Virus record (IMG/VR): IMGVR_UViG_3300042731_007346
Location: 1 to 48,183 of that record
Length of the DNA stretch: 48,183 nucleotides
Source: a virus
Reading direction: 5' to 3' (one strand)
How positions within the stretch are numbered: the first letter of the stretch is position 1; the number at the start of each line of letters is the position of its first letter. The position numbers and the translations under genes are program-made. The notes beneath the pieces were generated by a model that saw only the letters and a program-made list of their open reading frames with translations, was not told the DNA's origin and did not search any database. This document shows positions 1 through 48,183 of the stretch, piece by piece.

Positions 1-19
1 AAAAACACGCGATTGCACT
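1..19. other. Left virion end: cos overhang (1-12) and right half-site
   Basis: Bases 1-12 (AAAAACACGCGA) are identical to the last 12 bases of the window. Two bases further in, GCACT (15-19) mirrors AGTGC (48165-48169), which lies two bases outside the other copy. When the ends are joined, the 12-mer is therefore flanked symmetrically by a 5-bp inverted repeat. Lambda-type terminases (GpA family, present here) cut a site of this kind with a 12-nt stagger, and end repair of 5' overhangs would duplicate the 12-mer at both ends. Seen: the repeat and the dyad. Inferred: cosN. Confidence 0.65.
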
Positions 20-24
20 TTTTT

Positions 25-80
25 TGACGTGCCAGATTTTCCCAGACAGTTGACATTTTGTTGTTGACATTTCGTGTCAA
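25..80 (+). promoter_or_regulatory. Repeated TTGAC boxes, candidate cosB (TerS-binding) sites
   Basis: TTGACGTGC (25), TTGACATTT (50) and TTGACATTT (64) are direct repeats. A fourth copy lies inverted at 75-80 (TGTCAA), making the palindrome TTGACA-TTTCG-TGTCAA at 64-80. A further near-palindrome, TTGACACGTCAA, sits inside the small terminase gene near 222. In lambda the small terminase binds repeated R sites between cosN and nu1, and these boxes occupy the same place. They could equally be an operator, because the copy at 64 is also a -35 box. Confidence 0.4.
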
Positions 81-92
81 TTTTAATATTTT
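64..92 (+). promoter_or_regulatory. Promoter for terminase genes, leaderless geometry
   Basis: TTGACA at 64-69, a 17-bp spacer, then TATTTT at 87-92. The ATG of the small terminase begins 7 bases after the -10 box ends, where transcription would normally start. No Shine-Dalgarno sequence precedes the ATG. Confidence 0.5.
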
Positions 93-98
93 TTTTAA

Positions 99-764
99 AT
101 GCAAAATAGATATATGTCCCAAAGCGAATTTGTGCGGTATGCTGGAGTAAGTCGTCAGGCAATAAGCAAAGCACTTAAAACAGGATTAATCCCATCAACG
201 AAAATAGATGGAAAATTAAGAATTGACACGTCAAACCATCAGGTTAAAAAATACCTGGAAAATAAAAAAATAAAAAGTTTGAGTCCTAAAAAGGCTAAAA
301 AAACAAAACCCCGTCAAAGTTTAAAAACAGAAAATAAAGAAAATATCGAGACAGGGCAAAGTTTAGATGAAAAACAGATCCCTAAATATATAAAAACTCT
401 TTCTGATTCTGGAAACCTAATATATGAACATCTTGTCAGTCTGGCCAAATCTGATTTTGATAAATTAAAAATTTATGAACAAATAAAACAAATTAGAGTT
501 AAAACACAGATTCAGGAAGGACAGGTCATTAGTAGAAAATTAATAAAAATTCTTTTTGGCAAATTATATGAGATCGACCGCAATGAATTTTTGCAGATTA
601 AATCAAAAATAATTCCTGATATAGCAGGACTCTTCGGATGTACGGATTCTGAAAAAATGATAGCTGCTGAAAAAATAGTTGATGAAGAATTATATAAAAC
701 ATTAAAACATATTAAAATAGAAATTGATAAATTTTTATTAAAAATGGGAGAGGAAAAAATATGA
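99..764 (+). CDS. Terminase small subunit, Nu1-like
   Basis: 221 aa. It would recognise DNA at cos and help the large subunit start packaging. Residues 1-50 form a winged-helix/MerR-type HTH (SQSEFVRYAGVSRQAISKAL) like that of lambda Nu1. A lysine-rich linker follows (about 55-85), then a helical C-terminal half (about 100-221) that fits the self-association and GpA-binding region. It is the first gene after the putative cosN and cosB sites, as in lambda. The start at 99 has no SD but has a promoter at leaderless distance; an internal ATG at 114 is the alternative. It overlaps the next gene by ATGA. Confidence 0.8.
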   Translation: MQNRYMSQSEFVRYAGVSRQAISKALKTGLIPSTKIDGKLRIDTSNHQVKKYLENKKIKSLSPKKAKKTKPRQSLKTENKENIETGQSLDEKQIPKYIKTLSDSGNLIYEHLVSLAKSDFDKLKIYEQIKQIRVKTQIQEGQVISRKLIKILFGKLYEIDRNEFLQIKSKIIPDIAGLFGCTDSEKMIAAEKIVDEELYKTLKHIKIEIDKFLLKMGEEKI

Positions 765-1924
765 AAAAAATAGCGATAACATGTAAGGCCGCTGATTTAT
801 TGCCAATTGATTCCCTTGAAGATTTTCAGGGAAAATTAAAAAAAATATCTAAGAAAAATTTAGATAAATTAAAAAAAAGAATTATTAAAGATGGTATAAA
901 TGTACCTCTTTTTGTTTGGCGTGTAAATGACTGGTGTAGAATATTAGATGGGCACCAGCGATTAAAAGCGTTGCTTTCTCTGCGTAAAGATGGCTATGAA
1001 TTACCATTTATACCAGTTGCCTACATCGAAGCAGATAATGAAGAAGATGCAAAACAGAAATTACTTGGGATAACTTCTCAATTCGGAGAATTTGAAATTG
1101 AAGAATTAAGCGAATGGATAAATGAAATTGATAAAGATATTGCAGAGACATTAAGATTTGCCGATAATGAGATAAAAATAAAAATAGAAGATGATTATGA
1201 AGAAGGGGAAATTGAAGAAATAAAAGAGGCAAAATTTATTAAATATGGTGATATTATACAATTAAATAATCATAAAATATTATGCGGAGATAGTAACAAT
1301 AAAAATGATATTGAAAAAATATTTAAAAACAAAAAAGCAGATATGATTTTTACTGATCCTCCATATGATTTAGAAAAAAATGATTGGTTAAATTATTTAA
1401 ATTCAGATAAAATATTTTTAATGGGATCCGATAAACAACAAAATATTTTTTATAATAATATAAAAAATTTTAGACATTATTTTATAATGCCATTTAAAAA
1501 TCCAACACTAATAAGCAATAATAGGCCTATGCAGGGGCATAGTTTAATATCTTTTTTTTGTAATGGAAAAACTGAATTTAAAAATTTAAGGGATGGTTTT
1601 TCTACTCTTTTATCTAAAGATATGGGAAAAAGTCATTCATCATCAGAAAAAGAAAATTATCATAAATTAGGAAAACCAATTCTTTTACCTCAATCATTTA
1701 TTGAACACTATAGTAATGATAAAGATTTAATTTATGATTTTTTTTTGGGGGCGGGAAGTACTCTTTTGGCTGCTGAAAAAACAAATCGTATTTGTTCTGG
1801 AATTGAAATTGATCCGGTCTTTTGTGAAATAATTATTAATAGATTTTATAAATATTGTCTTGACAATGGGAAAATTTTTGAATATTATTTAAACAATGAA
1901 AAACAAATTTATAATCCTGAATAG
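761..1924 (+). CDS. ParB/Srx-like domain fused to DNA adenine/cytosine-N4 methyltransferase
   Basis: 387 aa. Residues 1-110 resemble ParB N-terminal (nuclease-like) domains, with the DGHQR motif at 63-67. Residues 160-387 form an SAM-dependent DNA methyltransferase with DPPY at 199-202 (catalytic motif IV) and a later SAM-binding motif (DFFLGAGS, 326-333). Motif IV before motif I is the beta-class order typical of N4C/N6A enzymes. Phages use such fusions to mark their own DNA against host restriction. It is odd to find it between the two terminase subunits. It ends in TAG and the next SD (AGGAGG) begins within two bases. Confidence 0.85.
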   Translation: MKKIAITCKAADLLPIDSLEDFQGKLKKISKKNLDKLKKRIIKDGINVPLFVWRVNDWCRILDGHQRLKALLSLRKDGYELPFIPVAYIEADNEEDAKQKLLGITSQFGEFEIEELSEWINEIDKDIAETLRFADNEIKIKIEDDYEEGEIEEIKEAKFIKYGDIIQLNNHKILCGDSNNKNDIEKIFKNKKADMIFTDPPYDLEKNDWLNYLNSDKIFLMGSDKQQNIFYNNIKNFRHYFIMPFKNPTLISNNRPMQGHSLISFFCNGKTEFKNLRDGFSTLLSKDMGKSHSSSEKENYHKLGKPILLPQSFIEHYSNDKDLIYDFFLGAGSTLLAAEKTNRICSGIEIDPVFCEIIINRFYKYCLDNGKIFEYYLNNEKQIYNPE

Positions 1925-1932
1925 GAGGAAAT

Positions 1933-2727
1933 ATGTCTGTTATCTATACACCAAAGGGAAAGGCACGTGAATATAGCCCTTACGCATGTAATATTTATTT
2001 AGGCTGTAATCATGGATGTAAATATTGTTATGCACCATCCATAAGATTTACTACAAGAGAAAATTATTTAAAACCAATTCCAAGGCGAAACATTTTGAAA
2101 GAGTTCGAAGATGATTGTAAAAAATTAAAAAATTTTGATAGCCAGGTTCAATTTTGTTTTATGACTGATCCATATAATAAAATTGAAAAAGAATTAAGTT
2201 TAACTAGAAAATGTTTGGAAATATCCCTAAAATATAAAATTCCAATATCTATATTAACAAAATCTAAATTAGTAATTAGAGATATAGATTTATTTAAAGA
2301 ATTTAAAAAAAATATAAAAATAGGGTTCACTTTAACTTTTGATAATGAGAAAGATAGTCTTGAATGGGAACCAGAAGCTGCATTGCCTTATGAACGTATT
2401 GAATGTTTAAAAGAGTTAAAATTTAATAATATCAGGACATGGGCAAGCTTTGAGCCTGTCGTTATTTTAGATCAATCTCTAAATATGATTAAAAAATCTT
2501 TAAATTATGTAGATATTTATAAAATTGGAAAATTAAATAATTATAAAGGTATTGATAAAACAGTCGATTGGAAAATTTTTTTAAGAAATACAGTTAATTT
2601 ATTAAGAGAAAACGAAAAGCCTTTTTATATAAAAAAAGATTTAAGAGAATCAGCTTTAGAAATAAAACTTTTTGGAAATGAAGTTTTACAGGATGAATTT
2701 AACCTTGGGAAATGGATTGATAACTAA
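1933..2727 (+). CDS. Radical SAM protein, SplB/COG1533-like
   Basis: 264 aa. Residues 19-35 contain C25-x3-C29-x2-C32 followed by YAP, the cysteine triad that holds a [4Fe-4S] cluster and cleaves SAM. The surrounding pattern (YSPYACNIYLGCNHGCKYCYA) is that of the spore-photolyase-like COG1533 family. The known SPL activity is repair of thymine dimers, but most relatives have no proven substrate, so the function is open. The SD at 1923-1929 fits the start. It lies between a DNA methyltransferase and the large terminase, which hints at a DNA-directed role. It overlaps the terminase reading frame by about 50 bases. Confidence 0.85.
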   Translation: MSVIYTPKGKAREYSPYACNIYLGCNHGCKYCYAPSIRFTTRENYLKPIPRRNILKEFEDDCKKLKNFDSQVQFCFMTDPYNKIEKELSLTRKCLEISLKYKIPISILTKSKLVIRDIDLFKEFKKNIKIGFTLTFDNEKDSLEWEPEAALPYERIECLKELKFNNIRTWASFEPVVILDQSLNMIKKSLNYVDIYKIGKLNNYKGIDKTVDWKIFLRNTVNLLRENEKPFYIKKDLRESALEIKLFGNEVLQDEFNLGKWIDN

Positions 2728-4999
2728 AACAATATCTGAACTACAACAATTTATAAAAACAGCAGATTCACAAAGCGCCGCTTCTGCTGTTTTTATTTTA
2801 AAATGTATAAAAGACAATAAATCTGATTATTTTTTAAAAAAAGAAAATTTGCATAATTATTTAGATATTTATGATAATTATAAAAAATATTCTTTGTCTC
2901 AATTAAGTAATTCTTTAAAAGAAATATCAGTTCTTCCAGTTATAGATATAATTATTATAAACCATCTAATACAAAATTTTAAAACGCCTACAAAATTAAA
3001 ATGGCCTACAAAATTAAAATATAAAAAAAAAATAAAATATAATAAAGATGAGATAGAATTTTTTTTAAAACTAAATGATGAAAAACCAACAGAACCCCCT
3101 CCCCCTTTAATCTCTGAATATATAGAAGGCCGTAGAATAATGCCTTCTAATACGCCAATTCCTGGTCCATATGAAAATTGGAGAAGCCAGTATGCAGTGG
3201 AAATTATGGATGAGTTAAGCCCATATAGCCCTACGCAACATATAGATGTTATGTCTGCTGCCCAAGTCGTAAAAACAACAATAATGGAAAACACAATAGG
3301 GTATTATATGGGCGCCTGTCCTGCACCAATATTATTTATGTCTGGAACCGATATGTTGCTGAATAAATGGAGTTCAAAAAGATTGGAGCCACTTATTGAT
3401 AGTTTGGGTCTTCGAGAAAAATTACAGGCTCCAATTGAAACAGAAAAATCACGGACAACCGGAGATAAAGCGCAGCAAAAATTATTCTCTGGTGGATTTC
3501 TTGAAATGGCTTCTGCTCAATCTCCCGCTTCGATGCGTGCTGATTCTGTTCGAATATTGTGTATAGATGAGCCGGATGCAGCTCCGCCTCTTTTGACAAC
3601 AGGTGAAGGTTTTTTTGATGAAGTTGCAGAGGCACGGACCTCAGCCTGGGGAAATAGAAGAAAGATCCTTGCATGTTCGACACCGACAGAATATCAAACA
3701 TCTACGATTTATAGAAGATTCATGCTCGGGGATCAATGCGAATATTTCGTACCCTGTCCAATTTGCGGGAAATATCAATTATTAGTTAAGGGAAATGAGC
3801 AGGGCAATTACGGACTTAGGGAAGAAAAAAAAGGCGGTATTCTCCAACAGGTATATTATTTATGCGAATTTTGCCATGATGCAATTTTTGAATTTCAAAA
3901 AAATTATATGATAAAAAATGGTAAATGGGAACCACAGGCAAAACCGGAACGTTTAAGAAGATCTTTCCACTTGAACGCATTATTGTCGCCTTTGGGACTT
4001 TATAGCTGGATTGATTATTGGACATCTTTCCAGAAATCTGAAAAAATGCCTGATGGAAAAAGATCTCATATAAATTTAAGGGATGGTCTTCCATTTATCG
4101 ATATGGGATCTCGGCCAAAATCGGAGAAAGTAATTGAAAATCGTGGGAAATATAGATCTGGTACAGTTCCCCCAGGTGTTTTATATCTAACAATTGGAGC
4201 AGATGTTCAGCGTGGATCAAAAACTGATCAAGATAACCCTCCACGAATTGAACTTGAAGTTTTGGGAATTGGAGCAGGACATAGAACCTGGTCAATTTGT
4301 TATCTATATTTCATTGGCGATGTTACAGACCCTTATGCCGGAGCCTGGGAAAAATTGCATCAATACGCTTTGGAAACTAAACTTACTTATGAACGAATTG
4401 AGGATGGCTTTAAATTTCCAGTTAATCTAATATTTATAGATTCAGGCGATGGAGAACTTACGGATGTTGTATATAGATTTACTCAGCGTTGGATAAATAC
4501 ATATCCGATCAAAGGCCGCAGATCAATTATGCGCAGGAAAAAAAATGTCGGTGACGAATTGATGGAAAATAGTTTTCAAAGATATATTTCTAAGAAAATA
4601 AGTGATGATATAATTTTATATGAAATTTCTACAGTTTACTATAAAAATCAGATATATAATAATTTAAAAATTGAAAGGGATATAACGCAAAAAATTCAAA
4701 AATCTGGATTTTGTGACTTTCCAGTTGATTATGGCGAGCATTATTTTGACATGCTGACAGCTGAAGAAAAAATGAGAGATGGAAGTTTTCAAAGTCATGG
4801 ACGGAGAAATGAAGCGCTTGATTGTCGTGTATATGGATTATGTGCAGCAGATGTTTTTCTTAATTTTGAATTGCTTGAATATAAAGCTTGGGCAAAAGAG
4901 CAAAAAATGTCTGCGTATGAAATACAAAGAATTAATTATCTGACCGTTATAGAAAACATGACAAAATTAACAGCAATAAAAAAAAATATAAAAAAATAA
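2678..4999 (+). CDS. Terminase large subunit, GpA family
   Basis: About 773 aa; the packaging ATPase-nuclease. The frame opens with TTG at 2672; ATGs at 2678 and 2693 and a TTG at 2717 are alternatives, none with a convincing SD, so the N-terminus is uncertain. The first 130 or so residues are a weakly conserved extension with a proline run (near 142). Then come a deviant Walker A (SAAQVVKTT, about 195-203), Walker B (RILCIDEPDA, about 294-303), an STPTEY motif, a CPICG zinc knuckle, and the nuclease region beginning GADVQ. GpA-family enzymes make staggered cos ends, which agrees with the 12-base terminal repeat. Confidence 0.92.
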   Translation: MKFYRMNLTLGNGLITKTISELQQFIKTADSQSAASAVFILKCIKDNKSDYFLKKENLHNYLDIYDNYKKYSLSQLSNSLKEISVLPVIDIIIINHLIQNFKTPTKLKWPTKLKYKKKIKYNKDEIEFFLKLNDEKPTEPPPPLISEYIEGRRIMPSNTPIPGPYENWRSQYAVEIMDELSPYSPTQHIDVMSAAQVVKTTIMENTIGYYMGACPAPILFMSGTDMLLNKWSSKRLEPLIDSLGLREKLQAPIETEKSRTTGDKAQQKLFSGGFLEMASAQSPASMRADSVRILCIDEPDAAPPLLTTGEGFFDEVAEARTSAWGNRRKILACSTPTEYQTSTIYRRFMLGDQCEYFVPCPICGKYQLLVKGNEQGNYGLREEKKGGILQQVYYLCEFCHDAIFEFQKNYMIKNGKWEPQAKPERLRRSFHLNALLSPLGLYSWIDYWTSFQKSEKMPDGKRSHINLRDGLPFIDMGSRPKSEKVIENRGKYRSGTVPPGVLYLTIGADVQRGSKTDQDNPPRIELEVLGIGAGHRTWSICYLYFIGDVTDPYAGAWEKLHQYALETKLTYERIEDGFKFPVNLIFIDSGDGELTDVVYRFTQRWINTYPIKGRRSIMRRKKNVGDELMENSFQRYISKKISDDIILYEISTVYYKNQIYNNLKIERDITQKIQKSGFCDFPVDYGEHYFDMLTAEEKMRDGSFQSHGRRNEALDCRVYGLCAADVFLNFELLEYKAWAKEQKMSAYEIQRINYLTVIENMTKLTAIKKNIKK
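2987..3020 (+). repeat. 18-bp tandem duplication inside large terminase
   Basis: CCTACAAAATTAAAAT occurs at 2987-3002 and again at 3005-3020 with two bases between them, giving the tandem peptide PTKLKW-PTKLKY. It lies in the non-conserved N-terminal extension, where it is likely tolerated. Confidence 0.85.
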
Positions 5000-5008
5000 A
5001 AAAAATTG

Positions 5009-5037
5009 TTGACAATACATAGGTATAGATGTATGTT
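5009..5037 (+). promoter_or_regulatory. Early rightward promoter with dyad in spacer
   Basis: TTGACA (5009-5014), a 17-bp spacer and TATGTT (5032-5037). The spacer holds an inverted repeat ATACAT-N8-ATGTAT (5015-5020 and 5029-5034), placed like the operator in the three TTGACA promoters at 24.4, 25.1 and 46.8 kb but with a different sequence. The first gene downstream (5057) has an SD (GGTGG). It probably drives the block of small early genes. Confidence 0.6.
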
Positions 5038-5056
5038 GTATTAAAAGGTGGTAAAG

Positions 5057-5206
5057 ATGAATATAAAAAAAATCCTGATTTTTCTATCGATAACTCAAAT
5101 TATAATCGGAATATTGGTATTCTCGACTGGATCATATACTGGCCCGATATATAGTATTGGTGGATGGCTATGTGTTCTTATTATGAAATTAAAGGAGACA
5201 AAATGA
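5057..5206 (+). CDS. Small membrane protein
   Basis: 49 aa with two hydrophobic segments (about 6-22 and 30-43), so probably a two-pass inner-membrane protein with a short basic tail. SD GGTGG lies about 6 bases upstream. First gene after the promoter at 5009; it overlaps the next gene by ATGA. The family is not recognised. The next gene and the one at 13,490 have similar size and layout. Confidence 0.6.
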   Translation: MNIKKILIFLSITQIIIGILVFSTGSYTGPIYSIGGWLCVLIMKLKETK

Positions 5207-5373
5207 AAAAATTAATTTGGGGAGCAGCAGTAATATTATTAATATCTGTTTCAATTACAATAGGATATTACCTATTTATTAACAAAAATAAAGGTGAAGA
5301 CTGGGTAATTTTATTCCAGGCTGATTTGATATTTTATATATTTATGATCTGGATTTGGAAAAAAATTAAATAA
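5203..5373 (+). CDS. Small two-pass membrane protein
   Basis: 56 aa. Hydrophobic stretches at about 4-23 and 36-52 are separated by a charged loop (NKNKGEDW), and the tail is lysine-rich. I chose ATG 5203, with GGAG upstream inside the previous gene, over an in-frame ATG at 5164 that would overlap more. Coupled to the preceding gene by ATGA. Function unknown; a holin or superinfection-exclusion role is possible but not shown. Confidence 0.6.
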   Translation: MKKLIWGAAVILLISVSITIGYYLFINKNKGEDWVILFQADLIFYIFMIWIWKKIK

Positions 5374-5397
5374 AAAAAATTATAAGAAAGGTAAAAA

Positions 5398-5595
5398 ATG
5401 AAATGGATAAAAGTTAAAGAGGTTTTGCCAAAAAGAAAAGAATTGGTAAAACTTAAATGGAGTGATAATTCAACAGGTTATGGCAGACTTGAAAGAATTA
5501 AAGATTTAACTTTTAAGGCATATAATCCAAAATATAAAAGATTTTGGTGTAATTATACAAATACTCCAATTTATTGGAGAAAAATTAAGCATTAA
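5398..5595 (+). CDS. DUF551-like small protein
   Basis: 65 aa, rich in aromatic and basic residues. The opening MKWIKVKEVLPKR and the closing YWRKI resemble the DUF551 pattern (W-I-x-V-K-x-x-L-P at the N-terminus, and a tryptophan-containing C-terminus) common in small phage proteins of unknown function. SD AGAAAGG lies upstream. The match is by eye only. Confidence 0.55.
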   Translation: MKWIKVKEVLPKRKELVKLKWSDNSTGYGRLERIKDLTFKAYNPKYKRFWCNYTNTPIYWRKIKH

Positions 5596-5623
5596 TTTAC
5601 TTGTTTTACAAATAAATTCTAAT

Positions 5624-5743
5624 AGGAGGTAAAGCAAAAAAATATACATCTTTTCATGAGATAGAAATGTAAATGAAAGCGGAAGTTGTTAGTCGAATCA
5701 ACTTTAAAAATCGACTAAATTAAAGATTTAAAAGGAAATTAAA
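5624..5743 (+). promoter_or_regulatory. Structured leader with orphan SD and pseudoknot-like pairing
   Basis: 148 bases separate two genes here. A strong SD (AGGAGGT, from about 5624) is followed by no ATG, GTG or TTG at usable distance. Downstream, AAGTTG (5683-5688) can pair with CAACTT (5699-5704), while TTAGTCGA (5689-5696), inside that loop, pairs perfectly with TCGACTAA (5711-5718). The two helices interlock as an H-type pseudoknot or act as mutually exclusive hairpins. TTTCAT/ATGAAA (about 5652-5677) offers a further helix. It lies just upstream of the gene at 5744. Stem positions are seen; a regulatory role is inferred. Confidence 0.45.
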
Positions 5744-6193
5744 ATGGAAGAAATGGAAAAGAAAGATAAAAGAATCATTGAAATAAATGGAATTAAAATG
5801 GAAGTGGATTTGCGAAATGCAAAACGCATTGATACATTTCATGTCGGGGATCCTGTTAAAGTTCTTGATATGAGTTATTCATCACCCAAAATTAAAGCTG
5901 GTGTTATTGTTGGGTTTGCTGAATTTGAAAACAATCCCGCAATAGAAATAATGGTTTTAGATGATGGTTATAGTGATGTCGATTTTGATTTTATCACGGT
6001 AAAAACGGAAAAAGACCAGCCAAAATACGAAATTGTTCATTATAATAATTACGAAAAGATTTTTACAAAATCAAATATTTTGGATAAATTCAATAGACAA
6101 ATTGAAAAAAAGAAAATAGAAATTGCTGAACTCGAAAGAAAAAGAAAATATTATGTTGATGATTTTCAAAAGGCATTTGAACAAATTATTTAA
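5744..6193 (+). CDS. Hypothetical protein with KOW-like N-terminus and coiled-coil C-terminus
   Basis: 149 aa, family not recognised. Residues 30-80 hold a small beta-rich unit (HVGDPVKVL ... AGVIVGF) resembling KOW/SH3-like folds. Residues 105-149 are charged and heptad-like, so probably a coiled coil. SD AAAGGAAA precedes the ATG. It follows the structured leader and is followed 12 bases later by a tRNA-like element. Confidence 0.6.
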   Translation: MEEMEKKDKRIIEINGIKMEVDLRNAKRIDTFHVGDPVKVLDMSYSSPKIKAGVIVGFAEFENNPAIEIMVLDDGYSDVDFDFITVKTEKDQPKYEIVHYNNYEKIFTKSNILDKFNRQIEKKKIEIAELERKRKYYVDDFQKAFEQII

Positions 6194-6205
6194 AAATCGA
6201 CTTAA

Positions 6206-6279
6206 GGGCAAGTGATCTTTGATGATCTGAAAAAGACATTTAGGAAAAGGTATTGAAGGTTCGAGTCCTTCCTTGCCCA
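6206..6279 (+). tRNA. Degenerate tRNA or tRNA-like element 1
   Basis: A perfect 7-bp acceptor stem (GGGCAAG 6206-6212 with CTTGCCC 6272-6278) is followed by A at the discriminator position. The T-arm is perfect: GAAGG, loop TTCGAGT (matches TTCRANY), CCTTC (6255-6271). The middle is poor: GATC/GATC or ATC/GAT for the D-arm, and a 5-bp anticodon stem CTGAA/TTTAG with one G-T pair and loop AAAGACA, lacking T33. An 11-base variable region follows. If read as a tRNA the anticodon would be AGA. No CCA is encoded. It begins 12 bases after a stop codon. Either a decayed tRNA or a tRNA mimic used for RNA processing. Confidence 0.5.
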
Positions 6280-6307
6280 AATGCAGTACAGGAAAAGGTA
6301 ATTATAG

Positions 6308-6496
6308 ATGAAATACGATCATAAAAAATCAAGATTAAATTTTATATTCGAAAAAAATAAAGTAATAGAATTAAATTTTAAACAATTAAAAAAATTTTTT
6401 GATATTGCAGAAATAGCATATAAACCAAGTAAAATATATTCTGATACACTAATTATACATAAAAATGATTTTGAAAATTATATTTTAAAAAGGTAA
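6308..6496 (+). CDS. Hypothetical protein
   Basis: 62 aa, basic, not recognised. SD AGGAAAAGG lies downstream of the tRNA-like element, so cleavage at that element would leave this gene at the 5' end of a processed mRNA. Followed closely by a frameshifted small gene. Confidence 0.55.
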   Translation: MKYDHKKSRLNFIFEKNKVIELNFKQLKKFFDIAEIAYKPSKIYSDTLIIHKNDFENYILKR

Positions 6497-6500
6497 AATT

Positions 6501-6685
6501 ATGGATGAGATGGTTAAATATAAATATATTTATATAGAATTTTTGTTTAAAATACCCGAAACGAAAGTTTTTGGAGACAATATTGTTTTGCCCCTGACTC
6601 AGATACTATTTATAGTTCCGAATGTTTAGAAGATATAATTGATTTTATGAAAAATATTAATAATAAAAAAGAAAGTAAATTATGA
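6501..6685 (+). pseudogene. Frameshifted small gene
   Basis: From ATG 6501 (SD AAAGGT) the frame runs MDEMVKYKYIYIEFLFK... to TAG at about 6628. Near GTTTTGCCCCTG (about 6586-6597) the frame one base back continues as APDSDTIYSSECLEDIIDF and reaches TGA at 6683-6685, overlapping the next ATG in the manner normal for this operon. The joined product would be about 60 aa. The CCCC run suggests a one-base indel. Frameshifting in the cell, or a sequencing error, are alternatives. Confidence 0.45.
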
Positions 6686-6891
6686 AACCAAAATATGAAG
6701 ATAAGTTTATAGTAATAAATAAAAAATTTATGAAAAATTTCCCTGTTCATTTGCAGGTCGCAATTTTTGATATTTTAAACGAAATTAATAAGTACATTCC
6801 TGATAATAAATATTATGTATGTAATCAGGATGAACCTTATGCAAAAAAAATAATTGATATTATATTAGAAGGCGAAAAAGAAAAAAAATAG
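6682..6891 (+). CDS. Hypothetical protein
   Basis: 69 aa, not recognised. Mixed alpha/beta composition with a lysine-rich end. Its ATG overlaps the TGA of the frameshifted gene upstream, which implies translational coupling to the second frame of that gene. Confidence 0.55.
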   Translation: MKPKYEDKFIVINKKFMKNFPVHLQVAIFDILNEINKYIPDNKYYVCNQDEPYAKKIIDIILEGEKEKK

Positions 6892-6900
6892 AGAGGAGAA

Positions 6901-7086
6901 ATGAAACACGAAATATCTGGCTTCACAATACATGTTTCTTTTGATGAAAAAAAAATCGATCCACAAATAATATATGGAATTATGAATAGAGATTTCAAAG
7001 AACTGTTTTGCGGAATACTTTATTTGCAAAATGTTAAAATTGAAATTATAGAAGGTGAAAATGCAAAAAATAAAAATAAAAAATAA
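6901..7086 (+). CDS. Hypothetical protein
   Basis: 61 aa, not recognised. Strong SD GAGAGGAG just upstream. The end (GENAKNKNKK) overlaps the start of the next gene by about 26 bases. Confidence 0.55.
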   Translation: MKHEISGFTIHVSFDEKKIDPQIIYGIMNRDFKELFCGILYLQNVKIEIIEGENAKNKNKK

Positions 7087-7303
7087 ATTGATCTGCAGCC
7101 CTAAAACAATCGAACATTTAGAACATTTAAGGGACATTGAAGAGCAGGACATTTTTATAGATTTTGTAAATCATGTTCCGCATATGTTGATAATAGGCTG
7201 TTTAATTGATATGAAAATGAACGGTAAACAAATTACAGTATTATATAGAAATAAAATGCTCAGAGAGTTTCTACAATTTTTTGATTGTGTAGAGGTTGAA
7301 TAA
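7061..7303 (+). CDS. Hypothetical protein
   Basis: 80 aa, not recognised. I chose ATG 7061, with GAAGGTG upstream, over the upstream GTG at 7055. Beta-strand-rich centre (MLIIGCLIDM). Overlaps the preceding gene, so it is part of one operon. Confidence 0.55.
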   Translation: MQKIKIKNKLICSPKTIEHLEHLRDIEEQDIFIDFVNHVPHMLIIGCLIDMKMNGKQITVLYRNKMLREFLQFFDCVEVE

Positions 7304-7308
7304 AAAAA

Positions 7309-7677
7309 ATGAATAAAATTAAATCTATAATAATAGAAGGATATATATTTCGGGATAAAGTCAAAGATTATGATGATCTTATAGAATATAAAGCCATTTT
7401 TTCTATTAGTTTACAAAATGTAATTATGTATCACATAACAGATAATGAAAATTATGATATCTGTATCTATAAAACATCATTTATGATTAATGATATAGGA
7501 GCATTTATAAAAATTAAAAGTATATTAAAAAACGCTGACATATTCCAATTAAAAATAAGATTGGAAACAGATGATTATATAACTATTTGTTTTTTAAACA
7601 ATTATAAATTTTTTGATGAAGAATTAAGATTTGAAATATCTCTTTTGGAGATCCCATTTACAAGGGATTTAAAATGA
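7309..7677 (+). CDS. Hypothetical protein
   Basis: 122 aa, not recognised. Isoleucine- and aspartate-rich, probably a soluble beta-rich protein (ISLQNVIMYHITDNENYDI). Starts six bases after the previous stop, without an evident SD, so probably translationally coupled. Confidence 0.5.
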   Translation: MNKIKSIIIEGYIFRDKVKDYDDLIEYKAIFSISLQNVIMYHITDNENYDICIYKTSFMINDIGAFIKIKSILKNADIFQLKIRLETDDYITICFLNNYKFFDEELRFEISLLEIPFTRDLK

Positions 7678-7698
7678 AAAGTAAAAAGGATAAATTTT

Positions 7699-7932
7699 AT
7701 GAAATATTTTATAATAATAAACGGACAAAAAATTTATGCCAATAAAAAAGATACGGCAGCAGATGTCGAAAAAAAAATAAAATTAGCTATAGATAATGGA
7801 AGAGAAATATCAGATGTGACTATATTAGAAAATGATAATTTAAGAACTGCAAAAGGCATGTTCTTTGGAATAATTTTAAGCTTAATATTCTGGATAGGAA
7901 TTGGATTATTAATATTTTTTGCAATATGTTAA
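7699..7932 (+). CDS. Hypothetical tail-anchored membrane protein
   Basis: 77 aa. Residues 1-50 look soluble and small (KYFIIINGQKIYANKKDTAADVEKK). Residues 53-77 are one long hydrophobic helix ending the protein, so it should be tail-anchored with the N-terminus in the cytoplasm. SD AAAAGGAT at about 7684. Not recognised. Confidence 0.6.
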   Translation: MKYFIIINGQKIYANKKDTAADVEKKIKLAIDNGREISDVTILENDNLRTAKGMFFGIILSLIFWIGIGLLIFFAIC

Positions 7933-7955
7933 ATAAAATATGGAGAAGAAATATA

Positions 7956-8147
7956 ATGATTAAAAAAATTAAAAGAAAAAAACGAGACAAAAAGGGAAAC
8001 CGGACAATTTATATTGCTGAATATATGGAATCAATCTGGGAAGAAGTTTTGAAACAAAGAGATGCAGAAGGCGTTAGTTCCGGATATTTGCTATTGGCAG
8101 CCTGGGCAGAAAAAAACGGGATAGACGTTCCGGCATATAGAAATTAA
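7956..8147 (+). CDS. Hypothetical basic protein, possible ribbon-helix-helix
   Basis: 63 aa. I chose ATG 7956 (SD GGAGAAG) over ATG 7926, which overlaps the previous gene. A basic start (KKIKRKKRDKKGNR) is followed by a strand-like TIYIAEYM and two helices (ESIWEEVLKQRDAE, SSGYLLLAAWAEKNG). That order suggests a ribbon-helix-helix DNA-binding fold and so a possible early regulator. Match by shape only. Confidence 0.5.
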   Translation: MIKKIKRKKRDKKGNRTIYIAEYMESIWEEVLKQRDAEGVSSGYLLLAAWAEKNGIDVPAYRN

Positions 8148-8168
8148 AAATTTTAGGGTGGTGATAAA

Positions 8169-8705
8169 ATGAATTACGCATGGCAAAATATTATTAAACG
8201 CATAGATGATAAAAAAGAAACAATAATGGCAGAAGTCGGAGTTTTCAAAGGACATTTGTCAGAAAGACTGCTTACAAATACAAAAAATTTAACAATGTTT
8301 CTGATAGATGCCTGGGACACAGAAACTTATAAAGGAAAGCCAGCAATAGATGAAAATATTGAAATTTATCAACAAAATTGTCTGGATAATTTGCTTGAAA
8401 CGTCAAAAATTGCTGAAAAATTCCCGACAAGGGCTTTTATAATTAAGGGGTATTCAACAAAAATTGCAGACACTTTTGAAGATAAGTATTTTGATATTGT
8501 ATATATTGATGCTGCTCATGATTTTTGGTCGGTACTTAATGATATTAATGCATGGAGACCAAAAGTAAAAAATAATGGCTGGATTTGCGGACATGATTAT
8601 GGCGGGAAATTTACAGGGGTAAAAGAAGCTGTTGATTTATTTCCTGATAATGATGTTATTGAGATTGATTCTGATTATACCTGGTTTGTGAGGGTTAAGA
8701 GATGA
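8169..8705 (+). CDS. Class I SAM-dependent methyltransferase (Methyltransf_24-like)
   Basis: 178 aa. Residues 20-32 (MAEVGVFKGHLSE) form the SAM-binding loop. Residues about 109-122 (YFDIVYIDAAHDFW) are the strand-4 motif with acidic tip, and WICGHDYGG follows at strand 5. This pattern is common in small-molecule and sugar methyltransferases found near glycosyltransferases. SD GGGTGGTG at about 8157. Neighbouring GT-like genes suggest a role in making or decorating a glycan; substrate unknown. Confidence 0.75.
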   Translation: MNYAWQNIIKRIDDKKETIMAEVGVFKGHLSERLLTNTKNLTMFLIDAWDTETYKGKPAIDENIEIYQQNCLDNLLETSKIAEKFPTRAFIIKGYSTKIADTFEDKYFDIVYIDAAHDFWSVLNDINAWRPKVKNNGWICGHDYGGKFTGVKEAVDLFPDNDVIEIDSDYTWFVRVKR

Positions 8706-8950
8706 AAATATATTTATATTCAATTGATATTCCTGATAATGAATCAAAAGGGATCCTCTTTAAAACAAAAAATAGTTGTTATAAAATAGGATTATTTGCA
8801 AATATGAAATATCTAAAAAAAATAAATTATTGGAAAAATGAATATACTAATAAATGGCAATTTAATTTTTTCAGGTTTGCTATTGCAAGAATGGAAAGAA
8901 ATTCTTATGATTTTTTTCATGAGAAAGAAAAACTAATAAAAATATTTTAA
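8702..8950 (+). CDS. Hypothetical protein
   Basis: 82 aa, not recognised, rich in aromatic and basic residues. ATGA overlap with the methyltransferase upstream; followed by a glycosyltransferase-like gene, so it may belong to the same pathway. Confidence 0.5.
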   Translation: MKIYLYSIDIPDNESKGILFKTKNSCYKIGLFANMKYLKKINYWKNEYTNKWQFNFFRFAIARMERNSYDFFHEKEKLIKIF

Positions 8951-8961
8951 GGGATTTAATT

Positions 8962-9612
8962 ATGACTACAATAGAATTACATATATTTACAAATTGCACA
9001 AAATCAGCTCCGTCTACAGAAATAATTAGAAAAACATATAAGTCTTTTTGTGATACATTTTTTAAAATTGAACCGACTATATGGTGTGATATTAATCCTG
9101 AAAGACATCAAGTTGGATATTATGTGACAAATTTATTGAAAAGTTGTTTTAAACCTGATAAAATAAATATAACAACCTCTTTATCAGATGGATACATAAA
9201 AGCAATAGAAAATTCAAAATCTGAATATTTATTTATGCTGGAACACGATTGGATATTTCAGAAAAAAAATATTAATCATGATTTATTTGAAATAATTGAA
9301 AATATGAGACATGAAAATATACACCATCTTAGATTTAATAAGCGTAAAAATGAACCTAAACTATGGGATAGATGGCTAGAACAATTTAACAGAGGAAATT
9401 TTTATTATTGTGTTACTCCTGCAGTTTCTAATAACCCGCATATAATTAATCGAAAAAAATATTTGCAATTTGTCAGAGAGGGAGCAATTTTAAAAATGCC
9501 TGGCAGTAAAGGTATCGAAGATGAATTAACAAAAAAAACAAATTTATTAGGTTGTATTTATGGCAAAAAAGGACATCCGGCTTGTGTTACACATTTGGAT
9601 GGGAGAAAATAA
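8962..9612 (+). CDS. Putative glycosyltransferase
   Basis: 216 aa. The central YLFMLEHDWIF resembles the strand ending in an acidic metal-binding motif of GT-A glycosyltransferases (E-H-D in place of D-x-D). The N-terminal strand (IELHIFTNC), the downstream histidine-rich segment and the terminal VTHLDGRK also fit this class. No membrane segment, so cytoplasmic. It sits between a methyltransferase and a methyltransferase-like gene. Donor and acceptor are unknown; virion protein or modified DNA are both possible. Confidence 0.6.
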   Translation: MTTIELHIFTNCTKSAPSTEIIRKTYKSFCDTFFKIEPTIWCDINPERHQVGYYVTNLLKSCFKPDKINITTSLSDGYIKAIENSKSEYLFMLEHDWIFQKKNINHDLFEIIENMRHENIHHLRFNKRKNEPKLWDRWLEQFNRGNFYYCVTPAVSNNPHIINRKKYLQFVREGAILKMPGSKGIEDELTKKTNLLGCIYGKKGHPACVTHLDGRK

Positions 9613-9616
9613 ATAA

Positions 9617-9823
9617 ATGGGAAAAATATATCTTAAAAAATTTAAAAATTTTGGTGGTAACTGTAATGCAGGTATTGAAGGTAAAGGTAAATTATGTTTT
9701 TTCTATAAAAAATGTCCTTTTAGAACTGGAATTTGTCCAATAAATTTAACATCGCATAATAAAAGAAAATTTGTATATTTGCAGGTGAAAAAAAATTTAT
9801 TAAAAAAGGTTAAAAAATTATGA
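9617..9823 (+). CDS. Hypothetical cysteine-containing protein
   Basis: 68 aa, not recognised. Four cysteines (NCNAG, LCFFYKKC, GIC) could bind a metal; the C-terminus is strongly basic. Starts 4 bases after the previous stop, SD not clear. It overlaps the next start by ATGA. Confidence 0.5.
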   Translation: MGKIYLKKFKNFGGNCNAGIEGKGKLCFFYKKCPFRTGICPINLTSHNKRKFVYLQVKKNLLKKVKKL

Positions 9824-9993
9824 CAACTTTAATTATATTATTAATTTTAAATTTATTTTGTGTTGTCTATGGAATAATTGATGGATTTAAAGAAAATATT
9901 TTTCAAATTATATTTAATTTTTGTGTAGCAACATATTTATTTGATACTATACAAATTAAAACAAAGGATAAAAATAATGTATCTGACAAATAA
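9820..9993 (+). CDS. Small two-pass membrane protein
   Basis: 57 aa. Two hydrophobic segments (residues 3-20 and 27-44) with a short charged hinge (DGFKEN). SD AAAAGG upstream, and ATGA overlap with the previous gene. Its end overlaps the next gene. Not recognised. Confidence 0.55.
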   Translation: MTTLIILLILNLFCVVYGIIDGFKENIFQIIFNFCVATYLFDTIQIKTKDKNNVSDK

Positions 9994-10489
9994 AAGATTT
10001 TTAAAAAGAGTAAAAGACCTCAATATCCCATATTGGAATGAAGGTAAAAAATACAGATGGGAATATATGTCTTATGTAATTCGGCTTATGCAATCTGTAG
10101 GAGCTAAAAACACTTTGGAAATGGGGACATTTTATATCCCTCTTAATTCAGATTCGTATCTTTTAGAACTTGAAGAAAAATATTTAGTAACTGGAAGAGG
10201 AAAAATTCAGGATTTAAATAAAATTCCTTATCAATTACCTAATAATCATTTTGATTGTGCAGTTGCTTTGCAGGTTTGGGAACATCTGGAAAACCAGGCA
10301 AAAGCTTTTAAAGAGTTATGCAGAATAAGCAAAAATGTAATATTAAGTTTTCCGTATAGATGGAAACATGGTGATGTAATGCACCGTGGTATAGATGAAC
10401 AAAAAATATCAAAATGGACATATGGACGAAGACCATCTTCTAAAAATTTGATAAAAGACAGAATAATATATTTCTGGAGGAACGTATAA
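9977..10489 (+). CDS. Methyltransferase-like protein (Methyltransf_11 type)
   Basis: 170 aa from ATG 9977 (SD AAGGAT); an upstream in-frame TTG at 9941 is less likely. Residues about 44-49 (TLEMGT) are the SAM loop, with LEMG instead of the usual LDxGxG. FDCAVALQVWEHLEN and VILSFPY match strands 4 and 5 of Methyltransf_11 proteins. Truncated compared with typical 230-250 aa enzymes, so activity is uncertain. Part of the glycosyl/methyl-transfer cluster. Confidence 0.65.
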   Translation: MYLTNKRFLKRVKDLNIPYWNEGKKYRWEYMSYVIRLMQSVGAKNTLEMGTFYIPLNSDSYLLELEEKYLVTGRGKIQDLNKIPYQLPNNHFDCAVALQVWEHLENQAKAFKELCRISKNVILSFPYRWKHGDVMHRGIDEQKISKWTYGRRPSSKNLIKDRIIYFWRNV

Positions 10490-10683
10490 TGCTAGGAGCT
10501 TGGAACTTAAATAAAAATTTTACACCTAAATTTAGAAAAGGTGATAAAGTAAAAGCCAAAATGTTTACTCCTTTAACTCCTATCGTTGCAGCAGATTCTT
10601 TTTTAAATGAATCCGGACATGAAGTAATGTTTTTAGAAGATTTTGAAGGATATTTTGATTGTGATTTATGGGAGAAGATATGA
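10489..10683 (+). CDS. Hypothetical protein with KOW-like segment
   Basis: 64 aa. FRKGDKVKAKMF resembles the first strands of KOW/SH3 barrels and the rest is acidic. SD GGAGG lies inside the preceding gene and the two reading frames touch. Not recognised further. Confidence 0.5.
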   Translation: MLGAWNLNKNFTPKFRKGDKVKAKMFTPLTPIVAADSFLNESGHEVMFLEDFEGYFDCDLWEKI

Positions 10684-10844
10684 AAGTGAAAATATGTGAT
10701 AATTGTAAAAAAATAATGAAATTAGGAGATTATATCATAAAAATAAATCTTCAAACAGTTTGTTCTCTTGGTGCCTCGAATGATAATTATGATTTTTGTT
10801 GTAAAGAATGTCTATTGAATTTTTTTAAAAAATATAGATGGTAA
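10680..10844 (+). CDS. Small zinc-ribbon protein
   Basis: 54 aa. A CDNC pair at residues 6-9 and a C28...CC-x2-C cluster at 40-44 make a likely treble-clef or zinc-ribbon site. ATGA overlap with the previous gene. Function unknown; several other small Cys-pair proteins are encoded in this phage. Confidence 0.55.
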   Translation: MKVKICDNCKKIMKLGDYIIKINLQTVCSLGASNDNYDFCCKECLLNFFKKYRW

Positions 10845-10847
10845 ATT

Positions 10848-11027
10848 ATGAAAATAGAATGTTATGATAGAATATCAGGTTATAAATTTTTTCCATATAA
10901 AATAATTTTAGAAAATGGGTATATAAAAAAAATATATGAGCAAAGAGGAATAGATATTTCTGGAAAATTGATGTTAAGAGAGCATATACCAAAATATATA
11001 AAATTAAATATTATAAAAGGAGAGTAA
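10848..11027 (+). CDS. Hypothetical protein
   Basis: 59 aa, basic, not recognised. Begins 4 bases after the previous stop and ends just before the next SD (AAAGGAGAG), in a continuous run of small genes. Confidence 0.5.
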   Translation: MKIECYDRISGYKFFPYKIILENGYIKKIYEQRGIDISGKLMLREHIPKYIKLNIIKGE

Positions 11028-11029
11028 AT

Positions 11030-11251
11030 ATGAAGGCAGAAAATGATTATTTTTATGCAATTATAAAAATTCCAGCTAAAATTTGTAAAGAAGACGCGTT
11101 TGCAGCGTATAAAATTATGCAAATAAATTTTGATGGTTATCAAACAAAAGTTTGGCGAGACGCATATGATGATAAATATCCAAGAATTTTAATGCGGGTT
11201 GGTGAATGCATTGCAGTAAATCTTCCAAAAAAATGGTTAATAAAGATATGA
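11030..11251 (+). CDS. Hypothetical protein
   Basis: 73 aa, not recognised. Good SD AAAGGAGAG. Its last codons overlap the start of the glycosyltransferase that follows (ATGA), so the two are likely coupled. Confidence 0.55.
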   Translation: MKAENDYFYAIIKIPAKICKEDAFAAYKIMQINFDGYQTKVWRDAYDDKYPRILMRVGECIAVNLPKKWLIKI

Positions 11252-11943
11252 AAACATGCGCAATAATAATAGCAGCGTACGATTGTGCAGAATATATAAT
11301 AAAATGCATTAATTCTGTAAAAAATCAATATCGAATACCAGGGTGGCATTATGATCTTAGAATTGGTGTTGATGGATGTAAAAAAACTGCCGATGTTTTA
11401 AAGAAAAATAAGATAAAATTTTATTGGTCCAAAAAAAATGTTGGTGCCTACATTATGCGAAATAGCCTTATAAATTTTGAAAAAGCGGACATTTATAGTT
11501 ATTTCGATGCAGATGACGTTATGTTGCAAGGATATATAAGATATCAAATTAATATAATAAATAATGTTCATCAGGCAGTTTTGCTGGCAAAATATCAATG
11601 CGATAAAAATTTAAATTATATAAATAGAAAACCTATTATTGAAACAGGTGGCGCAATGGCTTTTACACATGAAATTTGGGAAGCATTAGGCGGATATTAT
11701 GGATATCGATGTGCCGGAGATACCGATTTTATGGAAAGGCTAAAAATGGCAGGATTTAAAATTTATGAGAGCCTAAAGGGGATGTATCTACGCAGAAGAC
11801 ATCCAAAATCGCTGACAAAATCAGGAGTGACAAGATACGGTGGAGCATATCGCAAAAAAGCCTGGAAAGAAATGTGTTGGAATAGAGAGCAGGGAATTAT
11901 TAAAATTAAACCTACTATCGTGGGATTGGAGGAAATTAGATGA
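11248..11943 (+). CDS. Glycosyltransferase family 2 protein
   Basis: 231 aa. MKTCAIIIAAYDCAEYIIKC is the nucleotide-sugar-binding start of GT2 enzymes. YFDADDVM (about residue 90) is the DxD metal site, and ETGGAMAF with CAGDTDFMERL are the acceptor-side motifs, including the E/D-D region before the catalytic base. I chose ATG 11248 over an upstream ATG at 11206, since the fold begins there. It would transfer a sugar from a nucleotide donor; the acceptor is unknown. One of three GT-like genes in the phage. Confidence 0.8.
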   Translation: MKTCAIIIAAYDCAEYIIKCINSVKNQYRIPGWHYDLRIGVDGCKKTADVLKKNKIKFYWSKKNVGAYIMRNSLINFEKADIYSYFDADDVMLQGYIRYQINIINNVHQAVLLAKYQCDKNLNYINRKPIIETGGAMAFTHEIWEALGGYYGYRCAGDTDFMERLKMAGFKIYESLKGMYLRRRHPKSLTKSGVTRYGGAYRKKAWKEMCWNREQGIIKIKPTIVGLEEIR

Positions 11944-12134
11944 AAAAAATATTAACAATTATTATTTTATTTTTTATTGTTGGATGTAAGAAATATATTC
12001 ATACTTACGAAGTCTATCAAGGGGGGAAACATATAGATACTATTACACTCATAAATTATCAGTCGAAACAATCAACTTTCTGGGAAATGGGGGGATTATA
12101 TTATAAGGATATTTCTGTTAAAGAGGTAGAATAA
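11940..12134 (+). CDS. Small lipoprotein
   Basis: 64 aa. MKK start, hydrophobic segment 4-15, then lipobox IVGC with C17 as the predicted lipidated residue. The mature part is about 48 aa. ATGA overlap with the glycosyltransferase; SD GGAGGAAA is good. Possible spanin-like or superinfection-exclusion role, not established. Confidence 0.6.
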   Translation: MKKILTIIILFFIVGCKKYIHTYEVYQGGKHIDTITLINYQSKQSTFWEMGGLYYKDISVKEVE

Positions 12135-12449
12135 ATGCCACAACCAAGAAATATATTAGTAACAATAAAAAAATTATTTAAAAATAAATACATCGGAATA
12201 AATGATTGTAATGGGAAAAAAATTTATTGTGGTGACACTTTAGAGGTAACAATAAAAGAAGAATCAGAAATTTACAAAACCACTGGAATTGTTAAATTTA
12301 ATAATAATAAAGCCAAATTTGTTGTAAAAATTAAGCCAATCGATATGTTGCATTTTAAAGAACTAGATTTTATTGATGGATTTAACAGTCCTCAAGGGGG
12401 TTATAGCATAAATTATAAATTTATTTTTAAAAGGATGATCTCTAAATGA
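12135..12449 (+). CDS. YopX C-terminal-domain-like protein
   Basis: 104 aa. YIGINDCNGKKIYCGD matches by eye the YopX core pattern (YTGLKDKNGKEIYEGD), followed by the usual V...GxVKF...F segment. YopX proteins are common in phage accessory regions with no known function. The usual N-terminal half is absent here, while a gene at 15,753 has that half alone. Starts immediately after the previous TAA. Confidence 0.6.
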   Translation: MPQPRNILVTIKKLFKNKYIGINDCNGKKIYCGDTLEVTIKEESEIYKTTGIVKFNNNKAKFVVKIKPIDMLHFKELDFIDGFNSPQGGYSINYKFIFKRMISK

Positions 12450-13456
12450 GCAAACCAATAAACATATCAGCAAGCAGAGGTGCAGCCGTTCTTGGCCTTT
12501 CAAAATGGCAAACTCCGGTTGAAGTCTGGTTACAAATTATGGAAAACAGAGAACCAGGATTTTGTAAAAAATATAATTATGAATTACCGGAATTTGAGTA
12601 CACTTCAGTTCAAAAATGGGGCCATGCTTTTGAGGACGCTATAATTGAATTGGCTGAAAATGAAATTAATTATAAAATTATAGATAGAGAAAAATTATAT
12701 GAAAAAGATTTTTTGACAACTCATATCGATGGAAGATATTTAGGATCAAATTTTCTCCATGAAGGGAAAACAACAAATTTTCGCTCTTTTCGGGAAGAAT
12801 GGGGAGAACCTGCTACAGACCAAGTTCCGATAATCTATCAAATACAATGCCAGCATCAGATGATTTGTACAGGAGCAGAAAAAGTAATTTTATCAGTTTT
12901 AGTTTTTCCAAAAATGGTTGATGAATGGGAAAAAGAAGGCTGGGAAGTTAGAGAATATAATGGAAAATATGAAATTAGAAAAATAATAGATAGAATAAAT
13001 TTTATTGATAGAGATCCTTTTTATTGGGCAAACATATTAAATGAAATGGGCTATTTCCACCAGTACGAAATTACATCAAACGCAGAATTACAAAAATTAA
13101 TGATTGAGAAATGTACAGAATTCTGGAATAATCATGTTTTAACTGGCGTACCACCAGAAGCAAAAAATTATGATGATATTAAACGATTAGTGAGAGAACC
13201 AGTCGGAACTATCATTGCTGACGAGCGAATAGAACTACTTATGAGCGAATATAAGCAAATACGGCACGAAATTAGCCCTACAGGTCTACTGGCTCAAAGA
13301 TGCGATCAAATCAGGCTTGAAATATTAAAATTTATGGACAAATCTGAAAATGTTAATGACGATGATAGCAAAGATAAATATATTCTTAGAGATAGAACCG
13401 GGAAAAAAATTGCAAGTTATAGCAAAAATAAAAATGGGACTTTTATATTTAGGTAG
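12446..13456 (+). CDS. YqaJ-like viral recombinase exonuclease
   Basis: 336 aa. SRGAAVLGLSKWQTPVEVW is the characteristic N-terminal motif. HAFEDAIIELAE contributes the first acidic residue, THIDGRYLG the catalytic D, and LHEGKTT the E-x-K of the PD-(D/E)XK core. It would resect dsDNA 5' ends to give 3' tails for the RecT annealase encoded 1 kb downstream, as in lambda Red and Rac RecE/RecT. It ends in TAG, then TAA three codons on. Confidence 0.85.
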   Translation: MSKPINISASRGAAVLGLSKWQTPVEVWLQIMENREPGFCKKYNYELPEFEYTSVQKWGHAFEDAIIELAENEINYKIIDREKLYEKDFLTTHIDGRYLGSNFLHEGKTTNFRSFREEWGEPATDQVPIIYQIQCQHQMICTGAEKVILSVLVFPKMVDEWEKEGWEVREYNGKYEIRKIIDRINFIDRDPFYWANILNEMGYFHQYEITSNAELQKLMIEKCTEFWNNHVLTGVPPEAKNYDDIKRLVREPVGTIIADERIELLMSEYKQIRHEISPTGLLAQRCDQIRLEILKFMDKSENVNDDDSKDKYILRDRTGKKIASYSKNKNGTFIFR

Positions 13457-13489
13457 CATTATATATAAAAAATAAAAAGAAGGTATAAA

Positions 13490-13645
13490 ATGAAAGCAAT
13501 AGCAATAATATTAATTTTAATAAATATAGCTCTTGGTATTTTTTCAAAATTACAAATTATTCCATTTGAAATAAATCTGTTCTATTGGGGGGTATGGGGA
13601 TGGATGTGTAGTTTAATGTTATTAACTATCAGTAAAAGGAGGTAA
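13490..13645 (+). CDS. Small two-pass membrane protein
   Basis: 51 aa, almost entirely hydrophobic (residues 3-18 and 27-47), with KRR at the end. SD AGAAGG. Similar in layout to the genes at 5057 and 9820. Ends with AGGAGG that serves as the SD of the next gene. Confidence 0.55.
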   Translation: MKAIAIILILINIALGIFSKLQIIPFEINLFYWGVWGWMCSLMLLTISKRR

Positions 13646-13646
13646 A

Positions 13647-13838
13647 ATGAAAATAGGTGCTTTGTGGTTGAAAGAAAAAGACGGCAAAAAATATTATTCA
13701 GGAACAATTGAGTTTCCAGGAATAAAATTAAATTTTGCAATTTTTAAAAATGAAGAGAAACAGCAGGATAATTAGCCGGATTATAACATCGTCTGGAGTC
13801 CTGCAAAGAAAAATAATTCAGAAGATATTCCATTTTAA
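13647..13838 (+). CDS. DUF736-like protein with in-frame UAG before an SSB-type C-terminal tip
   Basis: The frame opens MKIGALWLKEKDGKKYYSG, a DUF736-like start, and reaches TAG at 13773-13775 after 42 codons. The same frame continues without further stops for 20 codons (PDYNIVW ... SEDIPF) to TAA at 13836. In the related proteins I know, PDYxIVW follows directly and the TAG takes a position often held by Q or another residue. The last residues match the SSB C-terminal tip (DDDIPF) that recruits recombination and replication partners. It sits between the YqaJ exonuclease and RecT. Stop readthrough, a recent amber mutation, or two outcomes in a ratio are all possible; other genes use TAG as a true stop. 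Confidence 0.65.
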
Positions 13839-13853
13839 GGAGGGTGGTAAGAA

Positions 13854-14030
13854 ATGAAAAAAATAATATGGGCTTTAAAACAATTATTGCCATTGCGATA
13901 TAAATCAAAATATAGCTATCTTTCTAATGGGGAAATAAAAGGTAATACAGTATTTTTTAATATGTGGTTTGGAAAATGTTTTAATATTAAATATATTTTT
14001 GGGAATGATTTCCAGGAGGTAATTAAATGA
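13854..14030 (+). CDS. Hypothetical protein
   Basis: 58 aa, not recognised; aromatic-rich. SD AGGAGGGTGG directly follows the TAA at 13,836, which places the true end of the previous gene there rather than at the TAG. Overlaps the next gene by 4 bases. Confidence 0.55.
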   Translation: MKKIIWALKQLLPLRYKSKYSYLSNGEIKGNTVFFNMWFGKCFNIKYIFGNDFQEVIK

Positions 14031-14203
14031 TTAAAAAAAATAAAGAAAAAATTCCGAAATGTTGTGAATGTAAATATTATAGATTTTTACTTACATTTCC
14101 TATGTGCGGAGCTATTGGATATAAAAGTTGTCAGGATGTTTGGGGTTCAGAAGAATGTATTCATATATTTAAAGAAAAGGAGAGAAAAAGAAATGAATAT
14201 TAA
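14027..14203 (+). CDS. Small cysteine-rich protein
   Basis: 58 aa. CC-E-C at residues 12-15 and later C27, C35 and C44 suggest metal binding. Excellent SD CAGGAGG. Not recognised. Confidence 0.55.
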   Translation: MIKKNKEKIPKCCECKYYRFLLTFPMCGAIGYKSCQDVWGSEECIHIFKEKERKRNEY

Positions 14204-14372
14204 AATTAAAAACTTATTAATCGAGGCCGGATATTATAGAGGCGAAACACCTGCATTATTTCATATCGAAATTTTTGAAGGAAAATTCCCAGCGCCTTTA
14301 TGCCTCATAAATTTAAAAATTTATAAATTTGTATTAACTATTCATATCACAAAAAAAGGAGTAATACTATGA
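14193..14372 (+). CDS. Hypothetical protein
   Basis: 59 aa from ATG 14193 (SD AAAGGAGAG); the frame is open further upstream but only this start has an SD. Beta-rich, not recognised. ATGA overlap with recT. Confidence 0.55.
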   Translation: MNIKIKNLLIEAGYYRGETPALFHIEIFEGKFPAPLCLINLKIYKFVLTIHITKKGVIL

Positions 14373-15181
14373 CAGATAAAAATTTACCAGCAACAAAAGA
14401 ATCATTGACAGGACAATTCTTACAGCATTTCGGGAAATCATTAAAAGAGTATGCAATTAGAAAATACGATGAAACTGCGTTTTTGAAATCTGCAATGATT
14501 GCAATTGTCGAAAAACCTGAACTTGTCGAAGTTCTTAAAACTGAGCAAGGGAAATTATCAGTTTATAATGCTCTTCGATATGCAGCAACAACAGGATTAT
14601 CTCTGAATCCGGCAGAAGGGAAAAGCGCATTAATTGGATTTAAGGGAAAAGATGGAAATTTTAAAGTTTCATATCAAATTATGAAAAATGGAATGGTTGA
14701 TCTTGCTCTGGAATCCGGCAAAGTTGAATTTTTAAGTTCTGATTTGGTAAGACAAAATGATAAATTTGAGCTAAAAAAATCCATGCAAGGAGACGACTAT
14801 AATTTTATTCCTGCTATGAAAGATAGGGGTGAAGTTATAGGATTTTTTGCAGCATTAAAATTAAAATCTGGTGCAACACATGTAAAATGGATGACAGTAG
14901 AAGAAATTAATGAAATGCGTGATAGTTATTCAGCAACTTTTAAATATAATCCGGAAAATTCCCCCTGGTCAAAATCATTTAATGGTATGGGACTGAAAAC
15001 TGTAATGAAAGCGTTGCTACGCAATATAAGTATTTCTCCAGAAATTGACAATGCCGTTGGTGCAGATGATTTTTATGAAACAGATTTTAAAAGCTATGGA
15101 ACTCCCGAAACAGCAATAAAAAAAATTGAAGCTGCAGACGAAAAGGTTGTTGCTAAAAAAGAACCGGATGATTTATTATAA
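14369..15181 (+). CDS. recT: RecT-family single-strand annealing protein
   Basis: 270 aa, a normal length. ATTGLSLNPAEGKSALIGF and SYQIMKNGMVDLALESGKVEFL match the RecT core, followed by the conserved MGLKTVMKALLRN. It anneals complementary ssDNA and works with the YqaJ exonuclease. The C-terminus (EKVVAKKEPDDLL) is acidic and not SSB-like. SD AAAAGGAG. A tRNA-like element begins 13 bases after its stop. Confidence 0.9.
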   Translation: MTDKNLPATKESLTGQFLQHFGKSLKEYAIRKYDETAFLKSAMIAIVEKPELVEVLKTEQGKLSVYNALRYAATTGLSLNPAEGKSALIGFKGKDGNFKVSYQIMKNGMVDLALESGKVEFLSSDLVRQNDKFELKKSMQGDDYNFIPAMKDRGEVIGFFAALKLKSGATHVKWMTVEEINEMRDSYSATFKYNPENSPWSKSFNGMGLKTVMKALLRNISISPEIDNAVGADDFYETDFKSYGTPETAIKKIEAADEKVVAKKEPDDLL

Positions 15182-15194
15182 TATAAAATTATAT

Positions 15195-15262
15195 TGCGCT
15201 ATTGTCCCAGGGAGGACGAATTATAAAAATAATTTATGCCGGTTCGAGTCCGGCAAGCGCAG
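15195..15262 (+). tRNA. Degenerate tRNA or tRNA-like element 2, tRNA-Gln-like ends
   Basis: Acceptor TGCGCTA (15195-15201) pairs with AAGCGCA (15255-15261) except for the last A/A, with G as discriminator. D-arm GTCC-CAGGGA-GGAC has the usual G run. The T-arm GCCGG-TTCGAGT-CCGGC (15238-15254) is perfect. The anticodon arm is abnormal: AATTA/TAATT with a 6-base loop, or a shifted pairing with an 8-base loop ATAAAAAT. The variable region is only 2-3 bases. U1-A72, G2-C71 and G73 are glutamine-type identity features, but no CTA anticodon is visible. The SD of the next gene (AGGAGGG) begins in the acceptor end. Confidence 0.55.
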
Positions 15263-15273
15263 GAGGGACGGGA

Positions 15274-15756
15274 ATGTTTTCAATCCGCAAATGGTTTTAT
15301 GGAAAAATTGATAATTATATAATGAAACATCACACAGACCAATTTATTCATAAAACGAAAATAAAAGATGAAATTAAAAATAGAATAGATAATGCTGTCG
15401 CATATAATAATAAACTTCGGGATAGACAGGAAAAGGAAAATTTAGATGCTCAGAAAATTCAATATGAAATTCAGGAATACGGTTATATTGCAGAAATTGA
15501 ACGCCTTGAAAAAACAGTTGAAGACATTTTAATTATGAAAAAAAAGGTTATGGATCTATATTATACGACATATTCCAGAGCAAAAGAACTGGCATTAATT
15601 ACAGCAGAAAATCAGCACGAATCAAATACAATAATGAATAATGTCGGAGATAGTATGCGCAGACTGGACAGAATTGGCGAAAAAGCAAACGCAGCAGTAA
15701 AAGAAATTGAAAACAAAAAAGAAGACGAAGAAGAAATTTTAAGGATAAAAACATGA
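15274..15756 (+). CDS. Hypothetical coiled-coil protein
   Basis: 160 aa from ATG 15274, 7 bases after AGGAGGG. An upstream start at 15202 would translate the tRNA-like element (giving the tell-tale AGSSPAS), so I rejected it. Residues 30-160 are highly charged with heptad spacing and end in an acidic tail, suggesting a long coiled coil. Not recognised. Confidence 0.6.
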   Translation: MFSIRKWFYGKIDNYIMKHHTDQFIHKTKIKDEIKNRIDNAVAYNNKLRDRQEKENLDAQKIQYEIQEYGYIAEIERLEKTVEDILIMKKKVMDLYYTTYSRAKELALITAENQHESNTIMNNVGDSMRRLDRIGEKANAAVKEIENKKEDEEEILRIKT

Positions 15757-15872
15757 GAGAATTTAAATTTAGAACATGGAATAGAATATCTAAAAAGATG
15801 ATTTATACAGATATTTTTAACTTTTCTGAATTTACTGGAATTATGCAATATACAGGATTAAAAGAAGGATAA
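15753..15872 (+). CDS. YopX N-terminal fragment
   Basis: 39 aa. MREFKFRTWNRISKKM matches the YopX start (REIKFRAWDKExKKM) and the end IMQYTGLKEG matches the mid-protein MQYTGLKD motif, after which full YopX proteins continue for about 80 residues. Here the frame stops, so this is a natural half or a remnant. A complementary half is at 12,135. ATGA overlap with the gene before. Confidence 0.6.
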   Translation: MREFKFRTWNRISKKMIYTDIFNFSEFTGIMQYTGLKEG

Positions 15873-15876
15873 AAAC

Positions 15877-16056
15877 ATGACAATAAAACAACAATTAAAA
15901 AAAAGAGAAATTAAAGATAAAAATGGGAAATTAATAGGATATAAAGGACAGGTAAAATTTACACCAAATCCAAAAATTGTAGGTTTTGCAGGAATGATAA
16001 AATTAAAAAATGGTAAAAAAATACCATATATTGATCCAAAATGGAGGCAAAAATGA
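15877..16056 (+). CDS. Hypothetical basic protein
   Basis: 59 aa, about a third lysine or arginine, not recognised. SD AGAAGGAT at about 15,865 and ATGA overlap with the peptidase. A nucleic-acid-binding role would fit the charge. Confidence 0.5.
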   Translation: MTIKQQLKKREIKDKNGKLIGYKGQVKFTPNPKIVGFAGMIKLKNGKKIPYIDPKWRQK

Positions 16057-16478
16057 AACCCTCTGAACATTTCTCACTTGCAGAAATTACTTGCCGTTGT
16101 GGATGTGGGCAGGCATTAATAAACGAAAAACTTTATGAAATTTTAGAAAATTTTAGAGTTCTTATCGGTAGCTTAAGAATGATAACACATTGCGTAAATA
16201 GATGTCTTGATCATAATAAATCAATTTATGAAAATTCGTATAAACGACAGGGTAAAGTTTTTGATTTGGATCACGACCAGGATTTACGCCGTGTTGTATT
16301 TGGTAGCAAACACATAGCAGGCATGGCCTGGGATGGACATGCAGATAGAATAATTATTAAAGAATTACATTTATGGGCACTTGAAGCCTGGGATCAAAAT
16401 ATTTTACCTGGAGGTTTAGGTCTTTATAATTGGGGTATACATATAGATTCAGGAAGGAAGAGAAAATGGCAGGGATAA
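16053..16478 (+). CDS. Peptidase M15-like enzyme, putative endolysin
   Basis: 141 aa from ATG 16053 (SD ATGGAGG). KPSEHFSLAEITC is the usual N-terminus of phage M15A peptidases. SKHIAGMAWDGHAD supplies the H...D zinc ligands and GLGLYNWGIHID the third histidine. These enzymes cleave D-amino-acid-containing crosslinks in peptidoglycan. An unusual CRCGCG cluster occurs near residues 15-20. No signal peptide, so it needs a holin. It is encoded among early genes, away from the late operon. Confidence 0.8.
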   Translation: MKPSEHFSLAEITCRCGCGQALINEKLYEILENFRVLIGSLRMITHCVNRCLDHNKSIYENSYKRQGKVFDLDHDQDLRRVVFGSKHIAGMAWDGHADRIIIKELHLWALEAWDQNILPGGLGLYNWGIHIDSGRKRKWQG

Positions 16479-16479
16479 A

Positions 16480-16575
16480 ATGATCCTATACCTAATAATA
16501 TATATAATTTCAGGGATAAAAAATATTCAGAAAATTTTTAATAGAATATTTAAAAAGAAAAGGAAAATACTATGA
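16480..16575 (+). CDS. Very small membrane peptide
   Basis: 31 aa: one hydrophobic helix (residues 2-12) followed by a strongly basic tail. CAGGGA upstream can act as SD, and the stop overlaps the next ATG (ATGA) in the operon style. Position after the peptidase makes a small holin or pinholin possible, but the size leaves doubt that it is real. Confidence 0.35.
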   Translation: MILYLIIYIISGIKNIQKIFNRIFKKKRKIL

Positions 16576-16799
16576 AAATATTTTTAAAAAAGACTAAAGA
16601 AATCGAACCAGGTGATTGCGATGGATGTTATCTTATTGGGAAACAAAAGTGTGATGAATATATAGACCTTTGTATAAGAAAAAAAATAATTTTTAAAAAA
16701 ATGACAGATGAAGAAGTAAATGAATATTTATATAAATTATATTTGAAAGCAAACAAATTAAGAAAAATATTAGAAAATGAGGACAAAAATGCTAAATAA
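16572..16799 (+). CDS. Hypothetical cysteine-containing protein
   Basis: 75 aa. CDGC at residues 16-19 with C27 and C34 suggests a metal site; the second half is helical and charged. SD AAAAGGAAAA. Its end overlaps the lipase-like gene. Not recognised. Confidence 0.55.
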   Translation: MKIFLKKTKEIEPGDCDGCYLIGKQKCDEYIDLCIRKKIIFKKMTDEEVNEYLYKLYLKANKLRKILENEDKNAK

Positions 16800-17520
16800 C
16801 AAAAAATACATTCTACAGGAAATGAAAAACATAGCTATGACATACAATGGTCGCTATGGAAAATATGAAATATCTCATACGAATAGAATCTGGAAAAAAA
16901 AGGAAAATTCTGATTGGTATACATCTGTTGATGAAGAAAATAAAAAATATTATATTTATGTACAGGGATCAAGAGGTGGTAAAGACTGGTGGGATAATTT
17001 AAGAGTTCTTCCTGTATTCTGGCCGTTTGTGAAAAAATTTAAATATGATTACAAAAAATTGCATTATGGACATTATCAGCATGCAAAAAGAATTTTTGAT
17101 GAAGAGATTGAAAATATTTTCAGATATACCCAAAAAGGATATACTATTTGTTTGCGAGGTCATAGTCTGGGCGGTTCAGTTGCTAATATTTTAGCTTTTA
17201 TGTTTTTATATATAGTAAAAGATTTGGAAGTTATTACTATGGGAGCAAACAAAAGTCTTGATAAAAATGCTCAAAAAGAAATAAATAGACTTTTTGGTGA
17301 TAAAATATTGCAAATAAGACATAAAAACGATCTTGTTACTTATGTAGTTCCATTTATGACAGTTCCCGGTAAAATATTACAATTAGGAAAAAGATCAAAA
17401 TTTAAATTAATTAAAAATTTAATCATGATAAAAAAATGGCGCAAAAAATATAATTGTGATCATAATCCTAAAAACTATGTTGAATTATTTGAAAAAGAGG
17501 TAATGAATGAAAAACGATAA
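16789..17520 (+). CDS. Lipase/alpha-beta hydrolase (class 3 lipase-like)
   Basis: 243 aa. The nucleophile elbow GHSLGGS is at 124-130 with S126 as likely nucleophile, preceded by a hydrophobic strand (YTICLR). YIYVQGSRGGKDWWDN at about 55-70 matches the oxyanion strand of class 3 lipases (often xFRGTxxxxDWxxN). NDLV near 187 could supply the acid. No signal peptide. I chose ATG 16789 (SD GAGGAC) over ATG 16777. Lipases are rare in phage early regions; it may act on host membrane lipid at lysis or be an effector. Confidence 0.75.
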   Translation: MLNNKKYILQEMKNIAMTYNGRYGKYEISHTNRIWKKKENSDWYTSVDEENKKYYIYVQGSRGGKDWWDNLRVLPVFWPFVKKFKYDYKKLHYGHYQHAKRIFDEEIENIFRYTQKGYTICLRGHSLGGSVANILAFMFLYIVKDLEVITMGANKSLDKNAQKEINRLFGDKILQIRHKNDLVTYVVPFMTVPGKILQLGKRSKFKLIKNLIMIKKWRKKYNCDHNPKNYVELFEKEVMNEKR

Positions 17521-17833
17521 AATAAAATCTTTAATAAAATTAATAGAAGAAAATCCAGAACTTGAAGTACTTTGTAAAGTTGAAGATGATTTATTTTGCG
17601 GTGAACCATATTCTTGGTTTTTAGGCAAAATTGGGAATTGCGAAATTTGTGATTATTATATGCCATCTGAAAGAATTTATATAAATGACGAAATTTATGA
17701 CGAACTAAATAATAATTATGATTTAGATAATTTATCTGAGGAAGAAATAGAATTAAAAGTTGATATTGATTATGAAGAAAAAAAAGCAGCAGAAGAAATA
17801 AAAACAGCAATTTTTGTAAATATTGTTGTATAA
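17507..17833 (+). CDS. Hypothetical acidic protein
   Basis: 108 aa, strongly acidic, not recognised. N-terminal helix (KIKSLIKLIEENPELEVLCKV), a central CEICDYY, then a Glu/Asp-rich C-terminus. SD AAGAGG inside the lipase end, with ATGA-like overlap. Could be a DNA mimic or partner of the hydrolase; no evidence beyond charge and position. Confidence 0.55.
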   Translation: MKNDKIKSLIKLIEENPELEVLCKVEDDLFCGEPYSWFLGKIGNCEICDYYMPSERIYINDEIYDELNNNYDLDNLSEEEIELKVDIDYEEKKAAEEIKTAIFVNIVV

Positions 17834-17844
17834 GGAGGTAATGA

Positions 17845-18426
17845 ATGCGTGAAATAGATTATAATTCCCAAAGAGATAATTTTAATTTTGATGGCGGTTT
17901 TTCAGGATATAAACAATGTTTTTCAACTTGTGCCTGGATGTTCCTATCTTATTATGGACAATTTTATGATGGGACAGACGATGCAATGTTAAAAAATTAT
18001 GTAGATGAAGTTGAAGCAGAGGTTGGAAAGGCGGGAATTGCAGAAGAAATTAAAAAAAAATATAGCTGGATTAAAGGTAAAACTTCTTACTGGGCATTAG
18101 TGCAGCAGGCAGCTATACAAGATTATTTGCCAAATAAAAAAATAATTTTTGATGAATTTTATGATATTGAAGATTTACGAAGTTTAGTAATCAAGGGACC
18201 TGTTATTATTCATACTTCAAAAATTGGTGGATTAAAAGGAGGTCATATAATTTTGTTAGTAGATTATTTGCCGAATGTCGATGTATTTGTAGTTAATGAC
18301 CCTTTTGGAGATGCAAGAAGTAACTATAAAAATGATAATGGGAAAGAGATTCCTTATAGATTTGACTGGCTTAAAAAATATATTAATAGGGGGAAAGGGA
18401 AATGTCTGGTAATTTATGCAGAATAA
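17845..18426 (+). CDS. Papain-like cysteine peptidase (C39-like family 2)
   Basis: 193 aa. QCFSTCAWMFLSYYG (24-38) fits the nucleophile motif QCGxxxLAMxLxYYG, with C25 as the likely catalytic residue. GGHIILLVDYLP gives the histidine and VNDPFGDA the N/D. This is the pattern of Peptidase_C39-like proteins. No signal peptide. Strong SD AAGGAGGT. In phage it might process a protein or peptide or act as an amidase; substrate unknown. It lies next to the lipase-like gene, forming a small hydrolase block. Confidence 0.75.
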   Translation: MREIDYNSQRDNFNFDGGFSGYKQCFSTCAWMFLSYYGQFYDGTDDAMLKNYVDEVEAEVGKAGIAEEIKKKYSWIKGKTSYWALVQQAAIQDYLPNKKIIFDEFYDIEDLRSLVIKGPVIIHTSKIGGLKGGHIILLVDYLPNVDVFVVNDPFGDARSNYKNDNGKEIPYRFDWLKKYINRGKGKCLVIYAE

Positions 18427-18659
18427 AAGGTTATAAATGTACAATTTGTAAAAAAAATAAAGCAAATTGGCAAAATATTTTAAATGATGTACCAAAAGAA
18501 AAAATTTGTATTGATTGTTTAATGAATATAATAGATGAAAAAACATTATTTTTAGAAAAAATTAAAATGATAATTAAAGTAAAAAACTATTCTGATTATA
18601 AATTTAAAAAATTTATTAATAAGAAGGCTTTTGAATATGGTTTTGAGGAGATAATATGA
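18402..18659 (+). CDS. Small zinc-finger-like protein
   Basis: 85 aa. CTICKKNKANW at about 14-24 and KICIDC at about 36-41 form a CxxC...CxxC zinc ribbon, followed by a helical basic domain. SD GGGGGAAAGGG in the preceding gene, which it overlaps by about 25 bases. Ends ATGA into the next gene. Confidence 0.6.
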   Translation: MSGNLCRIKGYKCTICKKNKANWQNILNDVPKEKICIDCLMNIIDEKTLFLEKIKMIIKVKNYSDYKFKKFINKKAFEYGFEEII

Positions 18660-18850
18660 ATAAAATAAAAAACATTCTAAAATTCCAATGGCTAAGTAAG
18701 AAATTTTTTATAAGATTATTTTTGCTGATTATTGCTTTTGGACAAATCAAAGCAATATATGGACAAATAGATTATAAATTCGCACTTGGTCAAATGGGGT
18801 TTGTATCTGTATTAATCGGATTATATACAGTCGAAAAAATTAAAAAATAA
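18656..18850 (+). CDS. Small membrane protein
   Basis: 64 aa, two hydrophobic segments (about 18-35 and 44-60), basic N-terminus. SD GAGGAG in the previous gene. Not recognised. Confidence 0.55.
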   Translation: MNKIKNILKFQWLSKKFFIRLFLLIIAFGQIKAIYGQIDYKFALGQMGFVSVLIGLYTVEKIKK

Positions 18851-18870
18851 TTTTTTAAATCGGTGGTGGA

Positions 18871-21402
18871 ATGGATAAATATCTATCAGAAAGAAACAGG
18901 CTTGAAGAATATCTAAATTTAAAAAATGTTTCTTATAATAAAAAGAAAAAAACTTACAGATGTCCAAATCCTAATCATATAGATGAAGACGAGTCAGCAA
19001 TTTTATATAAAAATGCTACAGGGCATGTTTTATACTGTCCTGTATGTTCTGAATCATGGTCAATTTTAGAGGTTTGTGGTTTTTTAGATGGCCTGACTGA
19101 TTTTAAAGATAAATTAAAATCTGTAAGGAAAACATTTAATATTATAGAAAAAAAATATTTACCATTTCCTGAAGACAAAGAATCAATAAACAATCAAATT
19201 AAAAATATTGCTAAAAATAAAAAATGGGGAGAGATAAAAGGAAGTTGGAAATATTATAATAAAAAAAATGAAGTGATTGCTCTGGATGTAAGGTTTGAAA
19301 CTGAAGGAGAGCGAAAAATAATAATAACTTTCTGGTATGATGGTCATTTGACCTGGCAGAATACGCCTGTTTTTATCTATAATTTACATTTAATATCAGA
19401 TGATAAATTAATATTGATTCATGAAGGGGCAAAATGTGCAGATATTGGCCAGAAAAATTTGCTAGAATTTATTAATATTTCCTGGTCCGGTGGATGTGGG
19501 AAAGCACATCTTGCAGATTGGTCGATTATAAAAAATAATAAAAAAATATATATATTGCCTGATAATGATGCTCCCGGCATAAAAGCTGCACAAAAAATAA
19601 AAGAACAGCTCCCACACGCAAAAATTATTAAACCTCTTGACAGCATAAAAGAAAAAGGTGCAGATATTGAACAAATTCTGCAAAATTTTTCTCCTGAAGA
19701 ATTTATGGAATTAATGGAGGAGGAGCTGATAACCTCTACGGTTTCCTCAACAAGTTTGGAGCCACCACCCTCCAACCTTCAACCAGAACCAGCTAAAAAT
19801 ATCGGCTCCTCCTCCATTAATTCTGTCCCTTTTAAAATTTTGGGCATTGGAGATGATGGAAAAGCGGCGTTTATAACAGAGGCAAATAGATTAGTCTTTA
19901 ATAGTTTAGATTCTTTATCAAAAAATAAACTGATGGTCTTGGCTAATCGTGATTACTGGTATGAAAATTATAAAAATAAAGATGGGAAAATAAGCTGGGA
20001 CACCGCTATTGATGATATAATCCGTATAGCTCAGGAAAAAGATTTCTCTGTAGATGATATTCGGGGCCGTGGAGCCTGGCGAGACGGAGATAAAATCAGT
20101 TACCATGATGGATATCAAACTTTTGGAGAATATGCAAAAAACAAAATTTATTTAAGATTACCACGACAGGATATAGGTATCCAGGATAAACCGGTAAATC
20201 CTGATATTACAAGTAAAATTAAAGAAAATGTTTTTAAGATGAGTTTTGAAACATTGTCCGATGCTGTCCGGTGTTTAGGCTGGGCTGCGATTGCTCCTTT
20301 TGCGGGAGTTTTGAAATACCGTCCTTCAATTTTGCTTACCGGACCGTCCGGTTCTGGAAAATCTGTTGTACAATCATTATTATTAAAAAAATTAACAAAT
20401 TTTCTATGGGTAGATGCTGCTGAAACTTCCGTTGCAGGCGTACGGGGAAAATTAAAATATGACAATGGGGCGGTATTTTTTGAGGAGGCCGACAAAGATA
20501 CTGAAAAAAAGAAAGTCCAGGTTAATAATATTTTTTCTTTCATGCGTGCAAATTTTACGGATGATGCCCCGGACGCTTTAAAGGGTACTAAAGAAGGCGG
20601 GTTCACAAGTTACAAAATGAACGCAATTTTCGGATTTGCAAGTATTGATCCTACAGTTGAGCATGTCGCAGACGAAAATAGAATTTTTAGAATTAATATG
20701 ATAAAACCGCAAAATTCAGATGAATGGAAAAGTATTGAAGATACATTATTAAAATTACTTTCTGATAAAAACTGCAGAGCAATTAGAGCTTTAACCTGGT
20801 CAAAATTAAAAAATATTTTTACTCTTGCTGATAGAATTGTAGATATTATACGAGAAAAAACAAAAAAAGATTTTCGTTCCAGCTATGCAGATTCTCTTCT
20901 TGCAAGCGCTTTTATAATTGTTTGGGACGGAATAGAAAATCCAACTGATGAACAATTAGACAAAATGTTGGATAAATATTTTGCATATCAACCAGTCGAA
21001 GAGCATCGAGATGATGCAGAAGAATTAATTGAGAGGCTGCTTGATGAAACAATTGAAATACTCGATTCTCACGAAAGACAAAAAATTACAATCATGGAAG
21101 CCCTGACAAAAATATATGAAAATGAATTATTGGAAAAAGAAATTCAAAATATAAAGCTGCATGTAGCACGATGCGGAATAAGGATTGTAGATGAATCAAA
21201 CATTGCGATAGCGAACCGGCATCATATAATATCAAAAATTATAAATAGAGGGGCTGGATACAACAAAATTTTTAAAAGGCATAAGGGATTTATTGAAGGT
21301 CAACGAAGTGTATATTTTTTCGATGGTGGTAAGCCCAGGCGTTGTACTATTATAAAAAATATATTGCAAAAAAAAGATGATTTAGGAGGGTTAATGTTTT
21401 GA
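18871..21402 (+). CDS. Primase-helicase fusion
   Basis: 843 aa. A zinc finger C31...H36...C56-x2-C59 opens the protein. A TOPRIM-like domain follows (LILIHEGAKCAD about 180; YILPDNDAPG about 226). A proline/serine linker (about 290-315) leads to a C-terminal ATPase with Walker A GPSGSGKS (about 491-498) and VFFEEADKD as Walker B. The order zinc finger, TOPRIM, helicase is that of bifunctional phage replication primases. It is the main replication protein of the window. SD CGGTGGTGG. No DNA polymerase is seen, so host polymerase is presumably used. Confidence 0.85.
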   Translation: MDKYLSERNRLEEYLNLKNVSYNKKKKTYRCPNPNHIDEDESAILYKNATGHVLYCPVCSESWSILEVCGFLDGLTDFKDKLKSVRKTFNIIEKKYLPFPEDKESINNQIKNIAKNKKWGEIKGSWKYYNKKNEVIALDVRFETEGERKIIITFWYDGHLTWQNTPVFIYNLHLISDDKLILIHEGAKCADIGQKNLLEFINISWSGGCGKAHLADWSIIKNNKKIYILPDNDAPGIKAAQKIKEQLPHAKIIKPLDSIKEKGADIEQILQNFSPEEFMELMEEELITSTVSSTSLEPPPSNLQPEPAKNIGSSSINSVPFKILGIGDDGKAAFITEANRLVFNSLDSLSKNKLMVLANRDYWYENYKNKDGKISWDTAIDDIIRIAQEKDFSVDDIRGRGAWRDGDKISYHDGYQTFGEYAKNKIYLRLPRQDIGIQDKPVNPDITSKIKENVFKMSFETLSDAVRCLGWAAIAPFAGVLKYRPSILLTGPSGSGKSVVQSLLLKKLTNFLWVDAAETSVAGVRGKLKYDNGAVFFEEADKDTEKKKVQVNNIFSFMRANFTDDAPDALKGTKEGGFTSYKMNAIFGFASIDPTVEHVADENRIFRINMIKPQNSDEWKSIEDTLLKLLSDKNCRAIRALTWSKLKNIFTLADRIVDIIREKTKKDFRSSYADSLLASAFIIVWDGIENPTDEQLDKMLDKYFAYQPVEEHRDDAEELIERLLDETIEILDSHERQKITIMEALTKIYENELLEKEIQNIKLHVARCGIRIVDESNIAIANRHHIISKIINRGAGYNKIFKRHKGFIEGQRSVYFFDGGKPRRCTIIKNILQKKDDLGGLMF

Positions 21403-22046
21403 TAAAATTAAATAAAATAATACATGCCGATTGCATGGACATTATGGCTGATATACCTGATAAATATTTTGAACTTGCGATTGTTGATCCGCCTTATGGG
21501 ATCGGAAAAACATGGAACAAAAATAAATTTTCAAGACATAAAAATAAAAAAACAACATATAAAAATAATACTATCCCAAATGAAAATTATTTTAACGAAT
21601 TAATTAGAATTTCTAAAGATTATATAATATGGGGAGCTAATTATTTTAAATTTGGATGGCCTACAAAAAATGTTATTATTTGGGATAAGGTTTGTAAATG
21701 GGAAAAACAAAATATGGGTGAGGCCGAAATAGCAATTACAAATTTAAATCATCGTCCGATTTCTATTTATAGACATCAATGGACTGGGGCATTAAAAGGA
21801 ACGGAAAATGGAAAAATAAAAACTATTCATCCGCATCAAAAACCAATCGCATTATATCGATGGCTATTGCAAAAATATGCCAAACCAGGAGACAAAATAA
21901 TAGATACCCATTCCGGATCTGGATCTCTTGCCTGTGCGTGTCATTTAGAAAAGTTTGAATTTATTGCAATCGAAAAAGATATTGATTACTGGAAAGATAG
22001 CGTGAAGCGTCTTGATGAATTACGAAGTCAAGGGGTTTTATTTTGA
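21399..22046 (+). CDS. DNA methyltransferase (N4/N6 type)
   Basis: 215 aa. DPPYGIG at residues 30-36 is catalytic motif IV, and IIDTHSGSGSLACACHLEKFEFIAIEKD gives the SAM-binding motif near 165-190, so motif IV precedes motif I as in beta-class enzymes. HPHQKPIALYRWLL is the usual segment before it. Second DNA methyltransferase of the phage, without a ParB domain. It overlaps both neighbours by ATGA or similar, and lies between primase and helicase. Confidence 0.88.
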   Translation: MIKLNKIIHADCMDIMADIPDKYFELAIVDPPYGIGKTWNKNKFSRHKNKKTTYKNNTIPNENYFNELIRISKDYIIWGANYFKFGWPTKNVIIWDKVCKWEKQNMGEAEIAITNLNHRPISIYRHQWTGALKGTENGKIKTIHPHQKPIALYRWLLQKYAKPGDKIIDTHSGSGSLACACHLEKFEFIAIEKDIDYWKDSVKRLDELRSQGVLF

Positions 22047-23587
22047 AAGCCCTCAGAGAATACCAAAAAGAAATATATCTTGAAGCAAGAAAACAACTGG
22101 CAATTCATAGATCAATTTGTATTCAATCAGCGACTGGCAGTGGTAAAACTGTTATTTTCGCATCAATGGCAGAATCAGTATATTCAAAACAAAAATCTGT
22201 CTGGATTATCGTAACAAGAAAAGAATTACTAAATCAGTCCAGCAAACATTTACAAAAATGGTCGGTACCTCATAATTTTATAAAGCCTGGATTTAAGGAA
22301 AGTAAAGCGTTTTTAGTTCATGTTATAAGTTCAGATAGTTTAATCAGAAGATTGAAAAAAATTAAAAAATTTCCTGACTTAATAATTTTTGACGAATGCC
22401 ATATTATGCTTGATCGGCAAAAGAAAATTATAGATTATCTTCCGGAAAAAACTAAAATAATCGGATTTACTGCTACACCGGAACGAACAGACGGACGGGG
22501 ACTATCGGAAGTATATAATATATTAATAGAAGGGAAATCAATTCCTTGGCTGACAGAAAATGGTTATCTTTGTCCGCTTAGATATTTTTCACCTCCGATT
22601 GAAGGCTTAGACAAAATTAAAATTAGAGGTAGCGAATATGATGAAGAAGAGCTTGAAATATTATTACAGAGACGAAAAATTTACGGGAAAGTTATTGAGC
22701 ATTATCGCAAATGGGGAATTGGAAGACAGGCACTTATTTTTTGCAGATCTGTAAAGTCTGCTGAAAAAATGGCTTTGCAATTTCAGGAAAGTGGATTTAA
22801 ATTTTATAATATTGACGGAAAGATGTCTGATAGATACAGATTTGAATTGGTTGAAAAATTAAATGCTGGGGAAATTGACGGTCTTTGCGGTTGTGATGTT
22901 TTTATATATGGAGTAGATGTTCCCCGTGTCAGTTATGGTGCAATTATCAGACCGACATTATCAAGGACAGTTTATTTTCAGTCTATCGGACGGATTTTAA
23001 GACCATTTAGAGGCAAAAAAGATGCTCTATTTTTCGATCATGTTAATAATCTGCTCGAACATCAAGAGCCGGAATATCCAGGTATCCCTCCTCATTATTT
23101 AGAAAAAATTAACTGGAATTTTTACGGGACACAAAAAAGAAAAAAAATAAAAGATAAAGGAAATCCGAAACTTTGTGTTTACCTTGATTTTATGTATTGC
23201 GCAAATCCGCATTGTAGTACCTGCCCACATAATCCGGATAAGACAATAAAAGATTGCCGTAAGCCGATGATAATAGTTCCAGCCGAATTAAAAGAAAAAA
23301 CTCCAGTAAAAATTTCAGAAATGAATTTTGATGAAAAAAGAAAATATGAAGATAATATTTGTTCAATAATTCTTGAATATAAGAAAAATGAAGGGGAAGA
23401 ACCGGTTAAAAAAATGCTTGCAATTGCAAAAGATTGCGGTTACTCTGTTTTTTGGGCTTATCATCAATTAGCGAACGAAAATAATTTTGCCATAAATGTA
23501 CCTCTTCTTGCAATAATTGCAAAAATAAAAGGATACAAGCCTGGATGGATTTGGTTTGCAAAGAAAAAATTGAAGGTAAGAAAATGA
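22043..23587 (+). CDS. DEAD/DEAH-box helicase, SF2 (SSL2-like)
   Basis: 514 aa. Walker A SATGSGKT (29-36), DECH box (117-120), GFTATPERTDGRGL (motif III region) and a second RecA domain ending QSIGRILRPFRGKKDA (motif VI). A four-cysteine cluster (CANPHCSTCPHNPDKTIKDC, about 390-410) looks like a zinc site. It would unwind DNA at forks or recombination intermediates. The 3' end overlaps the next gene by ATGA. Confidence 0.88.
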   Translation: MKALREYQKEIYLEARKQLAIHRSICIQSATGSGKTVIFASMAESVYSKQKSVWIIVTRKELLNQSSKHLQKWSVPHNFIKPGFKESKAFLVHVISSDSLIRRLKKIKKFPDLIIFDECHIMLDRQKKIIDYLPEKTKIIGFTATPERTDGRGLSEVYNILIEGKSIPWLTENGYLCPLRYFSPPIEGLDKIKIRGSEYDEEELEILLQRRKIYGKVIEHYRKWGIGRQALIFCRSVKSAEKMALQFQESGFKFYNIDGKMSDRYRFELVEKLNAGEIDGLCGCDVFIYGVDVPRVSYGAIIRPTLSRTVYFQSIGRILRPFRGKKDALFFDHVNNLLEHQEPEYPGIPPHYLEKINWNFYGTQKRKKIKDKGNPKLCVYLDFMYCANPHCSTCPHNPDKTIKDCRKPMIIVPAELKEKTPVKISEMNFDEKRKYEDNICSIILEYKKNEGEEPVKKMLAIAKDCGYSVFWAYHQLANENNFAINVPLLAIIAKIKGYKPGWIWFAKKKLKVRK

Positions 23588-23748
23588 ATAAAAAAATACC
23601 ATGTGAAATTTATAGTAGAGTAGTTGGATATTACCGTCCTGTTGCGCAGTGGAACAAAGGAAAACAGGAGGAATGGAATGAAAAAATTTTTTATAAAATT
23701 CCTGTTGAAAAGTTAAGACATGAGCAAATTAATGCTCATGTCTTTTAG
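23584..23748 (+). CDS. Stand-alone glycyl-radical domain of class III ribonucleotide reductase (NrdD C-terminus)
   Basis: 54 aa. CEIYSRVVGYYRPVAQWN and GKQEEW reproduce the C-terminal glycyl-radical segment of anaerobic NrdD, with G15 in RVVGY as the radical-bearing glycine. The 600-700 aa catalytic barrel and the four-cysteine zinc site are absent, and no NrdG-like activase is visible. SD GAAGGT; ATGA overlap with the helicase. It could act as a replaceable radical part for an oxygen-damaged host NrdD, as YfiD/GrcA does for pyruvate formate-lyase. A remnant of a lost nrdD is the alternative. The last codons form half of a terminator stem. Confidence 0.75.
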   Translation: MNKKIPCEIYSRVVGYYRPVAQWNKGKQEEWNEKIFYKIPVEKLRHEQINAHVF

Positions 23749-23750
23749 AT
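23715..23750. terminator. Bidirectional terminator inside convergent gene ends
   Basis: AAGACATGAGCA (23715-23726) pairs perfectly over 12 bp with TGCTCATGTCTT (23733-23744) around a 6-base loop. T-rich tracts follow on both strands (TTTTAGATTTTT on plus; TTAACTTTT on minus). It lies within the last codons of both the NrdD-domain gene and the leftward gene ending at 23729. Confidence 0.8.
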
Positions 23751-23866
23751 TTTTGTTTATAAAATTTTCTTTTATAATTGTTATATTTGGCCCATGCAAT
23801 ATATTTTTCAATTCCTTCAGGTAGACTAATAAATTTAGAATAAAGTGCTTGCTCTTTGTTATTCAT
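23729..23866 (-). CDS. Hypothetical small protein
   Basis: 45 aa, basic (MNNKEQALYSKFISLPEG...). SD GGAGGG ahead of ATG at 23866 is good. Its end overlaps the convergent plus-strand gene by 20 bases. Last gene of the leftward operon. Not recognised. Confidence 0.5.
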   Translation of the reverse strand: MNNKEQALYSKFISLPEGIEKYIAWAKYNNYKRKFYKQKSKRHEH

Positions 23867-23877
23867 AACATCCCTCC

Positions 23878-23896
23878 TTTTTTAGGGAGCGCCCCC
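23878..23896. repeat. TTTTTTAGGGAGCGCCCCC motif, also found at 46,405
   Basis: The 19 bases here recur at 46,405-46,424 with one inserted A. Both copies lie in leftward transcription units headed by the same operator promoter. GC-rich within AT-rich surroundings. Here it sits between two minus-strand genes, just ahead of the SD of the gene starting at 23866, and can form a short hairpin. Confidence 0.6.
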
Positions 23897-23904
23897 CCAA
23901 ATTT

Positions 23905-24069
23905 TTAAATTTTTTTATAATCATATTCGATTCCACTCTTTATCATTTGCTCATTCATTTTTTTAGCTTTTTTTAAACATTCTACACAAAACCAGGCATG
24001 TCCAAAAATTGTATAATATAAAGTACAATCTTTATTCTTTTTTTTGCAGCATTCGCATTTTGTTTTCAT
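23905..24069 (-). CDS. Small zinc-ribbon protein
   Basis: 54 aa. CECC (5-8), C15 and FCVEC (27-31) give a likely zinc ribbon. Starts inside the end of the preceding leftward gene. Not recognised; maybe a small DNA-binding or host-takeover protein. Confidence 0.55.
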   Translation of the reverse strand: MKTKCECCKKKNKDCTLYYTIFGHAWFCVECLKKAKKMNEQMIKSGIEYDYKKI

Positions 24070-24223
24070 AATAATTTAATCCTTTTTTTATTGCTTCTTT
24101 ATATCTTCCATAAGAAATATTCCCTTCTATATAAAGTTCAATAACTTTTTTAGTAACTTTCCCTTCTTCTGCACAAATAGAAGTTATTATTCTTAATCTA
24201 TCTTGCTTGGTTAATTTTTTCAT
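24032..24223 (-). CDS. Hypothetical basic protein, possible HTH
   Basis: 63 aa from ATG 24223; a GTG at 24238 is less likely. KVTKKVIELYIEGNISYGRYKEAIKKG resembles a helix-turn-helix pair, and the protein is basic, so a DNA-binding regulator is plausible. Begins right after the stop of the upstream leftward gene. Not assigned to a family. Confidence 0.55.
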   Translation of the reverse strand: MKKLTKQDRLRIITSICAEEGKVTKKVIELYIEGNISYGRYKEAIKKGLNYYENKMRMLQKKE

Positions 24224-24224
24224 A

Positions 24225-24401
24225 TTATAAATTATCACAAAATTTATTAAAATCTTTTTCGGACATTCTGCTACCTAACTCTGCTAGAACATAATCAAAA
24301 GAAAGATCTGTTCCTTCTCTATAATCATACATTAAATCAATTACTATCTTTTGGAGCATTTCTGTTGATTGTTTTTTTATAGTTTTAATAATTTCGTTCA
24401 T
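24225..24401 (-). CDS. Hypothetical protein, first gene of leftward operon L1
   Basis: 58 aa, mostly helical and acidic, not recognised. ATG at 24401 with SD GGGGAG, which immediately follows a small leader hairpin. First gene under the operator promoter at 24444-24472. Confidence 0.55.
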   Translation of the reverse strand: MNEIIKTIKKQSTEMLQKIVIDLMYDYREGTDLSFDYVLAELGSRMSEKDFNKFCDNL

Positions 24402-24412
24402 AATTTCTCCCC

Positions 24413-24422
24413 GGCCGAAGCC
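24413..24422 (-). promoter_or_regulatory. Leader hairpin next to SD (copy L1)
   Basis: On the minus strand GGC-TTCG-GCC forms a UUCG-capped hairpin directly against the SD GGGGAG. The matching leader at 46,715-46,726 has GGCC-TTCT-GGCC at the same place, so pairing is kept while sequence differs. Confidence 0.5.
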
Positions 24423-24443
24423 TTAAATAATTTGTTATACTCA

Positions 24444-24472
24444 AATATAACACTATATATGTGTGTTGTCAA
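24444..24472 (-). promoter_or_regulatory. Leftward operator promoter L1
   Basis: Minus strand TTGACA (24472-24467), 17-bp spacer, TATATT (24449-24444). The spacer carries the AACAC-N9-GTGTT dyad. Nearly the same sequence as the promoters at 25061 (plus) and 46775 (minus), differing by a few bases. A dyad between -35 and -10 is a classic repressor site. Confidence 0.7.
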
Positions 24473-24490
24473 GTACTTTTTTTATTTTTA

Positions 24491-24520
24491 TTGACTTTTT
24501 TTCACTTTCTTCTATATAAT
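24491..24520 (+). promoter_or_regulatory. Divergent rightward promoter, leaderless geometry
   Basis: TTGACT (24491-24496), 18-bp spacer, TATAAT (24515-24520). ATG begins 8 bases after the -10 ends. Its -35 lies 18 bases from that of L1 on the other strand, so the two promoters stand back to back. Confidence 0.65.
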
Positions 24521-24527
24521 ACAATAA

Positions 24528-24698
24528 ATGTGTCATATTAATTGCAAATACGAAAATTATAACGGTGATTGTAGAAAACCATATAATAAACCATGTCCTG
24601 ATATTCCCTTCCTATGTTTAAAATGCGATAAAGAAATTTTTGAATATGAATTAATAGAAAATAAATGTCCTCATTGCGGTTATGAATATGGGAAATAA
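24528..24698 (+). CDS. Small zinc-ribbon protein
   Basis: 56 aa with eight cysteines, including LKC, KCPHCGYEYG at the end (a classic zinc-ribbon half) and FLCLKC. ATG 24528 has no SD but lies where the promoter at 24491 would start RNA. Overlaps the VRR-NUC gene that follows, so the two may work together on DNA. Confidence 0.65.
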   Translation: MCHINCKYENYNGDCRKPYNKPCPDIPFLCLKCDKEIFEYELIENKCPHCGYEYGK

Positions 24699-25032
24699 AG
24701 AAAGAGATATAATAAATAATCGATTATTAAATTTAAAAGAAAATGAAAGATTATTTAGAATTAATTCTGGTATGGGATGGTCTGGTAAAATACAAAAAAA
24801 GGGTAAATATACAATTATAGAAAATGCCTTTCCCCTTCATGCGGCACCTGAAGGTTGGCCGGATCTTTGCGGATGGACAGAGGTAGAAATTACCCCGGAT
24901 ATGATCGGGGAAAAAATAGCAATATTTACAGCAGAAGAAATAAAAGCAACAGGGCAACTTTCAAAAAAACAAAAAATTTTTAGAGACATAATCCAAAAAA
25001 TGGGTGGTATTTTTCGAATAATAAAAAATTAA
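24688..25032 (+). CDS. VRR-NUC domain nuclease
   Basis: 114 aa. Small VRR-NUC (PD-(D/E)XK) proteins cut branched DNA. GWPDLCGW supplies the catalytic D, IAIFTAEEIKATG the E-x-K, and QLSKKQKIFRDIIQKMGGIFRI matches the conserved closing region (xQxxFxxxVxxxGG). About the usual size of phage stand-alone VRR-NUC proteins. Starts at 24682 or 24688 inside the preceding gene. Confidence 0.85.
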   Translation: MGNKERDIINNRLLNLKENERLFRINSGMGWSGKIQKKGKYTIIENAFPLHAAPEGWPDLCGWTEVEITPDMIGEKIAIFTAEEIKATGQLSKKQKIFRDIIQKMGGIFRIIKN

Positions 25033-25060
25033 ATTTTTTTTAGAAAACTTTGTTTTTTAC

Positions 25061-25089
25061 TTGACAACACACCAATATAGTGTTATATT
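25061..25089 (+). promoter_or_regulatory. Rightward operator promoter R
   Basis: TTGACA (25061-25066), 17-bp spacer, TATATT (25084-25089). AACAC (25066-25070) and GTGTT (25080-25084) form the shared dyad. Bases 25061-25108 are identical over 48 bp to the reverse complement of 46728-46775. Drives four small genes. Confidence 0.75.
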
Positions 25090-25126
25090 TAAGTAACAAA
25101 TTAAGAAAGTCTAAAGGGAGGAAATT

Positions 25127-25303
25127 ATGAATAAAATTATTAAAAAAAGAATTTTTAAAATAGATGGATTAAAATATAGACTTTATTACCAGGATTGCGA
25201 AGAAAGTCAATCAGCTATCCGCAAGATAGATCTTGCTGTTGAAGTATATAACGCAGTTAAAAGAGCAATCAGGGATTCAGAAAATATTTTGAAAGGAAAA
25301 TAA
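25127..25303 (+). CDS. Hypothetical protein
   Basis: 58 aa, basic, not recognised. SD AGGGAGG at about 25,115. First gene behind promoter R, so probably early and regulated together with the leftward operons. Confidence 0.55.
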   Translation: MNKIIKKRIFKIDGLKYRLYYQDCEESQSAIRKIDLAVEVYNAVKRAIRDSENILKGK

Positions 25304-25305
25304 TT

Positions 25306-25455
25306 ATGGTAAAAATAAAAATAGAATGTGTGGGTTGTGGACATATAGAATATGTTGGTATAGAACAAAGAGATCAGCCGTTCTGTCCTAAATGGTTTAT
25401 GCCTATGATGGCAACTTCTGTTATAGCAAAAACAAAGGAAGATCAGGAGAAATAA
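25306..25455 (+). CDS. Small cysteine-containing protein
   Basis: 49 aa. CVGCGH at 8-13 and FCPKW at 26-30 suggest a half zinc ribbon with a missing fourth ligand. SD AAAGGAAAA in the previous gene. Not recognised. Confidence 0.5.
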   Translation: MVKIKIECVGCGHIEYVGIEQRDQPFCPKWFMPMMATSVIAKTKEDQEK

Positions 25456-25459
25456 CATT

Positions 25460-25612
25460 ATGATAGACAATAGACTATTAGAAGCTTTCAGAATGTTTAC
25501 AGATGATGAACTTATTCTTTTATATGGTGCTTTAGAAAATAAATGTTTTTGTAATATTTCTGAAGATTTACTTCATAATTTATATAAAATTATGAATGAG
25601 AGAGGTCTCTAA
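25460..25612 (+). CDS. Hypothetical protein
   Basis: 50 aa, helical, acidic. SD CAGGAGA. Stop overlaps the next start (TAATG). Not recognised. Confidence 0.5.
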   Translation: MIDNRLLEAFRMFTDDELILLYGALENKCFCNISEDLLHNLYKIMNERGL

Positions 25613-25758
25613 TGCCAAAAGTAAAACAAATAGGAAAATTTGAGTATAAATATGAATGTGAGTGTGGCAAAGAAATTACATTTTATACCGATGATCCTAA
25701 GATAACACAAGTAAAAAAATGTTTTAATTGCCAACATAAAATTAAGGAGAAAATTTAA
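25612..25758 (+). CDS. Small zinc-ribbon protein
   Basis: 48 aa. CECGK (16-20) and CFNCQHK (37-43) form a CxC...CxxC zinc ribbon. Last gene of the operon from promoter R. Function unknown. Confidence 0.55.
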   Translation: MPKVKQIGKFEYKYECECGKEITFYTDDPKITQVKKCFNCQHKIKEKI

Positions 25759-25775
25759 TATTTAAATTTTTATAC

Positions 25776-25803
25776 TTGACTTTTAAAAAATTTTAAGTAA
25801 ATT
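25776..25803 (+). promoter_or_regulatory. Promoter of the lipoprotein moron
   Basis: TTGACT (25776-25781), 16-bp spacer, TAAATT (25798-25803), followed by SD AAGGAGG at about 25,809. With the terminator after the gene this makes an independent unit. Confidence 0.5.
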
Positions 25804-25822
25804 TTAAAAAGGAGGACAAAAC

Positions 25823-27013
25823 ATGAAAAAAATAATTAAAATTTTATTAATGATATTTCTAACATTTAATTTTTACTGTGGAGGAAGTGATACTGCTGAT
25901 AATAATGACGATAATACAGTAATTATTACAAATCCTGACGCAGATAATCCAGTAGAGGTAGTTGGTCCGGTTCCACCTGCAGAATTTGGAACTGTAAAGG
26001 TAGTTTTCTATACATCAGAATCAACCAAATTTTACGATGGAAATACTATCTGGGAGTGGAAAACTGGAAATATCAAAAAAGCAACAAACAGAATTTATAC
26101 ATCAGGGAATGTTATCTATAAACTTGACGAAAGAGGCGAAACTATTGCAAGTAGAAATCTTATAATTGAACCTGATGCAGTTGCAATTAATCCTGAATAT
26201 ATTGCATCCAGGGGAGAAATTCAGGAAGAGATTAATTTAGGTGAATCTGATATCTGGATTATAGAACATATTCTCCCTCAAGAAGCTTACGATATGGGAG
26301 CTCTTTATAAAGATTATACAAAAATATATTTAAATAGTATAGAACAGGGTAATTGGTTTGATAATCAGTATTTTTGCGAAAAAATAGTAGTATTAAATGA
26401 CGATATTTGGGGACAAATTACAACAGGTGCCTGGAAACATTTGAACGGCAGTAAAACAAATATTAGAATTGTAGTTGAAAACGGCTTTGCTATATGGGAT
26501 TATAATTCAAGTGCACATACTGCAATTATCAATAATATTGCAGTAAGTTGGACAACAAATTTTTTAAATGGTGCTAATCATTGGCTAAAATCGGGTGATA
26601 CTTGGTATAGTCAAAATGGTTACACCTGGGACGGAACTACACTAGTAGAAAATGGCTCAACAATGCTGAATTGGAGAATGCGTCCATACGATACCGGATA
26701 TTCTGAAGGAGTTGTTATTATCCCCGCTGGAACTCGCTATGAAAATGGAGAAGATGTATTATACTGGATTGAGTGTAATTCTGGACATGTAATTAGATAT
26801 GTTCCAAGCGTCGACCAATATCAATTATCAATTCGTCTTTATACAGGAGATGGTTATAGATCAACAGGTTTAGCTTTGCAGCAAACATTAAGCCCCGTAA
26901 TTGCAAATGATTATTTATATTTTATTTACGATGCAAACACATATAGATATAGTTTTATAACTGGATTAACATCTCATTTTACGGAAGGAGTTTCTGAAAT
27001 TTGGGAATTTTAA
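25823..27013 (+). CDS. Lipoprotein with own promoter and terminator (moron)
   Basis: 396 aa. MKK start, hydrophobic 4-17, then FNFYCGG with the likely lipidated Cys at about residue 19; Y before the Cys is not allowed in the enterobacterial lipobox and is unusual even for the looser spirochaete type. A low-complexity Asp/Asn linker (about 22-45) follows. The rest is rich in W-x-W and Y-x-W turns (TIWEWKTG, TGAWKHLNG, DTWYSQNGYTWDG), suggesting a repeated beta-propeller. Own promoter and terminator and opposite direction to the tail genes mark it as a moron: a lysogenic-conversion-type or superinfection-exclusion surface protein. Confidence 0.7.
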   Translation: MKKIIKILLMIFLTFNFYCGGSDTADNNDDNTVIITNPDADNPVEVVGPVPPAEFGTVKVVFYTSESTKFYDGNTIWEWKTGNIKKATNRIYTSGNVIYKLDERGETIASRNLIIEPDAVAINPEYIASRGEIQEEINLGESDIWIIEHILPQEAYDMGALYKDYTKIYLNSIEQGNWFDNQYFCEKIVVLNDDIWGQITTGAWKHLNGSKTNIRIVVENGFAIWDYNSSAHTAIINNIAVSWTTNFLNGANHWLKSGDTWYSQNGYTWDGTTLVENGSTMLNWRMRPYDTGYSEGVVIIPAGTRYENGEDVLYWIECNSGHVIRYVPSVDQYQLSIRLYTGDGYRSTGLALQQTLSPVIANDYLYFIYDANTYRYSFITGLTSHFTEGVSEIWEF

Positions 27014-27017
27014 TTTT

Positions 27018-27044
27018 AAGCCCCTAATTATAGGGGCTTTTTTT
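27018..27044 (+). terminator. Rho-independent terminator after lipoprotein gene
   Basis: AAGCCCC (27018-27024), 8-base loop, GGGGCTT (27033-27039), then a T run to 27044. The minus-strand late operon ends at the same spot with a weaker T tract, so it may stop both. Confidence 0.85.
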
Positions 27045-27858
27045 ATGAATAAATTAAATTTATCTTTTCTGTTTCCTCTAATAACCATGCTTGAGCTTTC
27101 TTTAACGCTGCATTATCCCCCTGTATCTCTAATTCATTTTTCATTTGGCCGGCTCTAACAATTGCCCCTTGAATACGCAGATCTTTTTCTTTTTCTTTTT
27201 CTACTGCTGATAAATTTTCTATTCTTTCAGTTTCTAATTGTTCAGTTATTTCCATTTTTTGTTCTTCAGTAAGATTTTTTTCCTCAATAGAATTTTCAGG
27301 TTTTTCTATTCCTAGAATATCTATAATTGTCTTTTCCCATTTTTCATTTTTATTCCAGAAAATTTTCCCTCTATTATCAATAATTTTTTCTTTTTTTTTG
27401 GTCACGACTGCACCTGCCTGTGTAGCTTCAATCATCAAATTTTTAATAATCTCGGCCTCTTCATCATTTATAAAAAAATCTGTAGGAGGTAAATCAAAAT
27501 ATATTGCATTTTCAATTAACATTTCTTTATATTTATTATCTAATTCTTTCGCAAGAGGATAAAGTTGTTGCTCCTGTAATTCAACAATTTGTTTTTTCCT
27601 GAATTTACATTCTTCAAAAAATTTTGTTTGATCTGCTTTAGTTTTTGCAGTTTTGCAATTTTCTTTTGCCTGCAATGCTTGCTGTGCATATAGTTCCATC
27701 TGTTTTTTTACTTTTTCGATGTTTTTAAAAACTTCAATATCTTTAATTTTTTCATTTACAATTTTTTTTGTTGCTTCAGGATCGATGAACCCACCAGCAT
27801 CGCCAATCCCGATTATTACATCATATCCATCTATATTTTTTGTTTTAATTATTTGCAT
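27043..27858 (-). CDS. Hypothetical tail-fibre-associated coiled-coil protein
   Basis: 271 aa. Short beta-like start (IIKTKNIDGYDVIIGIGDAGGF), then mainly charged helices with coiled-coil character. Last gene of the late operon, 10 bases after the collar fibre, where fibre chaperones or fibre-assembly proteins usually lie. No known assembly-family motif seen. Confidence 0.55.
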   Translation of the reverse strand: MQIIKTKNIDGYDVIIGIGDAGGFIDPEATKKIVNEKIKDIEVFKNIEKVKKQMELYAQQALQAKENCKTAKTKADQTKFFEECKFRKKQIVELQEQQLYPLAKELDNKYKEMLIENAIYFDLPPTDFFINDEEAEIIKNLMIEATQAGAVVTKKKEKIIDNRGKIFWNKNEKWEKTIIDILGIEKPENSIEEKNLTEEQKMEITEQLETERIENLSAVEKEKEKDLRIQGAIVRAGQMKNELEIQGDNAALKKAQAWLLEETEKINLIYS

Positions 27859-27868
27859 TTTTTTCTCC

Positions 27869-28636
27869 TTAATATGTTATTGCAAAATTTGTACCGATTG
27901 TACTATCTCTTGTATTTGTTCCTATACGGGGTGTTCCATTTGTTCCATCTGTTACAATGTTATATGCAGCGTCTAACCCAGAATAGGTATTTCCGTTTGA
28001 ATCTCCTCCTCTCGGATAAGAATTTACTCCATCCAAATTCTTCATGCGGACTTTATGATAATGCCCTTGTCCTTGATCTTCCTGCATTTCCCCAAGTTCT
28101 ACAGGACCCACTTTTGTACGACCGTTTACAGTTGCATCTCCAATATTTTTTAATGATAAACCCCTTGTGTCGGGCAATACAAGATATGTTCCTGATGTAC
28201 TCCTGGTTGTTCCCCCTGCATCGGATGTTTTGTAAAAAGCTGGTGCTGTTGCATTGTTTGCATCTCCGCAATAAACAGCTGCTGACAAAAGAGGATATGA
28301 TGAAATTAAAATTACTTGTCCTTGCAATAATAAAACTCTATCTCCGTTTGCAATTGGAGTTCCACTTTTCCAGTATGTTACACCGATACCTGGACCAATT
28401 GCGTATCCCCGTGCCAGAGCCTGTAAAAATTGTGCGGTATCTGGTGCTTCTGTAACTCCGTCAGGGGTTAGACCTGCATAATCCATTAAGGCCTGAGCTC
28501 TGCCCCAAATATCATTTATTAATAATTCAACAAATTCAGTTCCGTCTCCCGCTCCAGGCGCGGTTACATTTACAGCTTTTGTATCTGGAAAACTTGCTCC
28601 ATCTGTATTAATAAAACTCGCTAAATAATCTATCAT
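27869..28636 (-). CDS. Tail fibre/collar protein
   Basis: 255 aa from ATG 28636 (SD GGAGGAAA); the frame opens at 28684 but that overlaps the gp48-like gene. LVLPDTRGLSLKN is the phage tail-collar motif. The C-terminus has the Gly/Asn/Thr-rich tip TDGTNGTPRIGTNT, typical of receptor-binding collar fibres. Short for a fibre, so perhaps the distal tip. A near-copy of this tip segment is found in the protease gene at 42.7 kb. Confidence 0.75.
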   Translation of the reverse strand: MIDYLASFINTDGASFPDTKAVNVTAPGAGDGTEFVELLINDIWGRAQALMDYAGLTPDGVTEAPDTAQFLQALARGYAIGPGIGVTYWKSGTPIANGDRVLLLQGQVILISSYPLLSAAVYCGDANNATAPAFYKTSDAGGTTRSTSGTYLVLPDTRGLSLKNIGDATVNGRTKVGPVELGEMQEDQGQGHYHKVRMKNLDGVNSYPRGGDSNGNTYSGLDAAYNIVTDGTNGTPRIGTNTRDSTIGTNFAITY

Positions 28637-28653
28637 TTTATTTCCTCCAAAAA

Positions 28654-29457
28654 TTAAACATAAACTATAACTAACCCAGCCCAAGAAAAAAGTGGTTTAT
28701 ATTGCAAAATTAGCCTTCTAAATTCTGCTCTTCTTTGTATAGGAATCGGAGCAATATCTATATCTGTCAATTCATCTGTTATAGGATCACGGGTAGCCTC
28801 TCCTCCGACAAAAAATATTAATGGCCAATATCCAGCAATTCCCGGTATTTCATATTCAATCGGAATTAATGTAATACTATCATATTGTCCTGCTAGAGAA
28901 TTTGGCTCTCCACATTGTGCTAATAATTCATCACATAAAATTGTATAATTCGGAAGCTGATTAAATATTTCTCCATTAACCAGTAATTCTCCCCCCACTC
29001 TTCCGCAATACGCTTCCAATTCCCCGCATTGTGGATCGTTCCCGCCTGGCAATAAATCTTCACAAGTCATTTGAAATGCCTGATCTAAAAATATAGCCGG
29101 ATCCACTGCCGGAGAATTGGCATGTACATAAACATCAAATCCTGCTTCCCTTAATTTTTGTTCTAAAATTTCATAAGTTGGCAATTTGTTTTTTTTGAAC
29201 ATTATTGAGGCTAATCTTTCTCTACATTCCTGTTCGGTACTACCTGATACAGGAATTACTGCATACTCTTTTTCAAGATCGCTTAGAATCGAAGTTCTAT
29301 AAGGATTACGTAAATTCCTTAATTTATCCAGATCATTTTTTATAACCTCAGAATTTTCGGCAATTCCTTCAAAAAGCAAATCATAATCATCGTCGCTGGC
29401 TGGTTCCCAGAAACTCCCTTCCGGCAAAAGTGCATTTAAAACATCTCTACTAAGCAT
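28654..29457 (-). CDS. Baseplate protein, gp48/YmfQ-like (DUF2313)
   Basis: 267 aa. LPEGSFWEPASDDDYDLLFEGIAE and LEKEYAVIPVSGSTEQECRERL match the DUF2313 N-terminal domain, which links baseplate J to the fibres. Usual members are about 200 aa; here an insert with five cysteines lies about 130-190. Starts at the stop of baseplate J. Confidence 0.75.
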   Translation of the reverse strand: MLSRDVLNALLPEGSFWEPASDDDYDLLFEGIAENSEVIKNDLDKLRNLRNPYRTSILSDLEKEYAVIPVSGSTEQECRERLASIMFKKNKLPTYEILEQKLREAGFDVYVHANSPAVDPAIFLDQAFQMTCEDLLPGGNDPQCGELEAYCGRVGGELLVNGEIFNQLPNYTILCDELLAQCGEPNSLAGQYDSITLIPIEYEIPGIAGYWPLIFFVGGEATRDPITDELTDIDIAPIPIQRRAEFRRLILQYKPLFSWAGLVIVYV

Positions 29458-30623
29458 TAATAGGTAATTCCTCCTAATTTAAACAATTCTCCCTGAAGGG
29501 CCGTATATAACGGTATTGCTACCCCAACAACAAGCCCAAAAGTCACGGTTTGTGCAGTCGCTCCATAAGATTTTAAAACATCTTGAAGAACTTCTGAGAT
29601 TGAAACATTTGTTATTGAATCGTTCCTTTCTTGCGGAATATCAACCCCATCCACATATGGAACAATATTTCTTAAATATAAATCCATAGCGTCTTCAATA
29701 TCAGCCTTGCAAGCTGATTCTTGGGCAGCAGAAACCGTTAAATTATTAATATCCAGAAAAACTGAAGTTCTAATAATTGGTTCCACCCAGAGAGTTGCAT
29801 CCGTAAGACCTAATACGGATCTGCTTTCCCCCGTAATCTGATCTGTATTAATTGCATCCCTAACATTATCCAGCAACGAAGTAGGCGCAATCCCGTCAGC
29901 ATCAATTGTTGTTGTCGCTTCTACATATATAGTTCTATCCCCCGGATAACTTGTTCCGGTTGGACGACCAGAATATGCAAAAGCTCTCCTGCATCCGGTA
30001 ACTGCTTCTGCCCAAATTTTATGATCAGTCGGATTGGCTCCTCCGGTAACTGCCCGTTGTGCAAAAATTACCCGTGGTCTATAATCTGCATCTGTTTCTT
30101 TATCTACACCAAGCGTGAGAGTATCGGTAACAGTTGCAACTGTATCAACACCGGATATTTGAGCAGAAATAAAAAGCTCCTCTCCATTATCAAGATTTCC
30201 GTCTGTTCCTGATTCTACACAACGCAAAGATAAAGTCGCAACGCCTGCAACTGAAACAACATCTGCTTCTGTTTTATATCTGATTCCACTTGAATCACTT
30301 GTAAATTCTGTTTGTGCTGGGATCGTTATGCCTGTTGTAGCACTTATTTCAGCTTCCAGAACTGCAACAACGGCTTGTTTTCGAGGAGTTGATTCATTGT
30401 CTCCTATAACATCCAGACCTTCGTTCGTTGCCGTAATTGCCAAATTTTGCAAAACTGCATCAGCTGCAAATTTATATAATCCTGAATCCTGACCTGCTTC
30501 AGACATCGCAAGAACTTTTAAGAACGATTTTTCATTATCAGGAGCATCCTGACCAATATTTCCTTCAAGCCTTGATAAATGTGCCTGATATAATTGATCT
30601 GTCGTAGGAATTGGATATGCCAT
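29457..30623 (-). CDS. Baseplate J-like protein (wedge)
   Basis: 388 aa. Opens MAYPIPTTDQLYQAHLSRLEG and has the ATNEGLDVIG...PRK and TDADYRPRVIFAQRAVTGGANPTDHKIWAEAV signature of Baseplate_J (Mu gp47). Forms the baseplate wedge around the spike. Correct place between gp46 and gp48-like genes. Confidence 0.9.
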   Translation of the reverse strand: MAYPIPTTDQLYQAHLSRLEGNIGQDAPDNEKSFLKVLAMSEAGQDSGLYKFAADAVLQNLAITATNEGLDVIGDNESTPRKQAVVAVLEAEISATTGITIPAQTEFTSDSSGIRYKTEADVVSVAGVATLSLRCVESGTDGNLDNGEELFISAQISGVDTVATVTDTLTLGVDKETDADYRPRVIFAQRAVTGGANPTDHKIWAEAVTGCRRAFAYSGRPTGTSYPGDRTIYVEATTTIDADGIAPTSLLDNVRDAINTDQITGESRSVLGLTDATLWVEPIIRTSVFLDINNLTVSAAQESACKADIEDAMDLYLRNIVPYVDGVDIPQERNDSITNVSISEVLQDVLKSYGATAQTVTFGLVVGVAIPLYTALQGELFKLGGITY

Positions 30624-31076
30624 TTATAACCTCTCACTTGCCGGATTAAGTGCCTGCATAATCCAACGAATCCCATTTTTTTGTAACAAAAATTCTGCTG
30701 CTGTTCCTGAAGGTGGCGTAATTAAAATTTTAGTTTTTAAATTATTTAAATTTGGATTTGTTACTGTTATATCAATTTTACTCGCAAGATTTGTGTCTTT
30801 CATCCATTTTAAAGCGAGCGTTGCATCGTCTGTAGTTTCATTAATAGTTTTTATATCAATTATAGTCCGTTGTCTTTCAAAATTAGAACCAATTTTTTGA
30901 CTTTCTTTTCTCATTAAAGAATTTCCCCACCAGCCTGGTTTTGTAAAAAGAGATATCAAAACAGAATTGTGCACTCCTTGATCCATGATAGGCTGACCTC
31001 CCTTGAACGTCATAGACGCTCCATTTTCTGTCAATTTAACAGCCGGATCCCCTTGAAATCTATTTTTTCTTATCAT
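30624..31076 (-). CDS. Baseplate protein GP46-like
   Basis: 150 aa. GGQPIMDQGVHNSVLISLFTK and PGWWGN match the phage GP46 family of Mu-like baseplates, a likely inner wedge component. ATGA overlap with the spike gene. Confidence 0.82.
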   Translation of the reverse strand: MIRKNRFQGDPAVKLTENGASMTFKGGQPIMDQGVHNSVLISLFTKPGWWGNSLMRKESQKIGSNFERQRTIIDIKTINETTDDATLALKWMKDTNLASKIDITVTNPNLNNLKTKILITPPSGTAAEFLLQKNGIRWIMQALNPASERL

Positions 31077-31570
31077 GAAGTTTTTACCTCATCAATTTTT
31101 GCTAAACTTAAATCTAAGGTCAGAGTCCCAGCTGATCCTGATCCATCATCTTTTGTTGCTAAGGCTGCATTTATAGCAGTTACAAGAGTCTGTAACGCTG
31201 TATTTAATTCTGACCATCTAACCGCATTATCAGCATTCCCATTTAATTCAATTTCTCCTGCACTATTCAATTTTAATCTTGCTAATTTTGTTGTAACCGG
31301 ATTGTCTGTACTATATATTTCTTTCTCCCCTGGATCTGTTTCCGGTTCTAAATTATCCGTTGTTTCAATCCCAATTTGCGAACTTTCTTCTGCATCTGCT
31401 ACAAATACACGACTCCCGATTGCAGGATTATAATCCTCCCCGGATCCTGGCATTAATTCAACTGTTCTTATATCATCCTCTAACATTTCGACCTGCAATA
31501 AAATTCTATTTTTATCGCCATCTTTATTTTTTGCGATTGAATGCCCTTTTATAATTCCTATTCCAGCCAC
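31073..31570 (-). CDS. Baseplate spike/assembly protein, gp45/gpV-like
   Basis: 165 aa. An N-terminal OB-like domain (ILLQVEMLEDDIRTVELMPGSGEDYNPAIGSRVFVA) is followed by a short beta-helix segment (LARLKLNSAGEIELNG) and a terminal helix. Matches Mu gp45-type spikes that pierce the outer membrane. Short, and lacks a visible HxH iron motif. Confidence 0.75.
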   Translation of the reverse strand: MAGIGIIKGHSIAKNKDGDKNRILLQVEMLEDDIRTVELMPGSGEDYNPAIGSRVFVADAEESSQIGIETTDNLEPETDPGEKEIYSTDNPVTTKLARLKLNSAGEIELNGNADNAVRWSELNTALQTLVTAINAALATKDDGSGSAGTLTLDLSLAKIDEVKTS

Positions 31571-32787
31571 GGTTCTTTTATCTCTCCTGTTGTATATACA
31601 GATGGCGGTTTCAATTTCAAAACGCCTGTTGATCCAGATGCGACATAATCAAGTTCTACTTGATTTATCAAAAATGTAAAGCCATTTTTTATTTCCAATT
31701 CCGGGGAAATAACGGTTATTGTTGTATTCGGTTTCCAAATTTTCCCGTTTTCATCAAAAATTGTATTAACTGGAAAACTTAAAGGCATCGAATCTGCAGC
31801 AACTTTATTTTTTCTCCATTCGGCCGCATTTTTCGCCTGACCTGGAATACTATCACCTGCCGAAAAAGTTAAAAATCTATTTATCGGTACCGCGTTGTCT
31901 GTAGCAGTTCCAGATTTTCTTGCCCTATTAGACCTGGAAGATGAGGCAATTGCTTTATAAAATTTAAATCTATTTCGACCGTTAAATTTTGCTAAATATT
32001 GATCGCTTATACCTGTCTCAACTCTAATTGTTCCAACAGGTTGACTATTAGTTTGTGCTTTTGTAATTAATAAATCTCCCCTAATTGTACAGGAAAGAAG
32101 ATAACCTCTCTGAATTGCTAATTTTTTTAAATGATCAAAAATTTTATCAGTTTGCTTCGCAGAAACTCTTGGAAATTTAATCTCCTGATAAACCATTTTT
32201 CTCCCCTGCACTGCCTCAAAAACTTCTACATCTGCATTATATTTTTTGATTACTTTTTGTGATTCATCAAAGGCTGTTTTTTGCAAAGAATTTAAAAATG
32301 TTTTATCTGCATCAAAACTTAATTCTTTTTCTTTAACACGGACATATCTTTCTACCGGTACAGATTGCCATTTATAAAGTTCAACTCCTGCATCAATTAA
32401 TACATTTATTCCGAATTTTTCACATTGTTGTTTACATCGTGCAAGAAGACCAATGTTATTTGCTTCATATGGATATACAACTGTCGAATCAATTATATCA
32501 GCTGTTTTGCTGAAAATTTCAAGATCTTTAGAAATCCCAGACTTTGAAAATTTTGGAGATACATTATATAATCTTCCCATCATCTGTAATTCATCATCAA
32601 TATATAATTCTGTATCCTGGTATCCATAGGCACGTAATGCCTCATCAATTTCTGTATCTTTGCCTGGCTCCCACGGGGTATTAACATTTAAAGCATCTGC
32701 CCCTGTGTCCATAGTTTTCAAAAATTTTGCGCTGTTAATTATTATTTCTTTTCCATTTATATATAATGTCCATTTTGGTTCAGGCAT
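31558..32787 (-). CDS. Baseplate hub, Mu gpP/gpD-like
   Basis: 409 aa. WTLYINGKEIIINSAKF, ELYIDDELQMMGRLYN and the C-terminal beta domains match Mu P (gp44-like) hub proteins, which form the central platform between tube and spike. Overlaps both neighbours by a few bases. Confidence 0.8.
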   Translation of the reverse strand: MPEPKWTLYINGKEIIINSAKFLKTMDTGADALNVNTPWEPGKDTEIDEALRAYGYQDTELYIDDELQMMGRLYNVSPKFSKSGISKDLEIFSKTADIIDSTVVYPYEANNIGLLARCKQQCEKFGINVLIDAGVELYKWQSVPVERYVRVKEKELSFDADKTFLNSLQKTAFDESQKVIKKYNADVEVFEAVQGRKMVYQEIKFPRVSAKQTDKIFDHLKKLAIQRGYLLSCTIRGDLLITKAQTNSQPVGTIRVETGISDQYLAKFNGRNRFKFYKAIASSSRSNRARKSGTATDNAVPINRFLTFSAGDSIPGQAKNAAEWRKNKVAADSMPLSFPVNTIFDENGKIWKPNTTITVISPELEIKNGFTFLINQVELDYVASGSTGVLKLKPPSVYTTGEIKEPWLE

Positions 32788-34048
32788 AGATTAATACCTC
32801 TCTGCCAGCCGGAAGAATTAAAATATCATTTCCGGATAAATTATTAGACTTTAAAAATAAATCATAATTTTCGTCATTTTCTCCCAGACTTCCATATTCT
32901 GTTACTGTGATTTCAATCGGAGATCGTGCCTTTTTTAAAGTGAATATTTTTTCTGAAGCTAAATTAAAAAATTGAGATAATAAATACCTAATAACTAAGG
33001 AATATATATTTACAAGAGATGTATATGTCTTTGTTTGTGAAAAATATTGGAAATCTATATCAAGTGTTGAATATAAAGTTTGGCTTTCTTCTATAGACAT
33101 CATTGTCTTATCGAAAAGAGTAATTAAATTATTGATTGCAGATATTACTTCGACACGGCTGGCAAATTCTGAAGTGATAACTATTTGAGCGATTACTATA
33201 AGCGGAACTGTAATCCCGAATTCCTGAGCATATAATTTATTTTTATTATCTTCTGATGCATCAACAGGAGTAAATGTTTCAATATCTTCCAGCATTTCCT
33301 TATATTTTGTAAATCTTGTAACAAAATCTGTACTAACTGCAACCGGAGCTATATTCATATCGATAATACTATTGCCGACATCATTTGTATCTGGATTGTC
33401 AATTCCGAAATTTGCGATTGCATTATTGTACGCTGCTTTTGCTGTATCATATGCGTCAGTTACAAGTGCAGATGTAGCGGAAAGCTCCTGTAAAAATATA
33501 TCATTTGACCCTGCTATTTTATTTATCATGTTCGCTACGGACTGAATTAAACTATATGCGTCAGTTCTGATCTGCTGTAAAACCAACAACGCATCACCAA
33601 ATCCATTTATAATTTGCGATAAAATAGAAGTTGCTAACTCTTCCGGACTTATTAATCTTTCTATATTTGCAGGCTCCAACCAATTTGTTGCAAATTCTGT
33701 ATAATTTCCATTTTCTACCGGGCTAATAACTTCAGTAACAGAAATCAATTGTAAAATTAACGGGCCTTTCGTGGGATGTATTACCTCCCATTGTCCTTCT
33801 TCATCACAAGCGTTGTAAAAATCCTCTGCTTCCCTATTATGGAAAATCCCATCAAAAAATATATTTAACGGATATGTTGTAGATTTTATTCCTAAATCCT
33901 GAGCAAAAGTTCCCTGAAATTTCGGAGGGTCAAATAAACCTAATTTTTTGTCCTTTGATCTTTCATTTTCTCTCCATAATGCATAAAATACACTCCCGGA
34001 AGGACTGGTTAATTTTATTTCTTCTCTTAATTCACTTTCCCAGCTCAT
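32780..34048 (-). CDS. Mu gpN-like tail protein (DNA circularisation N-terminal domain)
   Basis: 422 aa. The first 130 residues (SWESELREEIKLTSPSGSVF, NIFFDGIFHNREAEDFYNAC, WEVIHPTKGPLILQL) match the DNA_circ_N family, now known as a tail/baseplate ring protein. The remainder is helical. Located between tape measure and hub as in Mu. Confidence 0.82.
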   Translation of the reverse strand: MSWESELREEIKLTSPSGSVFYALWRENERSKDKKLGLFDPPKFQGTFAQDLGIKSTTYPLNIFFDGIFHNREAEDFYNACDEEGQWEVIHPTKGPLILQLISVTEVISPVENGNYTEFATNWLEPANIERLISPEELATSILSQIINGFGDALLVLQQIRTDAYSLIQSVANMINKIAGSNDIFLQELSATSALVTDAYDTAKAAYNNAIANFGIDNPDTNDVGNSIIDMNIAPVAVSTDFVTRFTKYKEMLEDIETFTPVDASEDNKNKLYAQEFGITVPLIVIAQIVITSEFASRVEVISAINNLITLFDKTMMSIEESQTLYSTLDIDFQYFSQTKTYTSLVNIYSLVIRYLLSQFFNLASEKIFTLKKARSPIEITVTEYGSLGENDENYDLFLKSNNLSGNDILILPAGREVLIYA

Positions 34049-35730
34049 TGCTGCCCTACCAGGTTCATATCTATATTATTGGCTCCCCTGGTTTTGCTAT
34101 TTACTGTTGTGCCTTTAGGTGCATTGCCTATATTTATGTTTCCCTCAAACTGAATTTTCCTGGATTCTGTTTCTGCCTGGTTTGGTGCGAATACATTTGT
34201 TGCTCCAACTGCCTCGTTCATAGACGCCTGTAATCCTGCTAATTTTTCGGCAGCAGCTTTAAATTTTGATCCTACACCGGGTAATTTTGAAGCAAGAGTA
34301 AACAATTTTGTAATTCCTGTAATTAAAAGATTAATTTGAAACAAAAGAACTGTAGATATTACACGACCTACTTTTTTAAAAGCCTGCCAAGCCATTTCGG
34401 AAAAAGCTACTAATTTATTTTTAGCATTTATGAAAAAATTAGCAATAGCCGACGCAAATTCAGAAATTTTTCCTGTTAGCCATGTCCATGCTGCACCAAT
34501 AATTTTTGGAATTGTAGCTAAAAATCCTATATATAATTTTACAATTTTAAATTTTTTAAATACTGAAATAAATTTTAAAAATACTTTTTTAATTTTGTTC
34601 CAGTTTTTGTAGATTAAATATCCTAATCCGATAAGAATACCTACCACAGCAATAATTTTTAAAACGATAAAAACAGCAGGATTTGCGGAAACTGCCGCAT
34701 TATATAGCCATTGTACAATTGTTAATCCTTTTATAGCTTTCCCGATTTTCATAATAAATCCGATAAATCCGGAACCCTGCAAAATTGCCTGTTTTGCTGC
34801 AACTGCCATTAATTGAATTTTATAGAGGGCAAAAAATCCTGTTAAAGCCAAAACATAAGGACCGATCTTCTTTAAAAATCCGATAAAAATAGGCAACGCA
34901 GTATTTATTTTTGGCAAAATCCAAACTGCGAAATCTAAAAACGCCATTTTTAAAGGTGCAATTTGTTTGCCTATTAATTCCATAGTATCGCCCATTTTAT
35001 TTTTAGTTACTATTTCCATTCCCTCATTTGTTTTAGCAAGTTCTGCGTTTGTGCCTCCATATTGACGCTCTATTAATTTTAACATTGCATTTTGAGCTCC
35101 TAACATGTTATTGGCTCTTACCATAGATTTGATTTGCATTTCTTCAGCTTTTGAAAAAGAAATTCCCACACGGCGCATTGCTCCCATTCCACGGATAGGA
35201 TCGTCCATTGCTTTTCCCATCATAATAGAGGTTGTCCTGACCTGTTCACCCGTTGCCTTAACTCCATATAATTTTGCAGTAACATCAAGAGCAGCTTTTT
35301 GCACTCTATCAAAATTTTGTTTTCCTATATTTCCAAAAGTTAATAATTGAGCAGTTGCGTTTTGCAATATTGTTTCATCTCCAAAAATTCCTACTTTTTG
35401 AGTATCAGCAGCCATTTTTTGAAAGTCTTTAGATGTTATTCCGATCGCATTATTAGTAGATTTTAATCCAGCTTCTACATTCGCGACAGCAGCTTGTTGT
35501 TTATTAAAAGCATCAATTGAAGCTTTTCCAAAACGCACAACTCCTGCAACACTAAAGGCCGGCATTAATCCACGCAATGGACCTAATAATCTTGAAGCAC
35601 CTCGGCGCATTCTTGCGAAAGCATTTAATCCAGCTCTTCCGAATTTATCAACACCAACTGTCATTTTGCGAAAAACAGGGCTTAAACTGTCACTACCCTT
35701 AAACGCTGTACCTACTGCAAATTCAGGCAT
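34045..35730 (-). CDS. Tape measure protein
   Basis: 561 aa. N-terminal coiled-coil and TMP core (QKMAADTQKVGIFGDETILQNATAQLLTFG...) followed by several hydrophobic helices (about 275-305, 345-380) typical of tape measures. It sets tail length; at about 0.15 nm per residue this suggests a short tail near 85 nm. Position after the frameshift chaperone is standard. Confidence 0.88.
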   Translation of the reverse strand: MPEFAVGTAFKGSDSLSPVFRKMTVGVDKFGRAGLNAFARMRRGASRLLGPLRGLMPAFSVAGVVRFGKASIDAFNKQQAAVANVEAGLKSTNNAIGITSKDFQKMAADTQKVGIFGDETILQNATAQLLTFGNIGKQNFDRVQKAALDVTAKLYGVKATGEQVRTTSIMMGKAMDDPIRGMGAMRRVGISFSKAEEMQIKSMVRANNMLGAQNAMLKLIERQYGGTNAELAKTNEGMEIVTKNKMGDTMELIGKQIAPLKMAFLDFAVWILPKINTALPIFIGFLKKIGPYVLALTGFFALYKIQLMAVAAKQAILQGSGFIGFIMKIGKAIKGLTIVQWLYNAAVSANPAVFIVLKIIAVVGILIGLGYLIYKNWNKIKKVFLKFISVFKKFKIVKLYIGFLATIPKIIGAAWTWLTGKISEFASAIANFFINAKNKLVAFSEMAWQAFKKVGRVISTVLLFQINLLITGITKLFTLASKLPGVGSKFKAAAEKLAGLQASMNEAVGATNVFAPNQAETESRKIQFEGNINIGNAPKGTTVNSKTRGANNIDMNLVGQQ

Positions 35731-36303
35731 TTTTTTTATTACCTTCTATTATTTTTTTCTCTTGTTTTGCCATTATTTCGTGCCATTTGTTCCATTCTTT
35801 CATCTCGGCAAAACGCAGCTTTTTGATTTCAGAAATTTGTTGTCTCCTATAAAACAAATTTCCCATCCATTGCCACATCTTGCCTACACTGACAGGAAAA
35901 TCATACCAAGAACTTCTACCAGAGATAAATCTACTCCCTTTAATTTTTTTATTGCAGCTTCTCCCAAATCGCATAGAGAACCCATAAGGGCGTAAGATTT
36001 TCCATAATAATCTTTTTCTTCTTTTCCGGCCATTGCAGATTTTGCAACTCCATCGATTTCTCTATAAGTTATTTTTGTGCCGGAATTTCTAGTTGTCTGT
36101 ATTATTTTTATTCCATCTTCCAGATTTATTTCAAGCCGTCCGAGTCTGATAGCCTTAACTAATCTTTCATATCCACCTTTAATCGCTCTTTTTAATTCCT
36201 TATCTTCAATCTCATCAATATCAATTTCATAATAATCGAACATTTTTTCTAATTGAATCCGTGCATTTTGAGAAGATACTTTGTATTTTTCTTTATCAAA
36301 CAT
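35723..36303 (-). CDS. Tail assembly chaperone GT fusion by -1 frameshift
   Basis: Ribosomes slipping back one base at A-AAA-AAA (minus strand, 35950-35944) leave the G frame after AAIKK and continue IKGSRFISGRSSWYDF ... to TGA at 35723, giving about 193 aa. The second frame has no start of its own, ends inside the tape measure start, and is the T domain (WYDFPVSVGKMWQWMGN). Same arrangement as lambda G/GT and Mu gp41/42. Confidence 0.8.
35884..36303 (-). CDS. Tail assembly chaperone G
   Basis: 139 aa unshifted product. Helical and acidic; it coats the tape measure during tail assembly. The slippery run lies about 20 codons before its stop at 35884. Upstream neighbour is a small membrane protein, an unusual insertion between tube and chaperone. 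Confidence 0.75.
   Translation of the reverse strand: MFDKEKYKVSSQNARIQLEKMFDYYEIDIDEIEDKELKRAIKGGYERLVKAIRLGRLEINLEDGIKIIQTTRNSGTKITYREIDGVAKSAMAGKEEKDYYGKSYALMGSLCDLGEAAIKKLKGVDLSLVEVLGMIFLSV
35944..35950 (-). promoter_or_regulatory. Slippery heptamer A-AAA-AAA for -1 frameshift
   Basis: On the minus strand GCA-ATA-AAA-AAA-TTA in the G frame gives the canonical X-XXY-YYZ slip site. The -1 frame is open from here to 35723 and encodes the T domain. Confidence 0.8.
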
Positions 36304-36304
36304 T

Positions 36305-36472
36305 TTATAATCCTTTTATAAAAATTTGTAATATTTTTAAAAATATTATTCCCACGCTAAAACCAAAAATTGCAGGGGGAATAATTTGTATAATTGGTAA
36401 ATATAAATCTACCAACCTTGTTACAAATAAACTTATAGCAGCAATGATAAAAAATATAATTATTGTTATCAT
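36305..36472 (-). CDS. Small two-pass membrane protein in tail operon
   Basis: 55 aa, two hydrophobic helices (2-18 and 26-52) with R/D between. SD AAAGGAT. Directly follows the glycosyltransferase gene. Pairing of a GT with a tiny membrane protein recalls flippase or anchor partners of phage glucosyltransferase clusters; a holin is the alternative. Confidence 0.6.
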   Translation of the reverse strand: MITIIIFFIIAAISLFVTRLVDLYLPIIQIIPPAIFGFSVGIIFLKILQIFIKGL

Positions 36473-36485
36473 TTTTTTATCCTTT

Positions 36486-37295
36486 TCATAAATTAAAAAT
36501 ATTTTTAACTGGTTTTTTCTCTTTAAAATTTGCCCAGTTTGTTATTTTCACTTTTCCTTCTTTTTCCAGTTTTTCAGCAAGATCATATTGCATATATTTT
36601 AATTCGCCTTGTTTTATCCAATTTTTTTTTTGTCCTTTCATAATCCTTGTCAAACCCAAAACAGGAATTTTGCTTTCAGGAGGAAAACTTTTCCTTTTAC
36701 TTTTTATCCCGCCTTTATCAATTTTACGTCCATGACCTTTTCCTTCCTGGGCCTTGCAGATCATTAAATTATCAATCCAATTTATCGGCAAAATTTTTGT
36801 GAGCTGTTTACTATAATTATGATCTCCATTTTTATGTCCCCACCATTTGGCCTTAAATCTATAGTCAGTATGCAAAAAGAAACATTCGGTCTGATAACTT
36901 TTTTGTTCTCCCCATTTTTTGGGGAAAATTGTTTTATTCCATCTTTGAACTCTACCAACGTTTATAAAATCTTTTTTAGAATTTTCGACAAGCCTTTCAA
37001 TTACATCTTCGCTTGCATATTCATCGTCATCATCTATAAAATGAAACCATCCAGTACCAGGGATTGCTTTTAATAATCTGTTATTATATAAATTATAGGT
37101 ACCGTTTCCATATTCGGGGCCATAAGCGGTGCCTCTGATAATGATATCGCCTGCAACATAATCATCACGGGGGTCGTCACTATGAACGATGGTAACAATA
37201 TTTTTATAAGTTTGATTTTTAATTGTCTCCATCATTCGCTTGAAAAATAACGGTCTCCCGCTTGTGCGAATCAATATGTATACAGGCAATATCAT
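36486..37295 (-). CDS. Glycosyltransferase-like protein in tail operon
   Basis: 269 aa. VYILIRTSGRPLFFKRMMETIKNQTYKNI is the GT2-type nucleotide-binding start and GWFHFIDDDDEYA the DxD metal site. The C-terminal third is basic and rich in W-x-W. Located between tail tube and tail chaperone, where late structural genes are expressed, so the likely acceptor is a virion protein such as tube, sheath or capsid. Distinct from the two early GT-like genes. Confidence 0.75.
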   Translation of the reverse strand: MILPVYILIRTSGRPLFFKRMMETIKNQTYKNIVTIVHSDDPRDDYVAGDIIIRGTAYGPEYGNGTYNLYNNRLLKAIPGTGWFHFIDDDDEYASEDVIERLVENSKKDFINVGRVQRWNKTIFPKKWGEQKSYQTECFFLHTDYRFKAKWWGHKNGDHNYSKQLTKILPINWIDNLMICKAQEGKGHGRKIDKGGIKSKRKSFPPESKIPVLGLTRIMKGQKKNWIKQGELKYMQYDLAEKLEKEGKVKITNWANFKEKKPVKNIFNL

Positions 37296-37304
37296 TCATA
37301 ATCC

Positions 37305-37688
37305 TTATGCCAAAAATTCTGTCCATGCGTCTTTGCATTTGTTAGGAATTATTACAATAGATGATCTATTCTCTTCAGTCTCTACATTCTCATAATTAAA
37401 TTCTCCAGCTGTTTTGAATACTGATCCATCTGCAAGTTCTACAGAAAATGTTTTCTCCGCAAGAGACTCAGCTTTTTTTTTCAATGCGACCATTTCTTCG
37501 GGAGTAGTCATTACGACAACTCCTTCCTGTGTAGGTACACGCCGAGTTTTTTTGAACACTGTGCGTCCAGTAGTCGCAACTCCTTCTGTTTCAAAACTTG
37601 AAATATTAAATGTAATATTTATATCAGCTGGCACATCGTATGTCACTCCGTCAATTGTTAATGATCTTATTGTTCCTGAGTTTGCCAT
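37305..37688 (-). CDS. Tail tube protein
   Basis: 127 aa from ATG 37688 (SD AGGAGGTG); ATG 37697 overlaps the sheath stop. GTIRSLTIDGVTYDVPADINI and FKKTRRVPTQEGVVV match Mu gpM-type tubes. Forms the inner tube inside the sheath; adjacent to the sheath gene as always in myoviruses. Confidence 0.88.
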   Translation of the reverse strand: MANSGTIRSLTIDGVTYDVPADINITFNISSFETEGVATTGRTVFKKTRRVPTQEGVVVMTTPEEMVALKKKAESLAEKTFSVELADGSVFKTAGEFNYENVETEENRSSIVIIPNKCKDAWTEFLA

Positions 37689-37689
37689 T

Positions 37690-39258
37690 TTATGCACCTC
37701 CTACAGATAAAATTGCAATTGAAGTATCAAGTTCTATAACGCTGTTAAAAATTCCGCCTTCACCTGAAATCAAATTTTTAAATGTTATATCAAAACCAGT
37801 TAGCCCAGGTCGCAAAGTTACTTTATCACCTTTTTGTAATTCTGATTTTGCAAAACTTGAATTATAAGCCCAGGCGTTTGCTGCAAATTGATCAGCTAGA
37901 ACTAAGAGATCATCTATAACAGAGTTTACATCTCTTGCTTTTTCTCGACTTGTTGGATTTGAAACCGCTGCAACATCTTCTACAATAGTAATCCCTTTCC
38001 ATTTTTCACGTTCAAAATTTGCTTTATAATTATAAATCATATTTTGAATAATTGAAATATTTCTCATAGATCGATATGCATTACTGGAAGGGGCAATTGT
38101 GGTTGGTCGATAAAAAGTTATAACATTTTGTAAATATACATTTCCATTTTTTACAAAAGTTGTCCCTACTCCGTTTCTAACTGCAAGATCCCGATTATCA
38201 TAATCATTTGTCCATCTATTTGCAGAATCTCCAGGATAAACTCCAACAAGAAGCTTATCTATATAACTTTCTTCTGCTCTTGTAGAATTTGTTACTGCCA
38301 TTATACCGCCCGCCTGTGCTGCAATTTCTGACGGATGATTAGGGCTTCCAGGAACACAAATAATTCCGTTTGTTCTATCATCTCGTCTTAATTCTGCTAC
38401 AGCAAGCGCAGCCGTAAGACCAGCAGCAAGAGGAGTAACATCTCCGGTCGGTGCCCGGAATGGTCTTCCAATTTCTTTTTTATAATTCCCTACAAAATCG
38501 TTTCCTTCTCCGTTATAAACACTTATTGCGTTCAAAGTTGCCGAATCCTGCCCATAACCATGAACTAAAACAGTAAAATTTTTCTCATTTTGAGCATCCC
38601 CTGTTCCCAAAGCATCCAAAGCATCCTGAATATCTGGGATCCCGGTTCCACCAGCCATATTTGTCACTACTGCACTAACTCCGGTAGGCAATGCCTCGCC
38701 TGCATTAAGATTAAAATTAATAGAAATATCATTGCCCCATTCTCCTCCGGATTTGCTTGTCAAAGTTACTACGCCGGCAGCATTCACAGCTGTAACCGGT
38801 AATTCTTCATCATCATTTATTGCATCTTGAATCGCCTCTCCAATATCGTCTGCCAAATCTCCGGATGCTACTGCAACAGCTACTCTATCGGCTGCAATAT
38901 ATAAGGCTATTGTTCCAGCAAGCACACCAGCACTTGCAGAAAAATCAATTTCACCTTCCGCTTGATCTGGGTCGCTACCCCCTTCCGCCTGCGGGATAAT
39001 CCATGTTTCTACATTACCGGGTGTAAAAGCAGCCCTTGCAAGTCTATGCAACATAAACCCATATCCAGTTTTACCTCCTACATCCGCAGCAGATAAAACC
39101 TGAATTGGAACATTTGGAGTAATATCTGTAAATGTCTCTTCATCATATGTTCCAATTATAATAGTTTTTTGCGGTACAACTTGAGCTTCTACCGCAAATT
39201 GAACATTTTTAACACTAACTTGATTTCCAGCCGCAAGACTGGACGGCACTATTCCCAT
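37690..39258 (-). CDS. Contractile tail sheath protein
   Basis: 522 aa. QVSVKNVQFAVEAQ with KTIIIGTYDE, RRDDRTNGIICVPGSPNHPSEIAAQ, and the C-terminal RSMRNISIIQNMIYNYKANFEREKWKG match Mu gpL-like sheaths. Size is normal. SD GGAGGAAAA. Defines the phage as a myovirus. Confidence 0.9.
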   Translation of the reverse strand: MGIVPSSLAAGNQVSVKNVQFAVEAQVVPQKTIIIGTYDEETFTDITPNVPIQVLSAADVGGKTGYGFMLHRLARAAFTPGNVETWIIPQAEGGSDPDQAEGEIDFSASAGVLAGTIALYIAADRVAVAVASGDLADDIGEAIQDAINDDEELPVTAVNAAGVVTLTSKSGGEWGNDISINFNLNAGEALPTGVSAVVTNMAGGTGIPDIQDALDALGTGDAQNEKNFTVLVHGYGQDSATLNAISVYNGEGNDFVGNYKKEIGRPFRAPTGDVTPLAAGLTAALAVAELRRDDRTNGIICVPGSPNHPSEIAAQAGGIMAVTNSTRAEESYIDKLLVGVYPGDSANRWTNDYDNRDLAVRNGVGTTFVKNGNVYLQNVITFYRPTTIAPSSNAYRSMRNISIIQNMIYNYKANFEREKWKGITIVEDVAAVSNPTSREKARDVNSVIDDLLVLADQFAANAWAYNSSFAKSELQKGDKVTLRPGLTGFDITFKNLISGEGGIFNSVIELDTSIAILSVGGA

Positions 39259-39270
39259 TTTTTTCCTCCT

Positions 39271-39909
39271 TTAAGAGTTTTCATTTTGAGTCAAAACTCC
39301 AACACCGTCTGTATCGTCAAGCGGTAGTGAAGAATCTATAATAACTTTTTCCGGCTCATTGCCAATATCTCCAGAAACATCCTCTATAACTCTACAAATA
39401 TATTTCATATTTGCTGTTTTTACGACCAAATCACCATATTCAAGCAGAGTATTTTTTTCTATTCGATCAATCCATCTACTGGAAATTTCTCCTTTCGGCA
39501 AAGCAAGTCCGGAATTTCTAGCATCCATTAAAATTTGATAAACTGCTTCTATCAATTCGTCAATATATCCGTCAGCAACTTCAGCGGCTTCTCTTATATT
39601 CGCCAGCGCATTTGCTTTTTGTAATGCAGTTGCAGTTGTAGAATCAAGAACACTTAAATCACCAGTAGCTTTTGCACTTGCGGACATATCAATCTCAATT
39701 GTTATATCGTGTTGCTTTTCACCATTAAATCTACCGCCAGATTTAGCAAAATCTCCGCCTGAATAATAAACCTGTACCAATCTATTTGTATCAATAATTT
39801 CATTAGCAGATTTTGATTGTCTTTGATATCCAACTACCCGGAAACGACTTTCCGCATTATCTCCAAGAAGATCTGTTAATGCCTGAACTGCGTTCCTAAA
39901 CATCATCAT
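39271..39909 (-). CDS. Tail terminator/completion-like protein
   Basis: 212 aa, at the place of Mu gp37-type or gpU-type proteins just before the sheath. Contains an alpha/beta N-terminus and a mid domain (HDITIEIDMSASAK). Would cap the tail and join it to the head. Family assignment by position. Confidence 0.55.
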   Translation of the reverse strand: MMMFRNAVQALTDLLGDNAESRFRVVGYQRQSKSANEIIDTNRLVQVYYSGGDFAKSGGRFNGEKQHDITIEIDMSASAKATGDLSVLDSTTATALQKANALANIREAAEVADGYIDELIEAVYQILMDARNSGLALPKGEISSRWIDRIEKNTLLEYGDLVVKTANMKYICRVIEDVSGDIGNEPEKVIIDSSLPLDDTDGVGVLTQNENS

Positions 39910-40319
39910 GATACTGGCCCCGTAGTTGATTTTATTCTTTGCGGATATATTTTTAAAAATCCTATATCTGCTCCGTCCTCAATTGCCCTGGTCGGAGTGA
40001 AAATAAAATCCTTTTTTTCTGCACCAATAACCGGAGAAATTGGCATTTTTATATGCCAGGTTTCCCCCGATTTTGGAACTATATTTAAACTCGAAATTCT
40101 TAAAGAAATAACAGGCTCATTAACAACAATAATTTCACCCGTTTCTGGATTTTCTCTACGTGTATAATATAATACCTGACCACCTAATTTTTTATCAGGA
40201 TCATTTTTGCTATAAATTTGAGTTTCCCCATTCGGCGCTGTTAATTCAACTTCAATTTTAAATTCGCCTTCGAGGCTATCAGCCAGGTCTTTTTCTATTG
40301 CAGCACGCAAATTTTCCAT
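39906..40319 (-). CDS. Head-tail joining protein, gpFII-like by position
   Basis: 137 aa, beta-rich (GQVLYYTRRENPETGEIIVVNEPVISLRISSL, GETWHIKMPISP). Size, composition and place between capsid and tail terminator fit the lambda FII / Gifsy-2 gp-type stopper family. ATGA overlap with the terminator gene. Confidence 0.6.
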   Translation of the reverse strand: MENLRAAIEKDLADSLEGEFKIEVELTAPNGETQIYSKNDPDKKLGGQVLYYTRRENPETGEIIVVNEPVISLRISSLNIVPKSGETWHIKMPISPVIGAEKKDFIFTPTRAIEDGADIGFLKIYPQRIKSTTGPVS

Positions 40320-40469
40320 TTATTTCTTTTTTTTCTTCCTTGATAAACTTTTTTTATCTCTTTTTTTAAATTGAACATCTTCAATTCGCAGATGAGGCGG
40401 TATTACCTCACCTGCTACGAATTTCCGAGATCCAACATATAAAATTTTGCCTTTCGGAACTACTATCAT
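40320..40469 (-). CDS. Small basic head-region protein
   Basis: 49 aa: beta-like first half (IVVPKGKILYVGSRKFVAGEVIPP), then a run of lysine and arginine. ATGA overlap with the capsid gene and immediate TAA-ATG junction with the next, so surely translated with them. Possibly a connector accessory; not recognised. Confidence 0.6.
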   Translation of the reverse strand: MIVVPKGKILYVGSRKFVAGEVIPPHLRIEDVQFKKRDKKSLSRKKKKK

Positions 40470-41692
40470 GAACTTACCTCTCCTTCAATTAGATTGTTCA
40501 GGGTCGCAAAGGCATTTGTCTGTGTAGTTGCGAAAATTGGCGCTGATTGTGTACGGACGGTCACTTTTTTCTTGTCGCCAGATTGATAAGCATCGCAATA
40601 AAACATATCTGGTGTTACAATTCCAGGTGCCATAATTTTATCAGGAAACGGAACGCTTAAAGGACTAAACCCAAACATTTCAGAGTACCACGCCATATCA
40701 GTAGAAACTAATGGCAACCTCTCAGATGGTCCAAAATAACGGTCACATCTTGCACCGTAATAAGCCAAAAATGCTGTCCCATCCGGCATATATGGCTGAG
40801 AAACTCCGTCTGGATCATCATAAAAATCGTTATAACAAAATAGATCCAATCGCCTGCCCTGGGGTGTCCCGATATAACCAAGATAATCTGCCCCAGCAGC
40901 AACAAGATCAGAAAACATTTGCGGAACTTGAATCCCCTCTCCGACTTGAACTAATGTAATTCGTCTATTATCAGCCAATTTTTGTATTGTTGCATCATTA
41001 AAAAAGGCATGTGAAACATCCCTGGCCATAAACATTAGATTAAATTTTACCTTTCCAAGTTGACGAACTAAATCAAAAGCATTATCTATATCCCCTATAA
41101 TATCAGCAGCGGCATTGTTCCACGCTACTGTAGGAGTAATTGTTAAAGCTGCATTCCTTCCCCAATCATAAATTAGATCTGGATTATTTGTTCCCAATAT
41201 TGCCGGCATTTGTCCTGTAAGCAAACTTGAACCTGCAAGTAGTTCGAATAGACGTACATAACGTCTAATATGTTCTTTATGATGTTCAAGTGCTAATTTT
41301 CTCAACCTGGAAATTTTGTCTTGCCCTTCATAAGGATTTTCGCCTGCCAGGCGTTTATTAATTTGATTCGCAGAAATATCTCCAAGCTCTTCTGCAAATG
41401 GGAAAACCATATTTTTTGTTGTAAAATATTGGGTGGTAGTATTTCTTTGTATATCTCCTGTGTGTCTGCTATCAGTTCCACGAGGAATTAATTTTGCTGT
41501 TCTCTCGTTTGCTCCTATAAGATCAATATCAATAACCTCAGAAAATGGACTATAGATTGTTTTAGAATTTCCAAATTGAGATTTGCCGTAAAACTGCTGC
41601 CAAACTGTAGGTACCCCAATAACATCTTTTAAGTCAAACATGTCATCCATATATCTACTATATACATCAAGTCCGTTAGGTGTTACACTCAT
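40466..41692 (-). CDS. Major capsid protein, GpE family
   Basis: 408 aa. Opens with FDLKDVIGVPTVWQQFYG, has RGTDSRHTGDIQRNTTTQYF and a closing RTQSAPIFATTQTNAFATL, in keeping with lambda GpE-type capsids of HK97 fold. Preceded by a decoration protein and protease as in lambda. Confidence 0.88.
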   Translation of the reverse strand: MSVTPNGLDVYSRYMDDMFDLKDVIGVPTVWQQFYGKSQFGNSKTIYSPFSEVIDIDLIGANERTAKLIPRGTDSRHTGDIQRNTTTQYFTTKNMVFPFAEELGDISANQINKRLAGENPYEGQDKISRLRKLALEHHKEHIRRYVRLFELLAGSSLLTGQMPAILGTNNPDLIYDWGRNAALTITPTVAWNNAAADIIGDIDNAFDLVRQLGKVKFNLMFMARDVSHAFFNDATIQKLADNRRITLVQVGEGIQVPQMFSDLVAAGADYLGYIGTPQGRRLDLFCYNDFYDDPDGVSQPYMPDGTAFLAYYGARCDRYFGPSERLPLVSTDMAWYSEMFGFSPLSVPFPDKIMAPGIVTPDMFYCDAYQSGDKKKVTVRTQSAPIFATTQTNAFATLNNLIEGEVSS

Positions 41693-41705
41693 TTTTTATT
41701 CCTCC

Positions 41706-42155
41706 TTATTCCACTTGCTCAGAGATGGCTTCTACATCTTCGAACGAAATATTTGCAGTTTCTATTAATGCCATTTCTGCGCTAGTTGCATTTACTGTTC
41801 CCGGATTAACAATACTTTCAGCAGTTTGCAAATCCTGATCCCAAACTACCATATCTCTATTAACAATTCCATTTTTAACTAAAATTGATGCGTTTTCAAT
41901 ATCGCCTTCTACAAGGTCAGCAAATGGAATATCTTCTCCTAAATAAATCCCTCGCGGCATTGATTCACCTTCGGTATCTGCAAGTGCAGTAAATGGAACC
42001 CAATTCTGGTTAGTTGCATTATATGCCATTACAGTATATTGCAAAAGATCCGCTGTTCTTGCTGCATCCTGAGCAATAGTTCTTGTCCGCACAATAGTAT
42101 CTTCATTGTGGATAAAAGGTACATTTTGATTTTGAGTTATATTTGTAACTGCCAT
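41706..42155 (-). CDS. Head decoration protein, GpD-like
   Basis: 149 aa, beta-rich. PRGIYLGEDIPFADLVEGDIENASILVKNGIVNRDMVVWD fits phage GpD-like proteins that stabilise capsids as trimers. Slightly longer than lambda GpD (110 aa). Sits between protease and capsid. Confidence 0.8.
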   Translation of the reverse strand: MAVTNITQNQNVPFIHNEDTIVRTRTIAQDAARTADLLQYTVMAYNATNQNWVPFTALADTEGESMPRGIYLGEDIPFADLVEGDIENASILVKNGIVNRDMVVWDQDLQTAESIVNPGTVNATSAEMALIETANISFEDVEAISEQVE

Positions 42156-43367
42156 TTATCTTACCTCCACGCCGTTTTTAGCTTTTTCTTTGGCGATTAA
42201 AGCGTTGTAATCATCAAGGCTTTTTACATTTCCGTCTGTACTTAATTGTCCGGTTTGCTGTCCATTAGTCTCTGGCGGTTGTTCTGTTTGCGCATTTGCT
42301 GAATTTGTTGCTTCTTTCAATGCGTCAAAAGCTGCAACTGTTGTTTCAAGACTTTCTGCACTTTTTTCGCCTTTTAAAACTGAACAGGCAATATTTTGTA
42401 TCGCTGCCGGATAAGAATTTTCATTTTCATCTTTGCCTAAATATTTTGCTGCAATATTTATTGTCGCCTGCATAGACTCTTTTCCTTCTTTCTTCCCCGC
42501 CTCAAATTTTTTATTTAATTCATTTTCGTATTCAATTTTTGCGGTGGGGTTTTGTCCTAATAATTCTTTTAAAGTCATATTAGAAACCTCCATTTTATTT
42601 TTACCCGCATTTTGTACGGGGTTTTGAGCTTTTTTTAAATAATTATGTATAGATGAATTTTCTCCTATTCTTCCAGAATATTTTTTCCCTTCAGTATTTG
42701 ATCCTATACGGGGGGTTTCATTTGTTCCGTCTGTTTCCAGATTTATCATTGCTGCTATTTTGTTATAATCAAAATTTTCAGGTTTTTCTTTTAATTTAGC
42801 TGACAATTCGGAAAATTTTGTTTTTGCAAGGGCTAATGATTCAACTTTATCATCGTCATTATCAGTTTTAATGATTTCGTCTACAAAACCGGCTTCTTTT
42901 ATTTCATCTCCGAAAAGCCATGTTTCTTCATCCATCATTTGCCTTATTGTTTTATTAGATTTTCCAGTTTTTTGGACATATGCTTTTGCAATTATACCTG
43001 TAAGTCCATCAAGTACCTGGCTAATTTTTAACATGTCACGATAATCTCCAATTGCTCCACCCCATGCGTTATGAATCATAAAAACAGCATTATCTTCAGC
43101 TGCAACAAGATCAAACGCCGGATTATTTGCTAGGTATGTCGCCATGCTTGCAGCAATTCCTTTTATCGTCGCAAGCGTTTGAGCATCAGGATTTTCTTTT
43201 TTATAATCTCGAAATAAATTAAAAATTTCCAGTCCAGAAGAAACATAACCACCAGGACTTGCTATGTGTACATCCAAATCGGCACCTTTTGCAGAATTAA
43301 GCTCTTTTCTGACATCATCTGCTGTTATGTCCCAACCAATCTCACCGGAAATTATTATTTTTTTCAT
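42156..43367 (-). CDS. Prohead protease, ClpP-type, with C-terminal scaffold region
   Basis: 403 aa from ATG 43367; the frame extends to a GTG at 43400 but that lies in a terminator hairpin. KKIIISGEIGWDITADDV, ASPGGYVSSGLEIFNLF, GIAASMATYLA (S nucleophile) and FMIHNAWGGAIGD (H) are ClpP motifs. Residues about 200-235 hold a collar-like TDGTNETPRIGSNT stretch. The C-terminal half is helical and charged, as expected for a built-in scaffold. Confidence 0.88.
   Translation of the reverse strand: MKKIIISGEIGWDITADDVRKELNSAKGADLDVHIASPGGYVSSGLEIFNLFRDYKKENPDAQTLATIKGIAASMATYLANNPAFDLVAAEDNAVFMIHNAWGGAIGDYRDMLKISQVLDGLTGIIAKAYVQKTGKSNKTIRQMMDEETWLFGDEIKEAGFVDEIIKTDNDDDKVESLALAKTKFSELSAKLKEKPENFDYNKIAAMINLETDGTNETPRIGSNTEGKKYSGRIGENSSIHNYLKKAQNPVQNAGKNKMEVSNMTLKELLGQNPTAKIEYENELNKKFEAGKKEGKESMQATINIAAKYLGKDENENSYPAAIQNIACSVLKGEKSAESLETTVAAFDALKEATNSANAQTEQPPETNGQQTGQLSTDGNVKSLDDYNALIAKEKAKNGVEVR
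42699..42742 (-). repeat. Collar-tip-like segment in protease, related to 27,912-27,955
   Basis: About 44 bases match the tail-fibre segment near 27,912-27,955 with roughly six differences, and both encode TDGTNxTPRIGxNT. The fibre copy is at a typical collar tip; the protease copy is in the linker after the ClpP domain. Confidence 0.65.
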
Positions 43368-43388
43368 TTTCAAAAATTTTCTCCATAA

Positions 43389-43423
43389 AAAAGCCCGCAC
43401 CTCTACCTGAGATACGGGCTTTT
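43389..43423 (-). terminator. Intrinsic terminator or attenuator within late operon
   Basis: AAAAGCCCG (43389-43397) pairs with CGGGCTTTT (43415-43423), with an inner CTC/GAG. On the minus strand the stem is followed by six T. It stands between the lysis-like genes and the protease, so it would reduce capsid and tail expression unless overcome. Confidence 0.7.
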
Positions 43424-43460
43424 AAAAATCTAAATTATAGGTTTAAAAGAATCCGTTTTT

Positions 43461-43610
43461 TTATAAATTAACTATTTCTTTTTTTACCTTTTTTATTCCC
43501 CTTATGCCGCCTTGATTAAAATTTATTTCAATTTTACCTGTAAATTTTTGTGTAATTAATTCTTTTAAAATTTTTAATAATTTTTCCATACTTGTATTTA
43601 ATTGTGTCAT
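43461..43610 (-). CDS. DUF2292/YezD-like small protein
   Basis: 49 aa. LLKILKELITQKFTGKIEIN followed by G-I-KK-KKEI resembles the DUF2292 pattern (helix, then GxVxIxxxxGxVxxIEKxEK). No SD. ATG 43610 is in frame with the lipoprotein gene upstream, separated by TAG and six sense codons, so it may be reached by readthrough or reinitiation. Function unknown. Confidence 0.5.
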   Translation of the reverse strand: MTQLNTSMEKLLKILKELITQKFTGKIEINFNQGGIRGIKKVKKEIVNL

Positions 43611-43628
43611 ATATAAAAAATATGTCAA

Positions 43629-43949
43629 CTATTTTTTTGGAACTAATTGCAACATACATTCATTATACGTCTGCCGATCTGCCCGATTTTCCTGCTTCAT
43701 GCAATATTCATGCCTATTTCTTAATCTTTTTTCGTCATAGCTGATTCCGCATTGTTCAATTAATATTCTGCACTCAGAAATATTTTTTTCTCCCATCTGA
43801 TACACACAATCAGCCATAGCAAAACAACTTTCCATTTGATAATTTTTTCGCTTAGGGGCTGTTTTACATCCGGAAATTAATGTTCCACTTAAAATCCCAA
43901 AAATAAAAATCATTAAACAGGTTACAATGCTTATAATTATTTTTTTCAT
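43629..43949 (-). CDS. Lipoprotein, possible outer spanin-like
   Basis: 106 aa from ATG 43949 (SD AAAGGAAAA). Hydrophobic signal 3-25 and lipobox LISGC; the mature part has eight more cysteines and is basic. Follows a one-TM protein, the order seen in two-component spanins (inner then outer). Ends TAG. Cysteine content is unusual for Rz1. Confidence 0.6.
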   Translation of the reverse strand: MKKIIISIVTCLMIFIFGILSGTLISGCKTAPKRKNYQMESCFAMADCVYQMGEKNISECRILIEQCGISYDEKRLRNRHEYCMKQENRADRQTYNECMLQLVPKK

Positions 43950-43974
43950 AATATTTTTCCTTTTCCAGATTAAT

Positions 43975-44172
43975 CTAATCTTTAAAGACATTTTTCTTTA
44001 ACCAGTCAATGTCCGTTTCGATTGCTGGGATATTTTCTGTTCTTTCATAAAGCTCTTTGATTTGTTTATCATATCCGCGGATAAGACGAAGAGCAAAAAA
44101 ACTAAGCAAGCCCCCGCCGCCAAACAAAACACCCACAATCCCCATAAATATGAAATATATTTCTTTCGCCAA
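43975..44172 (-). CDS. Single-TM protein, possible inner spanin or holin
   Basis: 65 aa. Hydrophobic residues 5-30 with GVLFGGGG, then a charged helix (YDKQIKELYERTENIPAIETDIDWLKK). N-in topology with a periplasmic coiled coil would fit an i-spanin or a class II/III holin. Next to a lipoprotein gene. Confidence 0.55.
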   Translation of the reverse strand: MAKEIYFIFMGIVGVLFGGGGLLSFFALRLIRGYDKQIKELYERTENIPAIETDIDWLKKNVFKD

Positions 44173-44195
44173 TTCATCTGCCCTCCAATATTATT

Positions 44196-44465
44196 TTACA
44201 AATCTACTCTTACTGATCCATTTGCACCAACAGCCATAATATATATATCAATTCCTGCCGATGCGCTTATTGTTTCAGAAAAATTTTCAAGGAAAATAGG
44301 AACACCTTCCAAAGTTTCTGTAGGAACAGGATCACCACTAGTTCTGTATGTTTCTAAATATTTATTCGGATCTGTTTTTAATTTTTTTATTTGTCCGGCA
44401 GTTACATTTGTCGCTACTTTTGTCCATTCCCCTGAAGGGCATGAAACTATTACAGGATTTGCCAT
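44196..44465 (-). CDS. Hypothetical small head-region protein
   Basis: 89 aa, beta-rich (MANPVIVSCPSGEWTKVATNVTAG), resembling small capsid-fibre or attachment proteins with the WTKVATNVT type motif. Directly follows the portal gene. Function inferred from place only. Confidence 0.55.
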   Translation of the reverse strand: MANPVIVSCPSGEWTKVATNVTAGQIKKLKTDPNKYLETYRTSGDPVPTETLEGVPIFLENFSETISASAGIDIYIMAVGANGSVRVDL

Positions 44466-46082
44466 TTATTTTTCTTCCTCCTCATCTTCTTTATCTTCGT
44501 CGTTTTCATCTCCGATCTCTACATTATTTCCCCCATTTGCCCAAGGCGCTGTTGGTAATTCCTCAAATTGTCTTGCATTTTTAAGTCTATTCGCTTTTCC
44601 ACTTGATCCATTTGTTTCTCTTGCAACATCGTCCAGTGTTTTCGCAGAAAGTTCGACAGCAATTTTATCCGCATTTATTAATTTTAGAGGGTCTATGTTC
44701 GGCATTGGTGACCCATGCAATTCAAAATTTAACCAAGCCTGGCGTAATTCCATATCTGACCAACCAGGAGCAGAAATTCTACCTGCTGCAATTTCTTCAC
44801 TAAGCCACATTTCATAAACATAATCTATAAAATCAGACTTAATTTCTCCAAGTTCGACCCTGGCTTTTCTCCAAATTCTAATTAATATAGCTCTGGAAGC
44901 AGAATAATTATTAGAAAATTTATTTAGAACTACTTCCCTGCTCCATCCGGTACTTGCACAAATCGAATCCATAATAGAACTAAAATACATATCGAATTGA
45001 GCAGAGGGGCTTGTGTCTTGCAAATATTTAATTTTATCGCCACGCTTCAAATTTCCAATAAGCATACTACCAGGTTGTCTGATTGTTGCTTCCGGCGTAG
45101 TGTCCCAATTTATAATAGGCTCTTCAGTTGTATCGGGAATTTCTTCTTCTTCTTCTTCTTCTTCTGTGACAGGGGATATTCCATATTCTTTTTGTGGACC
45201 AGCTACCCTTCCTTCAAGTGGTTGGCTTGCGTCCTGCTCTTCATTTTCTATTGCTCCAATTATGCTACTCTGATTAATCGCCTTCTGTAGAACAGAAATT
45301 TTAAAACTGGTTAAATCTTCCAATTCCTGCAGCAAATGATATAATCCAGATAACCCCCGCCCCTGTCCGGCATATTCGGGCTTATAACCATGAATCATAA
45401 AAATTCGCCCTGATTTTGCTCCTCTTGCCGGAATATCAATATTATTATATTTACCGTTTTTATCTATGTTCCAAATTTGGTATCCAATTTCTTTGTCAGC
45501 ATCATCTCTGATTATCCCGTCTTTTACAGGATAATTACAAAAAGATGAAGTATAAGAGCTCCCCCGCACCTGGTTAGGATCGACAAATTCTATCTGAAGT
45601 TGATTAATTAAATCTTTATCACGTCCATAATAAAATCTTACAAATATATCATTATCACGCTCAGAAAATAATTGATACAATCTTTGATTTTGATAGAAAT
45701 TATTTATTCTTGATCGATGTGATTTTTTTGACTTTGCCCATAAATGAAATCTTTCACTAACATCTTCTGCCCAAAGTTCAGCCTGTTCCGGAGGTATACC
45801 GAGCATGCCGGCCAAAGGAGCAGGTTTTATCATTGCGCCTTCATCAATAATCGTGTCAACTTTGGATGTTACGAGCGCACGGCATTCCAGAGAATCATAC
45901 ATTTCATCACGGGCTTTTTGCCTGATTGCATAATGATCGTGATAATTTATCCTGTCGCCTCGAACTATGCCGCCTGGAAATTTTGAACCACTTCCGTAAC
46001 TGCGAGATCTGTCACCCCTATAATAATTTTTTATATTTTTATTTTTTTTAAATACAGATTTTATTTTTTTGAAAATATTCAT
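44466..46082 (-). CDS. Portal protein, lambda family
   Basis: 538 aa. Pattern RARDEMYDSLECRALVTSKVDTIIDEG and FVDPNQVRG, with MIHGYKPEYAGQGRGLSGLYHLLQELEDL, matches the lambda B-type portal. It forms the dodecameric DNA channel. Contains a run of eight Glu (about 312-319) encoded by a TTC-repeat tract. Preceded by the W-like gene. Confidence 0.9.
   Translation of the reverse strand: MNIFKKIKSVFKKNKNIKNYYRGDRSRSYGSGSKFPGGIVRGDRINYHDHYAIRQKARDEMYDSLECRALVTSKVDTIIDEGAMIKPAPLAGMLGIPPEQAELWAEDVSERFHLWAKSKKSHRSRINNFYQNQRLYQLFSERDNDIFVRFYYGRDKDLINQLQIEFVDPNQVRGSSYTSSFCNYPVKDGIIRDDADKEIGYQIWNIDKNGKYNNIDIPARGAKSGRIFMIHGYKPEYAGQGRGLSGLYHLLQELEDLTSFKISVLQKAINQSSIIGAIENEEQDASQPLEGRVAGPQKEYGISPVTEEEEEEEEIPDTTEEPIINWDTTPEATIRQPGSMLIGNLKRGDKIKYLQDTSPSAQFDMYFSSIMDSICASTGWSREVVLNKFSNNYSASRAILIRIWRKARVELGEIKSDFIDYVYEMWLSEEIAAGRISAPGWSDMELRQAWLNFELHGSPMPNIDPLKLINADKIAVELSAKTLDDVARETNGSSGKANRLKNARQFEELPTAPWANGGNNVEIGDENDEDKEDEEEEK
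45144..45169 (-). repeat. Trinucleotide (TTC on plus) repeat within portal gene
   Basis: Eight or so consecutive TTC units on the plus strand encode a poly-Glu run in a non-conserved loop of the portal. Slippage here would add or remove single residues without loss of frame. Confidence 0.7.
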
Positions 46083-46085
46083 TTA

Positions 46086-46358
46086 TTATTTTCTCCGCAA
46101 CCTAACTGCAACCACACCCATACTATAGAGGTCATTTAAAAGGCTGGCTTCTTTTGCTTCAAGTCGATCAATTTGATCTTGAATTTCTTCAAATTTTCGG
46201 CGGGTTGTACGTTGTGAGCCTTCCCCTGAATCAATCGCATAGGATATATTTTCATGTGCGGACATTTCTGTTTGTAATTCGTATAAACTTGTCAAAGCTC
46301 TCTGAGTTGCGGTCAGCTGACGTCTTATTCGTGCTTTTCTTAAACTAATATATCCCAT
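46086..46358 (-). CDS. Head-tail connector, gpW/DUF6148-like
   Basis: 90 aa from ATG 46358. Helical with RKARIRRQLTATQRAL and a YAIDSGEGSQRTTRRKFEEIQDQIDRLEAKEA segment, like small W-type proteins encoded before lambda portals. The frame could start at 46376, but that codon lies inside the -10 box; 46358 is the exact predicted RNA start. First gene of the late operon. Confidence 0.7.
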   Translation of the reverse strand: MGYISLRKARIRRQLTATQRALTSLYELQTEMSAHENISYAIDSGEGSQRTTRRKFEEIQDQIDRLEAKEASLLNDLYSMGVVAVRLRRK

Positions 46359-46364
46359 GCCACA

Positions 46365-46392
46365 ATTATAGAACATATTTTAATTACGTCAA
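46365..46392 (-). promoter_or_regulatory. Late operon promoter, leaderless geometry
   Basis: Minus strand TTGACG (46392-46387), 16-bp spacer, consensus TATAAT (46370-46365), then six bases to ATG 46358. No SD. It appears to drive the whole 19-kb structural operon. Confidence 0.75.
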
Positions 46393-46404
46393 CTTTTTTT
46401 TATA

Positions 46405-46525
46405 TTTTTTAGGGAAGCGCCCCCGTAGTTGAGGGCCAGGGGCGCTTTAGAAATTATGTGACCTGTCTCTTCAGTGCTGGTAGGTCAATTTCAGCAGACC
46501 AGCCCGAAAGCTGGTTTCGACTATT
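46405..46525. ncRNA. GC-rich multi-hairpin segment, possible structured RNA
   Basis: Stem AAGCGCCCC (46415-46423) with GGGGCGCTT (46439-46447); GACCT/AGGTC (46460-46464, 46482-46486); ACCAGC/GCTGGT (46498-46503, 46510-46515). TGCTGGT (46475-46481) could pair instead with CAGCA or ACCAGC downstream, so alternative folds exist. Much richer in GC than its surroundings. It is the 3' region of the L2 transcript (minus), just before the late promoter. No usual T tract follows the strongest stem. Not assigned to a known RNA family. Confidence 0.5.
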
Positions 46526-46529
46526 ATTT

Positions 46530-46703
46530 TTAATAATTTCCTACAATTTTTAAATTAGTTAAAACTTTAAAACCATAATCTTTTATTTCGTTACTAGTAA
46601 ATTGATCGCAAATAATTTTTACAGCAGAGTATTCGTTTTGAAGATTTTCTAAATGTTTTAAAGCTGTTATTGATTTAACTTTTTTGTTTCGGTAAAGTGT
46701 CAT
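46530..46703 (-). CDS. Hypothetical protein under operator promoter L2
   Basis: 57 aa, basic, not recognised (MTLYRNKKVKSITALKHLENLQ...). ATG 46703 with SD GGGGAG right after a hairpin, the same leader as at L1. Only gene of this unit; candidate small regulator of the adjacent late promoter. Confidence 0.55.
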   Translation of the reverse strand: MTLYRNKKVKSITALKHLENLQNEYSAVKIICDQFTSNEIKDYGFKVLTNLKIVGNY

Positions 46704-46714
46704 AATTTCTCCCC

Positions 46715-46726
46715 GGCCAGAAGGCC
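46715..46726 (-). promoter_or_regulatory. Leader hairpin next to SD (copy L2)
   Basis: Minus strand GGCC-TTCT-GGCC with a 4-bp stem, flush against GGGGAG. Counterpart of 24413-24422. Confidence 0.55.
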
Positions 46727-46727
46727 T

Positions 46728-46775
46728 TTTCTTAATTTGTTACTTAAATATAACACTATATTGGTGTGTTGTCAA
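46728..46775 (-). promoter_or_regulatory. Leftward operator promoter L2; 48-bp inverted copy of promoter R
   Basis: TTGACA (46775-46770), 17-bp spacer with AACAC-N9-GTGTT, TATATT (46752-46747). All 48 bases equal the reverse complement of 25061-25108. Confidence 0.75.
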
Positions 46776-46796
46776 CAATTTTTTTTATATAACATA

Positions 46797-47245
46797 AAAT
46801 ATTACATTTTTTCCAGAAATATTACATAAAAAACCGACATATACCATTTTTTTGTCAGTTTTGAAAATTTATGTAATATGCGTAACTACTGGTAATTCTA
46901 GTAGTTATAGCATTTTTTTTGCAAATATACCAGATATTACACTTTTTTCCGGTCTAACAGAGAAACTTTTACAGAAAGACATATATACAGAAAAATATAA
47001 AGAAATCTGCAAAAATACTGTGAGCCTTAGAAAAAATGTAATATCTGGTATATTTGGTATATTATATACAAAAACACAGAAATGTATATAAATAATAAAA
47101 AAATAATAATAATATATATGTTTTCTTCCTTATTATAGTATGTAATCTGAATATCCCACTTTTTATATAACATATTTTTTTTTAGGCTGAAAAAAATGTA
47201 ATATTGTGTTATATGCTTGACTTTTTGCAAAATTGTATTACATTA
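46797..47245. repeat. AT-rich repeat region, candidate replication origin
   Basis: No convincing gene lies in 46,776-47,364. ATATTAC (or GTAATAT on the other strand) occurs at 46799, 46819, 46873, 46934, 47038 and 47198, with a variant at 47235, often next to a T6C run. A near-perfect 25-bp inverted repeat lies at 46924-46949 and 47030-47054, one base apart in length. TAACTACT/AGTAGTTA forms a hairpin at about 46883-46907. Repeats, dyads and low GC resemble an origin or partition site; a promoter-rich control zone is the alternative. Confidence 0.5.
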
Positions 47246-47329
47246 TAAATAAGTGACACATAATAATCTCCTTTAAATTAATTTTAATTTGTTATCCCTT
47301 TAGTTTTAAATAGCTAAAGGGTTTTTTTT
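47217..47329 (+). ncRNA. Possible small RNA unit: promoter plus terminator
   Basis: TTGACT (47217-47222) with TACATT at 16-bp spacing forms a weak plus-strand promoter. Transcription would end about 75 bases on at the terminator at 47296-47329. No ORF lies between. Confidence 0.3.
47296..47329 (+). terminator. Rho-independent terminator, plus strand
   Basis: CCCTTTAG (47296-47303) and CTAAAGGG (47314-47321) form an 8-bp stem followed by eight T. There is no plus-strand gene upstream for more than 20 kb, which implies a plus-strand RNA from the repeat region or insulation of the next promoter. Confidence 0.85.
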
Positions 47330-47330
47330 G

Positions 47331-47357
47331 TTGACTTTTTACTTTTTCTTTTAAAAT
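47331..47357 (+). promoter_or_regulatory. Promoter for basic cos-proximal gene, leaderless geometry
   Basis: TTGACT (47331-47336), 15-bp spacer, TAAAAT (47352-47357), then seven bases to ATG 47365. No SD. The spacer is short, so the call is moderate. Confidence 0.45.
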
Positions 47358-47364
47358 ATTTATT

Positions 47365-48090
47365 ATGGCAAAAGAACTTTTCACAATGGATATAAAAGAT
47401 TTAAAGGCTCTCAAAAAATTCTTTAAAAAAGCTCCAAAATTATTTAAGCCGGTTTCTGCGAATGTTCTTAATTCTCTAGCCTTTATGACCAGAAAATACG
47501 ATATCAAAAATCTTTCCAATCATATGATTATTAGAAATGAAAAATTTGTTAAGTCATCAATTAGAGTCGAAAAAGCAAAATCAGGGGCAGAAATAAACAA
47601 ACAAATATCAAGAGTATACTCTATTAAAAGGCCTCGATTTACAGGTTGGGAAGAACAGCAGACAGGGAAACAGCCTGTTAAGAAACGTATTACAACCTTA
47701 CATTCCAGGGGTGGATCAAAAAAAAGAAAAGTTCTAGGGAAATACAGACTTAAAAAATCTTCTAAATTCTTTAAACCGGAACAGTTTCAGGGTCGGGATT
47801 ATAAGGCCCGTTTTATGTTTATGATGCGGGTATTAGGATCAAGAGGCGGCTCTAATCAGTTTCTCTTACAGAAATCAGTGCCTACCAAAAGAGGACAATT
47901 AGGCAGAGGAGCTTATACATTTAAGAAAGGAGAAATAAAAAAAATACAGGATTTTGATAAACAAATGCACGTTCAGACCTTTAAGTGGCGTACTAAATCA
48001 CTTCAGCAATTACAACAAAAGAATAATATATATAAAATTTGGAGAGATTCTTTAAATTTTATTATTTCCCTCCAGCGTATAAAAAAATAA
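47365..48090 (+). CDS. Basic protein, possible gpZ-like minor virion protein
   Basis: 241 aa, about a quarter lysine or arginine. DIKDLKALKKFFKKAPKLFKPVSANVLNSLAF resembles the N-terminal helix of lambda gpZ / HK97 gp10-type minor tail proteins, and RPRFTGWEEQQTGK recalls their FTGW/E-xx-G turn. It lies alone on the plus strand between the repeat region and cos, away from the late operon. A DNA-binding or injected role would also fit the charge and place. Confidence 0.5.
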   Translation: MAKELFTMDIKDLKALKKFFKKAPKLFKPVSANVLNSLAFMTRKYDIKNLSNHMIIRNEKFVKSSIRVEKAKSGAEINKQISRVYSIKRPRFTGWEEQQTGKQPVKKRITTLHSRGGSKKRKVLGKYRLKKSSKFFKPEQFQGRDYKARFMFMMRVLGSRGGSNQFLLQKSVPTKRGQLGRGAYTFKKGEIKKIQDFDKQMHVQTFKWRTKSLQQLQQKNNIYKIWRDSLNFIISLQRIKK

Positions 48091-48110
48091 CACCCCCCTC
48101 TATATATTCC

Positions 48111-48160
48111 GATTATAAGCGATTATAGGCGATTACAAGGTACTGTAGGCAATTATGGTT
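48111..48160 (+). repeat. Decameric repeats upstream of cos (cosQ-like)
   Basis: Five head-to-tail 10-base units: GATTATAAGC, GATTATAGGC, GATTACAAGG, TACTGTAGGC, AATTATGGTT; the first three are close copies. They end 12 bases before the packaging-end duplication. In lambda, cosQ and accessory elements lie on this side of cosN, so a termination or IHF-type function is plausible. Confidence 0.5.
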
Positions 48161-48164
48161 AAAT

Positions 48165-48183
48165 AGTGCGCAAAAACACGCGA
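48165..48183. other. Right virion end: cos half-site and overhang copy
   Basis: AGTGC (48165-48169), two bases, then AAAAACACGCGA (48172-48183), identical to bases 1-12. Together with 13-19 this makes a symmetric site when circularised. Confidence 0.65.

Follow-up and report, generated by a model that had tools for sequence, protein, structure and literature searches.

SSB docks onto DNA-metabolism proteins through its tip. Such tips close a flexible tail with acidic residues and a final PF, as in DDDIPF of Escherichia coli SSB and NDYPPF of the SSB of phage HK620; the latter shows that stimulation of an annealing protein can depend on such a tip (PMC5928155). A second set of described systems concerns TAG codons inside genes. 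Code-15 phages, crAss-like phages among them, read TAG as a sense codon genome-wide, avoid it as a stop, and carry it at positions where relatives have Gln (PMC9523058, PMC11210395); about half of them lack an amber suppressor tRNA (PMC11210395).

The locus described here lies in an IMG/VR virus record (IMGVR_UViG_3300042731_007346), and the window referred to below is the whole stretch of 48,183 nucleotides that was analysed. It encodes a small DUF736-type protein with an SSB-like tip, whose reading frame is interrupted by a TAG. Very probably this TAG arose by a recent amber mutation, or stems from a wrong base in the metagenome consensus, inside the gene for that protein. The stop itself is probably an ordinary one.

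The interrupted frame and its surroundings

The features on which the comparison rests are as follows.

12446-13456, + strand: YqaJ-type exonuclease gene, itself ended by TAG (Pfam PF09588, 63.0 bits)
13647-13838, + strand: frame for the DUF736-type protein, with the internal TAG counted among its 63 codons (Pfam, homologues)
13773-13775, + strand: in-frame TAG, codon 43, sense in all homologues examined
13776-13802, + strand: conserved domain end PDYNIVWSP, holding predicted strand 46-52 (alignment and predicted structure)
13818-13835, + strand: SSB-like acidic tip SEDIPF (translation, homologue ends)
13836-13844, + strand: TAA stop with GGAGGG directly 3' of it, the Shine-Dalgarno sequence of the ORF at 13854
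14369-15181, + strand: RecT-type annealing protein gene (Pfam PF03837, 88.7 bits)

From its ATG at 13647 the frame runs to the TAG at codon 43, stays open for 20 further codons and closes with TAA at 13836-13838. It translates as MKIGALWLKEKDGKKYYSGTIEFPGIKLNFAIFKNEEKQQDN up to the TAG, with EEKQQDN directly before it, and as PDYNIVWSPAKKNNSEDIPF from there to the TAA. Much of the sequence-only reading of this locus is borne out by these letters. It had reported the TAG at 13773 with 20 stop-free codons behind it, the tip EDIPF (the frame ends in SEDIPF, and xPF ends recur among homologues), the family-like residues PDYNIVW (the closest relative and a related phage, G009, both have exactly PDYNIVWS), and a next Shine-Dalgarno sequence behind the TAA rather than behind the TAG, where GGAGGG indeed starts directly after 13838 and the next ATG stands at 13854. 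The position between the YqaJ exonuclease and RecT was confirmed by Pfam for both neighbours, with other small ORFs lying on both sides of the gene in the interval.

Taken alone, the openness of the frame after the TAG is weak evidence, because at least 20 in-frame sense codons follow 23% of the TAG triplets of this AT-rich window. The frame after the TAG is nonetheless more than chance, because its inclusion raises the DUF736 score and its residues match those of relatives exactly over PDYNIVWS; on this sequence comparison the downstream part reads as genuine coding sequence. If the TAG is counted as a residue, DUF736 (PF05284) is matched at 25.9 bits, above the Pfam gathering cut-off of 22.1, as the proposed family assignment had anticipated, whereas the 42-residue product by itself reaches only 14.3 bits and stays below it.

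In the closest relative the homologue is followed directly by the gene for a phage replication protein O and has a DnaB-type helicase gene in its vicinity. G009, found through its terminase (64% identical), is a 47.7-kb phage record that has the YqaJ exonuclease and other genes in common with the window, and its homologue belongs to the YqaJ gene cluster, some genes upstream of YqaJ. No RecT was found in the G009 record, and a search of viral contigs through RecT returned no relatives of the window.

Several other genes of the window were recorded alongside. A radical SAM gene (1933-2727; Pfam, 41.3 bits) lies between the DNA methylase and terminase large subunit genes, and two genes that by eye resemble glycosyltransferases (8962-9612 and 11206-11943) lie near the recombination genes and are both shared with G009 (L066:2473-3153 and 5338-6033). 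A conserved gene at 17845-18426, also present in G009, and its counterpart at L068:4631-5290 resemble by eye a C39-type cysteine peptidase (QCFSTCAWMF, GGHIILLVD).

Homologues, fold and the place of the stop

The protein query returned two close IMG/VR relatives, and a profile of the three sequences returned 40 IMG/VR loci and one locus in a Kapaibacterium MAG. Every homologue examined has a sense codon where the window has TAG: CAA or CAG (Gln) in most, CAC (His) or AGA (Arg) in a few. One of the two search patterns included this Gln and thus favours it; the relatives found with the other pattern (e.g., L003, L007, L023 to L027, and L033 to L035) have sense codons there too. The G009 homologue has GCA (Ala) at this position, ends in ENAPDYNIVWSERNENN and lacks the tip. 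Alignment to homologues, put forward earlier as a check of readthrough, thus found the TAG conserved nowhere, and a single base separates TAG from the Gln codon CAG. The pattern scans of IMG/VR, outside which records very near the window may lie, yielded no homologue with the TAG version of the gene. Among the records searched, the internal TAG is peculiar to this genome when set against other DUF736 proteins; that it occurs in one genome only does not follow from empty scans. Two apparent further carriers, L048 and L069 (a DnaJ-like gene), proved to be unrelated matches to the DNA pattern, and L046 and L047 were rejected as relatives, being long proteins of other kinds in which DNQPDYN occurs by chance.

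Sixteen of the 20 aligned homologues match DUF736 at E up to 0.1. The Pfam model has 99 positions, of which the read-through protein matches only 9-45, and compared with the family the window protein is shorter, with one copy of the motif followed by the tip. In L018-L021 and L028 the same domain stands twice in tandem within one 131-residue protein, which recalls the doubled motif suggested by the 99-position model.

Only M1, W7 and P44 are invariant in the 20-sequence alignment, and P44, conserved in 20/20, directly follows the TAG. An AlphaFold2 model built from this alignment (mean pLDDT 82) places strands at 4-11, 14-23, 26-34 and 46-52, with a low-confidence end from residue 56. The stop at 43 precedes the predicted strand 46-52 and therefore takes away the fourth strand and the tip together, so that the short form is, on the model, a truncated domain. 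The sequence-only reading had the UAG parting a DUF736-like protein from its tip; the TAG instead lies inside the domain. Searches of solved structures by sequence and by fold gave no significant match; WHY2, MRP1/MRP2 and PURA, which bind nucleic acids, came up as weak fold matches (E above 1) and offer no more than a lead.

Between the window and its closest relative, codons 44-52 show 2 synonymous and 0 nonsynonymous differences, and codons 2-42 about 18 nonsynonymous differences with synonymous sites saturated. The part after the TAG is thus not decayed, as the sequence-only reading had expected. Such conservation would be seen with a recent stop, with an error in the consensus and with readthrough use alike; it cannot separate these readings, because the compared genomes all lack the stop. 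Comparison with two relatives gave a weak hint of constraint on synonymous sites after the TAG (p = 0.08 and 0.05); as two others showed none, it was dropped as evidence.

Mutation, readthrough and recoding

A mutation is favoured because the homologues all have a sense codon where the window has TAG, P44 is invariant, strand 46-52 would be lost, and the DUF736 match needs the part after the TAG. The ancestral gene product may be pictured as a beta domain of four strands and about 52 residues that is joined by a short disordered linker to an acidic SSB-like tip, and it probably served phage DNA replication or recombination by docking on DNA-metabolism proteins through that tip. In this genome TAG stands at codon 43, which is usually Gln in relatives, and termination there would yield a 42-residue fragment that lacks both the last core strand and the tip. 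The gene would then most likely be inactive or retain only such activity as basal amber suppression allows, and that suppression might still yield a little full-length protein. As the remainder of the gene is intact, the change would either have arisen recently or reflect a wrong base in the consensus; these two are indistinguishable in the present data. Against a mutation, it can be held that the lack of decay after the TAG suits readthrough use too and that the TAG is known from only one genome.

Functional readthrough, in which a useful fraction of ribosomes would decode the UAG and so produce a short form beside a long form with an SSB-type tip, was the main proposal of the sequence-only reading, and we consider it unlikely. 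The downstream part of the frame is conserved and undecayed, the window tip matches those of the homologues, and the base after the stop is C, which would make for a leaky context. Against this, the TAG is found in none of the homologues examined, the IMG/VR pattern scans turned up no other homologue with it, and the short form would not be a complete product to which a module is added, lacking as it does a core strand and P44. No stimulating RNA structure was found after the stop (z = 0.38 for a pseudoknot-free fold over 88 nt). The plain amber mutation that the same reading had named as its simple alternative is the better account, given the sense codons of the homologues and a stop inside the domain. 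A related and very unlikely scenario is a lineage-specific amber codon, with UAG suppression as the condition for full-length, tip-bearing protein, which would make a recombination accessory dependent on host decoding.

It is still less probable, with only the slightest of chances, that TAG is read as Gln generally in the phage or its host, through code 15 or a suppressor tRNA. The TAG does sit where relatives have Gln, as in code-15 phages, and a suppressor tRNA might be encoded elsewhere, by the host or in a missing part of a possibly incomplete record. Unlike in those phages, however, the case is a single one, and no second gene with family support was seen to carry an internal TAG in the window. 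No tRNA gene, suppressor or other, is present in the record, a suppressor being absent from about half of code-15 phages too. TAG serves as a normal stop for the DNA methylase gene (761-1924; followed by GAGGAAATATG), an ORF at 6682-6891 (followed by AGAGGAGAAATG), YqaJ and a baseplate-type gene (31558-32787), the first two having a Shine-Dalgarno sequence and ATG directly behind. We reject code 15 for this phage, as TAG terminates these other genes. Two candidates for further split frames were set aside: 6682-6891, for the Shine-Dalgarno sequence and ATG that follow its TAG, and the frame after 43629, which is without family support. The idea that the locus holds two genes, one for a 42-residue protein and one for a separate peptide behind the TAG, has virtually nothing to recommend it except the stop itself; no in-frame ATG, GTG or TTG follows the TAG, and all homologues hold both parts in one frame, which already refutes this arrangement.

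An SSB-like tip on a DUF736-type domain

An exact [IVL]PF end is found in 9/20 aligned homologues, the window included, and PF plus one residue in 2 more (11/20), while none of the 258 window ORFs of 40 aa or more ends in PF. The linkers before the tip vary in length and sequence among the 20 homologues. SEDIPF has the acidic C-terminal end in xPF of an SSB-type tip, which it shares with homologues, and like an SSB tip it closes a flexible tail. Unlike in SSB, the window tip is carried by a DUF736-type domain with no recognised SSB domain (Phage_SSB, PF16773, scores 13.3 bits against a cut-off of 25) and here stands behind a stop. Small DUF736-type proteins tipped with xPF were also seen at L002:4001-4237, L003:1644-1934, L009, L011, L022, L023, L029, L033 and L035.

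The intact protein is probably best described as one of phage replication or recombination that would dock through its SSB-like tip. It is possible, judging from their sequences, that DUF736-type proteins with SSB-like tips and variable linkers form an unrecognised family of SSB-like adaptors. For stop codons within genes, the locus indicates that a conserved frame behind the stop is insufficient to call readthrough, and that what decides is where in the fold the stop falls and whether relatives lack it. Many uncultivated phages carry small DUF736-type proteins, whose genes lie next to replication or recombination genes in the cases inspected, and their frequent tip offers this functionally uncharacterised family an SSB-like adaptor role that can be tested.
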